This document shows positions 1 to 64,000 of a stretch of DNA of 64,000 bases, in pieces (position 1 is the stretch's first letter; each line of letters begins with the position of its first letter). The notes beneath the pieces are model-generated. The model saw only the letters and a list, made by a program, of their open reading frames with translations, was not told the DNA's origin and ran no database searches. Where the stretch lies: assembly GCA_963681505.1 (NCBI GenBank), contig OY811979.1:8664736-8728735 (forward strand), in the 5' to 3' direction. The position numbers were made by a program, and so were the translations under genes. The DNA is from Eunapius fragilis. Lineage: Eukaryota > Porifera > Demospongiae > Spongillida > Spongillidae.

Positions 1-737
1 AACCTCCATTCAAACATTCTGATATCCTCCCTCCTCGAGTCCCCAATTGACACCCTCTATCACACAGTGCAGAAAATATTCTCCCCCGTTCTGCTTATCT
101 CTGGCAAAGTGGAGCAAAAGTGTCGATCCGAAGATTCAAAACTTGCTTACGGAACTTGAGGTGGGTTTGGGCGCGGTGCTCGGGAAGGCGGGCGTCGCGT
201 CTGAAAAGACTGCTGCGGACAGCGAACTGTTTGCGATACTCGCACCGTCGGATGAGTTTCAGTTCTGGGCGGACATTTCCGTGTCGGGCGCCAAACATGC
301 CGCGCGGGAGCGCGCCCAATATGTGCAGGAGCTCTTCCAGCCCATCATCAAGCAGTTTGCGAACCTCGACGCTTTGTCCTTTTCGGACGCCCTGGAGCTG
401 ATCGAAATTACCCAGGACACGTTGGATGAAGTATGGAAGCAGACGAACCACGAGCCTCCCTTAGTATCCGGAGGAGAGAATGAAACATCTTCTGGAAGTT
501 TTGAGCGGGTCTTTTGGGCGCTTCGTTAAAAGGAAGCTGCACGAGTTGGACGTTTGGAACGGGCAGTTCAGCTACGTTCGCAGCCAGATACAAGATGGGC
601 TCTCGATCACAGAGAAGTGGAGCACCTCTGCTGAAGCATTAACCAAACAGTACTGGAAGCAGTATGCTCCACACCCTTGGAAGGGAAGTCAATTTGTTTC
701 CCCTACTTTACTGCAGCTAAATGAACGATTGGAGGAG
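1..737 (+). CDS. DYNC2H1: Cytoplasmic dynein-2 heavy chain, exon 1 of those visible (partial, N-terminal tail)
   Basis: This encodes part of the N-terminal tail of the dynein-2 heavy chain, which drives retrograde intraflagellar transport in cilia. The window opens inside the exon: frame 1 is coding from base 1 (residues such as ESPIDTLYHTVQ), then frame 2 carries DPKIQNLLTELE and APSDEFQFW, then frame 3 carries YPEERMKHLLE and GSFGRF. All three blocks are collinear with animal DYNC2H1. The frame changes lie near 95-107 and 455-465, and each is explained by one extra base. The exon ends GAG|gtatgt at 737 in phase 0, and exon 2 resumes in phase. The true start codon lies upstream of the window. 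The frame breaks could be sequencing errors or mutations; homology is clear either way. Confidence 0.9.
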
Positions 738-1676
738 GTATGTTATGAAAGAGAATGTGCATGTATTACACCTTTCAGAATTAGCTTCATTATATACTCT
801 TGAGTATTTCTTTATTTAAACCCTCAGTCTATTTCCACTAATTAATCTCATCCACCCCACCCCTCCTCCCACCATTGGTTCCTCCCCTTCATGTTATCCT
901 CGTATCACACCACACCCCCTCCCATGCCAGTTATTTGCACCCCTCCCACCAATAGGCTGCCCCACCCCTCTTTATTTGATGCAACCAAACTCCACACATT
1001 GCTAGTTTAATACTGCCCCCATCTCTTCATACTGTTGTCTCAATAATCTCAGCTCTGAGTAGCCCTTTCTCTTTGGGGATCTGAGTAGCCCTTCCCCCTT
1101 TGGGGGTGGTCTCACCTCTGAGTAGCCCTTCCCCTTTGGGGGTGGTCTCACCACTGAGTAGCCCTTCCCTTTGGGGGTGGTCTCACCTCTAAGTAGCCCT
1201 TCCCCTTTGGGGGTCTGAGTAGCCCTTCCCTTTGGGGTGGTCTCACCACTGAGTAGCCCTTCCCTTTGGGGGTGGTCTCACCTCTGAGTAGCCCTTCCCT
1301 TTGGGGGTCTGAGTAGCCCTTCCCTTTGGGGTGGTCTCACCTCTGAGTAGCCCTTCCCCTTTGGGGGTCTGAGTAGCCCTTCCCTTTGGGGTGGTCTCAC
1401 CTCTAAGTAGCCCTTCCCCTTTGGGGGTCTGAGTAGCCCTTCCCCTTTGGGGGTGGTCTCACCACTGAGTAGCCCTTCCCTTTGGGGGTGGTCTCACCTC
1501 TAAGTAGCCCTTCCCCTTTGGGGGTCTGAGTAGCCCTTCCCTTTGGGGTGGTCTCACCTCTAAGTAGCCCTTCCCCTTTGGGGGTCTGAGTAGCCCTTCC
1601 CTTTGGGGTGGTCTCACCACTGAGTAGCCCTTCCCTTTGGGGGTGGTCTCACCTCTGAATATTGCTCTCTCCCAAG
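738..1676 (+). other. Dynein intron 1 with minisatellite
   Basis: The intron runs from a gtatgt donor to a cccaag acceptor. Its first 300 bases are pyrimidine-rich unique sequence without a recognisable gene; the rest is the minisatellite listed separately. Confidence 0.75.
1053..1658. repeat. Minisatellite, GAGTAGCCCTTCCCTTTGGG-type units
   Basis: About 600 bp of tandem units alternate between a short form of about 24 bp (CTGAGTAGCCC plus CTTTGGGG) and a long form of about 34 bp that adds GTGGTCTCACC. The array ends about 20 bp before the acceptor of dynein exon 2. The alternation of two unit types gives a higher-order pattern. Confidence 0.9.
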
Positions 1677-3673
1677 GTCCTGAGGCTAAGGACAGTGCAT
1701 GACCACCTCCTACACCTCCTCACGCCTTCAGAGCAACAGGAGCTCGGTCTAGCCACAGTGTTTGCACCCTTTCTGGGGCTCCACCCACTCCACCATAACC
1801 CTTACACAGAGCCCCTGTGGAAAGCTGCAGTCGCCCAATATGAGAGGGGCATGGCTCCTGCTGAGATGAAGATTGCTGGAAAGCTGAGGAACAAATTCCA
1901 CCAGCTCGAGGCGCAGCCACATCAAGTTAGCTAATCGTGTGTGTGCGTGCATGTGTGTGTGTGGTGTTTGTGTGTGCGTGTTGTGTTTAAATTTGCATAT
2001 ATGTGCATAGTATGAGTGAATGTGGATGCTTATCATACATGCGTATTATATACTTATAATTTTATGTGTTTATAGGCATATAATGAACTTTTCGCACGTG
2101 TAGATGTTGATAGGTAAAGCTCGCATATCCCATCCATATACATGTGTATAAATGGTGTGATGCAAATGTCGAAAGGGACTGACTTCTTAAGAAATAGAAA
2201 ACCACTAACAACAGAAAATCATTATTTAGAAAATCGTTGTTTAGCTCCTTAGGGAGTTCCAGCGCTACAAGGAAATAGTGAAACGCCCGAACATCAGCAA
2301 GGAGATTGTGACAGAAAGGTTAGTGTGTTCTTGTGGAGAATGCAGTGGTAGTTTGAGATAAAGTCTGCCAGTGGATTTAAAAAGCCTGTCTGCTACTGTC
2401 AGCATTAAGGCTTTCTTATGGTGCCTAGCCTTTAGTTGTCATGGTGGTTGCTTTACAAAGCTAATGCATCCACTGGCCATGATAGGCTGCAATGTGATAG
2501 AACCAGCAAAAAGCAACACCATTATTGCGGCATCATCTACAGTCATTAATTGGATTTAATAAAAAGCTTTTCTCCTTATATTTCTAATCTATAAGCTTCC
2601 ACAGCTCTAGATAAGGGTATTGAGAGTATTTTCACTTGACAGATATGCTTATGGTAAGGATGAAAGCTCGATTCCTTGCATTATTTCAAGCTTGACATGG
2701 AAATATAGAAATGGCCACAGTACATTTCTCCTTTACCCTGTGCCTTGTCCCCTCCCTCTTTACCCCTCCTTACCCCTCTGGTTGTCCCTCTCCCCTTTTC
2801 CCACCATCCCCCTCCACCCGTTTGGTTCTTTTCTCTGTGTGTTGTGGTCCCCCCCCCCCTTTCTTTTTTTTTTTTGGTACTGGTTCAATGGCCCCCTTCC
2901 CATCACCTAGGGAAACCCTCTTGGGCCAACTCCTTGGTTATGTCCGTTCCATCTCTGAGGAATTCAACACAAAGTCCAACCCTCCCAAGCGGGGCAAGGC
3001 AGTGGACTCTGCAGGCCTCGGGGCAGCAGAGAGACAAGCCCCTCCCACAGGAAAGAACCTACCAGGTGTTGTGAATAATATTGTATGGACGAGGCAGCTG
3101 GAGGCCAAGGTCAGTGTCACTGCCCCCCCCCCCCCCCCCCCCCCCCCTTTAAAGTGTTGCATATAGGCCACCCCCCTCCGCCCCCATAAAAGGTTCATGT
3201 GGGGGGGTCATATCTCCATAACAATGAATACTTCACAAACTTTTAAAACCTGCAGGAGGTAAAATGACACTACTACATGATTGGTACACAGAAACGTTCA
3301 CAGTTGTGGAGATATGCACAAATAAACATAAACGTTTTTTTTTCCTGTTGGGGGCAATACCGTACTCGCACACTTGATTATCCACATTGTACACTATGTG
3401 TGCCATTACCCCACCCTTCGTCCCCTCCCTCCCCTCCCCTCCCCTCCCTTCCCCTCCTCCCCTCTCTCCTCCTCCCCCCCCCACCCCCTTACCCCAGGTG
3501 GCAGACACTGTATCAGTTGCCCAGGACCTTCTGGATGACCTGGCTGGGTTCAAACCCTTCAAGAAGGAGGCCCTTAGTCTGAAGGACGAGCTCCACGACC
3601 ACCAGAAGGAGCAGTTTGACACGTGGTCCAGGGCAATGGTTGCTGCCATCGAGCACCCTACAGAGCCGCTGGG
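1677..3673 (+). CDS. DYNC2H1: Dynein-2 heavy chain exons 2-5
   Basis: Four exons of the tail region: 1677-1925, 2245-2318, 2911-3109 and 3498-3673. Exon 2 contains the conserved NPYTEPLWKAAV and KIAGKL. Exon 3 encodes a short piece with YKEIVKRPNISKE. Exon 4 carries ETLLGQLL and NNIVWTRQLEAK. Exon 5 carries DLLDDLAGF and KEQFDTWSR. Splice phases chain as 0, 0, 2, 0, 2. The stretch 1926-2244 is intron with a GT-rich patch; 2319-2910 and 3110-3497 are introns with long pyrimidine tracts, one C-run near 3123-3146 and short C-runs near 2851-2860. No gene is seen in these introns. Confidence 0.9.
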
Positions 3674-3681
3674 GTGAGCTG

Positions 3682-5306
3682 TGTTGGCTGGGGACACGTG
3701 TGCATATGTTGGCTGGGGACACGTGTGCATATGTTGGCTAGGGACACTTGTGCATATGTTGGCTGGGGACACGTGTGCATATGTTGGCTGGGGACACATG
3801 TGCATATGTTGGCTGGGGACACGTGTGCATATGTTGGCTAGGGACACGTGTGCATATGTTGGCTAGGGACATGTGTGCATATGTTGGCTAGGGACACGTG
3901 TGCATATGTTGGCTGGGGACACGTGTGCATATGTTGGCTAGGGACACGTGTGCATATGTTGGCTAGGGACACGTGTGCATATGTTGGCTAGGGACACGTG
4001 TGCATATGTTGGCTGGGGACACGTGTGCATATGTTGGCTGGGGACACGTGTGCATATGTTGGCTGGGGACACGTGTGCATATGTTGGCTAGGGACACGTG
4101 TGCATATGTTGGCTGGGGACACGTGTGCATATGTTGGCTGGGGACACGTGTGCATATGTTGGCTAGGGACACGTGTGCATATGTTGGCTAGGGACACGTG
4201 TGCATATGTTGGCTAGGGACACGTGTGCATATGTTGGCTGGGGACATGTGTGCATATGTTGGCTGGGGACACGTGTGCATATGTTGGCTGGGGACATGTG
4301 TGCATATGTTGGCTGGGGACATGTGTGCATATGTTGGCTGGGGACATGTGTGCATATGTTGGCTGGGGACACGTGTGCATATGTTGGCTAGGGACACGTG
4401 TGCATATGTTGGCTGGGGACACGTGTGCATATGTTGGCTGGGGACACGTGTGCATATGTTGGCTAGGGACACGTGTGCATATGTTGGCTAGGGACACGTG
4501 TGCATATGTTGGCTGGGGACACGTGTGCATATGTTGGCTAGGGACACGTGTGCATATGTTGGCTAGGGACACGTGTGCATATGTTGGCTGGGGACATGTG
4601 TGCATATGTTGGCTGGGGACACGTGTGCATATGTTGGCTAGGGACACGTGTGCATATGTTGGCTAGGGACACGTGTGCATATGTTGGCTGGGGACACGTG
4701 TGCATATGTTGGCTAGGGACACGTGTGCATATGTTGGCTGGGGACACGTGTGCATATGTTGGCTGGGGACACGTGTGCATATGTTAGCTGGGGACACGTG
4801 TGCATATGTTGGCTGGGGACACATGTGCATATGTTGGCTAGGGACACGTGTGCATATGTTGGCTGGGGACACGTGTGCATATGTTGGCTAGGGACACGTG
4901 TGCATATGTTGGCTGGGGACACGTGTGCATATGTTGGCTAGGGACACGTGTGCATATGTTGGCTAGGGACACGTGTGCATATGTTGGCTGGGGACACGTG
5001 TGCATATGTTGGCTAGGGACACGTGTGCATATGTTGGCTGGGGACACGTGTGCATATGTTGGCTAGGGACACGTGTGCATATGTTGGCTAGGGACACGTG
5101 TGCATATGTTGGCTGGGGACACGTGTGCATATGTTGGCTGGGGACACGTGTGCATATGTTGGCTGGGGACACGTGTGCATATGTTGGCTGGGGACACGTG
5201 TGCATATGTTAGCTGGGGACACGTGTGCATATGTTGGCTGGGGACATGTGTGCATATGTTGGCTGGGGACACGTGTGCATATGTTGGCTGGGGACACTTG
5301 TGCATA
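3682..5306. repeat. 25-bp minisatellite, left block (about 65 copies)
   Basis: Tandem 25-bp units with the core GGGGACACGTGTGCATATG, preceded by GTTGGCTG or GTTGGCTA. Variation is confined mostly to a G/A after GGCT and to CACGTG versus CATGTG or CACATG. The array starts about 8 bp after the dynein exon 5 donor. It is interrupted at 5306 by a transposon and resumes at 10,550 with the next base of the unit. Open reading frames run through it on both strands because 25-bp units shift frame without stops; they are not genes. Confidence 0.97.
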
Positions 5307-5361
5307 CAGTAGTGGTCAAAATAAACTTTACGTTTCTTAAAACGCCGTTGCCGTTGCACGG
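5307..5361 (+). repeat. Left terminal inverted repeat of the Tc1/mariner element
   Basis: 55 bp beginning CAGTAGTGGTC, matching the reverse complement of 10,493-10,547 with two mismatches. The next 50 bases (to about 5418) hold several AACGGCAACGG-like motifs that recur near the right end, the sort of subterminal array transposases bind. Confidence 0.92.
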
Positions 5362-5568
5362 CCGTTTTGACAAACGGCACGGCAATGCAACGGCAACGGA
5401 ACGTCAACGCCGTTTTAGGGTATCCAATTAACAAGTACAGTTCGCGCGAATTCCAACGTTTGCGAATACGTTTCTCCTCCGTTCACGAGCACGTTTTTCG
5501 CCGTTTAAAAAAACGCCACGAGCACGTTTTTCACAGTTTTAATTGCGCATCGAAGGTTTAGCATCACC

Positions 5569-6251
5569 ATGTCACTAAGGACGGCCATGAAGAATTTCCA
5601 GAAGGGTAAGTATATTCATGCCATGTACGTTTCCGTAAACTACAATGTTTCTTTTGCAGAAAATAAGTTTTTGATATTGTGGGAAGAGGAAGAGTCAGTG
5701 ACTGTTGTGGATGGCGATGATGTCCAGTGTAGTGTAAAAGCCATCGGTAATGAATGCAGCGTTTTGATGAATGGGGTGGTTTACAAAGGGAAGATTGCAG
5801 CTAAAGGTAACTGGTGTTATGTTAGACATGTAATTTGGTTTGTGTGGGTACAATATGAATAAGATGTTATGATAAAAGAAAAACATTTTGATTGCAGGAA
5901 CAACAGAAGAGATGAGGTCCTTAGAACAGGACTACATCAGTGGGGTGTTTACTCCTTTTGTGGAAGCTACATGTACAACAGAGAAAGTGGATGAAACTCA
6001 GAAAACAACTAGGAAAAGGGCTGCATCATCCACTGGTGCCTCGGGGAAGAAAACTCCTAAAGGGAAAAGGCCCCAAAAGAAGACAAAGAAGGAGCCTGGA
6101 AGAATTATAACCATCTCTTCTGAAAGTACATGGTGCATGTGTGTGTGTCGATATGGGTGTGACTACACAACTGTTATTGTACATAGATTCTACATGTAGA
6201 GAGGGCCCCAGCATAGAACAGGCTGCTGTCATCCCCCTGAACTCACTGAAT

Positions 6252-6314
<63 letters not shown>

Positions 6315-6591
6315 ATGTGTGTGTGTGTGTGGATATGGGTGTGACTACACAACTGATCTTGTACACAGATTCTACATGTAGAGAGGGCCCCAGCATAGAA
6401 CAGGCTGCTGTCATCCCCCTGAACTCACTGAATGGTGCGTGTGTGTGTGTGTGTGTGTGCATGTGTGTGTGTGCATGTGTGTGTGTGTGGATATGGGTGT
6501 GACTACACAACTGATCTTGTACACAGATTCTACATGTAGAGAGGGCCCCAGCATAGTACAGGCTGCTGTCATCCCCCTGAACTCACTGAAT

Positions 6592-6634
<43 letters not shown>

Positions 6635-6854
6635 ATGTGTGTGTGTGTGCATGTGTGTGTGTGTGCATGTGTGTGTGTGTGGATATGGGTGTGAACTACA
6701 CAACTGATCTTGTACACAGATTCTACATGTAGAGAGGGCCCCAGCATAGAACAGGCTGCTGTCACCCCCCTGAACTCACTGAATGGTATGTGTGTGTGTG
6801 TGCATGTGTGTGTGTGTGTGTGTGTGTGCGTGCGTGCGTGTGTGTATGTGTGTG

Positions 6855-6886
<32 letters not shown>

Positions 6887-8445
6887 TGTGTGTATGTGTG
6901 CACATGTATACGATCGTAATAATGCCTAACATTCACTGTACCTAGTGGATGGAAGCATAATCAATGCTGGTGGTGACCTGGGTGACCTGTCACCGAACAG
7001 CAGCAATAGTGATGATGATGCATCCATTCCAGGTAATTGCTTTGCATGACAAATACATGTAATTGGTACATGCATGTACATGTACTTGTACAGTATTGAT
7101 GCTAATATATACACTATTCTTAACAGGTCTGGATCCAGTGATAATGCTGTCAATCATCCAGGACCTAACTATACGGTTGGCATATGTGGAGCAGATGCTG
7201 GGTATCAGTGTTCCGTCACAGTCCTTGGCCAATGTACTGCCACAAGAGCCTAGTTGCTCATCTGATAAACCTTATGGCAAGCCACAGGTACAGAAAATTC
7301 TTCTATTACTGTACTTTGTGTTTATCATTGAATATGTTACTTTTCTAAGGGTACACCATCAGACAATGTACATTTACATGTACATGCGGCACAGTTTATG
7401 TCACCTTACCAGCATTATCCTACACCTGGCCAGTTTCAGGTACATCAGTGCAGCAGCTACTGTAGCTAGCCTTGTACTCATCTCGAACTACATGTTCCAT
7501 CTAATCACAGGGGAACACTATACCTGCATTGGCACCTACATGTAACAACCATCCACCAATGGCAATGCCAATAGTGCCCCAGGCCAACGAACTCACAATG
7601 CCACAAGCCTATTGTCCATCGGCTTCTAGCCAGCTTCAGGTATGTGCACACAGTTATCCTACACCTGGCCAGTTTCAGGTACATCAGTGCAGCAGCTACT
7701 GTAGCTAGCCTTGTACTCGTCTTGAACTACATGTTCCATCTAATCACAGGGGAACACTATACCTGCATTGGCACCTACATGTAACAACCATCCACCAATG
7801 GCAATGCCAATAGTGCCCCAGGCCAACGAACTCACAATGCCACAAGCCTATTGTCCATCGGCTTCTAGCCAGCTTCAGGTATGTGCACACAGTTTGTCTA
7901 GTTATAATCTCTAAACCTCATACTAATCTCAGGTTACACCAGGGGGCACTGTGCAATGTGTGACACCAGAATCGTACAACATGGCAATTCGTGCACAACA
8001 GCTACCCCTGCTTCCTAGGCAACTGCTAGGTTCATCAAGTACCAGTGAAACAATGTCACCCATGACTGCTCCAACACCAGTTCCTATTCCGGTGGTTCCA
8101 TTTGATAAACAGTTGCCATCGTCCGCAATAAGGAGGGAAGGATTGCTCAGTGTAGAAGTGGTGTTGGCACAAAACACGAAGCTAAAAGGACCAGGAAAGG
8201 CCGGAACACTAGCACTAAAGTTGGCCAAACAATGCTTGTTTGGGGAAGATGTGTTGAGGCGTTGTACGCCCTTGGGGACCCCCACACTGCCGGCCCTTCC
8301 CAGAGCTGAAATGATGCAGTTAAAAGCTATAATGTTGCAGCAATTTCCACAATACTGGAACTGTGTGGAAGAATTCGAACCTATATGGAAGCAGTGCCTT
8401 GAGGCTGTACAGCAGTGCTGCAAAAGGCTTCGTAATGCAAAGTAA
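5569..8445 (+). CDS. BEN-like-domain cargo gene inside the transposon (multi-exon)
   Basis: Proposed exons: 5569-5605, 5660-5806, 5898-6125, up to four copies of a 51-nt exon (6202-6252, 6384-6434, 6542-6592, 6735-6785), 6946-7032, 7127-7287, 7350-7439, a 129-nt exon in two copies (7511-7639, 7750-7878) and 7933-8445. Every junction is GT-AG and in phase; using all copies gives about 574 residues. The protein begins MSLRTAMKNFQK, has a small domain of about 60 residues (FLILWEEEE to GKIAAKG), a lysine-rich stretch like a nuclear localisation signal (KGKRPQKKTKKEP), a low-complexity middle and a C-terminal region of about 110 residues (LSVEVVLAQN to CCKRLRNAK). That region has the leucine/aromatic pattern of BEN domains, which bind DNA or chromatin partners. 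The BEN assignment is by eye. No role in transposition is shown. Rival view: a host gene captured by the element. Confidence 0.72.
6126..6900 (+). repeat. Tandem array containing four copies of a 51-nt exon with GT microsatellites
   Basis: Units of about 160-200 bp repeat from about 6140 to 6790. Each has a (GT)n tract, a GATATGGGTGTGA segment and a 51-nt block encoding GPSIEQAAVIPLNSLN. Each block is preceded by a TAG-AG acceptor and followed by a gt donor formed by the GT microsatellite itself. The block is symmetric (phase 1 to phase 1), so any number can be spliced in without shifting frame. Copy 3 changes E to V and copy 4 changes I to T. A longer GT/GC tract runs to 6900. Confidence 0.8.
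7414..7891 (+). repeat. 239-bp tandem duplication including a whole 129-nt exon
   Basis: Bases 7414-7652 repeat almost perfectly at 7653-7891. Each copy contains the end of the preceding exon, the intron and the 129-nt exon (GNTIPALAP to SASSQLQ). The 129-nt exon has phase 0 at both ends and can be used once or twice; the duplicated piece of the preceding exon would break the frame if spliced in. Confidence 0.9.
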
Positions 8446-8500
8446 AAATGTGTTGTGGTGTATTAAGTCAGTTAAATTTTATGTCTGTCAACTAGTATTG

Positions 8501-9063
8501 GGAGGGGTTACTCCCACTACACTGTAGATGAATGGGACCAGCATGGTTACTCCCACTATACTAACATGAAGGGGTTACTCCCACTAGACCAACATGAAGG
8601 GGTTACTCCCACTAGACTAACATGAAGGGGTTACTCCCACTAGACTAACATGAAGGGGTTACTCCCACTAGACTAACATGAAGGGGTTACTCCCACTAGA
8701 CTAACATGAAGGGGTTACTCCCACTAGACTAACATGAAGGGGTTACTCCCACTAGACTAACATGAAGGGGTTACTCCCACTAGACTAACATGAAGGGGTT
8801 ACTCCCACTAGACTAACATGAAGGGGTTACTCCCACTAGACTAACATGAAGGGGTTACTCCCACTAGACTAACATGAAGGGGTTACTCCCACTAGACTAA
8901 CATGAAGGGGTTACTCCCACTAGACTAACATGAAGGGGTTACTCCCACTAGACTAACATGAAGGGGTTGCTCCCACTAGACTAACATGAAGGGGTTACTC
9001 CCACTAGACTAACATGAAGGGGTTACTCCCACTAGACTAACATGAAGGGGTTACTCCCACTAG
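8501..9063. repeat. 28-bp minisatellite between the two transposon genes
   Basis: About 19 near-identical units containing GAAGGGGTTACTCCCACTAG and then ACTAACAT. It lies between the 3' ends of the cargo gene and the transposase. The inner GGGGTTACTCCC is close to a palindrome, but I see no clear terminator or polyadenylation role. Confidence 0.93.
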
Positions 9064-9173
9064 ATGAATGGGGACAGGGCAATGACTTTTTTTACGCATC
9101 CTTTATGCATGTGGTCAACATCAATACAATGCATCCATCTTATAATAGATGTACTACACATTAATAAATCCAT

Positions 9174-10248
9174 TCAATAACCAGTTGCTGCTCCATTCAG
9201 TTCGATAACCTTTGGTACTACTTTCCTCAGGTGCCTGATGTACTTCTTACACTTTTGGACATCAACAGTCTTCCAAAACTCCAGAATACCATCAACAAGT
9301 TCTTGTTTTGTTTTTGGTTTTACTTCTCTTCGACAGTATTCCTTCAACTCATGCCAAAGGTTCTCTATTGGGTTACAATCTGGTGATTCTGGAGGTGTCA
9401 TCCACCAATTAATGTTGTGGTCTTGTAGGAACTGGCGTGCAACTCTTGACGTGTGCTTGGGGTCATTGTCCTGCATGAACCGATGATGGTCTGGACAAGT
9501 GCTTTGCAGGAATGGTAACAGTGTTTCACGAAGAATCTCTGTGTATAGTGGAGCCTTCATTATCCCTTCAAAAATGCAGATTTTTGTTGCACCACGCATA
9601 CTAATGCCCGCCCAGACGTGAACTTTGACCGGATGTTTGGCCCTAAATTGGTAACGAGAGATGAATATTGACAAAGTAAAAATGAATTAAGTTACACGTA
9701 TACCTTGGTTTGTTTTTAGGTGGTTCCCCTCGCTTGTGGCAGCAAAACCGACGATGCGTTTCTAGCTGTATGCTACTCTCGTCGGACCAAATGACATCGT
9801 CGAAGCCATTCGTATCTAAAGCTTCGTTGATGTTTGCCGTCGCCCACTCACATCGCTTTACTTTATTGGCCTCGCGAATGATTTGGCAATATGCACTGCC
9901 GCGGAATGTCCAGCCAAGTGCTTGTCTGCAGCGAAGGACAGTTCGTATAGATAGGTAGTGTCCCTTCGAATGAAGGAGGCGATGTAACTGAAGCGCCGAT
10001 GTCTCGTCGTCTTCTCTCATCTGGTTTTCGACCAGAACTTTAATTGCTTCCGTTACTTTTGAACGTCGTCCGCTACCTTCTTTTCGACCAATGGAGCCAG
10101 TCAAGACATACCTCTTCAAAAGTTGGTGTATTCCCTGCCTTGAAGCTACCATTCCTTCGCTCAATAATCGTTTTGCTATCTCTGGAGCCTTTAAACCTTT
10201 ACGATGGAAAAATATTATCCGGAGCTTCTTGTAGGGGGAGTATACCAT
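9174..10248 (-). CDS. Tc1/mariner DD34E transposase (two exons)
   Basis: Exon 1 is 10,248-9,704 and exon 2 is 9,642-9,174. The 61-bp GT-AG intron restores the frame exactly (KPR then AKHPVKVHVW), giving about 337 residues, the usual size. The N-terminus begins MVYSPYKKLRIIFFHRKGL and continues into helix-turn-helix segments (LKAPEIAKRLLSEG; SRQGIHQLLKRY). The catalytic triad is visible: D in VIWSDES, D in FMQDNDPKHTS and E in CNPIENLWHELK, with 34 residues between the second and third. The enzyme would cut at TA sites and move this element. It looks intact. It faces the + strand cargo gene, with start codons near opposite ends. An intron in a Tc1 transposase is not usual but is seen in animals. 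Confidence 0.93.
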
Positions 10249-10492
10249 TTTCTTTTTAGCATGAGAAGTTGCAACTGGCTGCGCAGTATTTATAACAGTG
10301 TGTACAGACTAGAGCGTTGGTTTTTACGTTGTCACGAAATGTGTCAAAACGTTATAGGCAGTTCTTAAAAACGGAACTGGCAGTTCTTAAAAACGGCGTT
10401 CATTTCGCTGACACATAAATGTGATAATAAGTCTTCTATAGTTCTCTAAAACGGTACGGCAACGGTACGTTCCTAGAACTAACGTCTTCACA

Positions 10493-10547
10493 CCGTGCAA
10501 CGGGAACGGCGTTTTAAGAAACGTAAAGTTTTTTTTGACCACTACTG
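10493..10547 (-). repeat. Right terminal inverted repeat of the Tc1/mariner element
   Basis: 55-bp inverted partner of 5307-5361, ending CCACTACTG followed by the duplicated TA. Subterminal AAAACGGTACGGCAACGG motifs lie at about 10,448-10,470, and two AAAAACGG repeats lie just inside. Confidence 0.92.
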
Positions 10548-10549
10548 TA

Positions 10550-13229
10550 TGTTGGCTAGGGACACGTGTGCATATGTTGGCTGGGGACACGTGTGCATAT
10601 GTTAGCTGGGGACACGTGTGCATATGTTGGCTGGGGACACGTGTGCATATGTTGGCTGGGGACACGTGTGCATATGTTGGCTAGGGACACGTGTGCATAT
10701 GTTGGCTGGGGACACGTGTGCATATGTTGGCTGGGGACACGTGTGCATATGTTGGCTGGGGACACGTGTGCATATGTTGGCTGGGGACATGTGTGCATAT
10801 GTTGGCTGGGGACATGTGTGCATATGTTGGCTGGGGACACGTGTGCATATGTTGGCTGGGGACACGTGTGCATATGTTGGCTGGGGACACGTGTGCATAT
10901 GTTGGCTGGGGACACGTGTGCATATGTTGGCTGGGGACACGTGTGCATATGTTGGCTAGGGACACGTGTGCATATGTTGGCTGGGGACACGTGTGCATAT
11001 GTTGGCTGGGGACACGTGTGCATATGTTGGCTAGGGACACGTGTGCATATGTTGGCTGGGGACATGTGTGCATATGTTGGCTAGGGACACGTGTGCATAT
11101 GTTGGCTGGGGACACGTGTGCATATGTTGGCTGGGGACACGTGTGCATATGTTGGCTGGGGACACGTGTGCATATGTTGGCTAGGGACACGTGTGCATAT
11201 GTTGGCTGGGGACACGTGTGCATATGTTGGCTGGGGACACGTGTTCATATGTTGGCTGGGGACACGTGTGCATATGTTGGCTGGGGACACGTGTGCATAT
11301 GTTGGCTGGGGACACGTGTGCATATGTTGGCTGGGGACACGTGTTCATATGTTGGCTGGGGACACGTGTGCATATGTTGGCTGGGGACACGTGTGCATAT
11401 GTTAGCTGGGGACACGTGTGCATATGTTGGCTGGGGACACGTGTGCATATGTTAGCTGGGGACACGTGTGCATATGTTGGCTGGGGACACGTGTGCATAT
11501 GTTGGCTGGGGACACGTGTGCATATGTTGGCTGGGGACACGTGTGCATATGTTGGCTGGGGACACGTGTGCATATGTTGGCTAGGGACACGTGTGCATAT
11601 GTTGGCTGGGGACACGTGTGCATATGTTGGCTGGGGACACGTGTGCATATGTTAGCTGGGGACACGTGTGCATATGTTGGCTGGGGACACGTGTGCATAT
11701 GTTGGCTGGGGACACGTGTGCATATGTTGGCTAGGGACACGTGTGCATATGTTGGCTAGGGACACGTGTGCATATGTTGGCTGGGGACACGTGTGCATAT
11801 GTTGGCTGGGGACACGTGTGCATATGTTGGCTGGGGACACGTGTGCATATGTTGGCTGGGGACACGTGTGCATATGTTGGCTGGGGACACGTGTGCATAT
11901 GTTGGCTGGGGACACGTGTGCATATGTTGGCTGGGGACACGTGTGCATATGTTGGCTGGGGACACGTGTGCATATGTTGGCTAGGGACACGTGTGCATAT
12001 GTTGGCTGGGGACACGTGTGCATATGTTGGCTAGGGACACGTGTGCATATGTTGGCTGGGGACACATGTGCATATGTTGGCTGGGGACACGTGTGCATAT
12101 GTTGGCTAGGGACACGTGTGCATATGTTGGCTGGGGACACGTGTGCATATGTTGGCTGGGGACACGTGTGCATATGTTGGCTAGGGACACGTGTGCATAT
12201 GTTAGCTGGGGACACGTGTGCATATGTTGGCTGGGGACACGTGTGCATATGTTAGCTGGGGACACGTGTGCATATGTTGGCTGGGGACACGTGTGCATAA
12301 GTTGGCTGGGGACACGTGTGCATATGTTGGCTAGGGACACGTGTGCATATGTTGGCTAGGGACACGTGTGCATATGTTGGCTGGGGACACGTGTGCATAT
12401 GTTGGCTAGGGACACGTGTGCATATGTTGGCTAGGGACACGTGTGCATATGTTGGCTAGGGACACGTGTGCATATGTTGGCTGGGGACACGTGTGCATAT
12501 GTTGGCTGGGGACACGTGTGCATATGTTGGCTAGGGACACGTGTGCATATGTTGGCTGGGGACACGTGTGCATATGTTGGCTGGGGACACGTGTGCATAT
12601 GTTGGCTAGGGACACGTGTGCATATGTTGGCTAGGGACACGTGTGCATATGTTGGCTGGGGACACGTGTGCATATGTTGGCTAGGGACACGTGTGCATAT
12701 GTTGGCTGGGGACACGTGTGCATATGTTGGCTAGGGACACGTGTGCATATGTTGGCTGGGGACACGTGTGCATATGTTGGCTGGGGACACGTGTGCATAT
12801 GTTGGCTGGGGACATGTGTGCATATGTTGGCTGGGGACACGTGTGCATATGTTGGCTAGGGACACGTGTGCATATGTTGGCTGGGGACACGTGTGCATAT
12901 GTTGGCTAGGGACATGTGTGCATATGTTGGCTGGGGACACGTGTGCATATGTTGGCTAGGGACACGTGTGCATATGTTGGCTGGGGACACGTGTGCATAT
13001 GTTGGCTGGGGACACGTGTGCATATGTTGGCTGGGGACACGTGTGCATATGTTGGCTAGGGACACGTGTGCATATGTTGGCTAGGGACACGTGTGCATAT
13101 GTTGGCTGGGGACACGTGTGCATATGTTGGCTGGGGACACGTGTGCATATGTTGGCTGGGGACACGTGTGCATATGTTGGCTGGGGACACGTGTGCATAT
13201 GTTGGCTGGGGACACGTGTGCATATGTTA
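10550..13229. repeat. 25-bp minisatellite, right block (about 107 copies)
   Basis: Continuation of the array split by the transposon, with the same units and variants. A few units have GTTAGCTG or CACGTGTTCATATG, and patches of identical variant order suggest unequal crossing-over or local conversion. It ends where the sequence changes to GTTAGGTGCAAGTACTG. Confidence 0.97.
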
Positions 13230-13337
13230 GGTGCAAGTACTGTGGAGTGTGTGCAGATGTTTGGGTGGTGGTGACACTGGTGCGTAGTACTTGACATTGC
13301 AGCTTACACCTGTGCATGTTAACCTCCACACTCACTG

Positions 13338-13386
<49 letters not shown>

Positions 13387-13497
13387 GCACATTGATATAA
13401 CATGCGTTACATGTAACATATATTTGCTATCCTTAGCACACTGCCATTACCCACAGATGTACAATTTTACCATATACAAGTGCGTATGCTTACCACT

Positions 13498-13535
<38 letters not shown>

Positions 13536-13606
13536 CACACACACACACACACGCACACACACACACACGCACACACACACACATACACGCATGTACACCC
13601 ATGCAG
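13230..13606 (+). other. End of dynein intron 5 with CA microsatellites
   Basis: Unique sequence of about 110 bp, then (CA)n at about 13,340-13,383 and 13,500-13,583, and the atgcag acceptor of the next exon. No gene seen. Confidence 0.8.
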
Positions 13607-16600
13607 CCTTCAGACCAGCGGGAAGCTGATGGAGCTAGGTCATCGTGACGGCAAGCTAAAGGTGAACTACAGTGACCAGCTGGTGACCCTCCTCAGGGAG
13701 GTGAGGCAGCTCTCTGCCCTGGGCTTTGTGGTGCCCGCCAAGGTGCAGCACACAGCCAACACTGCACAGAAGTTCTACAGACATGGAGTGATCCTCAAGC
13801 AGGTGGGTGGGATATGGAGTGACCCTCAAGCAGGTGGGGTGGGACATGGAGTGACCCTCAAGCAGGTGGGGTGGGACATGGAGTGACCCTCAAGCAGGTG
13901 GGGTGGGACATGGAGTGACCCTCAAGCAGGTGGGGTGGGACATGGAGTGACCCTCAAGCAGGTGGGGTGGGACATGGAGTGACCCTCAAGCAGGTGGGTG
14001 GGATATGGAGTGACCCTCAAGCAGGTGGGGTGGGACATGGAGTGACCCTCAAGCAGGTGGGGTGGGACATGGAGTGACCCTCAAGCAGGTGGGGTGGGAC
14101 ATGGAGCGACCCTCAAGCAGGTGGGGTGGGTGGGTCATGGAGTGACCCTCAAGCAGGTGGGGTGGGTCATGGAGCGACCCTCAAGCAGGTGGGGTGGGTG
14201 GGTCATGGAGTGACCCTCAAGCAGGTGGGGTGGGTCATGGAGCGACCCTCAAGCAGGTGGGGTGGGTGGGTCATGGAGCGACCTCAAGCAGGTGGGGTGG
14301 GTCATGGAGCGACCCTCAAGCAGGTGGGGTGGGTGGGTCATGGAGTGACCCTCAAGCAGGTGGGGTGGGTGGGTCATGGAGCGACCTCAAGCAGGTGGGG
14401 GGGGGGGACGACATGGTGTGATCCTTAAGCAGGTGGGTGGGTCATGGAGTGACCCTCAAGCAGGTGGGGGGGGGGATGACATGGTGTGATCCTTAAGCAG
14501 GTGGGTGGGTCATGGAGTGACCCTCAAGCAGGTGGGGTGGGACATGGAGTGACCCTCAAGCAGGTGGGGTGGGACATGGAGCGACCCTCAAGCAGGTGGG
14601 GTGGGTGGGTCATGGAGTGACCCTCAAGCAGGTGGGGTGGGTCATGGAGCGACCCTCAAGCAGGTGGGGTGGGTGGGTCATGGAGTGACCCTCAAGCAGG
14701 TGGGGTGGGTCATGGAGCGACCCTCAAGCAGGTGGGGTGGGTGGGTCATGGAGCGACCTCAAGCAGGTGGGGTGGGTCATGGAGCGACCCTCAAGCAGGT
14801 GGGGTGGGTGGGTCATGGAGTGACCCTCAAGCAGGTGGGGTGGGTGGGTCATGGAGCGACCTCAAGCAGGTGGGGGGGGGGGGACGACATGGTGTGATCC
14901 TTAAGCAGGTGGGTGGGTCATGGAGTGACCCTCAAGCAGGTGGGGGGGGGGATGACATGGTGTGATCCTTAAGCAGGTGGGTGGGTCATGGAGTGACCCT
15001 CAAGCAGGTGGGGTGGGACATGGAGTGACCCTCAAGCAGGTTGGGGGGGGGGGGGGGGGGGGGGGAGACATGGTGTGATCCTTAAGCCCACACTCCTGTA
15101 TATGTTCACCTCCACATTGACTGCTCACACATGCACACACACTTGCACATATATATACATGTATTTTTGCTACCATATATACATGGGCCTTAGCACACTA
15201 TGGGGTGGGTACAATACTTAGGTGGAATAGTGGGTAAAATGGGATCTCACGAGGGGTACTGGGGGGGGGGGGGGGGGGGGGGGGAGTGGCCTTTATTTGG
15301 ATAAAGTGGAGTGGTTCCATACAGCAATTTTTGTTTTTGTTTTGTGCCCTTGTCTTGGAGGGTGGTGGGTGGGCATGTTTTAGAGGTGGTGTATGTGTGC
15401 ATATGAGGAATGGAATATATTTAAATGTATGGGTCTGCAACTTGCATGTATTTGAGTTCAACAATGTCTGTTTTTACCTCTCACCATCTAGCTTCCATTT
15501 CTACCCCCTGCCCCATCGTTTACTGCCCCCCCCCCCAATGCTCACACATACTCTACTGTTGTGTGACAGCATTACATTAAGTACATACATCATTGTAATA
15601 TATGGTATCAGCAGTTACATGTACACATGTATCATACGAATTTAAAAAAAAACTTTTTTAAAAAAAAGGTGGCCCACTTCTATAACACCATAGACATGCA
15701 GATGATCCCTAGCCAACAGTCTATCATGCTGGACACTGCCTTGGCCTTTGAGCACATCATCAAGAACCCCCGCGCGGGGGCCAGGGGACCATCATCGGAG
15801 GGTCAGATCACGTGGGACAGCCCCGAGGAGCTAGAGGGTTACATCAAGAAGATGCAGGGGGCAGCGGACAAGCTGACCTCGGAGAACAGGAGACTGCGCA
15901 AGTGCCATGGCCTCCTCACTGACAAGGCAAGTGCAGGCCGTGTAAAGGGGGAGGGGGAGGGGATGGTGGAGGAGTGAGGAGGAAGGGGCAAGCATAGTCT
16001 CATGTGTTAAGAGGCTAAGTCAATTCTAGCTAAGTATTCACTACTGTTTCTTTATGTTGCACAATTATCTGTATATAGCAAGCATACTGTATCCACCTCT
16101 ATGATACCTTCCCTCACCCTACCCCCAAACAAATCTCATTGCATCCACCTCCATGATATGGCCTATATGACCCCTCCCTCCCCACCCCCAAACAGACCAT
16201 CCAGCTGATGAGTGTGGATCTCCTTAGGCAGCAGCAGAGATGGAAGGACACCCTGATGGAGATACGTGAGATCATGGCCTCTCTGGTTCAGGAAGGGTTC
16301 AACCCAGACAACATGCGTCCTTGGAGGCTCCATTGGGACCACCAGTTGTACAAGGCTCTGGAACATCAGTACCAGCTAGGTCTGGAGGCCCTTAGTGAGA
16401 ACCTTCCAGAGATCAAGGTTGAGATGGTCTACAGGTGCGTGTGTGCGTGTGTGCGTGTGTGTGTGTATGTGTGTATGTGTGTGTGTGTGCTTGTGTGTGT
16501 ATTTGTGTGTGTATTTGTGTGTGTGTGTTATTTCTCTTCATCTTTCACTCTGTATTTCACTCCCCCATGCCTCAACTTACTGGCCCTTCTTCTGCTTAGT

Positions 16601-17010
16601 GCCAACATTGCTGTCCCTTTATCGATTTATCTGCTTCTCTATTTAGCTACAGTTTTATTAATGGCCCATCCTACACTCCTCACTAACGGCACGATTAATG
16701 CCACTACTCTCCTTTCTTGCTACCAGTTGCATCCTTTCCACTTACCGCCCCTTTTTTGGTCGTAGCCTATCTTTTTTTGTTTAAATTCCACAACTTTATT
16801 GCTTTCTGTCTCATTCATTCCTCAGGCACCAGCAGTTGCAGTACCATCCAACTCTTGAGGAGATCAGGTCCAAATATTATCGCGAGGTGAAGAAGTTCAT
16901 CACCATCCCCCTCCACTTCCGAGGTGTGGAGGAGGGAGCTGTGGCCTCGCAGACCATCTTCCCCAGAATGGTGTACAGGAACGCCGCTGGCTTTTTTGTT
17001 GTTTACAGAA

Positions 17011-17066
<56 letters not shown>

Positions 17067-19134
17067 TTGCATGTGTGTGTGTGCATGTATTTGTGTTGTG
17101 AGGTACATCATGAGGATCCGTTTACGTTCTCATGTCATGTTCTCACTGGTGTACTGTTGATGTTCTCACTGGTGTACTGTTGATGTTCTCACTGGTGTAC
17201 TGTTGATGTTCTCACTGGTGTACTGTTGATGTTCTCACTGGTGTACTGTTGATGTTCTCACTGGTGTACTGTTGATGTTCTCACTGGTGTACTGTTGATG
17301 TTCTCACTGGTGTACTGTTGATGTTCTCACTGGTGTACTGTTGATGTTCTCACTGGTGTACTGTTGATGTTCTCACTGGTGTACTGTTGATGTTCTCACT
17401 GGTGTACTGTTGATGTTCTCACTGGTGTACTGTTGATGTTCTCACTGGTGTACTGTTGATGTTCTCACTGGTGTACTGTTGATGTTCTCACTGGTGTACT
17501 GTTGATGTTCTCACTGGTGTACTGTTGATGTTCTCACTGGTGTACTGTTGATGTTCTCACTGGTGTACTGTTGATGTTCTCACTGGTGTACTGTTGATTG
17601 TTATGCACTCAGTATTGTATCATTCACGTGCACGCACGTACGTAATGATGGCGCCGTGTTGCCAAGTGCATAACTAACACTCTGACCACAGGCAGAGGAG
17701 CTCTTCCAGCGCCTCTCCCAGGCACTGGAGAAGTTCCAGGACTGGGTAGTCCTTGGGTCAGTGGACGTGGACTCTTTAGTCGAGCAGCATTGCCAAACAG
17801 TGCCAGACTGGGAGAAGAACTTTAGGGCTCTAAAGGTCAGAGGAAGAGAGGCAGAAAAGTTACCCAAGTACGAAGGCAGATAAATCCTTTAGTGTGCACA
17901 TCTATACTCTCTCATCTATTTCTACCTTCTCCCCCCCCCTCTTCACCCTCTCACACTTACAGTGCTATTAACATTGACTGCATCGTTGTTTCCACACTGC
18001 CTGTGAAGGCTGCCATTGACGACCACATCCAGCAGCTGTTTGATGCCCTCCTCCAATCTCTGCGGCACTCCATCATGACAAGTGTGCAGACCATTGACAC
18101 CTTCCTCACAGAGGCTAAGACGTCGCTCTCTATTCGCCCACAATCTGTGGAGGAGATTGGTGAGGTGAATAAGAAACATGCAGAGATAGCAAAACAGAAA
18201 CCTCAGGTGAGCTTGTGGCTTGAGATACGTCTGGGCCTGAGATGAAAAAAATTAGGAGATTTTTACATTGTAATATTAGGTACATTTTCCCTGGCAATGA
18301 TTCCATATGTAGATGAATATAATAATAACACATTCCTTCCTTCCCTCCCCCCCCCCCCCCCCCCCCCCCTCTTAAGGTGGAACCTCTCTTCATGGATGTA
18401 GAGAGCAAGAACAAACTCCTCCGTTCGGTGGGAGGGGGAGGGGTTAATCAGTTGAATGAGCTGAAGATTCAGTGGGACAAGTTTGAATTAATGATGGAGA
18501 GCCATCAGTTGATGATTAAGGATCAGGTATGCATTCAATTGCTTTGGTAGTGTCAGTGTATAGACAACCAGTTTTAATATGTACATCCCATTTTTAAAAA
18601 TTCTTTTAGATCCAGGTGATGCAATCGAAGGTTGAATCTGAAGTGAAGACGTTCTGCCAGGATCTGAGCAAGTTCACCTCTCGCTGGCAACAGCTGAAAC
18701 CTAAGGACGATATCCTTGAAGGGGACATGCAGGCTTGTGCCAATGCACTTGCTTCCCTCAAAGAACGAAGGACAGAGTTCAACGAACTTGTGTTGGCAGC
18801 GAAGAAGCTGAAGTAAGAATAATAATGGCAAATTTAGTGTGATCAATATAAGCAGAATACCTCTACTGTGCTAATTTGGGATTATTTGCCATTATTTTCG
18901 CATAATCAGTCCACTGACCCCTTTGTAATACTTGCTTCCGACATACTGACACCTTGACATTTCTTTTGCTCACTGTAGAGCTGACTGCTTGCACTTTGGT
19001 ATTGCTGAACCTCAGTTCCCACTTGCTGATGAGCTGGAAGTAGACATTGCCAGTCATGAGCAGGTTTGGTCTCTGTATGAAGAGTTTTCTACCACTTTGG
19101 GCCAGATGTGCAAGAAGGACTGGATATCATTTAG
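13607..19134 (+). CDS. DYNC2H1: Dynein-2 heavy chain exons 6-14
   Basis: Exons: 13,607-13,802; 15,669-15,926; 16,196-16,434; 16,826-17,012; 17,692-17,867; 17,963-18,206; 18,377-18,526; 18,610-18,812; 18,979-19,134. Recognisable blocks in order are LLREVRQLSALGFVVPAK, LAFEHIIKNPRAG, LLRQQQRWKDTL, LYKALEHQYQLGLEAL, EEIRSKYYREVKKF, DWEKNFRALK, RPQSVEEIGEVN, KFELMMESHQLMIKDQ, RWQQLKPKDD and KKDWISFR. All belong to the stem that binds the intermediate and light intermediate chains. Phases join without exception. Exons 7 and 14 end at GC donors (AAG|gcaagt and TAG|gcaagc), a minority splice type. After KKDWISFR the next expected sequence appears only on the opposite strand at 25,597. Confidence 0.93.
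13785..15080 (+). repeat. Minisatellite derived from the 3' end and splice donor of dynein exon 6
   Basis: Units of about 31-36 bp read CATGGAGTGACCCTCAAGCAG then GTGGGGTGGG variants. The exon 6 terminus (ACATGGAGTGATCCTCAAG, CAG and GTGGGTGGG) is the first unit, so the array is a run of about 40 duplicated exon ends, each with a CAG|gtggg donor. A higher-order repeat of 475 bp is present (about 14,126 onward matches 14,601 onward). The last part has a G-run at about 15,043-15,065. Confidence 0.92.
15081..15668 (+). other. Distal part of dynein intron 6
   Basis: Unique intronic sequence with a G-run at about 15,260-15,284 and a poly(T)/poly(A) stretch at about 15,643-15,667 next to the acceptor. 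No gene seen. Confidence 0.7.
17139..17598. repeat. 23-bp minisatellite (20 copies) in dynein intron 9
   Basis: Perfect or near-perfect copies of a 23-bp unit containing TTCTCACTGGTGTACTGTTG. It lies after a (GT)n tract at 17,013-17,070 that begins at the splice donor itself. Confidence 0.96.
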
Positions 19135-19960
19135 GCAAGCTTTGGCTGGGGGATTGGGAAATATTTAGCCCTTCCTTGCCTATAGTTAATTACTGCAACT
19201 TACAATGCATTGCCTCATCCACTATAGGTATTTATGTGCCTATCCTTACACCACCCCTCCCCAGACATATATCCACCTCAGCTATACTGCCCCCATATCC
19301 CTATCTACCCACCCCTCCCCCAGACCCCCCCTTCTTATCTGCACCTGCACCTACAGTGTATCTACCTCACCCCTCCTCCCCTCCTATTTAACCACCCCCA
19401 CCCCGCCACCACTTAAACCTATTCACTACTCTACCCGCCCAAAAACCCACCCGTATAAGACCCGAAGAGGTTGTGTTTTATTACCGTGAATTCACGGTAT
19501 TGTACGGTTTCGTTAATTAGTAGCTCTCGAGATACTCTCTCGGTAAGTACGGCGGCGCCTTCTTCAAATTTTCATTTTGTAGAGCATTCTCAAGGAATCA
19601 CTGATAGAAATAATGAAAGCAGAAACCCAGTTTTGTGGTCATTTTTATTCCTACGGTTTGGCGTGAACTCCAGGATTGCGGTATATGCATGGTTTTAGAA
19701 AATCAATACTTTGCTCGTAAGCTGTTTACTTGTTTACTTGTAAAATTAAAATTCAATACCACCACTCGCTGAGTCTGGGCACGAAGATAGCTAACGCAAC
19801 GCATGTTGAAGTCCAATGTTTTTTTTTTTTTTTTCCAACTTCATTTTAATGTTAAACATAATATGCTTAATCAATACACTGCAAAAAAAAAAGAAGGAAT
19901 GATGAAGTGAGCTAAATATGCAGATCGGCTAGATGTGAATATTGAGGAAAGAGTCTATAC
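19135..19960 (+). other. Dynein intron 14, left of the inverted repeat
   Basis: Pyrimidine-rich stretch (about 19,230-19,450, CCACCC-rich), then AT-rich sequence including the small palindrome ACCGTGAATTCACGGT at about 19,482 and a poly(T) run near 19,820. The CCGCCCAAAAACCCACCC block near 19,440 recurs in reverse complement near 26,980, inside the flipped segment. No gene seen. Confidence 0.6.
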
Positions 19961-21359
19961 TATCGGAACCTACGCGAGTAGGTTCCATATAGGAATCCTG
20001 CAGTATCATGAATGTCATTAAAAAAACGTCACTCGCGTCTAGCAGGACAGCCAAGAGTCGGGTCACTTCGCTTTTAGTGGCAATCGAGCAATATCAAAAA
20101 GGAGAACAGTTCTGCGTCATACATATGTCATAAGACGGTGTACTTTTAGAGAACAAAAATACTCGTCCCCATCGTCCGTACCCAGTCCCACCTAAAATTT
20201 CTCCTTCGTCGTCTTCTTCTTCTTCTTCCTTCCGGAGAGTATAACTCACGACAGGAACGTTTGTAAAGCACGCCATGTGTACCAATCGCTTCAGGATGTG
20301 TCCGCATGTTATCTTCAGGTATCTGTTAGACGCCTAACCGATCAGGCAATTGGCTGAAGCGAGTAGTACCTTATTTGGTGTTGATCTACAAATAGCACAT
20401 TACATCAGCTATCACAATGTTCATGACGCACCAGTATAATATAACCAGTGTTATCAAATTCGATGGTTTTACCATATAATCTCATGAGGACAATTCTGAT
20501 TCCACTCGAGCATATAAAAGTGGAAAGATCCAGATGCTGCCAGATCTGTCAAACGTGCGTATGTCAAGCGCGGTACCGAAAGGAACAACAAAACGACCAC
20601 CCAAAGGTACGTTTATACGGCATCGATAAATGTTGGATCGATAAATTATAAGCATGCATATGGTATATCGCTAAAATGGAAGGAATAGTTTAGTTACAGC
20701 GGTGGAGATACTGCGTCTCTCCGTTTTACAGTAATATGCGCTGTTTGAAATGTGTGTATAACGCCAAAGTTGCTTACGTCAATTTGGTCATGTATTGTGG
20801 TGCATGGTTTATCTGATTATAGCGTGAGATCAGTTTACTTAGAGTGCATTTATTCTTTGTATTATATGGCTTCGTTTTTAACCTTTATCAATCCTTTGCT
20901 CCTCAATGGAGATAGTCTGGGGACTAGTGTAATATTTGGTACACACCTCAACAGAATTGCATATTCTAATATAAACCTGTCATGATCGCGCAAGTTGACG
21001 TTTATGCTACCTTATTCTATGCGTTTCAAGAACTAAGTACAATACCAAATGCACCAGAAAAATTTAGGAAACAAGTAATAAAAACATTCTCTACACGAGA
21101 AGGTTGGTGGTATATAGGAATCAAAGGTGAGATGGTGGTGTAAAAAGCAAGGGAACAAGGCTTTTGATTGAAAAGGAAAAATGAAATAGACCTATATTAG
21201 CACGCACATTAAAATATGACAACATGCGGCTAATATAGGTCTATTTCATTTTTCCTTTTCAATCAAAAGCCTTGTTCCCTTGCTTTTTACACCACCATCT
21301 CACCTTTGATTCCTATATACCACCAACCTTCTCGTGTAGAGAATGTTTTTATTACTTGT
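19961..21359 (+). repeat. 1,399-bp inverted repeat, left arm
   Basis: Reverse-complement copy of 27,814-29,212. Both arms are exactly 1,399 bp and no difference was noticed in the parts compared. It starts with a 22-bp near-palindrome (GGAACCTACGCGAGTAGGTT plus CC) and ends with a hairpin element. Short open frames inside (for example MVHMACFTNVPVV at 20,094-20,285, - strand) are identical in both arms, but recent duplication alone explains that. No known domain. Confidence 0.95.
21071..21359. mobile_element. Hairpin MITE (289 bp), left copy
   Basis: Two arms of about 130 bp, beginning ACAAGTAATAAAAACATTCT and ending in its inverse, enclose a 29-base loop. It can fold into one long hairpin. 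The family recurs at 27,814 and, diverged, at 62,562; a short fragment with the same end lies near 33,347. It has no coding capacity, so it would depend on another element's transposase. Confidence 0.85.
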
Positions 21360-21452
21360 TAATAAGGGTAAGCTAAGAATGCAAACTGTTGCTTTCCAGG
21401 AATGATATGTGAGATAATGTGAAGCTCAGATGGGACAAATTACACCCATTAC

Positions 21453-23506
21453 CTCAACTTCAGCAGATATGGTGACTTGCTTCTTGAGGGGTACAAGTTC
21501 CCCCTCCAGTGACTGCATGGCTACAATCTCTGTGGCACTGCTGTTGAACTCCACAGTGTGTATGCCAGCAAACAGTTTCTTCAGGTGAGACTGGATGATC
21601 ACAGGGTTAGTGGCCTGGCCCAGTATCTCCAGCAGGTCATCATCACCAATGAAGTAAAACCGAGGGAAGACAGACCGCTTTTCCTATGAGGGCATAATCA
21701 TGTTCATGATGTAAGAACACCTCTCCACGGACCACCAAATGTAACATGTGCTTACATATAATACATGAAAGTCATGCTAGTCCCTAGGCCAGGGTAGTGT
21801 GTATACAGAGTACATTTTGAACTACTGATGTTGACACATTAAGAAGTGGGGTTAATCTTGTAGGGGAGGAGGGATGTTAGACAAAGCAAACTGGATTCAC
21901 AGGTAAATGTTATGCATTCACAGTCTTTGGGGAAGTGTTCCATCAAACAAGGCTTGTATCAACAATGTGGCAGCAGCAAAAAAAAACCCATTATTGGGAT
22001 GCAGAATTGGGGTAAGAAAAAAAAAACTGGGAAACAAGTATATTAGCAATGTGAGAACCGGCACTCCCACCTGCAGAGAGTTTCTGAGGCAGATCACCCA
22101 GTTGACCCCACACAATGGTATTACAGGCGCTACCACACCCACCATCTATGCCCTCCATCCAAAGGCATTTGGCATTGAGGGATTCTTTAAATAAAATTAT
22201 TTTAGAGTACACATAAAACGTTGTGAGAGGACCACACCCACCATGTAAACTATCTGCATTATTAAAAGTGTTAGCACAACGCACAGAAAATATGTCCCGT
22301 AACAACTGAAATGCAGCCCTCGCTTGAGTACATGTTTTTAAGAGTGTTCAACATGAGCTACTCAAACTGAAGTGCCTTCAATGCCAGCCCCTGTCTTCTC
22401 GCGTATTTGAATGCAACAAAGATGAAACTATACGTTTTTAGCCCTTGAAGGATAAAAACCAAAATATCCATGTACGGAGAAGGAAGGATAAGGCAACATT
22501 CCAATGCCATGCGGTAACTAGGGTGTCTCTTAGCAGAGTGAATGAGGACAAGTTAATATTTACTCAAATCATCTCCTTCGGCCATACACACACTTAATGT
22601 AGATAACTCTACTACAGTTCCTAATAAACCAAAATGGTCCACATTTGCAGAGTGTTTCTAGATGGACATTAGGTTTGGAGTTCATCTATATAGCTAAAGC
22701 CCTTTGAGGCCATGGGAAAAATTATCATTGTGGTTTAACAATAAACCCACTTTCCCCTCCCAAACTAGGTACAAGATTCCCTCAGGATTGACTCAACAGC
22801 AGATGAGTGTGCCCTTCTCTGAGGCCAGAAAAACGAACCAGTTAAAAGAAAATGCAATTTACCGGTTAAAAGAAAATGCAATTTACTGCAATCACCACAA
22901 CAATTAATATAAGCAGAATGCCTCTACCGTGCTAATTCAGAATTAATCGCCATTATTTTCACATGCGTAAATACTAGCCTCATGGCAGAAAGAGTGTGTC
23001 TCCCTTCTTTGAGGCCAGAAAAGAAGAAGTGTACTCATGGCATGGCATTGAGGAATTCATTATTTGAAAGCAAATGTACACATATGACGTTGTAAGATGA
23101 CCTCTCCATCATGTAATATATCTGTCGTCTCATACAGAGCGTTAGCACGACACACAGAAAACTCATAGCACCCAAGCAGAACGAAATACAGCTGTCTCAT
23201 GAGTACATGTTTAAAGATGAGTCGCTATGGGTGGCTTAGCAGGTTGCAAGAAAAAGCTACTCCAAATGAAGCACTTTTAGTCTGTCTTTTTGCATATCTA
23301 ATACAATTTTGCACAAGATGCCCAAGATTATGCCCTTGGTTATCTTAGGTATCCTCAGGCAGGATGTTGTGTAGTCTTAGGCAATCTTGTGTGTCTTGGG
23401 CAAGTCTCACACAAGGACTTTTTGCTGGGAAATGTATATATATTTAGGCAGTAAGCAGTCAATAGATAGAATATGCCACAAGGTGAGGAACAATAATGCA
23501 GTACAA

Positions 23507-23590
<84 letters not shown>

Positions 23591-23856
23591 ATACCTCCAG
23601 AAACTCATTGAGTGCCTTCTGACATCTGCCCAGCTGGTCAAGCAAGGTGGCCAGTGTAGCCTTCAGTCCAGGTTGGTTGCCAAGCGACAGTACCCTGTTG
23701 CCCTTCTCAATGTCAAGCATGATGGCCCTAATGAGGGAAGGGTGGGGGGGGGGGGGATGGAGGGACGGATGGACTAACTGGGCACATGCTATCCCAACAC
23801 CAGTGTAGCACACATCCACACACGCACATACATATATGCACACACACACACACACG

Positions 23857-23898
<42 letters not shown>

Positions 23899-25597
23899 AT
23901 AGTTTCTGCATGTATTACCTGAAATCACTATCAACCCTTTTGAACCTAGCCTGCTCTTTTGGGAGAGCACCACGTCCAAATATGGGCTCCAGGTAGACCC
24001 ATCGTCTCTGGATTTGGTTCAGATGATGAAGGTACTCGTCAAGGTCTGCCAGCTTAGTCTCCCACAGGCTGGCCTTGTCAGCAAACCCTCTGTAGTATGG
24101 GGAGTCCTTCAAGGATTGGAGGAGACACTGGTTGTCCCCTACCTGCAAAAAAAAAGTGTTGATAAGGTTGTGTTAATTGTGTGGAAGGTACAGGGAGGGG
24201 CCAAACCCCAGAGTTAATCTAATCAGAACCCCACACACACACACATCTGGGATGCCCCAGCCCTATCAGTGACCTCTTAGGTGACTTTCCAGTGCCCATA
24301 ACTGCCTATCTGATCCTATCTGACCATTAACTCTCCCACCTACATGTACCTCCTTATACCCCCATTAACTCCCTCCTTATACCACCATTAACTCCCTCCT
24401 TATACCCCCATTAACTCCCTCCTTATACCACCATTAACTCCCTCCTTATACCCCCATTAACTCCCTCCTTATACCACCATTAACTCCCTCCTTATACCAC
24501 CATTAACTCCCTCCTTATACCACCATTAACTCCCTCCTTATACCACCATTAGCTCCCTCCTTATACCACCATTAACTCCCTCCTTATACCACCATTAACT
24601 CCCTCCTTATACCACCATTAACTCCCTCCACTCTTTTTTACACCACTAACTCCCACCTCTCTCCTTATACACCATTAACTCCCTCCTTTCTCCTTTAACT
24701 CCCCCCTCTCTCCTTATACCACCATTAACTCCCTCTTCTCTCTCTTTATACCACCATTAACTCCCTCCTCTCTCTCTTTATACCACCATTAACTCCCTCC
24801 TCTCTCTCTCTTTATACCATCATTAACTCCCTCCTCTCCCACCCACCCTTCACCTGGTTGACGAGGTCCTTCCAGTCCTTGATCAGCTTCAACTCCCTCC
24901 CTGCAGAGTCCCTGTAGGCGGTGAGGCTGAAGCTTGCCCCCACCCCCCACAGCTCCAGCTCCCTGAGAGCCTCCCTGATGGACACCTCCCCCTGGGCCCT
25001 GCTCAGGAGCTCCATCAGGCCCTGGGAGTTGGCCAAGATGGCGTCAGCCCACGGACAGGACATCTCCGAACGAAAGTTTCTCCAACGTGGTGCCCCGAGG
25101 TAGGGAGAGCATGCGGAAGAGCTCGTGCCAGTGCTCAGCAGACAGCACTTCACCCTTCACGTACTTCAGTAGAGGGTAGACACCCTGCGTGTGTGAGGAC
25201 AAGGGAGTTGGTAATGACAAGAGCACCAAAAAAGTGGACTTAAATATGGGATCATTGGAGCGAAACGTGGACCAAAGCACATGTTATTTTTCAAAATGAT
25301 TTGATACTCTGTGACACCTATGTCCTTTCTTAGGCACTGGAAATTGGTCTGGCTGTCATGGCATTACAGTGGCCTGAATTTTTTACAACACCATATTAGG
25401 TCCCTTTTCTCTGCAATAATCCCATAATAAAGATGGCATTAAAAGTTTTTTTGTTTTGTTGTTTTTTGTTGTTGTCACTAACCTGGAACTTGTCAATGTC
25501 CTTTTGGATCTTTGCAGTAAGAGCAGTGTGCTCACCACAGGCCTTCAGTCGATCAGACCAGGCTATGATGAAGTCTTCAAACTGGAATGTGCGGCTC
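21453..25597 (-). CDS. DYNC2H1: Dynein-2 heavy chain exons 15-19, on the opposite strand
   Basis: Exons read on the minus strand: 25,597-25,483; 25,184-24,854; 24,142-23,919; 23,727-23,595; 21,683-21,453. They carry [90 protein letters not shown] and [18 protein letters not shown], the direct continuation of exon 14. Phase 2 at the end of exon 14 joins phase 2 at 25,597, and phase 0 at 21,453 joins phase 0 at exon 20 (40,795). Exon 16 has one extra G near 25,050 that breaks the frame between GDVLSV and [10 protein letters not shown]. In the window as given this segment is inverted relative to the rest of the gene and could not be spliced into it. Confidence 0.93.
21684..23594. other. Dynein intron 18 (in the inverted segment)
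   Basis: AT-rich, with no gene recognised. A block at about 22,905-22,965 (ATAAGCAGAATGCCTCTAC...) repeats one at about 18,850-18,905, so it is an interspersed element. A CA microsatellite fills about 23,507-23,586. Confidence 0.6.
23820..23898. repeat. CA microsatellite in dynein intron 17
   Basis: Mostly (CA)n with interspersed GCA, adjoining the donor of the exon at 24,142-23,919 (minus strand). Confidence 0.85.
24345..24840. repeat. 23-bp minisatellite in dynein intron 16
   Basis: Units containing CCTCCTTATACCACCATTAA followed by CTC, about 20 copies, degenerating towards the exon into longer units with CTCTCTC insertions. Confidence 0.93.
25198..25482. other. Dynein intron 15 with a MITE fragment
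   Basis: The stretch 25,300-25,420 matches the GGGACCTA-type MITE seen at 37,865 (shared CACTGGAAATT, CAGTGGCCTGAA and TTAGGTCCCTTTTC). Confidence 0.6.
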
Positions 25598-25639
25598 CTG
25601 AATGAGTGCAAATCCATCAATATTTGAACAGCCTAGCCC

Positions 25640-25700
25640 CTTGTGTGTGTGTGTGCGTGTGTGTGTGTGTGTGTGTGCGTGTGTGTGCGCGCGCGCGCGC
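25640..25700. repeat. GT/GC microsatellite
   Basis: (GT)n followed by alternating GC (GCGCGCGCGCGC), a purine-pyrimidine alternation able to adopt left-handed DNA. Confidence 0.8.
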
Positions 25701-25884
25701 GCTGAACTATAGTGGAGCGGATGGGGGCCTTGTCATGGTCACATTGCCTCTTCCCTTCATTAACTAAAACCTTTGCGTCCAAATGCATTGTTCGTCAGTT
25801 ACAGCTATTATGAGGGAGTGGAGGGGGGGGGGGGGGGGGGGGGTTAGGTACATGGAACCAAAGATAATTACAGTTCATCTCGGT

Positions 25885-26036
25885 TAGCGCAAAGACACGT
25901 GCACGTGCTAAGTAGCGGCACCGCCAAATAAATTGATTGGTCGCGGTACGCCATTTACCTGTATATATTTTAAAAAAACATCTCGCTGCAAAAATATTTT
26001 GTAAAACCATCAGCTTCTAAGGTACCGTAGGTCAGT
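25885..26036 (+). promoter_or_regulatory. Putative histone H2B promoter module
   Basis: A block with ACACGTGCACGTG, AGCGGCACCGCC, AAATAAATTGATTGGTCG (CCAAT-like) and TATATATTT precedes the H2B start by about 60-150 bp. The same block occurs at 27,305-27,370 before the second H2B copy. Conservation within duplicated DNA is only weak evidence for function. Confidence 0.5.
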
Positions 26037-26426
26037 ATGCCAGGAAAGGTAGCGGCAGTGAAAAAAGGCGAGAAGCCCGCCGAGAAAAAGACCACCGAGG
26101 AACTTACGAAAACGAAGATCACAGGGCAGAAGCGAAAGAAGTCCAGGAAGGAGACCTACTCAATTTACATATACAAGGTTCTGAGGCAGATCCACCGCGA
26201 TACGGGCATCTCCAGCAAGGCCATGAGCATCATGAACTCATTCGTCAACGATATTTTTGAAAGGATAGCCAGCGAGGCTTCTCGACTGACGCACTACAAC
26301 AAGAAGCACACCCTCACCAGCCGAGAGGTGCAGACCGCAGTGAGGCTACATCTCCCGGGAGAGCTGTCAAAGCACGCCGTCAGCGAAGGGACCAAGGCTG
26401 TCACAAAGTACACCAGCAGCAAGTGA
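26037..26426 (+). CDS. Histone H2B (129 aa)
   Basis: Core nucleosome histone. The tail is lysine-rich ([18 protein letters not shown]), followed by the complete H2B fold: [46 protein letters not shown] and the canonical C-terminus [17 protein letters not shown]. Single exon, as usual for replication-dependent histones. I find no histone 3' stem-loop after the stop; an AATAAA-like TATTAAAT lies near 26,526, so a polyadenylated message is possible. HRDTGISS in place of the common HPDTGISS marks divergence. It lies within the inverted segment, antisense to dynein exons 15-19. Confidence 0.95.
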
Positions 26427-27304
26427 CTCTCTCTGCAGCCCTGTCATTTATACCCCCACATCTAGCACTTAATCATTCTTTTGCAGTGTATAACTTCGAT
26501 TGTGCACATTGAGATTTATATACCCTATTAAATTGGGGGGGAAAAAAAAAAAAAAAAAAAACGTTGGACGTGTGTGCGCGCGCGTAGACTAGCTTCATGC
26601 CCAGACTCAACTTTGGTCGTCGCGAACATGGCATTTATATGTACGTGGCTACAAATGGTAATCTGTTTTCTACTTGTATCAGTACCAACTTCAACGGCGT
26701 AGTTTTGAGTGAAACGATTAACCACTGGTTCAGAAAAATGCAGAGCGGAATAGCTACATTAAACAGCATGATCGAAAAGCTGAGGATGCGCCATTCTCGA
26801 AGTCACAGTGCTGTAAAAAGTAACCGTTACCGTGCATGCGAGTCGCTTCGGTCATGCAGGCACAATGTCCATCCCGCTATAGAGGCTAATTAACGAAACC
26901 ATACAATACGCACTCATCCGCATTAATGGTTCACAGTCTAAAAAAAAAAAAACAAGAGCAAGAGCTTGGGGTGGGTTTTTGGGCGGGCACCTTGTAGGAG
27001 ACAAGGGTAGAGAAGGTTTAGGTGGTGGTACGTAAGGGGCAAGGGGTAGGTGGTGAGTGGGGTAGATAGATAGGCAAGGGGTAGGTGTTGAGTGGGGTAG
27101 ATAGATAGGTGGTGGGTGGGGATATTAGATAAGGAGGTGATAGGCAGATGTTTTGTATTTTGCATAGCAGCAATTTAAAAAGGGCTACAGAAAAATGTTT
27201 ATTTCCCAATATCAAACACACTTTTGTAAATTGTATGAATGGGAACCAGAGATGATATGCTTCAAAGATTGCACCATGGAATAAAATCTATGATTAACCG
27301 TTTG
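26427..27304. other. Spacer between the two H2B copies
   Basis: Contains a poly(A) run (26,540-26,560), a short GCGCGC stretch, an unrecognised open frame (26,597-26,893, low confidence) and a G-rich block (26,960-27,150) with GGTGGGT repeats whose reverse complement resembles 19,230-19,450. No further gene identified. Confidence 0.5.
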
Positions 27305-27427
27305 CGCAAAGGCACGTGCACGTGCCAAGTAGCGGCACCGCCAAATAAATTGATTAGTCGTAGTAAGGTACGCTTGCATACATAAAAGAAAACACTGGAT
27401 ATATTACATCAGACACAATCGGGCGGT
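27305..27427 (+). promoter_or_regulatory. Duplicate of the H2B promoter module
   Basis: Shares CACGTGCACGTG, AAGTAGCGGCACCGCC and AAATAAATTGATTAGTCG with 25,885-25,945. The CCAAT-like core is changed from TTGGTCG to TTAGTCG. Confidence 0.45.
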
Positions 27428-27886
27428 ATGCCAGGAAAGGTAGCAGCAGTGAAAAAAGGCGAGAAGGCCGCTGAGAAAAAGTCTGCCGAAGGCCCAGGAC
27501 TTACAAAAACAAAGCCCTCAGTGCAGAAGCGAAAAGAGAGTTACTCAATTTACATATACAAGGTACTGGTACTGAAGCAGGTCCACCCCCATACGGGCAT
27601 CTCCAGCAAGGCCATGAGCATCATGAACTCATTCGTCAGCGATATTTTTGAAAGGATAGCCAGCGAGGCTTCTCGACTGACCCACTATAACAAGAAGCAC
27701 ACCCTCGCCTGCCGGGACGTGCAGGCGGCAGTGAGGCTACATCTTCCACGAAAGTTGTCGAAGTACGCCGTCAGCAAAGGGACCAAGGCAGTCTTGGCGT
27801 ACATCTGCAGCTTACAAGTAATAAAAACATTCTCTACACGAGAAGGTTGGTGGTATATAGGAATCAAAGGTGAGATGGTGGTGTAA
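27428..27886 (+). pseudogene. Histone H2B copy truncated and fused to the hairpin MITE
   Basis: H2B homology runs from [18 protein letters not shown] to [11 protein letters not shown], then the frame passes at 27,814 into the hairpin element and ends 24 codons later. The normal C-terminus (KYTSSK) is lost, the inserted [10 protein letters not shown] adds two residues to the first helix region, and GELAK/GELSK is replaced by RKLSK. The open frame is intact, so a chimeric protein is possible, but altered core residues suggest decay. The truncation coincides exactly with the inner edge of the 1,399-bp inverted repeat. Confidence 0.8.
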
Positions 27887-28102
27887 AAAGCAAGGGAACA
27901 AGGCTTTTGATTGAAAAGGAAAAATGAAATAGACCTATATTAGCCGCATGTTGTCATATTTTAATGTGCGTGCTAATATAGGTCTATTTCATTTTTCCTT
28001 TTCAATCAAAAGCCTTGTTCCCTTGCTTTTTACACCACCATCTCACCTTTGATTCCTATATACCACCAACCTTCTCGTGTAGAGAATGTTTTTATTACTT
28101 GT
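27814..28102. mobile_element. Hairpin MITE (289 bp), right copy
   Basis: Same element as 21,071-21,359 with the loop in the reverse sense, as expected for an inverted copy. Confidence 0.85.
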
Positions 28103-29212
28103 TTCCTAAATTTTTCTGGTGCATTTGGTATTGTACTTAGTTCTTGAAACGCATAGAATAAGGTAGCATAAACGTCAACTTGCGCGATCATGACAGGTTT
28201 ATATTAGAATATGCAATTCTGTTGAGGTGTGTACCAAATATTACACTAGTCCCCAGACTATCTCCATTGAGGAGCAAAGGATTGATAAAGGTTAAAAACG
28301 AAGCCATATAATACAAAGAATAAATGCACTCTAAGTAAACTGATCTCACGCTATAATCAGATAAACCATGCACCACAATACATGACCAAATTGACGTAAG
28401 CAACTTTGGCGTTATACACACATTTCAAACAGCGCATATTACTGTAAAACGGAGAGACGCAGTATCTCCACCGCTGTAACTAAACTATTCCTTCCATTTT
28501 AGCGATATACCATATGCATGCTTATAATTTATCGATCCAACATTTATCGATGCCGTATAAACGTACCTTTGGGTGGTCGTTTTGTTGTTCCTTTCGGTAC
28601 CGCGCTTGACATACGCACGTTTGACAGATCTGGCAGCATCTGGATCTTTCCACTTTTATATGCTCGAGTGGAATCAGAATTGTCCTCATGAGATTATATG
28701 GTAAAACCATCGAATTTGATAACACTGGTTATATTATACTGGTGCGTCATGAACATTGTGATAGCTGATGTAATGTGCTATTTGTAGATCAACACCAAAT
28801 AAGGTACTACTCGCTTCAGCCAATTGCCTGATCGGTTAGGCGTCTAACAGATACCTGAAGATAACATGCGGACACATCCTGAAGCGATTGGTACACATGG
28901 CGTGCTTTACAAACGTTCCTGTCGTGAGTTATACTCTCCGGAAGGAAGAAGAAGAAGAAGACGACGAAGGAGAAATTTTAGGTGGGACTGGGTACGGACG
29001 ATGGGGACGAGTATTTTTGTTCTCTAAAAGTACACCGTCTTATGACATATGTATGACGCAGAACTGTTCTCCTTTTTGATATTGCTCGATTGCCACTAAA
29101 AGCGAAGTGACCCGACTCTTGGCTGTCCTGCTAGACGCGAGTGACGTTTTTTTAATGACATTCATGATACTGCAGGATTCCTATATGGAACCTACTCGCG
29201 TAGGTTCCGATA
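27814..29212 (-). repeat. 1,399-bp inverted repeat, right arm
   Basis: Exact-length reverse complement of 19,961-21,359. The two arms enclose 6,454 bp holding dynein exons 15-19 and both H2B copies, and recombination between them would invert that segment. Identity this high suggests recent duplication or ongoing gene conversion. Confidence 0.95.
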
Positions 29213-29435
29213 TCCTCATGCCCCACCTAAAAAGTGGTAGTGATGATAGGGTAGGCTGAAGAATACTTTTCCATACAGATGAAATTATTTTCCCTGATAC
29301 TGGAGAATTCCTACTGTGTTGTTGTATGGGGGTGTATTTTTGACCACCAGACAAAGCTCAGTGATGTAATCAGATTTATGATAATATTTAGATTAACGTT
29401 CTACGAGATTTTGATCCTTGTCGATTTGGATATAT
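29213..29435. other. Short spacer between the two inverted-repeat systems
   Basis: About 220 bp of AT-rich sequence with no recognisable gene. Confidence 0.5.
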
Positions 29436-31072
29436 ATATATATATGGGACAGTTCACGCGAAACTGGCGTATCACGTTTTTATATATAAAGTTATAAAAA
29501 TGATTCACTTTGAAATCGCTACATCTCCCGAACCGTAAATGCTATTGACTTCCTATTTTCAACACTTCATACTACATCATTTCTCTCTGGTAAAATAAAT
29601 TTTGGGCTCTTGCATTAGCTTCGTGCCAGTGTTGCAACGTCCGATACCCCTTGGGGCTCAAACCGGCCATATCTTTCGGCAGGACATCTCGATTAACTTC
29701 AAATTCGGTTTATACGTAGAGGGGTCCTGTACCTATCGATTTGTCCTGTTCGTTAATTTTTACTTTATCCGTTACGGAGATACAGCTGTGCAAAGTAATT
29801 GCACATTTCTCGTTCATTTCGCGCCATTAACCTACTCCAACCTGGTTCCCGCTACTCCGAGCACATGAATATACAATAACCTCCCGTGCCCATGCCACTA
29901 CATGTACAACTGAAGTGCCACCGTTGTTCTTACAAACGTCAGTGGTTCTCTTCTATAACAAACAAGATTCGTTAAGCGATCAAAATGCGTGGGATTCAGC
30001 TACCATCACCATACAAAACACGGTACGTACTAGCAGCACCGATACGCGCGCACAACAATATGTGTCCCTGTCGATTCGGTCATACTCTTTGCGTGTCACT
30101 CATTGCGTGGCCATTTATAGGCTCACAACCTATGATAGTACGTCAGAGCCATGAGGTAAAGTGCACGGTGTATCAGCTAGGCTATTGGAGAGACGTGGTC
30201 GAGTTAAAGACACATGCAGCGCAGCTAGGCTGGAACACATGTAACCCTTCCTTATTGTCGGGATTTGCGTTCTGCTGGCACATATGTTTTAAACGCCCAC
30301 CGTTTTTCATTTCATCTGCATGGCTGGCACACACACACCCATGAACCAACACATACACACGTCTCACGTCACACTTATACACACTCTTTCCACTACCAGC
30401 ATTCTTTCCCCTTGCTGTACACCCTGTAAATAGTTATGTGCTACATGGATTCACACATAAGCTTTGTCTATTTTGGTTATGTACAGTGCTTTGACTGGCT
30501 TCCTATCCAACCCTCTTTCTCAATTATTTATATTCTGACTGATGTGTTTTTCACGTGTGTAACTGGATTGTGTGTTTTATACACAGTGGTATAGGAGCAT
30601 GGGGGCAAAGGCCCCCCCTCCCAACCCCTCCCCCATTGGTTGTATGTACTGGATTAATGTGTTGTACGTACTGGACTATTTGTTCCTGTCTCACAGTACC
30701 TGTCACATCATGACGTACCATGCCTCATGTCCCATATTCCATTACATGCATCCATTTACACACTCACACACTCGTACAGACACAACACTCACAACTATCC
30801 CATGCCAATCACTATATACGCTGAAGCTATGAGTGTGTACCATTGAGAGGTTTAAAAAGACTTAGGACTTACTATTTATTACCTTCCTTTGTTATATAAA
30901 ATTTCCAGGGCCCTGATCTTTATCTTTAGGGATAAAGCAGGAATAATATTCCTGCCAGGCTTATGTACAAAAGTATGTTTACAGAGTGGTAGATCTACAT
31001 GTAATATCACAATAGCACAGATTCCTAGAAGGGGCCCATGTATAATGCTATACATACACACGCACGCACACG

Positions 31073-31129
<57 letters not shown>

Positions 31130-31500
31130 ACAAACCAGTGCTACTTAGAAATAGTGGTTCTGGTGGGTATGACTGTCAGTTTGCTATGACCAGATGCAAA
31201 GCCACCCATGGAAGTCACCCATGGAATATTGACTCTCATGTGATGGTGGCAAATAGATAGGCTAATGCCTTTGTGTTTAGGACTCTGCCATTAAGAGACA
31301 TATGGTCACATACCCACCTGAGGATCAGAGCAGTTGGTGTCATTTTTTTTTTGGATCTGGGGCAGTGCTGCTTCCAAACATGTTACAGGCCTGTGCGTTC
31401 CATAGGCTTTTGCATTTGGTCATATGTGTAGCAACAAACTTGACAGTCATCCTCACCTGAACCACTAATTCTTCTTGTAAGTAGCATTGGAATTTCAGTG
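29436..31500 (+). repeat. Large inverted repeat system 2, left arm
   Basis: Matches 37,265 down to about 35,200 in reverse complement at very high identity: paired positions sum to 66,701 from 29,602 to 30,889 with no net indel, and only scattered substitutions (for example W/G and A/V in matched frames). It begins at an (AT)n tract with GGGACAGTTCACGCG. It contains a (CA)n at 31,079-31,133. Conserved open frames are not recognisable proteins and one strand is as open as the other, so I treat it as non-coding repeat. Confidence 0.9.
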
Positions 31501-31599
31501 TGCGTGTGTGTATGTGTGTGTATGTGTGTGTGTGTGTGTTTGTGTGTGTGATGTGAGTGTTTGTGTGTGTGTAGCATTGGAACCTTTCTTTCTTGGAGG

Positions 31600-32150
31600 T
31601 TGTAATATGTTGACAAGGATTGTACGGTACGTAAGTACTACCAGTACCGATACGCGTGCATAACATCATGTAGAAATTGTGTCCCTGTCGATTTGGTCAT
31701 ACACTTTGGGTGCCACTCATTGCGTGGCCATTTATAGGTTCACAACCTATAACAATACGTCAGAGCCATGATATCTAGTGCACGGTGTATCAGCTTGGCT
31801 ATGGGAGAGGCGTGGTCGAGTTAAAGATACATGCGGGCTGGAACACAAGTAACCCTTCCCGTTCTGCTGGCACATATAACACCCACCATTTTTCATTTCA
31901 TCTGCACGGCTGGCACACACACCCATGAACCACACCCATGAACATACACACGTCTCATGTCACGCCTATTCACACTCTTTCCACCATAAGACACTATTCT
32001 TTTCCCCTTGCTGTAAACCCTGTAAATTGTTATGTTGCACACAACATAACAATTTACATGTGCTACATACATTCACTCATATGCTTTGTCGATTTGAACT
32101 TTTTTTCGGTTACAGTGCTTTCACTGGCCTATCTCTTTCTCAACTATTTT
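31600..32150 (+). repeat. Second, diverged partial copy of the system-2 unit
   Basis: Begins at TACTACCAGTACCGATACGCG and follows the order of 30,020-30,480 with many small changes and deletions, so the left side is a tandem pair (one full, one truncated). Confidence 0.75.
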
Positions 32151-32869
32151 TGTTATGTTTATATTCAGATTCATTCTCTTTATGTTTGGTCCTACATGTG
32201 CAAGTAACATTACCTTCGATTCTTTAGTGGTCATAATTGTATCAGCACAAAATGGTAGTATGTCTTGTCAGACTCATGCCCTCCACTGTATGCTCATATC
32301 CCATGGCCTCCTCTACATGGTCATGTCCAAAGGCCTCCATGTCACTGATGTGATGTATTTCACACATGCAACTGGACTGTGTGTTGCATGGATTGGGCTG
32401 GTGTCAGTGGGTAGGATCACGGGGGTCATGGGGGCAAATGTCACAATACATTTGTCAGAGGCCCCCGTGAGGCTCCACTATACATGTCCCATATACCATT
32501 CATTGTACTCAAATTGGGAGGGTTTTAAAGACTCCTCTATTTCAGCTGATAGTGGTCATGAAAGAGTTGGAATGATGAGGGAGGGGGGGGGGGGGGGGGG
32601 GGGGCTCACCATCAAGGTGCTCTTGTATATATACTAGTCCTGAAGCTTCATGTGTAAGTAATACCAACTCAGTACTGCGGGCATACCCATGGGTAAATAG
32701 AAGCCACGTCAGTGAATGCTCTCTGTATAAACTCTACAGTGGCCCAGTCTTTCCAAATCTTTAGATAGGCTAAGCAATAATATTCACTGCCACTTATGCA
32801 AGGCTTCCCATCTGTCCACAAGTAGCTTGCACAAAAAATAAATCCTCTAAGAAAGGTACCAATGCTATA

Positions 32870-32944
<75 letters not shown>

Positions 32945-33415
32945 CACACACAATGGTAGCTTTGAAAACGCTTAGCAAGCTGCATTTGGACCTCCACCAA
33001 TGGTAGCTCCTTTATGTTGGGACACCCAGGCCACTACAAGGCCACCAATGGATGCATGCTACTTGCTCCACCACATCAGTGCTTCCATCCCCACCTGTTT
33101 CACATGGGATTCCCCACCCACCTCACAGCAGGTGCCCCTTGCTCCTCCACATCAGGGCACCCCCTCTTCCATAGATGTCACACTTCGACGTAGGGATCTC
33201 CTTCCCCCTTTTTACCATTCCATCCAGGAGACACCCCCCCCCACCTCCTCCACACAGTATACCCCTCCTAAACAGTGTAACACCACTAATGGTCTTATTT
33301 CAAAATAGTTATGTTCTATCTCATGAAGAAAAAGAATTGATGGAACAAGTAATAAAAACATTAAGTTGGTATATATGATTGACAGGCAATAGAGGAAATA
33401 TGTTACTCACATACA

Positions 33416-33420
<5 letters not shown>
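32150..33420. other. Centre of repeat system 2
   Basis: No gene recognised. Includes a G-run (32,583-32,603), a (CA)n tract (32,872-32,942), a C-rich stretch (33,120-33,260) and at 33,347-33,365 the end sequence ACAAGTAATAAAAACATT of the hairpin MITE. Confidence 0.55.
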
Positions 33421-33482
<62 letters not shown>

Positions 33483-33836
33483 ATTTCAATGCTACTTAGG
33501 ATTAATGGTCCTGATGAGGATGTCTGTCAAGTTTGCTACACATACGACCAAATGCAAAAGCCTATGTAAGTCACCTGTAACATCTTTGGGAGCAGCACTG
33601 CCCCAGATCCAAAAACAGACGTAAAATATGACACCAATTGCTGTGATCCTCAGGTGGGTTTGTGACAGTATGTCTCATTAATTGCAGAGTCCTAAACACA
33701 AAGGCATTAGCCTATCTATTTGCCACAATCTCATGTAAATCAACATTCCATGGGTGACTTCCATGGGTGTCTTTGCATCTGGTCATAGCAAACTGACAGT
33801 CATACCCACCAGAACCACTATTTCTAAGTAGCACTG

Positions 33837-33908
<72 letters not shown>

Positions 33909-35060
33909 GTGTGTGTGTGCGTGTGTGTGTGTGTGCATGTGTGTGTGTGTGTATGAATAGCATTATACATGGGCCCCTTCTAGGAATCTGTGCTATTTAT
34001 CTTTTGTGATATTACTTGTAGATCTACCACTCTGTAAGAGGGGCTTTAGTAGACCTACTTTTGTATATACGCCTGGCAGGAATATTATTCCTGCTTTATC
34101 CCAAAAGACAAAGATCAGGGCCCTGGTATAACAAAGGATGGTAATAAATAGTAAGACCTAAGTCTTTTTAAACCTCTCAATGGTACACACTCAGAGCTTC
34201 AGCATATATAGTGATTGGCATGGGATACATGTAGTTGTGAGTGTTGTGTATATATGAGTTTGTGAGTGTGTAAATGGATGCATGTAATGGAATATGAGAC
34301 ATGAGGCATGGTACGTTATGATGTGGCAGGTACTGTGAGACAGGAACAAATCGTCCAGTACATAACACATTTATCCAGCACATACAACCAATGGGGGGAG
34401 GGGTTGGGAGGTGGGCCTTCCTCTGAAAAAATTGTTGGGGCCTTTGCCCCCATAGCCTCCATGCTCCTATACCACTGTGTATAGAACACACAATCCAGTT
34501 ACACACGTGAAAAACACATCAGTCAGAATACAAATAGTTGAGAAAGAGGGTTGTATAGTAGGCCAGTGAAAGCACTGTAACCGAAAGACATAGAAAAAAA
34601 GTTGAACTAGACAAAGCTTATAAGTGAATCCATGTAGCGCATAACAATTTACAAGGTGTACAGCAAGGGGAAAGAATAGTGGAAAGAGTGTGTATAAGTG
34701 TGACGTAAGACGTGTGTATGTGTTGGTTCATGGGTGTGTGTGTGCCAGCCATGCAGATGAAATGAAAAACGGTGGGCGTTTAAAATATATGTGCCAGCAG
34801 AATGCAAATCCCGACAATAAGGAAGGGTTACATGTGTTCCAGCCTAGCTGCGCTGCATGTGTCTTTAACTCGACCACGCCTCTCCCCTAGCCTAGCTGAT
34901 ACACCATGCACTATATATCATGGCTCTGACGTACTGTTATAGGTTGTGAGCCTATAAATGGCCACGCAATGAGTGGCACCCAAAGAGTATGACCGAATCG
35001 ACAGGGAGACGATTTCTACATGATGTTGTGAGCACGTATCGGTACTGGTAGTACATACTG
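33420..35060 (-). repeat. Third copy of the system-2 unit, reversed
   Basis: Reading on the minus strand from about 35,060 to 33,420, it has the same order of landmarks as 30,020-31,570 (GTATGTACTACCAGTACCG, the AAGAATTTCC-type blocks, the (CA)n, then CTGGGGCAGTGCTGC). Microsatellites lie at 33,421-33,478 and 33,840-33,955. Confidence 0.8.
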
Positions 35061-35099
35061 TACAATCCTTGTCAACACATTACAAAAATAAATTGCACA

Positions 35100-35147
35100 T
35101 CCTCCAAGAAAGAAAGGTTCCAATTTCCAATGCTACACACACAAACA

Positions 35148-35218
<71 letters not shown>

Positions 35219-35570
35219 ATTCCAATGCTACTTAGGATTAGTGGTTCTGGCGAGGATGACTGTCAAGTTTGCTACACATATGACCAAATGCAAAAGCCTA
35301 TGGAACTCACAGGTCTGTAACATGTTTGGAAGCAGCACTGCCCCAGATCCAAAAAAAAAATGACACCAACTGCTCTGATCCTCAGGTGGGTATGTGACCA
35401 TATGTCTCTTAATGGCAGAGTCCTAAACACAAAGGCATTAGCCTATCTATTTGCCACCATCACATGAGAGTCAATATTCCATGGGTGACTTCCATGGGTG
35501 GCTTTGCATCTGGTCATAGCAAACTGACAGTCATACCCACCAGAACCACTATTTCTAAGTAGCACTGGTT

Positions 35571-35623
<53 letters not shown>

Positions 35624-37265
35624 GCGTGCGTGTGCGTGCGTGTGTATGTATAGCATTATACATGGGCCCCTTCTAGGAATCTGTGCTATTGTGATATTAC
35701 ATGTAGATCTACCACTCTGTAAACATACTTTTGTACATAAGCCTGGCAGGAATATTATTCCTGCTTTATCCCTAAAGATAAAGATCAGGGCCCTGGAAAT
35801 TTTATATAACAAAGGAAGGTAATAAATAGTAAGTCCTAAGTCTTTTTAAACCTCTCAATGGTACACACTCATAGCTTCAGCGTATATAGTGATTGGCATG
35901 GGATAGTTGTGAGTGTTGTGTCTGTACGAGTGTGTGAGTGTGTAAATGGATGCATGTAATGGAATATGGGACATGAGGCATGGTACGTCATGATGTGACA
36001 GGTACTGTGAGACAGGAACAAATAGTCCAGTACGTACAACACATTAATCCAGTACATACAACCAATGGGGGAGGGGTTGGGAGGGGGGGCCTTTGCCCCC
36101 ATGCTCCTATACCACTGTGTATAAAACACACAATCCAGTTACACACGTGAAAAACACATCAGTCAGAATATAAATAATTGAGAAAGAGGGTTGGATAGGA
36201 AGCCAGTCAAAGCACTGTACATAACCAAAATAGACAAAGCTTATGTGTGAATCCATGTAGCACATAACTATTTACAGGGTGTACAGCAAGGGGAAAGAAT
36301 GCTGGTAGTGGAAAGAGTGTGTATAAGTGTGACGTGAGACGTGTGTATGTGTTGGTTCATGGGTGTGTGTGTGCCAGCCATGCAGATGAAATGAAAAACG
36401 GTGGGCGTTTAAAACATATGTGCCAGCAGAACGCAAATCCCGACAATAAGGAAGGGTTACATGTGTTCCAGCCTAGCTGCGCTGCATGTGTCTTTAACTC
36501 GACCACGTCTCTCCCATAGCCTAGCTGATACACCGTGCACTTTACCTCATGGCTCTGACGTACTATCATAGGTTGTGAGCCTATAAATGGCCACGCAATG
36601 AGTGACACGCAAAGAGTATGACCGAATCGACAGGGACACATATTGTTGTGCGCGCGTATCGGTACTGCTAGTACGTACCGTGTTTTGTATGGTGATGGTA
36701 GCTGAATCCCACGCATTTTGATCGCTTAACGAATCTTGTTTGTTATAGAAGAGAACCACTGACGTTTGTAAGAACAACGGTGGCACTTCAGTTGTACATG
36801 TAGTGGCATGGGCACGGGAGGTTATTGTATATTCATGTGCTCGGAGTAGCGGGAACCAGGTTGGAGTAGGTTAATGGCGCGAAATGAACGAGAAATGTGC
36901 AATTACTTTGCACAGCTGTATCTCCGTAACGGATAAAGTAAAAATTAACGAACAGGACAAATCGATAGGTACAGGACCCCTCTACGTATAAACCGAATTT
37001 GAAGTTAATCGAGATGTCCTGCCGAAAGATATGGCCGGTTTGAGCCCCAAGGGGTATCGGACGTTGCAACACTGGCACGAAGCTAATGCAAGAGCCCAAA
37101 ATTTATTTTACCAGAGAGAAATGATGTAGTATGAAGTGTTGAAAATAGGAAGTCAATAGCATTTACGGTTCGGGAGATGTAGCGATTTCAAAGTGAATCA
37201 TTTTTATAACTTTATATATAAAAACGTGATACGCCAGTTTCGCGTGAACTGTCCCATATATATAT
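35100..37265 (-). repeat. Large inverted repeat system 2, right arm
   Basis: Reverse-complement partner of the left arm (29,436-31,500). With 33,420-35,060 it forms a tandem pair of about 1.6-kb units in reverse orientation. Microsatellites lie at 35,153-35,214 and 35,576-35,645. Confidence 0.9.
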
Positions 37266-37860
37266 ATATATATATATATCATCCAAATCAAATTGCTATA
37301 TCTTCTGAACTGTAAATGCTATTGATTTCCTATTTTCAACAACACTTCATATTATGCCATTCTATAGGCGACAATACAATTCGGTGTCTTGCACAAGCAG
37401 GGTGCCGATATTACAAGTCCGATAACCCAAGTGGCTCCAAACAGCCACACCTTGAGGTAGAAGCCTTCAAATTGCTTCAAATTCGGTATCTATGTAGAAG
37501 GGTCCTGTTGCTATTGATTTGTTCTGTTCGTTAAACCGTTACAGAGATGTATAGCTGTGCAAAGTGTGTGCACAATTTCCCGCTCAATTCACACCAACCT
37601 AAATCATTGGAGCGATCAAGTGGAAACTGTGCACATAGCTATATCTCCATAATGAAATTAACAAACCGAACAATTCAATAGTGACAGGGCCCAATACTGA
37701 TGTGGCCATTTGTAATTTCCAAATGAGATGCCAAAAGACACCAAATTATATTTTTGCATATAGAAATGGTGTAGTATAAAGTGTAGTATAAAGTGTTGAC
37801 AATAGGAAGTCCATAGCAATAATGTTTCAGAAGACATAGCAATTTGATTTGATGCTATAT
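37266..37860. repeat. Diverged extra copies of the arm end of system 2
   Basis: After an (AT)n tract at 37,255-37,280 the sequence runs back into a diverged direct copy of the outer end of the left arm (CTGTAAATGCTATTGATTTCC, GATAACCCAAGTGGCTC), then a reversed copy at about 37,700-37,855. This nested foldback shows that the family has palindromised repeatedly. Confidence 0.6.
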
Positions 37861-37864
37861 ATCG

Positions 37865-38090
37865 AGGCAGGGAAAAGGGACCTAGCGCTCAAATTATTTC
37901 ATTTTCTAAGAGACACCTATGCCTTATACAGCATATTTCTTATTTCTTACGCACTGGAAATTAGACTGCTCATCATTGAGTTACAGTGGCCTGAAATTTT
38001 AATTACATGTACATTTTAATTGCATGCATCAACTTTATGCTCCTCCAGGAAAATTTTTATAATATGCACTAGGTCCCTTTTCACTGCCTC
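37865..38090. mobile_element. GGGACCTA-type MITE (226 bp)
   Basis: 22-bp terminal inverted repeats, GAGGCAG(G/T)GAAAAGGGA plus CCTAG, one mismatch. Fragments of the same family lie at 25,300-25,420, 38,597-38,760 and 40,655-40,715, identifiable by AAGGGACCTA and GGTATCTCTTA. Confidence 0.7.
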
Positions 38091-40794
38091 AACCCCATGT
38101 GTATATATATATAATTATATATGCCAGCAGAATCACCCTTCTGGCTAGTTTTTCAAGTTTTCAAATTTTTTTAATTTTCCTTGAACACCCATGAGCTTCT
38201 GTCAAATGGTCCTTACCATCCTAAATCGGACTATCCCTCACAAAGTTATTAGGCGCTGAATTTATAATTAGCCATACATTTCAATGTGAGCGTTACTTTT
38301 CTTTGCTTATTCTGGAAATTTTGAAAAAGTACCATAAGGGTGATTTAGCTGGACACTGTCCCATATATATATATATATATGCACACAATGGTCAAAAATC
38401 TCGTAGAACATTCTACATATCCTTTTTAACAAATCAAAAGTTGATGGCTCTTAATTACCTGTATATTGGTACTATCTAGAGCAAATTGGTAAATGAAAGC
38501 ATCATGACTGCATCATGATTTCCATGGTGACATTTTTAGATATACATTTTTAGATATACATTTCAAGGAGCAAAACAGAAATGTATTGAATAGTTGCTGT
38601 GAAAAGGGACCTAACACAACATCATAAAATTTTTCAGGAACGAGCATCAAAGTTGATGCTTGCAAATGAAATGTATGCATAATTAAAAATTCAGGCCATC
38701 GTAACCCATGAGTAGGTATCTCTTAAAACATCAAATAATAAAGAAATGTAATTTTACATAGGGGTGCATAGCTACATATGCCCAAAGCTGAATATTTTGT
38801 AATATTTTAAACTATTTTATACAAGTAGAAATGAGTAGCCCTCATACAATCAAAAGTTAAAAGATTAACCAACACAAAAGTATGGATACTAATTTGTGTT
38901 TATAATTAGCCACAATTTTTAGAATCATGCGGTCAGTATTTTTAGGGGAAGTAACCTAACCTTACATGCAACTTAGAACTACTGTGGTACAATGTACAAT
39001 GTATGTTACCTGTTGCTGAACATGATCAACGATTCTTGATTGTATGAGGGCTTTTGCATTCATGATTTAATCATCTATTTTTACTCTACATTTTAGAGCC
39101 AGTCGTTATTGTGTCATTGCACCACAATTGATTTTAGCATTATTAGCTATTTAAAACTGTTATGCTCATTTACCCATACATTGATCAGTGATAACCCCAG
39201 TTATCGTACGATAACCGGGGTTATCAATTTTTGTTTTCGATTTGTCCTTCGTGGAGCTAGAGTGAATTGCGTTAAAAACCTATTGGCATTGATCTCTAGC
39301 ATACTAATGATCGTATTCAGGAAGTGTTTTGCCAATGTCATTACCTGCAGTTGTGGTGTGGATAAAAACAGGGCAGCAGTTGTACTGAAAATTTACGCTT
39401 CGGTACAATGAAAGCGCCAAGGTTGGGGACAGAGTACAGCCAACTGCAGCAGCGGCGATGGGCAAAAAGCTAGCTACACAACGCTACGGGGCTAATGCAA
39501 AGGCCATAAAGCTTTCAGGTGAAATTATAGTTTCAGAGGGTAGTGGACGTGGGTGCAAATGGAGGTACACTGGGACGATGTCAAAATCGGCGAATCCGTT
39601 CACAGTTCTAAGGTACTGGAGAATGCTGGGTCTGTTGAGGAGATCGAAGATGATGTAGTCATGGCTGAACATGATTCACACGAAGAGCTGTAGGCAGAAG
39701 AGCTAGCGGAGGCGGACCAGAATTGGAAAAAGGCGGGGAACCATCATCAATCGACCCGTTAGTTGTCAAAGGCATCAAATGGACCACAGTCGATAATAGA
39801 TGTAGATGAATCATTGGCTCATGGTATTGTTCTGCTTGCTGAACACCCCAAGTATGTTGAAGTAAGAAGACACAAGTGGTAGCAAGAAGGCCTTATTTAG
39901 ATGTCATGTATGCAGGAATATTGCTGCGATGTACTGCAAGACATGAACAATGTGTATACCACAACACCAACGAACGGTGATTGCTGTGTGCAGCATCACA
40001 TCTGCTCGCAAGTCATGGTGCATCAATTATCACCATGCATGGAACGAGTATTTAATGCTTGTGCCAAGGGAATTGACAAGTGCATGTACCCAGACCAATA
40101 AACGGTTCCTTTCAATATTGCTTTCTGCTGTATCATTGATCACCCTGACGAAAATACTCTTAAGAATGACATTATATAGGTGTAATACAAGTAGTAACAT
40201 GAATATTGTGCACAATGAGGCTAAGATTGCATTGCATTTTTCTAGCTTTACCTAAAAGGTAACCACATCAAGGTAGTTGTGAATGTGCATGCATCAATCA
40301 TTATTCTCATAAGGTTATTACAACTAATGACTATTTATATTTCATAAGATCATGGATACACCTTTAAGTGCAATTGTAATTATTAAATCTAGTTCTGAAG
40401 GCTCAAAAAGTAGTGCTGAAGTCTGATAACTGCAGTTATCAAATCTTGATCAATCTATGATTAAACACCTGTCACATATGGACATATATGAACAAATTAT
40501 AAGCAACTTAGTGTGCATATATATGTACTGAGATGATCATCCATTTGGTTTTATTGTTTTAAAATAATTAATTTTCATTGTTAGTAAAGTTGACGGTGCA
40601 ATTGAAATTTTACATGTACAGGCATTATAGCACCGTGATGGACAGTTGTCTAAGAAAGAAGTAGGTATCTCTTAGAATACCAAATAAATTTCATTAGGTC
40701 CCTTTTCCACGACAACAGCGATCCCATATGTTATTATGATATTGGGTGGGGAGGAATATGAGTAGCTAACACTTTTGGTCTCTGAACCATGTAG
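38091..40794 (+). other. Dynein intron 19, AT-rich
   Basis: No gene recognised. Contains (AT)n tracts at about 38,100-38,125 and 38,360-38,380, MITE fragments, and near 39,190-39,225 a palindrome (GATAACCCCAGTTATC and GATAACCGGGGTTATC around CGTAC). A related CTGATAACTGCAGTTATCA lies near 40,424; the two could be the ends of one element, but I cannot pair them further. Short frames around 39,460 and 39,901 have no recognisable domain. Confidence 0.5.
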
Positions 40795-41040
40795 GTGTGG
40801 CTTGGAAAGCTTGCGGACGAAATGCAGAGCACACTACAGGCTTTGCTGGTGGAGTGTACAAAGGCAGGCAAGGCCGCGAGTGGGGGTATCGATCTCTCAA
40901 AGTACCCCTCCCAGATACTCTGCCTAGCCGAACAGATCCTTTTCACAGAGCGTTGTGAGCAAGCCATCCAATCTGCCTCACTCAACGAGTTCCTCATCGA
41001 ACTGGAATCCCAGCTTGAGAGTTACATCAACATTGACCTG
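40795..41040 (+). CDS. DYNC2H1: Dynein-2 heavy chain exon 20
   Basis: 82 codons in phase 0 on both sides (gtag acceptor, CTG|gtaggt donor). Carries VWLGKLADEMQ, LLVECTKAGKA and YPSQILCLAEQILFTE and ends YINIDL, collinear with the linker-proximal region just before the AAA+ motor. It follows exon 19 (21,453, minus strand) directly in the family alignment. The downstream motor exons (AAA1 P-loop and beyond) are not found in the remaining 23 kb, so they lie outside the window or the locus is rearranged. Confidence 0.93.
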
Positions 41041-41149
41041 GTAGGTCATTTATTATAGTGGTACGCCAACTAGGCAAACATTGTGGGATTTGTGGTTTAT
41101 AACTGCACTTCCTAGAAGACCTGTTTTACTCTTAGGATCACATGTGTTC

Positions 41150-41330
41150 ATTGTTCCCAGGGAGATGGTACCACTCTAGGTACACACGTGTGTACGGTCA
41201 CTGTTCCCTTATGGGGGAGATGGTACCACTCTAGGTACACACGTGTGTACGGTCACTATTCCCTTATGGGGGAGATGGTACCACTCTAGGTACACAAACA
41301 TACAATGGTCACTGTTCCCTTATGGGGAAG
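41150..41330. repeat. Three-copy tandem repeat of about 60 bp
   Basis: Units containing GGGAGATGGTACCACTCTAG, GTACACACGTGTGTAC and GGTCACTGTTCCCTTATG. Each includes the palindrome GTACACACGTGTGTAC. Confidence 0.8.
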
Positions 41331-41520
41331 TTTTTCATTATGTTTGAAGGAGGCTCTCGACATTCATACAAAGTTAACCATATCTCATGGGCCATGACAA
41401 CCGGGTCGCGCTATCGCATACACATATGATTCGGTCAAATGTTATTCGATTCTTATTGAAGCTAAAGGTATGATCAATGTGAATGGTATGTGGAAAATAT
41501 GATAAACGATGGAGATGGTG

Positions 41521-44500
41521 TTATTGTGATTTTTTGGCTCTTTTACTTGGGGGTGGTTTTGCTGTTATAAGTGTAGGTGATATGCTAAGCAGGTGCTCCT
41601 TCATAATGTACTTAAGCTTCTCCACTGGATGACTGGTTGAGAAGACCGTGCAGTAATTTTGGTATAGACGATTGAATCTTGCATGTATGGACTTGGCTCC
41701 TTGTTCTCCCATGAACCCAAATCCAATGTTGGATCGGATCCAATCTACTGCATGGTCTTCCAGCATGTGCATCTTTATTGGGATGTTCTCGCCAGGAAAT
41801 GTACATGTAGCACGAAAATGCGCCATAAAAGTGGCAATGGCATGTTCTAAATGATGATTGATACAATGTATTATTTTGCATTGAGACACAGTGTGCTGCA
41901 TTTCATACCTAGATCATTACATCCAGCTTCCGACACATAGGTCTCATTGTAAATGAAGTGGCACTTGGCAAACAGTGAGAATATCTGCCAGTTCTGCTTA
42001 TTGCAAGAGAGCAGGGCCTCTCTCTGAGCCATAGTAATTATGTAAGATGATAAAGTTTCCAGGTTTGTACTCTATGAGTTATACTATATGATCAGTGCTT
42101 ACATGCATATTATATGTCATGTACCTGAAGTGTCTTGTGTATGTGGTTGCCCACAAATGCACCACCATGTAGTTCTGGCGACGTACACCAAAAGATTGCA
42201 GAGCTATGTCTAAGGCTTTGACAAAAGGCCCTTCTTTAGATGAAAACCCTTCTTCAACTTTCTTTTCCAAAATCTGTACTTTCTTCTCCTTTAGAATTTA
42301 TATACGCATTGTTTATGTAATATGCAATTATTTATACTTAACTTACTGCTCCCTATATCTCCTTTCTACATTCCTTAATGTGTTCTTAAAAATTTGCTAG
42401 TATACTGTTGGTCTGTCCAATTGCAACTGTTAGATAAGTCTGGTGTTCAACAAAGGTAGTTAGATACTGCACAGCTGTGTCAAGGTCAGCCTTAGCCCTA
42501 TTTAGCTCCTGCAGGTTTAGTACATGATGTGTATAGGAGGGTGACAATGTGGTATGTCCACTGTGGATGAGTGCCATATTTACATCAAGATCATGGCAGG
42601 CATTCTCAAGAAGGTTAAAGATCTTCAGGAAAATGCCCTGGCTACTATGTAGCCCTGGCAAGCAAACCTACAAAATATGCAGTTATTAATACAGATGCAC
42701 TGGCTTAGCAAACTGTGCACCTACTTGTGATAGCGGAACATCGAAAAATGGTTTGGATATGCAGTTGTAAAATTCCTTGACATTTTTTGCATTCCCACCA
42801 GAATGCAAGAAATGTTGATGATGGTCATGAAATGATTGCAATGAGCGGCTCTGACTGCGCCTGGCTCTCATAGGCATTGACAACTGCATCTCATCCTGGT
42901 TTATGGTGCATTAAGGGCACGGATGGTGATCTTAATGGATGCATGTTGTGTTTCTTATGCAATACAAATCAACAGTTCATGCAGTGCTCACCATTAGCTC
43001 CAGATAAGTTTGCTCAGGAACTCATAGTCACCACAGATAAAAATACGCATTGAATATTCTCTAGAGTTAGCAAGTCAAGTGTTATAACAATTAATTGTTG
43101 CATCAAATTTTGCTAACCTCCATTTCATGCCTTGAAGAGATTCTATCTGAGGCTTGTATCGGTCCAGTGCCACATGAAGATTGGTAGTAGAGTCATCAGC
43201 TTCAAAAATAGAAAAAACACAGGTGTTCTGAACTGAGTTAGGGGTGGGTGTATTAGCAATTTGGAAATTCATTTTGAATGAATTTCCACCCATGTCTCCA
43301 CCCACTTTAACCCATATCTCAGTTTCAGGGATGCTGACATTGTGCCAAGTTAGGTTATTGCACCTAGAGAACAATAGTTAATTGGTACTTTTGGAATTTA
43401 TTTATTTAACGTTTTACCTGGCATTATCCACGAGTAGGTCAAACACAGAATCTTGAAGTCTGGTGATGAAACCATGAGGAGCACCTCTGATATCTTCATT
43501 CTTTGATGCTGTCAAGAAGGTGAAAAGAGCGATCTCTGCATCCAAGTTATCACCAACTAGGTGGCAGCAAGCTGGCTTCACTTGCTAGACAAATTCCTGA
43601 TCCTTTGAGCCACCTTCAAAACGTATGTGTTAACCTTGCATTGCAATGTGAAGCACACCTTATTTTAAAACTAACCTTCTAATCATCCCTATTTTATTCC
43701 ATGGTAGAGTGAGATCAGCTTTAATGGCCAACCCTTGTTCAGGAGAAATATCAAGGGTTATACCGGCATTCTTTAGCAAGCTGTTCTTCTCATTCTTGCT
43801 GAGACTTCTGATTTCCTCCCGAAGAGATCATCACTGGTAAGTACAGTACATGTCGCACCTTTTGAACTTGTTTTCTGTAGCAATATAGTGTTCTACTGCT
43901 AGCCTTGCTTATTGGGTACTTACTGTTTGTAACATGCACAAGTGTTATTGCTAAAAAAGGTAATAATTTCATCATTGCCTAGTTACAATTATCATGTCAT
44001 ATACATGCATACCCTTCCACCAGTTGGAACCATAATGACATCAGGCTCTGGACTGGAAGATAACATCCTGTTGCTGGTGAAACCTGGCCTTGGCCTTGTT
44101 CACCATTTATTAGTGGTGAGCATGATATTGGTGATTGAGCTGCTAATGCTGATGGAGCTAACAAAGGTAAGAGCTCATGTGAAGTGGGAGAGCTTGCATT
44201 GCATTTGTGGCTTTGATACAATCCTTCCCTGATGTCGACATTGCAGGAAGAACAATGTAGAACTACATCTTTAAGCAAGTTGACATATATGCTTGGAGCA
44301 GACTTGAGACTCTCAGCAGTCAGTTTGGTGCAGCAGCCCTTGCATGGACATTGCAGGCATCCATTTTAAACCAAATATTGGGCCAGACAGTCAGCACATA
44401 CTACTGTTTGGCATGGTAGCTGAATGGGCCTGTGGAGGATGTCACAGCAAAGGGAACATTTCAAGTTATCCAACACTGACATAGGTTGAACTGCTGCAAG

Positions 44501-45000
44501 TGGTATTCCTTTTATCAAATTCTTCTTGTTTGGTGCAAGACGTGTTTTAGGAGCAGTTGTACTACGGGCGTTTTAGCCCTATGTGGTCTTCCACCATCAT
44601 GTTGAGCTGTAAAATGGTCACAAAACTATGATTTGAATGTAAATTATGTAGGTTAGTTAACGTTATACTACTACATTCTCCTCACCTAGCACCCACCATC
44701 TGATGCATGAGCTTCCCACTTGTACAGCTCCATGTGGCTGTTGAAATGGCGATGTTGATTCACTGCCTTTAGCTTGCGCTGCATCGCGTCGTAGCAACGC
44801 TTGCAGAAAGAATGTGGGTGAATCTGCGCTTCATCATTTGCAGCATTCAGTCCAAAGCATAAGCACAGCTCCGACACAAATGTTGAACATAAGTAAACCC
44901 TTGGGTGACTGGCCTTTAACTGTTTCCTTCCTTTCTTGTGGACCAACAAGGATCCACACAAGCGACAATGCAATTTGAGCTGGCATAGATGGTAGTCCAT
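41521..45000 (-). pseudogene. RAG1 N-terminal-like zinc-binding protein with transposon C-terminus (N-RAG-TP-like), decayed
   Basis: Read on the minus strand. Exon at 45,000-44,687: CRLCG, then AQIHPHSFCKRCYDAMQRK and a terminal C, the cysteine/histidine pattern of the RAG1 N-terminal region. About 44,560-44,180: a RING-like LKCSLCCDILHRPIQLPC, CADCL, then QCPCKGC, ESLKSAPSIYVNLL and LHCSSC...SHKC, following the order of the RAG1 zinc-binding dimerisation domain. Further exons include 43,363-43,118 (IWVKVGGDMGGNSFKMNF, FSIFEADDSTTNLH), 42,270-42,140 (VRRQNYMVVHLWA) and 41,901-41,521 (KMHMLEDHAVDWIRS, GEQGAKSIHARFN), motifs I associate with multicopy invertebrate transposon proteins. An in-frame TAA after CLAQYLV and a frameshift upstream of the RING argue for decay. 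No RAG1 catalytic core is seen. The family link to N-RAG-TP elements described from Aplysia is from memory. Confidence 0.65.
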
Positions 45001-45366
45001 TATAGACTCACTTGAATAATAGGGATCAATATGAAAATTTATTCATACTTTTTGTGATAGCTAAACTACCAAGAGAGCTCGAGAGCCACTCTGTAATATA
45101 CCTTTTCACACAGAATGACGCCTCCAATCAAGATCCAAGTGTTTAGAAACTTAAGAAAAAGTTCACGAAGCCCACAGCATCGGACAAAACGAGGTCACCC
45201 GTACGAGCGCACGTGACCCTAATAGATATACTTAATTCCCGACGGTCGGAGAAAAGATATTTGCGCATATGTTGGGCATAGATAGGTGCAGAAAGGATTT
45301 GTGTATATGTTTACGCACTGCATACACCTCGTAGAGGCTCCCGTCGTGCAGAAAACGGTACGATAC
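45001..45366. other. Spacer upstream of the RAG1-like gene
   Basis: Unique sequence; no gene or clear promoter recognised. Confidence 0.4.
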
Positions 45367-45708
45367 CAGGGGCGGATACAGGGTTTTCCAAAAGGGGGGG
45401 TTGAGTCCCGCGATACGAAATGCGGGGGGGGGTGGGGGGGGGGGGGTGCTGTCCATTTAAGGCCCGATACGAAAAGCGGGAGGGGGGGGGGGTGCTGTCC
45501 ATTTAAGGCCCGATACGAAAACGGGGGGGGGGGGGGGGGGGTGCTGTGTGCTGTCCATTTAAGGCCCGATACGAAAAGCGGGGGGGGGGGGTGCTGTCCA
45601 TTTATAAAGGCCCGATACCAATAGCGGGGAAGGGGGAGGGGCTGTTTAGCAGAAGAGGGGGCGTTACCATATATGAAAGGGGGGGTTGCCCCCCCTGGAT
45701 CCGCCTCT
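45367..45708. mobile_element. GC-rich MITE with CAGGGGCGGATACAGG ends
   Basis: The left end CAGGGGCGGATACAGG mirrors the right end CCTGGATCCGCCTCT. The flanks GATAC and CATAC resemble a 5-bp duplication with one change. The interior holds about four tandem copies of a unit with GTGCTGTCCATTTAAGGCCC and CGATACGAAAAGCGGG, separated by G-runs. Confidence 0.7.
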
Positions 45709-48100
45709 CATACTGAACGGTTGGATAATGATATACCTAGCTTGGTATTAAACATTGTAGCAGAGTGAATGTTCCAGGGACATCAGGGCTTGAAGTCAAA
45801 AATCAGCTATAGCCGGATGTTCTGATATGTATATGGCATCTTAGACCCTAGTAATATCGACAATGGCACAAAACTAGTCAAAGAATAGCTTGACTCTTCC
45901 TTACATGCATGTCTGTTAGGGAATATCAACAAGCCTTAGCAACCACATCAGTCGGCATGACAACACTGTAATGAAGGTCTCCAGGGTGTACACTGTACCT
46001 TGTGCATAACTTAGGGACTAACTACCTGAGAATTAAAATCTATTAAGCGATCAGTGATCAAAATAGGAAGCATTCATTGGTGGAATCAGGGATTACAGTG
46101 AGTGCAGAACAAGAATCACAGCTGGCCTAGCAATCATTTGGCATTAGCTGCGCAACACCCATAAAAATCAATTGCTAAAACAACTTTGCATGCACTTACT
46201 TATACATACATGCATGTAAGGCTTCTACTAAAAACTATATCTCCAGGGAGAGGTCAGCTAGATGCAAGAAACCTCAAAGGGGGTTGAGATAGCTCTCCAT
46301 TTTTACTGCCATTTTTCTGGAAGAAAGAAGATACAAGAATACACCCATATATGTTCCACATTGATGGAAAAGCTACTAGCTGGGTGCACTGATAGCTTAA
46401 ATAAGATGATATTTATAAATCAACTCACTATACATAATTAGGCTCACCCTGCATGACAACTATATATCCCTAGTGATGAAGTATGGTATGGATCAAGCTT
46501 GGACCTCTGAGAGGCACAATAATGTGTACTATACATTGCAGGTGTAAAAGTTTCTACTTGATCTTTATCAGGCACTGAATCAGGCACTATGTACTCCAAA
46601 GCATTGGAATATCAAAACACCATGCATTTCCATCACTAAAGTTGTCAACGACCTACCAGGTTTCACACGTGACACCTTGCACTCACTGTAAATGCTAGTT
46701 ATCGAATAATACATCTGATTCAACAGCATTGAATCTGAATGCCAGTATAAATGCTGCATGACTTTATAACCTTTAGCTCTTAATGCCATTGCCCTAGTTA
46801 ACATCATCTTCATTACATGCACTAGGCTTGTAGAAAAGTGGCAGGATTCAGTCAGTCTCCTTCCGGGTAAGAATAAAGAGACAAATCCACGTATGCATAC
46901 CATACATGCATAATTGCATGCACAGAATATCATATGCCTATGCATAAGAGATGCAGTTGCAGGTCTACAATGCAGTGTGTGTTGAAGCACCTTATCAACA
47001 TTGTGTCACAAGATGTGGCAGCAGTACCACAATCAACGAAGATTGAACTTTCCTATCGTTGTGCTTGACACGGCATTAAAACTCTTGTAAAATCAGCGAT
47101 AATTGACGATCTGCAGCGCCATCATTTCAGCCGGCCGCACTTAGTTTATACAGGGGCGGATACAGGATTTTGTGTTAGGGGGGGCATTCATAAGGATGGG
47201 AATGGGGGCGTGCCCCTCCAAACTTCCCAGGGTGTCTGGGAAAGTGCAGTAAGCAACATCATATCCGCCCCAAAAACCTTAGCCACCGGGTTTTTGTTTT
47301 TGCATAGAAGAATACTAAGTCGATTCCTGTGATTTCGTGTTTTCGCTTGTTCATCTGGACCCCGAAGACATAACGTAGACGTTGATCCAGCACGACACAA
47401 CAGTCTCTACCCACGTGATGTACTGCACCAAGAAACCAGCAGCTGTGCACAGCGAGTTCTCGAAATCTCCGTTGACACGGATCGCCATATTTAATGTGCA
47501 CTTTGGAAATTATGTATTCACGGATACAAATGATTAAAGAGACCTATATAGCAGTCACACTTCACAAATAGAAGCATCCTCCGAGAGTATTGTGGGTATT
47601 GTCGACTATATAGCTGCCAATGATAACATGATTATTAAGTTCAATATATTTGTGCACGTACAGTAACATTAACACATTAAATATGTCTTCTCCCATAGTG
47701 CTGCGATAGACATTATTAATAAATCTCAAAAGAGGAATTAGCTCTTTCCACTCCACTTGACACAGGAAAAAATGTTTGTTTTGCTACCCTGAAGTTCTAG
47801 AGTAGTTCCATATGATCTGATGTAAATGTTGTTGTAAACCGATGTAAACTGTGATTTGCAAATGCTACAAAAATGGTGTTTTACATGGCATGTATTTTTT
47901 ACATTGGTAGTATAATTTGCTCTACTTTTGCATACTTTGCTACTGTAGTAATACTGTATTGCAATAGTTTTAGCGACTCACAGGAGCAATGCGTGTGTGT
48001 GAAAATACAACAAATATCGTTACTAGTGCCCAGGTTTTACATTACTGCACTGTAGTAATTCCTCATTAGTCTGGGAACGAGAATGTGCAGCCATTAATTA
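45709..48100. other. Non-coding stretch
   Basis: AT-rich, no gene recognised. A single end of the CAGGGGCGGATACAGG family lies at about 47,150, followed by a G-rich run; its partner was not found. Frames at 46,580-46,990 and 47,188-47,501 (minus strand) have no recognisable domain. Confidence 0.4.
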
Positions 48101-48439
48101 ATATTAACAAGGATTAAACTTTATAAATAAATGAACTTCATCAATTACATTTTCAACACAATTACATCCTCCTTACACAATCCAGCCGGTTATTGAATTG
48201 TACTAATTTCTCTTCTACGAGTCTGTTTCCAAAATAAATTAGAAGTTCTTGAAGTGTGCAGTTCTTTTTTGGTCTACGAATTCCAAGCCCGTCAATCTGA
48301 GCAACAATCCCTGTAATGCACACACGTGCACTGTTGTGAATGCCACCACTGTGATGCAACGAGTACAGCATCATCACCATCCATTGTATTACTGGTAGTA
48401 AGTTACAAGAAAGTAATGATATAGGAATGTGTTAATTTG

Positions 48440-48960
48440 AACAGTAACATACCATTTCTTGCTGATTAGGAACATCTCTATTCTGCTGAATTTTTCGGGC
48501 CCTAGCCAATTTATACTCAGTTCTGTTTTCACGTTCTTCATCACTGGTTGTCTTTGAAAACAGGGACAAGGTAAGTGGTCTAGCAGCAACATCAAAAGTG
48601 TGAAGGCCTCCAATTATTTGGTGTGAAGGTAGGACACACCAAATCAGGTGTGACCTTCATACCAAGTGCAGGGGATTTCACCCAAAAAGCAAAAAGGTGA
48701 AAAAAACTATGCATTGGTCAGAATTCAAACCCGTGATCACCTGTACTACAGCCCTGTACCTAACTCCATAACATCAATGGTTAAATAAACTAAAACTGAG
48801 TGATGGTCCCACCAAATCGCAGAGTGAATTCACACGCACTCACTCGATATGCACCTTGCATTTTGTCTGTTGAATTATTTGGGCCCTAGCCAATTCATAC
48901 GTAGTTGTGTTTTCACGTTCTTCATCACTGCAGGTTGAATTTGAAAAACAGAGACAAGGT
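48440..48960 (-). other. Possible minus-strand exon, duplicated nearby
   Basis: On the minus strand near 48,543-48,452 a frame reads SDEERENRTEYKLARARKIQQN between an acceptor-like ag and a gtatgt donor. A diverged partial copy (SDEEREN, YELARAQ) lies at about 48,935-48,860. It could be an exon of an unidentified gene or part of a repeat. The intervening region holds a GGTTTGAATTC sequence resembling a tRNA B box, so a SINE remnant is possible. Confidence 0.3.
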
Positions 48961-49559
48961 AAGTGGTCTGCCATATGCACTTTGCATTTGATGTTTGCAT
49001 GGGCATCAATATACTGACGGATAGGTGTAGTGTGCCTTTACACTCACCTCAAATATTCCTGCTCCTTTCTCAGGCTGATCACCCTGTACATGTTATCCAG
49101 ATAGGACATCACAGCATGAAAAAATACTGTACCCCTAATGACTGTTGCACGGATAGAGAGTTGATGCTTCTGCATACAGAGACCTTCATTGGAGGACGTG
49201 ATGGGGTCGTCTTTTGCATGGTAACAGGTTGACTTGGAGTAGAAGCTCTGGAATATCGGATACAGGAGTTATTTTGTGAACTAAAATTTGCTACTTAGCT
49301 ACTTTGTAGATTTGAAGAAATCAGATGCCAACTGGGGGAAGAAATCTATGAACACTTTGACAATTTACATCCTGGAAATTTACCTGATCACCAGCAAAAG
49401 TAGGGCTAGAATGTGACACCTACAATTAAATGGCATTCAAAGCAAGAATTGTAATCATAGCACTTACAGTAATAGCAACTGAAGTCGTTGGAGGTGAAAA
49501 TAGGGACACCTGCAGAAATCAGAGAGAGATAAACATGCACTTACAATGATACACAAGTG

Positions 49560-50105
49560 ATATGCAAACAGATATACGCCAAAGAACAAAACAATACTGG
49601 TTTGGAGCGCTTCCTGTTGTTCAGCACAATTCTAACTTGTTCAGAGGCCTTCAAATCATCGAATACAGCAGAAGACAATTTGTCTTCCAAAACAAATGTC
49701 TCGTAATACGCAGTTACTTTAGAATTTGAAGTTATTTTCTGCCGCAGAGCCTTAAACACCCACACACAAGCCTTTGACACCCCCACACACACGAGGTTTC
49801 TAGGGTGTGTGTTGGTAGGTGTTGAAAGCTTGTAGTGTGTGTGTGTGGGTGTCAAAGGCCTGTAGGGTGTGTGGGTTTACGAAGGCTTGTGTGTGTGGGG
49901 GTGTCAAAGGCTTGTGTGTGGGTGTTTAAGGCTCTGCGGCAGAAAAAAACTTCACATTCTAAAGTAACTGCGTATTACGAGACATTTGTTTTGGAAGACA
50001 AATTGTCTTCTGTTGTACTTGATGATTTGAAGGCCTCTGAACAAGTTAGAATTGTGCTGAACAACAGGAAGCGCTCCAAACCAGTACTGTTTTGTTCTTT
50101 GGCGT
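49560..50105. repeat. Inverted repeat of a coding-like segment
   Basis: About 185 bp at 49,575-49,755 (minus strand) and 49,925-50,105 (plus strand) both encode KALRQK, SKVTAYYETFVLED, DDLKASEQVRIVL and KRSKPVLF, with only a few substitutions. Between and beyond them are ACACACC/GGTGTGT-rich imperfect repeats. Both copies are open, which suggests an exon captured in a foldback structure. Function unknown. Confidence 0.6.
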
Positions 50106-51814
50106 CCACACACCCTACAAGCCTTCCAAACCCAAACACACCTACAAGCTTCCAACACTCACACAAACCTTCGACACATAAAACCTTTGACACCAACACA
50201 CACAAACCTTCTACACCCACACACACTCTACAATCCTCTAACACAAAACCCTATAAACCTCAATGCTTGCAAACCCCACACATCCTCCTCCAAAAAGCCG
50301 CAATTTGCATACACTACCTACAAGCCTCCAGCATCCCACACCACACAAAAGCTTCCACTCACCAATAATAATCAACCCCACATACATGTACCAACCATGT
50401 CAGCAGTACTCGAACACAACCTACAACACTCCCTGACTATTAAACACACCATCCACAATTCATCAATGACGAGGTGCGGGTTCAAACAGGAAACAGCACG
50501 CGCGCATCAATTAGAACATACCTCGAAATTATGTAGCTGCTGCTAACGTTTTTCGCTCACTAGCGTAAGAAAACCATACCTTTTATTACAAGATACACTA
50601 GAAAAGTTCACTTACTTCTTATTCCGCCTGAAGAAATGGATGTTTGCTCTCTGCTAAAGTATACCATAATATGCGTATTTTGTACACGCACGCGACCCAG
50701 ACAAAACAGCGATCGTAACCAAACACGAGTACCAAAATATGCCGGGGAGTGTATACTAATGGTTGAATGTTACTTACCCATACCGCATTCTTCTGCTCCT
50801 ATATGCCACTCGACGCTCGCCCGTTAAAAATGAAAAAATTTACGGCCGTAAGGGTGCGTAATTGCGGATAATTAATCTGGCCGGAATCTTTTACATTTTT
50901 CTGGACAAAATGAAAGCTCGGACAATAAAACGCACAGAAGCAAATGTGTATCATCTTACCACTTTGATTCAAGCAAACTGTGTATGCCCCCCACCCCCTT
51001 GCCACCCCGCGCATCCTAGATTTTAAATTCGAAAGGAGTTCCCGCTTCATAGTACGACCTAGCGCCTGCGCAGATGCATGTTGGGCCGCGCCCAACGATT
51101 TGAATTGTGTGTCTGCGAACGAGGCTAAAGATAAGAATTTTCTCACGTGACTGTATTTCGACATTGGTGGTAAATCATTGCATTTCATCATTTACATCAG
51201 AATGCAATTGTTTCAACGCCAGTTACAATGGTCTTCAATGCGATCTATGACATTTTGTAGCAATAGCTGGATATTTGCAGCATTTAAAATAACAGCGATA
51301 TACAGTTGGTGCAAAGTAATGTAAGACTGCTGTATAATTATTACTGCAGTAGTAAACCGTGGTATTTCTCTGTAGTATTCCTAACTTTTTTTCCTGTGTG
51401 ATGTTACAGAGGTCAATAGCAGTATTTTAATGATAGTTGTAATATTTGGGAACATGGTAGGATTTCTGTCTGCTATGGTTGTGACTAGAGAGTTTGGTTT
51501 ACTCTGCTTTCTTCGCTACAAAATGAATTTTAAGTGTGAGTCGTTTGATTCAGTAATGATTCATTGGCACGTACACTTTTGCTCGCCGCAAATACATCAG
51601 CAATGGTTAGCTGACGCTTAGCCATGGGACTCCGCACTTTCCTGACGGCACTGAATTGAAATTTGCAATGTACGAACTGAACGCTCAATAGCACAATAGA
51701 ATTACAGGGCCGCCAAGAGCCAGCCCGGGCCCGGGGCAAATTTTTTCTCGGGCCCCTAGCCTAATGAATCTCATCAATCTCATTATACCTTTAAACGCTA
51801 TGCTTACATCAAAC
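50106..51814. other. Stretch without recognised genes
   Basis: 50,106-50,460 is CACACCT/CCAACAC-rich degenerate repeat; the rest is unique sequence with short unsupported frames. Confidence 0.4.
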
Positions 51815-52017
51815 CAGAGGCGTATCCAGGGGGGGGGGTTGGGGTTTGCAATTTCCCTTTCATATAAGGTACCGCCCCCTCTTCTGCTTAATAGCCCCCC
51901 CCCCCCCCCTTCCCCGCTTTTTGCATCGAGCCTGAAGCGCCGGACAGCACCCCCCCCCCTGCATTTCGTATCGCGGGTCTCAACCCCCCCATTTGGAAAA
52001 TCCTGTATCCGCCCCTG
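51815..52017. mobile_element. GC-rich MITE, opposite orientation, with 5-bp target duplication
   Basis: Ends CAGAGGCGTATCCAGG and CCTGTATCCGCCCCTG are flanked on both sides by CAAAC (51,810-51,814 and 52,018-52,022). The interior is the reverse complement of the family at 45,367 (GCATTTCGTATCGCGGG, GGACAGCACCCCC). Confidence 0.75.
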
Positions 52018-52429
52018 CAAACCCATGTTGTTTTAGCGTATTCTGCCTTTGACCCCTTTAGTACGCATTGCCTTTTCCCTTCTTTTCTGGGCGCCTGATT
52101 TGTGATGGTAGCCCATTCTTGCCGCTCGTTAAACAGAAAGTGTAAACCAAGACGCTGATTGGTTACAACGATCTGGGCCCCGAAACTAATTAGCAACTAA
52201 GCCATTCATTATCGACCAGGCCTGAGGGGGCGTGCCTAGTGACTAATAAAGGGCGTGGCTCTAAAGGCCCGGGCCCCATTAAGGCCCGGGCCCGGGGATT
52301 TTGCCCCCCCTGCCCCCCCCCCCCCCCTCTCATTGGGGTTGAATAGAAAAAGGGCCACGGGACAGGGGTGATATTTAACACGTAAGCAAGTTAACAGGCA
52401 CGAGCTACATGTAATTAAATTCATTACAA

Positions 52430-52525
52430 TGGACAGGAGGCGTATCCTTTTTAGTTAGGGGGGGGGGGGGGGGGGGGGCATAGGCCGGGTTTGCCCCCCC
52501 CCCCCCCCCCTGTATCCGCCACTGT
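52430..52525. mobile_element. Very short member of the same GC-rich MITE family
   Basis: GGAGGCGTATCC, then opposed G- and C-runs, then TGTATCCGCCACTG. Only the ends and homopolymers remain. Confidence 0.5.
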
Positions 52526-53280
52526 TATACGCTGTCTAGGTAGTCTTAACCTTCCACTACCTAATCACGCTTAGCTTTTTCCTAGGAAAATTGGCAGTGG
52601 TCCACTGTTCACTTCTTTGTGGAGGATATCCAACTGAGGTACTCGGCTTGCGAGCGCTATAGCTAGCGGGCGCTACAGAGTTGTGGCACAAAATTTATAT
52701 GACGGATAGATAAATGGTATGTCTATACTACAATGGCTGTTACATGTCGGTGCAACAAGTACAGTCCTTAATTATATAGCTCGAAAATACGAAGTCCTTG
52801 GTTAGGTCATGATGTCATCGTTTCAATATTTCGGGGCGTAGGTCTTATTGCCCAACATTGAATGGGCCGCAAACAGCCGTTCAGAGCGGCATGTAGATTA
52901 CTGCTATGAATTTGGCTAGTGGTAACGAGACTGGGACTTTGGATACATGTAGTGGCGAACTAGTCTTACCGCAGCGAGTGGTGTATACCCAAAGCATTAC
53001 GTGGACTCATTAGTAGTGGTCTCTAGCTAGCTGGCACGCTTAAAGAGTACGCGAATTCGTGCCTGGGAAGGAGACAAGGAGCAACCGGCAAGTATGCAGG
53101 TATGTCATGACTCCACGTGCGTGCACCATCCAGGGTGTCATTGTCCATAAGACGCAGAGGAGGCCCCCCCCCCCCCCCCCCCTAGATAGTAAAGCAAATA
53201 CATACATGGTGTCCACGTGGTATTGTAAGTATGCTGCCATAGTGTAAGGTATTGATCATGTGTGGTATTCTCATCTCCAG
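52526..53280. other. Region upstream of the TPR-CHAT exon
   Basis: No coding exon identified with confidence. A C-run lies at 53,167-53,182. An acceptor (tctccag) ends the stretch at 53,280, so upstream exon(s) of the TPR-CHAT gene should exist but were not found. Confidence 0.4.
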
Positions 53281-56219
53281 GTGCGTGGAATCTCCCACCC
53301 CAGGGAATGCCTGTAGATGTCTCACAACAGATACCTTCCATCCTCACAAATTCCCCCTTCAAACCATCCATCTTCACATCATCCCCCCTCCTTGAGCTGG
53401 GTCCCCATGAGGACATGATCCTGAAGGCTGCCACTTGCTTAGAAGCCCTTGAATACAACCCAGCCATAAACCTGCTGAACCAAGTCACCATGGCGACCAA
53501 TACCACATCCACCACCATCAACACATGTGCCATCCTGTTTGGGTGTGGCTTGGCCCACTACAAGTTGGAACGATATGCCCATGCAGAGCCCCTCCTCCGG
53601 CAGCTAAAGGGAGGGGCCCAGACCCATCCCTCTCATGGTGGGTGTGTCTTCCTGGCCGAGGTCTACCTGGGAGACATGTGTGCTATCCGATCAGAGTACG
53701 ATAGTGCAGCGGTCTGCTATGAGGGGGCCATCCGTCACTACAGCTCCCTCACCCCCCCACTGGGGGCCCTCTACAGACTGCAGACCCCCTCCCTCTCCCA
53801 GCTGCACACCAAACGTGGGGGTTTCCTGAGGAAGGCCAACAAGATGATGCAGGCGCTGGAGGCCCTGAGAGAGGGTGTGGCCTCGGCGGGGGACGATAGG
53901 GACCTCCTCTCCGCCCACACCAGCCTTGGGAACCTCCACCAGGGGCTAGGGGACAGTCAGGGGGCCGTGGGGGAGTACCTGGAGTGTGTGAGGCTGGCAG
54001 AGAAGACTGGGGACAAGGTGCAGTTGGGATGGAATCACGGCAATCTTGGGAATGCCTACGTGGCATTGCAGCAGAGAGACAGAGCCCTACACCACCTCCA
54101 GATCTCCCTTGAGCTGGCACTCCAATACGAGCCCACCCCTAGCTCCATCGGCCGGGCCTACAACAACCTGGGCACCGCCTACCAGGCCCTGTCAGAGCTG
54201 GACAGGGCAGAGGAGTACTACAAGAATGCACTGGATCAGGCCGTGTACGGGAAAGACACCTCAGGACAGGCCCGGGCTTTGGGTAACTTAGGCAACATAT
54301 CCATGCTCAGGAAGGACTACGACAACGCGTACCAGTACTTCACGGAGACCCTGGGCCTCACCACAGAGACGGCCATCGTGAGCGTGGCCCTTCACAACAG
54401 GGGCTGCTGCTTGTACGAGAAGGCGGAGCTTGCCCTCAAGACCTCCCAGGACCCGTGTCCGAAGCTGATCATGTGTGGACGTGGCATCGTCATCGACCAG
54501 GTGGGCATTGCCCAGGGCGTGTCCCTGACCCCCGACCTAGCGCAGCTGTACAAGGAGGCGAGGCAGGACATGGGTCGGGTGGTGGCCATGCACGAGGACA
54601 CCCTGCACACCATGAAGGGTACTGCCAAGGGCCTCACCCTGGCTGTGTCACTACTAGAGGCCAGCTCGCGTACCTTCCACCGTCTCCAGGACTGCCTGTG
54701 CGTCCTCGGGATGTGGGAGGAGGCCCTGTGCTGTGCTGAGCAGAGCAGGGCGCGCACCCTGGGGGAGCTGCTGCTGAAGAGGCTGGGGACCCCCTCCTCC
54801 CCTTCCTTTGATGATGATGAGGGGGGGAGGGGCCTTGTACCTCCTCTGTCCTACAAGCAGATCTGCGAGGTGGTTCGGTCCCAGGGTCAGGTAGTGGTGT
54901 ACCTGTCTTACACTAGTTCCCGCCTGTTGTCTTGGGTGATGTCCCCAGATGGGAAGGAGGTGCGAATACAGCTGCACCTCGACGACGTGACGTTTGAGGA
55001 CAGAGCGCTGGACCAGTTCCTGAGGTATGGGCTGCCGACAGAGATAGCGGACAAGGACCTCGAGATGTTTGGGATGTGCGACTACAGCAAGCCTTCCCCC
55101 CTCCATCACCTGTATGCTCTTCTGGGTGACCCCATCCTGAAGGCATTAAGCCTTCTGTCCCCACTCCAAAACCTTGGTGGAAAGTCTCCGTTCCAATCCG
55201 TGTGCATGCCCCCACTCCAGTCCAGGGAGGTTGTCCTGGTACCGGACAGCTACACAGTGATGCCTTTCATTGCCCTCTGTGACCCTGCCTCCCACACTTT
55301 CATGGGAGACACCTGCCAATTCCACACCTTCCCCTCCATCCTCACGTTGGCCCTGGCTAGCCGACCACGCCTCCAGCCACACACCCAACAGCAGGGTCCC
55401 CTCCCATTGGTCATCGATATCCCAGGGGACAGCGACCAGATCTGTGTGGTGGGGGACCCCAACATCCCCCCCTTCACCCACCGGGGGGAGGAGTGGTCGC
55501 TGGGGAGACTCCCCCATGCAGCCAATGAGGCCAGGTGGGTGGGGCACATCCTGGGTGCCACGCCCATCCTCCATGAGCATGCCACCAAGCCCCTGGTGGT
55601 GGCCATGTTGCAGAGGTCAAAGGTCATCCACATCGCCACCCACGGGAGCTCAGTGAGTGGGTTTCTGGCCTTCGCAGGACAGGGTGGCATAACCATGACG
55701 ACCGAAACCGGAGGCAGGAACATGGGTGAGGACAATGCGGTCCTCCTCTTCCCCCAGGAGGTGGAGCAGCTGGCTGTGGGGGCGGGGCTGGTGGTCCTGA
55801 GCAGCTGTGACAGTGGGCGTGGCACTGTGAAGGCCGACGGTGTGCAGGGGATGTGTCGGGCGTTCCTCCTGGTGGGTGCCCAGGCCATCCTCACCACCCT
55901 GTGGAGGGTACCGGACGAGAGTGCTGGACTGTTCATGCAGTTCTTCTATAGATACCTGATGGATGGCTTGACAAGTGCCCAGGCCTTGCAGATGGCCGTG
56001 CTGAGTGTGAGGTGCTTTGAGAAGTACAGCAAGCCAGTACACTGGGGGGCCTACCAGCTGACTGGCAGGACTGTCCAGTTTGAAGTGCACATCAGTCGAG
56101 AGCTGAAGAGCTTGATGGAGCTGGTGGGGAAGGGGAGCGTGTTCCCACGGCTGGACCTCCTGATGGCTTTGGAGGGTGCCCTGGTCACAAATGTGCACGT
56201 CCAACCATCATATGTGCAG
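53281..56219 (+). CDS. TPR-CHAT protein (TTC28-like), large exon
   Basis: An uninterrupted frame of about 980 residues. Residues about 50-470 are tetratricopeptide repeats (for example YNNLGTAYQALSELDRAEEYY and ALGNLGNISMLRKDYDNAY as separate motifs). Residues about 480-900 form a CHAT domain, the caspase-HetF-associated fold: VPDSYTVMPF, VVGDPNIPPF, HIATHG near residue 790 and LSSCDSGRG near residue 848. The last two supply the His-Cys pair of a clan CD protease, so activity is plausible. AILTTLWRVPDESAG is the conserved closing block. In animals such proteins resemble TTC28; in prokaryotes TPR-CHAT proteins are proteases of immune systems. The exon starts in phase 1 at a tctccag acceptor and ends TATGTGCAG|gtcagg. 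GC content is clearly higher than its surroundings. Confidence 0.88.
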
Positions 56220-56580
56220 GTCAGGTGTGTGTGTGTGTGTGCGTGTGTGGTTTGTGGTACATGTGTATGTGGTCTGTAGTATGGTTTGTGTGCATAATCA
56301 GCATTTGACAGCATTACAATAACAGTATGGGGGGAAGGTACATTATCTGCACACTTCGTTTATATATGTACTGAGGGCTTTGAAATAGGTTAACTCAACA
56401 AGGAAGCATGGCCTTATAAATGCACTATGTAGGTTACATCCGGTTTCCTCTGGTTCTGGTTGTAGCTTATGACTTTGTGGTGGGTCATGTGGTTTATATT
56501 TTCATTGTACCTCTTCCAATGGCGTTGGTTTGCAGGTGGTTTGTGGTCTTACATGTATTTGCTGAATTCTTTGGATTCAT
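56220..56580 (+). other. Intron start after the TPR-CHAT exon
   Basis: Short GT-rich tract then unique sequence up to the retroelement; no gene seen. Confidence 0.5.
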
Positions 56581-57924
56581 CGAGTGTTCAGAATTCATAG
56601 GCGCGCGTCATGGATCGAAGTCCGCAAAGTATACCAAACCACCGTCGGAAATGTTGCCATTGCAACGGCGTCAATGCCAGATGTAAGTCTTGTGTGTGCG
56701 CTGCAGCGGGTCGCGCGTGTAACAACTGCCTACTGTCAAAGCACTGTTTTTGTCATAACTATACTACCTCTATCACTGCTTCAAGCAACTTGTCCACAAA
56801 TGATTTTCCAGCTCACAACCACTTCCCTTGCATACGTCTTCATTCCCCGATTCCCAGCAGCTGCCTCTATCTCAACCACTTCGACAGCTGCCACCTAGTT
56901 CTACACCTTCATCATTCAATACTCCTTCACCCGATTCTTTAGTTGCGCATCCTTTTCATAGTCAAAACCAGCTACATGTATCAACATTAATCCCAGAGCC
57001 CAAATCACCTGGACAGGGTCCCTTCTTTCCTACGGCTCCCACTTCTCCCTTAATGAATTCCAGTTCCAACAATCCTTGGCCCCTTCCTCTTAGTGTGGGT
57101 CACAATCTCCAACTTGTTGCAAGTGCTACACCTCAGGTGCCTGTTGCACATCTTGTAAGTGTTGTTGAGAGGGGCACTCGTGTGTGAACTGTTACCCGGG
57201 GAGAAGTGGAAAATGTGCCAATGTTGTTCTTTCAAGCACTGTCATCCTACCTGCATCTATACCACAATTAGAGACTGTTCTCCAGCCCAATAGCTTGAAT
57301 TCTCTTTCCAACAATCAGGGACAAGATTTACAGCCATCTATGCCTTGGACCCCCTCGCCTCAGAGTCCACCGTTTCTCACAGAAGAACAGGATTACAATG
57401 TTACTAGGCCACTCTTACTTTGCAATGACTCTACACACACCTTTTCCATCATTGTTTGCTCCACTACCATGCCTTAGCAATGGCCATTCCAGTCCGGACT
57501 CTTCTATTTTAGAATTCACAGCTAATGATCCACTGCCAACACAGTCACATGTACGTGACGTACCACCTGAGCAGAGTGAAGTCCCGTCCTCTAGCCAACA
57601 CCCCCATAAGAAATCCTGTCCAGTCCAAGGCTGCCAACAACTCATTGCTCCCACCATGTGGCGTCAACATATGACCTTACATGCACAAGGTTTCTTCCCT
57701 GGTGCAGTACCTGGCTCTTGGCTTCAAGAACAAGATCTTTTCGTTTGTCCCAATTGTCAGCAGCTGGTGGCTAATTCACGCCATTCTTCTCATCTTCGCA
57801 AATGCACACATGCCACTGCTGCATCTCCTAGTCGGTCCCCTCTCAGTGTCCAAGTAGCCGATCCTTCTCTTTTCCCCCTACCCACATTTGAATCTGTGTG
57901 TAAATTACCAGGCCGTACATCCCT

Positions 57925-58869
57925 TTGAAAGACATACTTGTATTTGCTCTTGTTTTGTCTTCTGCCTTGAGGTCTGCTGTGCATGATAACTCTGAGGATG
58001 CTTGGCTGAAGCTGTTAATGCTGCCTAAATGTGTTCTTCTTGCTCCAAAGCGTGCAGGGAGACATCACAAGCCTGTGTCTATCAGTCGTCTATGCGCCCA
58101 ATGGTCCAAAGGTGAGTTCAGTGCACTATGGAATAGAGCATCCTTCCCCTGGCCCCCCATGCGTCCTACTTCTAACCACAAATCTTCAAGTGTCCAGACA
58201 GCAGTTTCTCTTGCTAGGGAGGGACTCTTATCTAAAGCCTGTCAGACTCTAACTTCTTCGGGCCTGGCCCCTGACAACAACACCACATGGAAATCGATTG
58301 GTCTCAAAGCATCTCAAAGGAACCCCTCCCACTTCTCCCACAGCACCTCTCTTAGCTGCCCCTTGTCTTCCACCAGACTTCAACATCATGCCTGGTGGCT
58401 TTGGAAAAAAACAAACCCAACTGCCCCCCCTGACATCTGGCCTATTGCAGTTGGAGAGGCTATTCGGCGTCTGGTTGGGAAATGCCTATGCTCCATGACT
58501 AAGGCAAAGGCCCATGACTTCCTCGCTCCTTTTCAACTTGGGGTAGCTTGTCAAGGGGGTGCAGAAAAGATTATTCATGGCCTCAGAAGCTGTGTGGACA
58601 AACATTGGCAGGAAGTTGATTTTGCAGTATTGAAGATCGATTTGCTCAATGCTTTTAATCGGGTATCAAGGCAGGCCGTCTTTAATGCTTGTGCCCTTCA
58701 CATCCCAGAGCTGCTCCCATGGTTTCAATGGTGCTATGGGCAATATCCCGCTTTGTGGCACTCTTTGGGTACTATTTCTTCAGAAATAGGTGTACAACAA
58801 GGTGACCCCCTAGATCCCCTTCTTTTTTGTCTTGTATTGCAACACAATTGCGGAGGATGTTGGCTGTGA
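57925..58869 (+). pseudogene. Reverse transcriptase segment of the retrotransposon
   Basis: Fingers and palm of a non-LTR reverse transcriptase: VLKIDLLNAFNRVSR holds the first catalytic aspartate, and GVQQGDPL precedes the catalytic YIDDG, which lies in the next frame (58,832-59,593). Separation of these motifs into two frames means this copy cannot make active enzyme as read. Confidence 0.8.
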
Positions 58870-59625
58870 ATTGCTATTGTTTCACTACTGGTATATTGAT
58901 GATGGTGTTGTTGCAGCAGCCATTGCCCGGGTTCTCGCCATCATCCAAGAACGCAGACTACCACTGGGCCTCAATATCATCATCGCCAAATGTGATTTGT
59001 TTAGTTTGAGGGATCTAAGTTCTTTCGCAGAGGAGATGAGGCAATCGAATGTGCCACACTTTGAGATCCTGGGGGCTCCCATAGGGGATTTAATGTTCTG
59101 CGCAAAGTTTGTAGCGCAGAAACAGTCGGAGGCTTCCAAGTTGCTAAAGGAGTTAGAAGCTGTGGGTTCTATCGACCCCCAGGTGGCCTTACTTCTTCTC
59201 AGGCAATGTGGGAGCTATTGCAGACTAGTTCACTTAGCTAGGAACACTCCTCCTCTCCTAGTCAATGTGGCCCTTGCCTTGTTTGACGATGGTGTGCAGC
59301 AATGCTTTTCGGAATGCACTGCAGTGGATGCTTCCGCTGCCACCTGGCAACACGCACAACTTAGCTTGGGTTTAGGGCTTCGAAGCTTAAGGTTCCACTC
59401 TCCTGCAGCTTACATTGCATCATATTTGTCCTCAGGCTTTTCTCCATCATTAGGTAGGTGTATATCCTCGTCATTGCACCTTTACAACAGTCTAGTGGAC
59501 CCCCAAGATTCCCTCACCCCGGAGTCTGTATGTGATTCTCCTCTTTCACAGAAGGTTCTGTCTTCCAAGATAGAAGACCAATCGTTTTCATAATGCATCT
59601 GTGACTGACAGCTAGGGCTTGTCTT

Positions 59626-60327
59626 TTGTCCATTTCTTCACCTCATGCCTCTGCTTTGCTGTTAGTCACTCCCTCCCCACGACTCAACCTCCACTTGGAG
59701 CCTGCTGAGTTTCAAGTAGCACTTAAGTGGTGGTTGGGTATTCCAGTGGTCCAAGGCCAAATTTGCCCTCACTGTCCTTCCTGTGTGTTGGATGACATTG
59801 GCCATCACTCCCTCACTTGCAAACATGGAGGGGGTGTGGTTTCGCGACACAATAAGCTCATGGATGTGTTTTATGACTTCTGCCAACGTGCTTGCTTGGG
59901 TCCACGTCTGGAAATGAGTTGTGGGGTGGGATCCAATTCTCAATCTCGCCCAGCAGATGTTCTTGTTCCTAACTGGGACCTTGGCAAGCCGGCTGCCTTT
60001 GACTTGTCTGTCACGTCTATGCTACAATCAAGTGTTCTGCTAGAAGCGAGCGTGACGGCTGGTTCGGCAGCCCTGTTGGCTGAGAACAGAAAGCACAACA
60101 GCAGCAACAAGAAGTGTGATGAATTCGGGTGGGCTTGTATCCCACTTGTTGTTGAGACCTACGGGTATTGGGGGGCTGAAGCAGTGGCAGCATTATCAAA
60201 GCTTGCAGGTTGTCTCTCCATCAGGAATAATGAACTAAAATCCAAGACCATTTTTAGCCTGTACAGTCGCCTAGGGTTGATATTAGTAAGGGCGAACTGT
60301 AGAGATATTCTATCTAGGTTAACATGA
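59626..60327 (+). pseudogene. C-terminal zinc knuckle and restriction-like endonuclease of the retrotransposon
   Basis: CPHCPSCVLDDIGHHSLTC is the CCHC knuckle typical upstream of R2-type endonucleases; RLEMSCGV, RPADVLVP and AAFDLSVTS follow the R-PD-D order of the restriction-like nuclease core. It ends at a TGA, with AATAATAAATG just after, a possible 3' end. Confidence 0.7.
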
Positions 60328-60501
60328 CTGTTAAAGGACTTACTTTAGTGTATATAATAATAAATGTGCATTTATTCCTTTCATGTATTATTGTTGTAAA
60401 AAATACCGGTATGTAAACTAATTTGCACCTCTTCCAATGTCATACATGTACATGTACCTCCCCTCCCCTGAGTCCATATGCTCTATACCTCCCCTATACA
60501 G

Positions 60502-60633
60502 ATGTTATGTGGCTGTCCATATGTTGACCCTGGTGAGGTTGTTGTAGACTTTGTACTAAGACATTATGACCATTTCAAAGGTGTGTTCTGGCTGAACGGA
60601 ACATACGTAGAACTTATGTATGGAGCACAGCTG
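60502..60633 (+). CDS. Probable downstream exon of the TPR-CHAT gene
   Basis: Exon of 44 codons between tatacag and CTG|gtaagt, in phase 0 with the large exon. It encodes a conserved-looking segment (CGCPYVDPGEVVVDFVL, GVFWLNGTYVELMYG). It continues the sequence after the CHAT domain and shows that the retrotransposon lies within an intron. I do not recognise the domain. Confidence 0.6.
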
Positions 60634-60964
60634 GTAAGTGCATTGCATACGTTCACAGACCCTTGCATATTGCTACATGTATAAGGTTGTGTGGTTGTAT
60701 GTGTCAGTGAATGTATGTTTGGGGTCGGTTTGTGGGAGCAGTCCATCTAAACCAGCCATTTGTCACAACTAAAATGCAATGCAAATAACAAAGGTCAGCA
60801 TAAATGTAATACGTACATGTAATCCGAATTTATAATGTGTTGGCTAATGTGAGTACGTAGTCCTCAATTTATAATCTCCACAAGGTTATCAATACGTAAT
60901 TTGTAAACAAGTGTTGTGCCACGATAGGCGCTTAATTACTAGTTAACGTTAATTATGTCTGCAG

Positions 60965-61664
60965 CTGGCGGTGCCCAGACCTGTCAAAGCTGACGGCTGA
61001 AGTGGTCTATAGACAATGCCTTTGTTCCAATAATCCGTTGGATGACCTCGCCTCCCAACTGGTCAGACCTGTTATGGCACAAGCCGAGCCAGATCGTCTC
61101 CTGACATTTGTCGCTAACATCATTAACCTTTTCAACATGGACACACCCCAATACTTTGTGCTCCAAGTGCTGGCGATGTTCGGTCCGGTTCCCATTCTCC
61201 AGTCTGTAGCAGTGAGAGTGCAGACATTGGTAATGTCAGCTACCAGTGGGGGGCGGAACTGTGACTTCCTCCAGCTTCTTGCGGACAGCTGCTTGCTGAA
61301 GGTGTACCCCTCACCTGTTGTTGTGGCGACCAGCATGATGGAGAGGAGGTCCATGTACTCGGTTCCCTGTCATGTGTGTGAAGCCGTACTGAGGAGTGCG
61401 GACGAGAGGGATGTTATATTTGCCATAGCGACGGCACACAAAGCAGTCACCATGGAGATGACTACTGGAGGAGTGTGGAATGGGGACCAGTCAGCCCTAC
61501 TGTTCTGTGTGGGACTGTGCCAGGGACTTGCGCGCACTGCTGAAGGTTTTGTGGGTGGCCTGGACACCAGCTGTATGGGGGAGCTGTATAGACCATTGGT
61601 TCAGTTGGAGTTTGAAGGACATCTGACCATGCCTTGGTCTACTAAAGAAGCTGATCATCAATAA
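60965..61664 (+). CDS. Probable last exon of the TPR-CHAT gene
   Basis: Follows a tctgcag acceptor and ends at a TAA. It encodes about 232 residues (CPDLSKLTAEVVYRQ, VANIINLFNMDTPQYF, VCEAVLRSADERDVIF) predicted mostly helical; no family recognised. The upstream exon ends in phase 0, but this one needs two bases of overhang, so there is a one-base mismatch: a sequencing error, an undetected microexon or a separate gene. Confidence 0.55.
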
Positions 61665-62195
61665 AGGAGACAAGGGTGGGTTTAAACAAAAACCTGGGAT
61701 TGAATGTCTAATGTGGGAAGAGCATAAAAACCATCCTTCATTAAGCGCCCAGTGTGGGAATAGCGTGATTTTGTTCTGGTTTTGTTGAACGAAAACCAAG
61801 TTGAAGCAATTATGCTCAACTTGCTATTCCACACAGGAAGCTTAATCCCAGGATGGTTTTTATGCAATTCTTATGTTAGATATTCAATCCCAGGTGTGGT
61901 TTTGATTGTTAGACAATTCTAACTTTCCTGTGCATCCAATCATTCATTTATCACTTCTCAGTGCCATTCCTATATCACCTCATCCACGTATTAGTTTTGC
62001 TGGCTGTCACATATTAATTGGCACCAAATGATATTCTTTTGCTAATGGTGCATGAGTGTGTATGGGTCACACCCCCACTAGGACCTGATTATTCGCATGA
62101 TAGCATGGACACACCTCCTCACACCTCCTTGAGCCACACTTACACCATACATTGCCACACTCCTCACACCTAAGACACAACCCGCATTACCTCAG
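61665..62195. other. 3' flank of the TPR-CHAT gene
   Basis: Contains an imperfect inverted repeat (AACCTGGGATTGAATGTCTA near 61,689 and TTCAATCCCAGGTGTGG near 61,882; AACCATCCTTCATTAAGCGC and its diverged mirror), probably a small MITE of about 215 bp. No gene seen. Confidence 0.5.
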
Positions 62196-62561
62196 GGAGC
62201 CGGTCACTGTGAAGATGTTCCGCAGCAGCAACAAGAGGTCGTGAGGTGCGAGATGCTCGCCTTCGACCACTGCATGCACCACAATGCCATTGTGGGCTTC
62301 GTAGCCAGCAACATGTTCAGCCTGGACGGGTCCACCGAGTAACTGGCTGGTCACCCGCTACCCCTATTGCTTCCTACACAGTTACATGTATCTGAGGAGG
62401 GAGGAGATGAAAAGGGGGGGGAGGGGGATGCTACCTGCACTCTCTCCAAGGCCAGCCTCCTGAGGATGGCTTCATCGGCTTGCTCTGGTCTCGTTCACCC
62501 CCACACCCCCATCGTTGGGTTCAGGTCGATGGCACACAGGGACTTAAAGAGCTCCATAGAT
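62196..62561 (-). other. Possible minus-strand exons
   Basis: Minus strand 62,343-62,196 is free of stops between a ccagccag acceptor and a GAG|gtaatg donor and encodes a protein-like AHNGIVVHAVVEGEHLAPHD and LLLLLRNIFTVTGSL. A second stretch (62,553-62,440) reads LCAIDLNPTMG and QADEAILRRLALERVQ with one G-run frame break. The plus strand of the first block is also open (to a TAA at 62,340), so orientation is uncertain. No family recognised. Confidence 0.35.
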
Positions 62562-62803
62562 ATAGGATTTGAAGGCAATGGTGGTGTAAAAAGCAAGCCG
62601 GAAACAAGGGTCTATAATAGTAAGGGAAAATGTCATAGTCCTACGTTTGTAGCATATACTATGTTCGTGTGCTAAATATATAGGACTATGACATTTTCGC
62701 TTACAATTACAGACCCTTGTTTCCTTGCTTTTTACACCACCATTGCCTCCAAATCATATATCCCACCAACTTTCTCATAGAGAAGGTTTTAGTAATTTAC
62801 TTG
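62562..62803. mobile_element. Hairpin MITE, diverged third copy
   Basis: Arms with GGTGGTGTAAAAAGCAAG and CTTGCTTTTTACACCACC, as in the copies at 21,071 and 27,814, and a different inner stem (ATGTCATAGTCCTA). The left arm is truncated at GATATAGGATTTG; the right arm keeps the AGTAATTTACTTGT end. Confidence 0.75.
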
Positions 62804-63640
62804 TTTCATTCATTTTTTTCTTTATTCGTGCACATTGATCAGTAATGTTCAGCCACCGATGTCATATTGTAAACCAAGCTTAGTAAGAGTAGGTAGCTAC
62901 ATTTATGCACTTATCAATATCACCCGGTACGGCGGTACCCCCCCTCCCCCCCCCCCCCCCCCCCCACCGTACGGGCAAGGGTCGGGGTTTGACATCGCGT
63001 CATACCAAACTATACTACGCATGCTGTCATATCCTCCTTATCTAAGGGGTCGAGGTTTGACCATAGGTTTTGATGTGTAGTTTTAATAGCCCTGTTTTAT
63101 TCAAGCCAGGTTTTTATGCGCAAGCACGGGCATAAAATCCACGGTAGAGGCTAAACGCGAGTCTGTGAATTGCATTTTGTATGTGAGGCCGCCAAAAATA
63201 GACCAGGCGAATGAAGATTGCACCATCAATCGGTAGCTGCATGTAGCCGGGCGGAATGATGATCATGCATATGACTGGAAGCTGACATCCCAGGTATATA
63301 GTTTATACATGTACATATAGCCTTCTAGCTCCTTTATTTATTTAAATACACTTATCAAAATTTTATGCTGGTATACAACATTTATATGGAAATTTTCAAA
63401 AAAGAACTGATGAAATATACACACACAAAAAGACAATATTCACATACAACAGTGAGTGCAGATATATAGGTTTCAGATGTTGGTACATCAATAAGACCCG
63501 TCAACTAGTCAGTAGCTGGTGCCATTGATAGGGTAATGGGTCACGCGAGACTGTAGTATTGTATTAATTTTTTTGTATGGCCTCAAATAAAACATACTGA
63601 TACGCCACAAACATTCAATATAACGGCTTTCTGTTTATAT
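62804..63640. other. Stretch without recognised genes
   Basis: Contains a C-run at 62,938-62,965 near a duplicated GTACGG motif and AT-rich unique sequence. Confidence 0.4.
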
Positions 63641-63644
63641 ATGC

Positions 63645-63966
63645 AGGTTGGTCCCACGTATGGAAGAAAGATAATTTGCGGTCTTCTTGCGTCTGAAGGA
63701 ACAAGAAACTCGCGTGGGAGAGGCCTTAAAAATAATTCATCCAGACTATCACTCCATGAGAGTGAACAAAACGGCTCGCTGTCTGAACCCAAAGCCTTAT
63801 ACGGCTGAGTACTTTGGATAAAAGTTGCACATCGACCAGAATGAATAACTGGTTATGTTTGGAGTAACGCATGTCTGTGCTATTGTTGGCTACTCGGGGA
63901 AGATTGTGGGTTTTGCTAGTATGCCAGTAAAAAATACAGTTGAGATATATGAACACTTATTATGAG
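63645..63966 (+). pseudogene. Integrase-like transposon gene fragment
   Basis: Frames read GPTYGRKIICGLLASEG, then in another frame HPDYHSMRVNKTARCLNP, YTAEYFG, stop, KLHIDQNE, stop, LVMFGVTHVCAIVGYSGKIVGF and MPVKNTVEIYEHL. This matches the beginning of a DDE integrase-core protein that is multicopy in many invertebrates. HIDQNE holds the first acidic residue; the second position appears as VGYSGKIV where DGYS is usual. One frameshift and two stops make it inactive. Confidence 0.55.
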
Positions 63967-64000
63967 CTACTATATTTCTGTTCTTCTCACTTGAAGTCAG

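What the first reader, a model, noticed from the sequence alone, without database searches (positions are those of the whole stretch)
5307..10547. Tc1/mariner transposon carrying a multi-exon BEN-like cargo gene
The element has diagnostic ends, a TA duplication and an apparently intact spliced DD34E transposase. It also encloses a second, correctly spliced gene whose C-terminus looks like a BEN domain. Tc1/mariner elements normally carry only a transposase. Two convergent genes, each starting near one end, look like a stable two-gene transposon in which a chromatin-binding factor may aid targeting, regulation or silencing escape. The ends, transposase and spliced frame are seen in the sequence; the BEN call and role are inference.
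Basis: partly seen in the sequence, partly recalled or inferred. Interest (0 to 1): 0.88.

Follow-up and report, generated by a model that had tools for sequence, protein, structure and literature searches.

The report
Two-gene sponge transposon with BEN protein
A freshwater-sponge jumping gene of the common Tc1/mariner kind, which normally carries only its cutting enzyme, here stably carries a second gene for a BEN-type DNA-binding protein, and many related elements in the same genome carry the same pair of genes.

Summary
Window 5307-10547 is a complete 5,241-bp Tc1/mariner element: long inverted ends, TA on both sides, a DD34E transposase (337 aa, one intron) and a convergent multi-exon gene ending in a BEN domain. 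The BEN call rests on a bare-threshold Pfam hit and, more firmly, on a predicted fold whose 12 best PDB rows are all BEN domains.

It is not a one-off. The host assembly matches Eunapius fragilis. Four more two-ended copies carry both genes at unrelated TA sites. Genome-wide, 51 of 66 BEN-exon loci lie within 10 kb of, and convergent with, a related transposase (about 0.6 expected by chance). Nine element families have matching ends around both genes. BEN and transposase trees largely agree, and the one informative comparison shows strong purifying selection on BEN. This is an old two-gene transposon lineage, though some relatives hold a transposase without detectable BEN.

Both ends of all nine families are CpG-dense in a CpG-poor genome, and some carry repeated CpG motifs. 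Since BANP and BEND3 bind unmethylated CpG motifs, I propose that the cargo binds its own element's ends as an activator, anti-silencing or transposition factor. That role is inference. I found no report of BEN-carrying Tc1/mariner elements in the papers searched.

The parts
5305..5306 (.). left TA of the target-site duplication, inside a 25-bp satellite unit
5307..5361 (+). left terminal inverted repeat (BEN end)
   Evidence: 97% complementary; found at other loci
5307..5556 (.). CpG-dense end, CpG o/e 2.13 against 0.37 in the interior; the BEN-side 300 bp hold two AACGSCGTT motifs; upstream of the cargo gene
5569..8445 (+). BEN cargo gene; predicted exons 5569-5605, 5660-5806, 5898-6125, 6187-6252, 6369-6434, 6527-6592, 6720-6785, 6946-7032, 7127-7287, 7511-7639, 7750-7878, 7933-8445
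   Evidence: all GT-AG, frame kept throughout
6187..6785 (+). 66-bp exon present four times in tandem (phase-symmetric), in TG-repeat-rich introns
7511..7878 (+). 129-bp exon present twice in tandem
8209..8427 (+). BEN domain
   Evidence: PF10523, residues 94-166 of the exon translation from 7930; fold
8545..9064 (.). 28-bp minisatellite, 18.6 copies, between the two convergent genes
9174..9642 (-). transposase exon 2 (catalytic core)
9643..9703 (-). 61-nt transposase intron
9704..10248 (-). transposase exon 1 (N-terminal part and first D of the triad)
10298..10547 (.). CpG-dense end, CpG o/e 1.74; upstream of the transposase gene
10493..10547 (-). right terminal inverted repeat
10548..10549 (.). 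right TA of the target-site duplication

Best explanation
Shown: this is one member of an old lineage of two-gene Tc1/mariner transposons in a freshwater sponge. A DD34E transposase gene starts at one end and a BEN-protein gene starts at the other, they converge, and the element inserts at TA. The BEN gene belongs to the element: it has co-diversified with the transposase across many families and is kept by purifying selection. Inferred: the BEN protein is a self-directed DNA-binding factor. It binds CpG-containing sequence in the element's two CpG-dense ends, which lie just upstream of both genes. It keeps these ends unmethylated and open, so the transposase stays expressed and the ends stay usable, as plant VANC or TnpA proteins do for their elements. 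Divergence of the BEN protein together with its end sequence would keep each family specific.
For: Five two-ended copies with both genes, all five flanked by TA at unrelated sites. 51 of 66 BEN loci are convergent with a related transposase within 10 kb, one more is near in another arrangement, chance about 0.6. Two further families: 5 of 5 and 7 of 9 two-ended elements hold both genes (counts are lower bounds because some searches scored only part of their candidates). Ends around both genes were read directly in nine families. BEN and transposase distances correlate, r 0.86 for 28 elements, p 1e-4, and r 0.52 for 11 representatives, p 3e-4; 5 of 8 splits are shared, 0 of 5,000 label shuffles reach that. 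Purifying selection on BEN: dS 1.26, dN 0.10, w 0.08. 18 of 18 ends have CpG o/e 1.37-2.60 against 0.34-0.67 inside and 0.46 in the window outside the element, where the 95th percentile of 250-bp windows is 1.19. AACGSCGTT: four copies in the window element's ends, five in L022's, none in either interior or in the window outside the element. BANP and BEND3 prefer unmethylated CpG motifs (PMC11472053, abstract); VANC precedent (PMC5735166, abstract).
Against: No expression, binding or methylation data. CpG-dense ends may simply be promoters, or transposase-binding sites. No BEN-free Tc1 element of this genome with clear ends was available as a control: L085 showed no convincing terminal repeats. 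AACGSCGTT was picked after looking and is absent from the other seven families, L080 included, although L080 is close to the window family; top 7-mer counts exceed the 95% shuffle level in only 3 of 9 families and not in the window family. 41 of 92 transposase loci have no detectable BEN partner, some of them open (C20:408385, C2:4406087, C9:2383188, C23:48449, C1:1141739), and two two-ended L023-family intervals hold a transposase hit but no BEN hit. Transposases from the protein database fall among the BEN-linked clades, and whether they have a BEN partner is unknown. For L079 the cargo is only distantly comparable to the others.
Confidence: 0.55

Rival explanations
1. The BEN protein is a structural subunit of the transposition reaction: it binds the subterminal sequence, brings the ends together or imports the transposase, and has no role in silencing, as recalled for the Myb-like second protein of Harbinger elements.
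For: Conserved second gene; repeated motifs at both ends in some families. The C18 element combines a diverged BEN half with an L023-type transposase half, so the two need not match exactly.
Against: Ordinary Tc1/mariner transposases act alone (recalled). CpG density extends over the whole 250-bp end, more like a promoter than a few binding sites.
Confidence: 0.25
2. The BEN protein is a self-repressor that limits copy number by binding the promoters in the ends, as some animal BEN proteins repress transcription.
For: Low copy numbers: at least 5, 5 and 7 two-ended gene-carrying copies in three families. A fly Ben protein is a repressor of neuronal genes (passage in PMC5704228).
Against: Selection for self-restraint is weak for a selfish element and should favour BEN-less escapees. 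In the window family no two-ended interval with a transposase hit but no BEN was seen, although two such intervals occur in the L023 family.
Confidence: 0.12
3. A host BEN gene was captured as passive cargo and hitch-hikes, or serves the host.
For: Host-like multi-exon structure. In 33 chosen pairs the BEN exon had no internal stop while 9 transposase exons did, though pairs were chosen for long hits in both.
Against: A related gene sits in families whose transposases are about 47-79% identical to one another and the trees largely agree. Passive cargo would decay or be lost between transpositions, not show w 0.08.
Confidence: 0.05
4. Assembly error or chance neighbours.
For: One copy carries a 2.5-kb run of N.
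Against: Repeated in dozens of places on many chromosomes with one orientation; precise TA junctions in unrelated flanks.
Confidence: 0.01

Closest known systems
Classical Tc1/mariner (DD34E) transposons
   Same: TA target, CAGT-type inverted ends, about 340-aa DD34E transposase
   Different: Classical elements are about 1.3-2.5 kb with one gene (recalled); here a second multi-exon gene, about 4.6-9.2 kb, CpG-dense ends, often an intergenic minisatellite
TBE / Tec elements of ciliates (PMC4724952, abstract; Tec recalled)
   Same: Tc1/mariner transposons with extra genes, under purifying selection
   Different: Ciliates, three genes and telomere-bearing ends; no BEN gene is mentioned in the abstract
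VANDAL elements with VANC (PMC5735166, abstract) and En/Spm with TnpA (recalled)
   Same: Second gene for a DNA-binding protein; noncoding target motifs that vary between relatives; proposed anti-silencing
   Different: Other superfamilies, plants, unrelated proteins; VANC action is shown, here it is inferred
KolobokP (PMC9587614, abstract) and Harbinger (recalled)
   Same: Animal cut-and-paste elements with a second protein
   Different: Second protein is a His-Me nuclease or a Myb-like factor; other superfamilies
Animal BEN proteins (BANP, BEND3, insensitive, NACC1, BEND6)
   Same: BEN fold; BANP and BEND3 read unmethylated CpG motifs (PMC11472053, abstract)
   Different: Host genes, not transposon-borne; 12-20% identical to the cargo BEN domain

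Membership tests
Tc1/mariner (IS630-Tc1) transposon | TA target-site duplication | tested here: met
   TA on both sides in 5 of 5 window-family copies and in L021, L022, L023, L079, L080, L082, C2_6887; L081 reads TG on one side
Tc1/mariner (IS630-Tc1) transposon | terminal inverted repeats | tested here: met
   59-nt arms, 97%
Tc1/mariner (IS630-Tc1) transposon | DDE_3 transposase with DD34E triad | tested here: met
   63.1 bits against 28.6; 34 residues between second D and E counted by eye on the protein
Tc1/mariner (IS630-Tc1) transposon | N-terminal helix-turn-helix | tested here: inconclusive
   HTH_Tnp_Tc3_2 and HTH_32 match below their cut-offs
BEN domain protein | BEN profile match | tested here: met
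   23.6 bits against 23.2 for the exon, but 22.3 for the whole spliced protein; L079 28.1. L021, L022 and L023 ORFs do not match the profile and are linked through the window BEN exon
BEN domain protein | BEN fold | tested here: met
BEN domain protein | sequence-specific DNA binding | not testable with these tools
   needs binding assays
Ciliate TBE/Tec element | telomeric-repeat ends (recalled) | tested here: not met
   ends are CAGTAGTGGTC...
VANDAL (Mutator-like) element with VANC | Mutator-type transposase and about 9-bp target duplication (recalled) | tested here: not met
   DDE_3 transposase and TA; the resemblance is in proposed function only

The most novel reading that the evidence does not exclude
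Animal Tc1/mariner transposons evolved their own anti-silencing system: a transposon-encoded BEN protein that reads unmethylated CpG motifs in the element's own ends and protects them from methylation, with protein and motifs diverging together family by family. Related transposon BEN genes may also be a source of host BEN regulators.
Probability: 0.35. Interest if true: 0.9.

Novelty: new variant of a known kind. Interest (0 to 1): 0.74.

Why it matters
Tc1/mariner elements are taken as the simplest one-gene transposons. A long-lived animal lineage that keeps a BEN-family DNA-binding gene shows that some of them need or profit from a second protein. If that protein shields CpG-dense ends from silencing, it would be an animal counterpart of plant anti-silencing systems and a direct test bed for how BEN proteins choose unmethylated CpG DNA. 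It would also bear on where animal BEN genes come from.

Tried and rejected
Passive one-off capture: rejected because many families share the gene pair and the trees largely agree. Chance neighbours: expectation about 0.6 BEN loci near a transposase against 52 seen. Other DDE_3 families as a control: of 82 DDE_3 hits I count by eye 22 outside the set, and by eye none lies within 10 kb of a BEN hit.

Literature on BEN plus transposons: (listings) showed no paper describing BEN in a Tc1/mariner element; one search listed 20 of 979 papers. The library holds open-licence PubMed Central papers only; Repbase and Dfam are not available here and Abhiman 2008 is not held. PMC5704228 (passages) concerns bracovirus Ben genes.

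Relatives in viral contigs: none. PDB sequence search with the BEN exon: none. The 363-aa DDE_3 family (L085) had no convincing terminal repeats, so it gave no CpG control. Motifs: none is shared by all nine families. Top 7-mer counts exceed the 95% shuffle level in L022 (7 against 6), L081 (9 against 5) and L082 (6 against 4, a CG run); in the window family 6 against 8, and the other five do not exceed it. The N-terminal exon had no Pfam match. The L079 BEN exon is barely alignable to the window exon by BLASTP (19 residues, E 0.003) and matches the cargo alignment by hhalign at 87% probability; so its cargo may be an old relative or a separate BEN capture.

Limits and rows dropped: searches scored 40 of 97 and 40 of 65 candidates, so copy counts are lower bounds. 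In one search, 5 of 33 elements were left out (near-duplicates or frameshifted). In one search the 5 weakest of 45 end hits of the window family were left out. One search printed only the least saturated of 378 comparisons; its BEN values ran from w 0.06 to 0.52. Coordinates were entered by hand. One search's stop comparison is biased because pairs were chosen for long hits. The C2_6887 interior is partial.

Full report
Observation. Window 5307-10547 is a complete transposon. The inverted ends are 97% complementary, and TA flanks both sides within a 25-bp satellite. On the minus strand a spliced 337-aa transposase matches DDE_3, with 34 residues between the second D and the E (counted by eye). 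On the plus strand a gene of up to 12 exons runs from 5569 to 8445. Every junction is GT-AG and the frame is kept throughout. A 66-bp exon occurs four times and a 129-bp exon twice, each phase-symmetric. The splice model is a prediction.

Host. The genome has 218,937,333 bases in 24 contigs. The contig lengths that I saw agree with the published Eunapius fragilis assembly odEunFrag1.1, 23 chromosomes plus mitochondrion, longest 24.99 Mb, chromosome 9 of 9.79 Mb; chromosome 5 differs in the last digit (PMC12616128, passages; lengths). The window therefore lies on chromosome 9 of a freshwater sponge.

Copies. Searching the host genome with the left end gave 45 matches, with 40 of 97 candidates scored. 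Nine intervals of the window family have two facing ends within 12 kb. Five hold both genes; the others are 799, 814 and 1,470 bp, and one of 3,962 bp without a pair. The five are flanked by TA and their flanks do not resemble one another. The window copy and the chromosome 3 copy differ by one substitution and eight gap positions over 5.2 kb, so transposition is recent. One copy holds a 2.5-kb N run, and one (L010) has a damaged BEN exon and transposase.

The pair is general. With the BEN exon as query, 72 matches merged into 66 loci; with the transposase exon, 124 matches merged into 92 loci. Of the 66 BEN loci, 51 face a transposase convergently within 10 kb, one is near in another arrangement, and 14 have none. 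Chance would give about 0.6. Against this, 41 of 92 transposase loci have no BEN partner detected; many are fragments, but a few are open. Elements of further families were read: L021, L022, L023, L079, L080, L081, L082 and the two ends of C2_6887. All have CAGT- or CAGC-type inverted ends and TA, except that one side of L081 reads TG, and both genes lie between the ends. With the window family this makes nine; L021 and C2_6887 are close in their transposase (pN 0.06). In two of these families 5 of 5 and 7 of 9 two-ended elements hold both genes; the two exceptions (3,921 and 10,780 bp) hold a transposase hit but no BEN hit. The L079 transposase matches the window one at 48% and has lost catalytic residues (read by eye), yet it has the same convergent layout; its BEN exon is a Pfam hit but only distantly comparable to the other cargo, so common descent of that cargo is not shown.

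Co-diversification. For 28 elements the BEN and transposase distances correlate (r 0.86, permutation p 1e-4); for 11 representatives more than 15% apart in the transposase, r is 0.52 and p 3e-4. The two trees of the 11 share 5 of 8 splits, against a mean of 0.32 under label shuffling and 0 of 5,000 shuffles reaching 5. The other splits differ, among them the placing of the window, L022 and L080 families. BEN diverges faster than the transposase: 31-64% identity between representatives, against 47-79%.

Selection. Between the L023 and C18 elements the BEN region has dS 1.26 and dN 0.10 over 135 codons (w 0.08, Fisher p 9e-23), and an N-terminal exon has w 0.25. The transposase exon of C2_6887 against L021 gives w 0.06. 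Most other comparisons are too close or near saturation; BEN values printed run from 0.06 to 0.52, all below 1. The C18 element is a natural mosaic: its BEN half is about 81-83% identical to L023 where alignable, its transposase half 97.6%, with the switch in the minisatellite between the genes. Six of eight families tested carry such an intergenic minisatellite, each with its own unit.

The ends. In all nine families both 250-bp ends are CpG-dense (observed/expected 1.37-2.60), while interiors are 0.34-0.67 and the window outside the element is 0.46. Age cannot explain a contrast within one element. AACGSCGTT occurs four times in the window element's ends and five times in those of L022, in no other family's ends, and in neither interior nor the window outside the element; L081 has AACGATG nine times. 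By shuffling, top 7-mer counts stand out in only three of nine families, so the motif evidence is weaker than the CpG evidence. These ends are also where both genes start. BANP and BEND3 prefer unmethylated CpG motifs (PMC11472053, abstract), and plant VANC causes methylation loss on TEs and has targets that often form tandem repeats (PMC5735166, abstract). The proposed self-directed activating or anti-silencing role rests on these parallels and is not shown. A BEN-free Tc1 control for the CpG pattern is missing.

Relatives elsewhere. The BEN searches returned few proteins (5, 3). One is labelled Em0007g1539a; its C-terminus is 71% identical to the window BEN exon over the aligned columns. That the label means the freshwater sponge Ephydatia muelleri is my reading of the name. 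Transposase relatives number 1,793, of which 120 were listed, with no organism names. In a tree of 119 of those 120 they fall among the BEN-linked clades, so the BEN-linked set is not shown to be monophyletic and gain or loss of BEN outside this genome is open.

Novelty. Multi-gene Tc1/mariner elements are known in ciliates (TBE, PMC4724952, abstract), and second genes are known in other superfamilies (PMC9587614, abstract; Harbinger and En/Spm recalled). A BEN-carrying animal Tc1/mariner lineage was not found in print, which cover open-licence papers only. I rate it a new variant of a known kind.

Noticed in passing
window 4842-5304 and 10550-11455, at least: A 25-bp satellite array (GTGCATATGTTGGCTGGGGACACGT, read by eye) surrounds the element; the insertion splits a unit at its TA, and the two flanks join to a plain unit.
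   Followed up: partly
L086 (C18:3301199-3308475): Natural mosaic element: diverged BEN half joined to an L023-type transposase half at the intergenic minisatellite, suggesting module exchange by recombination.
   Followed up: partly
window 8545-9064; L021 4408-5476; L022 2272-4828; L023 4030-5050; L081 4899-5526; L082 2421-2828: A minisatellite with a different unit in each family lies between the convergent genes in 6 of 8 families tested; purpose unknown.
   Followed up: partly
33 BEN-transposase pairs: The BEN exon had no internal stop in 33 of 33, the transposase exon had stops in 9 of 33; pairs were chosen for long hits, so this may be bias.
   Followed up: no
G000 C1:6640513-6641311, C1:6806286-6807755, C9:5559959-5560772: Short (799-1,470 bp) elements with window-type ends and no gene pair, likely non-autonomous derivatives; many more single end hits at about 84%.
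   Followed up: no
G000 C4:5432506-5436426 and C9:2373826-2384605: Two-ended L023-family intervals with a transposase hit but no BEN hit; whether BEN was lost or decayed was not examined.
   Followed up: no
window 6187-6785 and 7511-7878: Tandem duplication of whole phase-symmetric cargo exons, in a stretch where copies of the element differ in length.
   Followed up: partly
G000 C11:7578973-7579167: A BEN profile hit with no DDE_3 match nearby, possibly a host BEN gene and a candidate relative of the cargo.
   Followed up: no
window 5345-5399: Subterminal inverted repeat just inside the left end; the 114-nt end folds strongly as single-stranded DNA (z -5.6).
   Followed up: no
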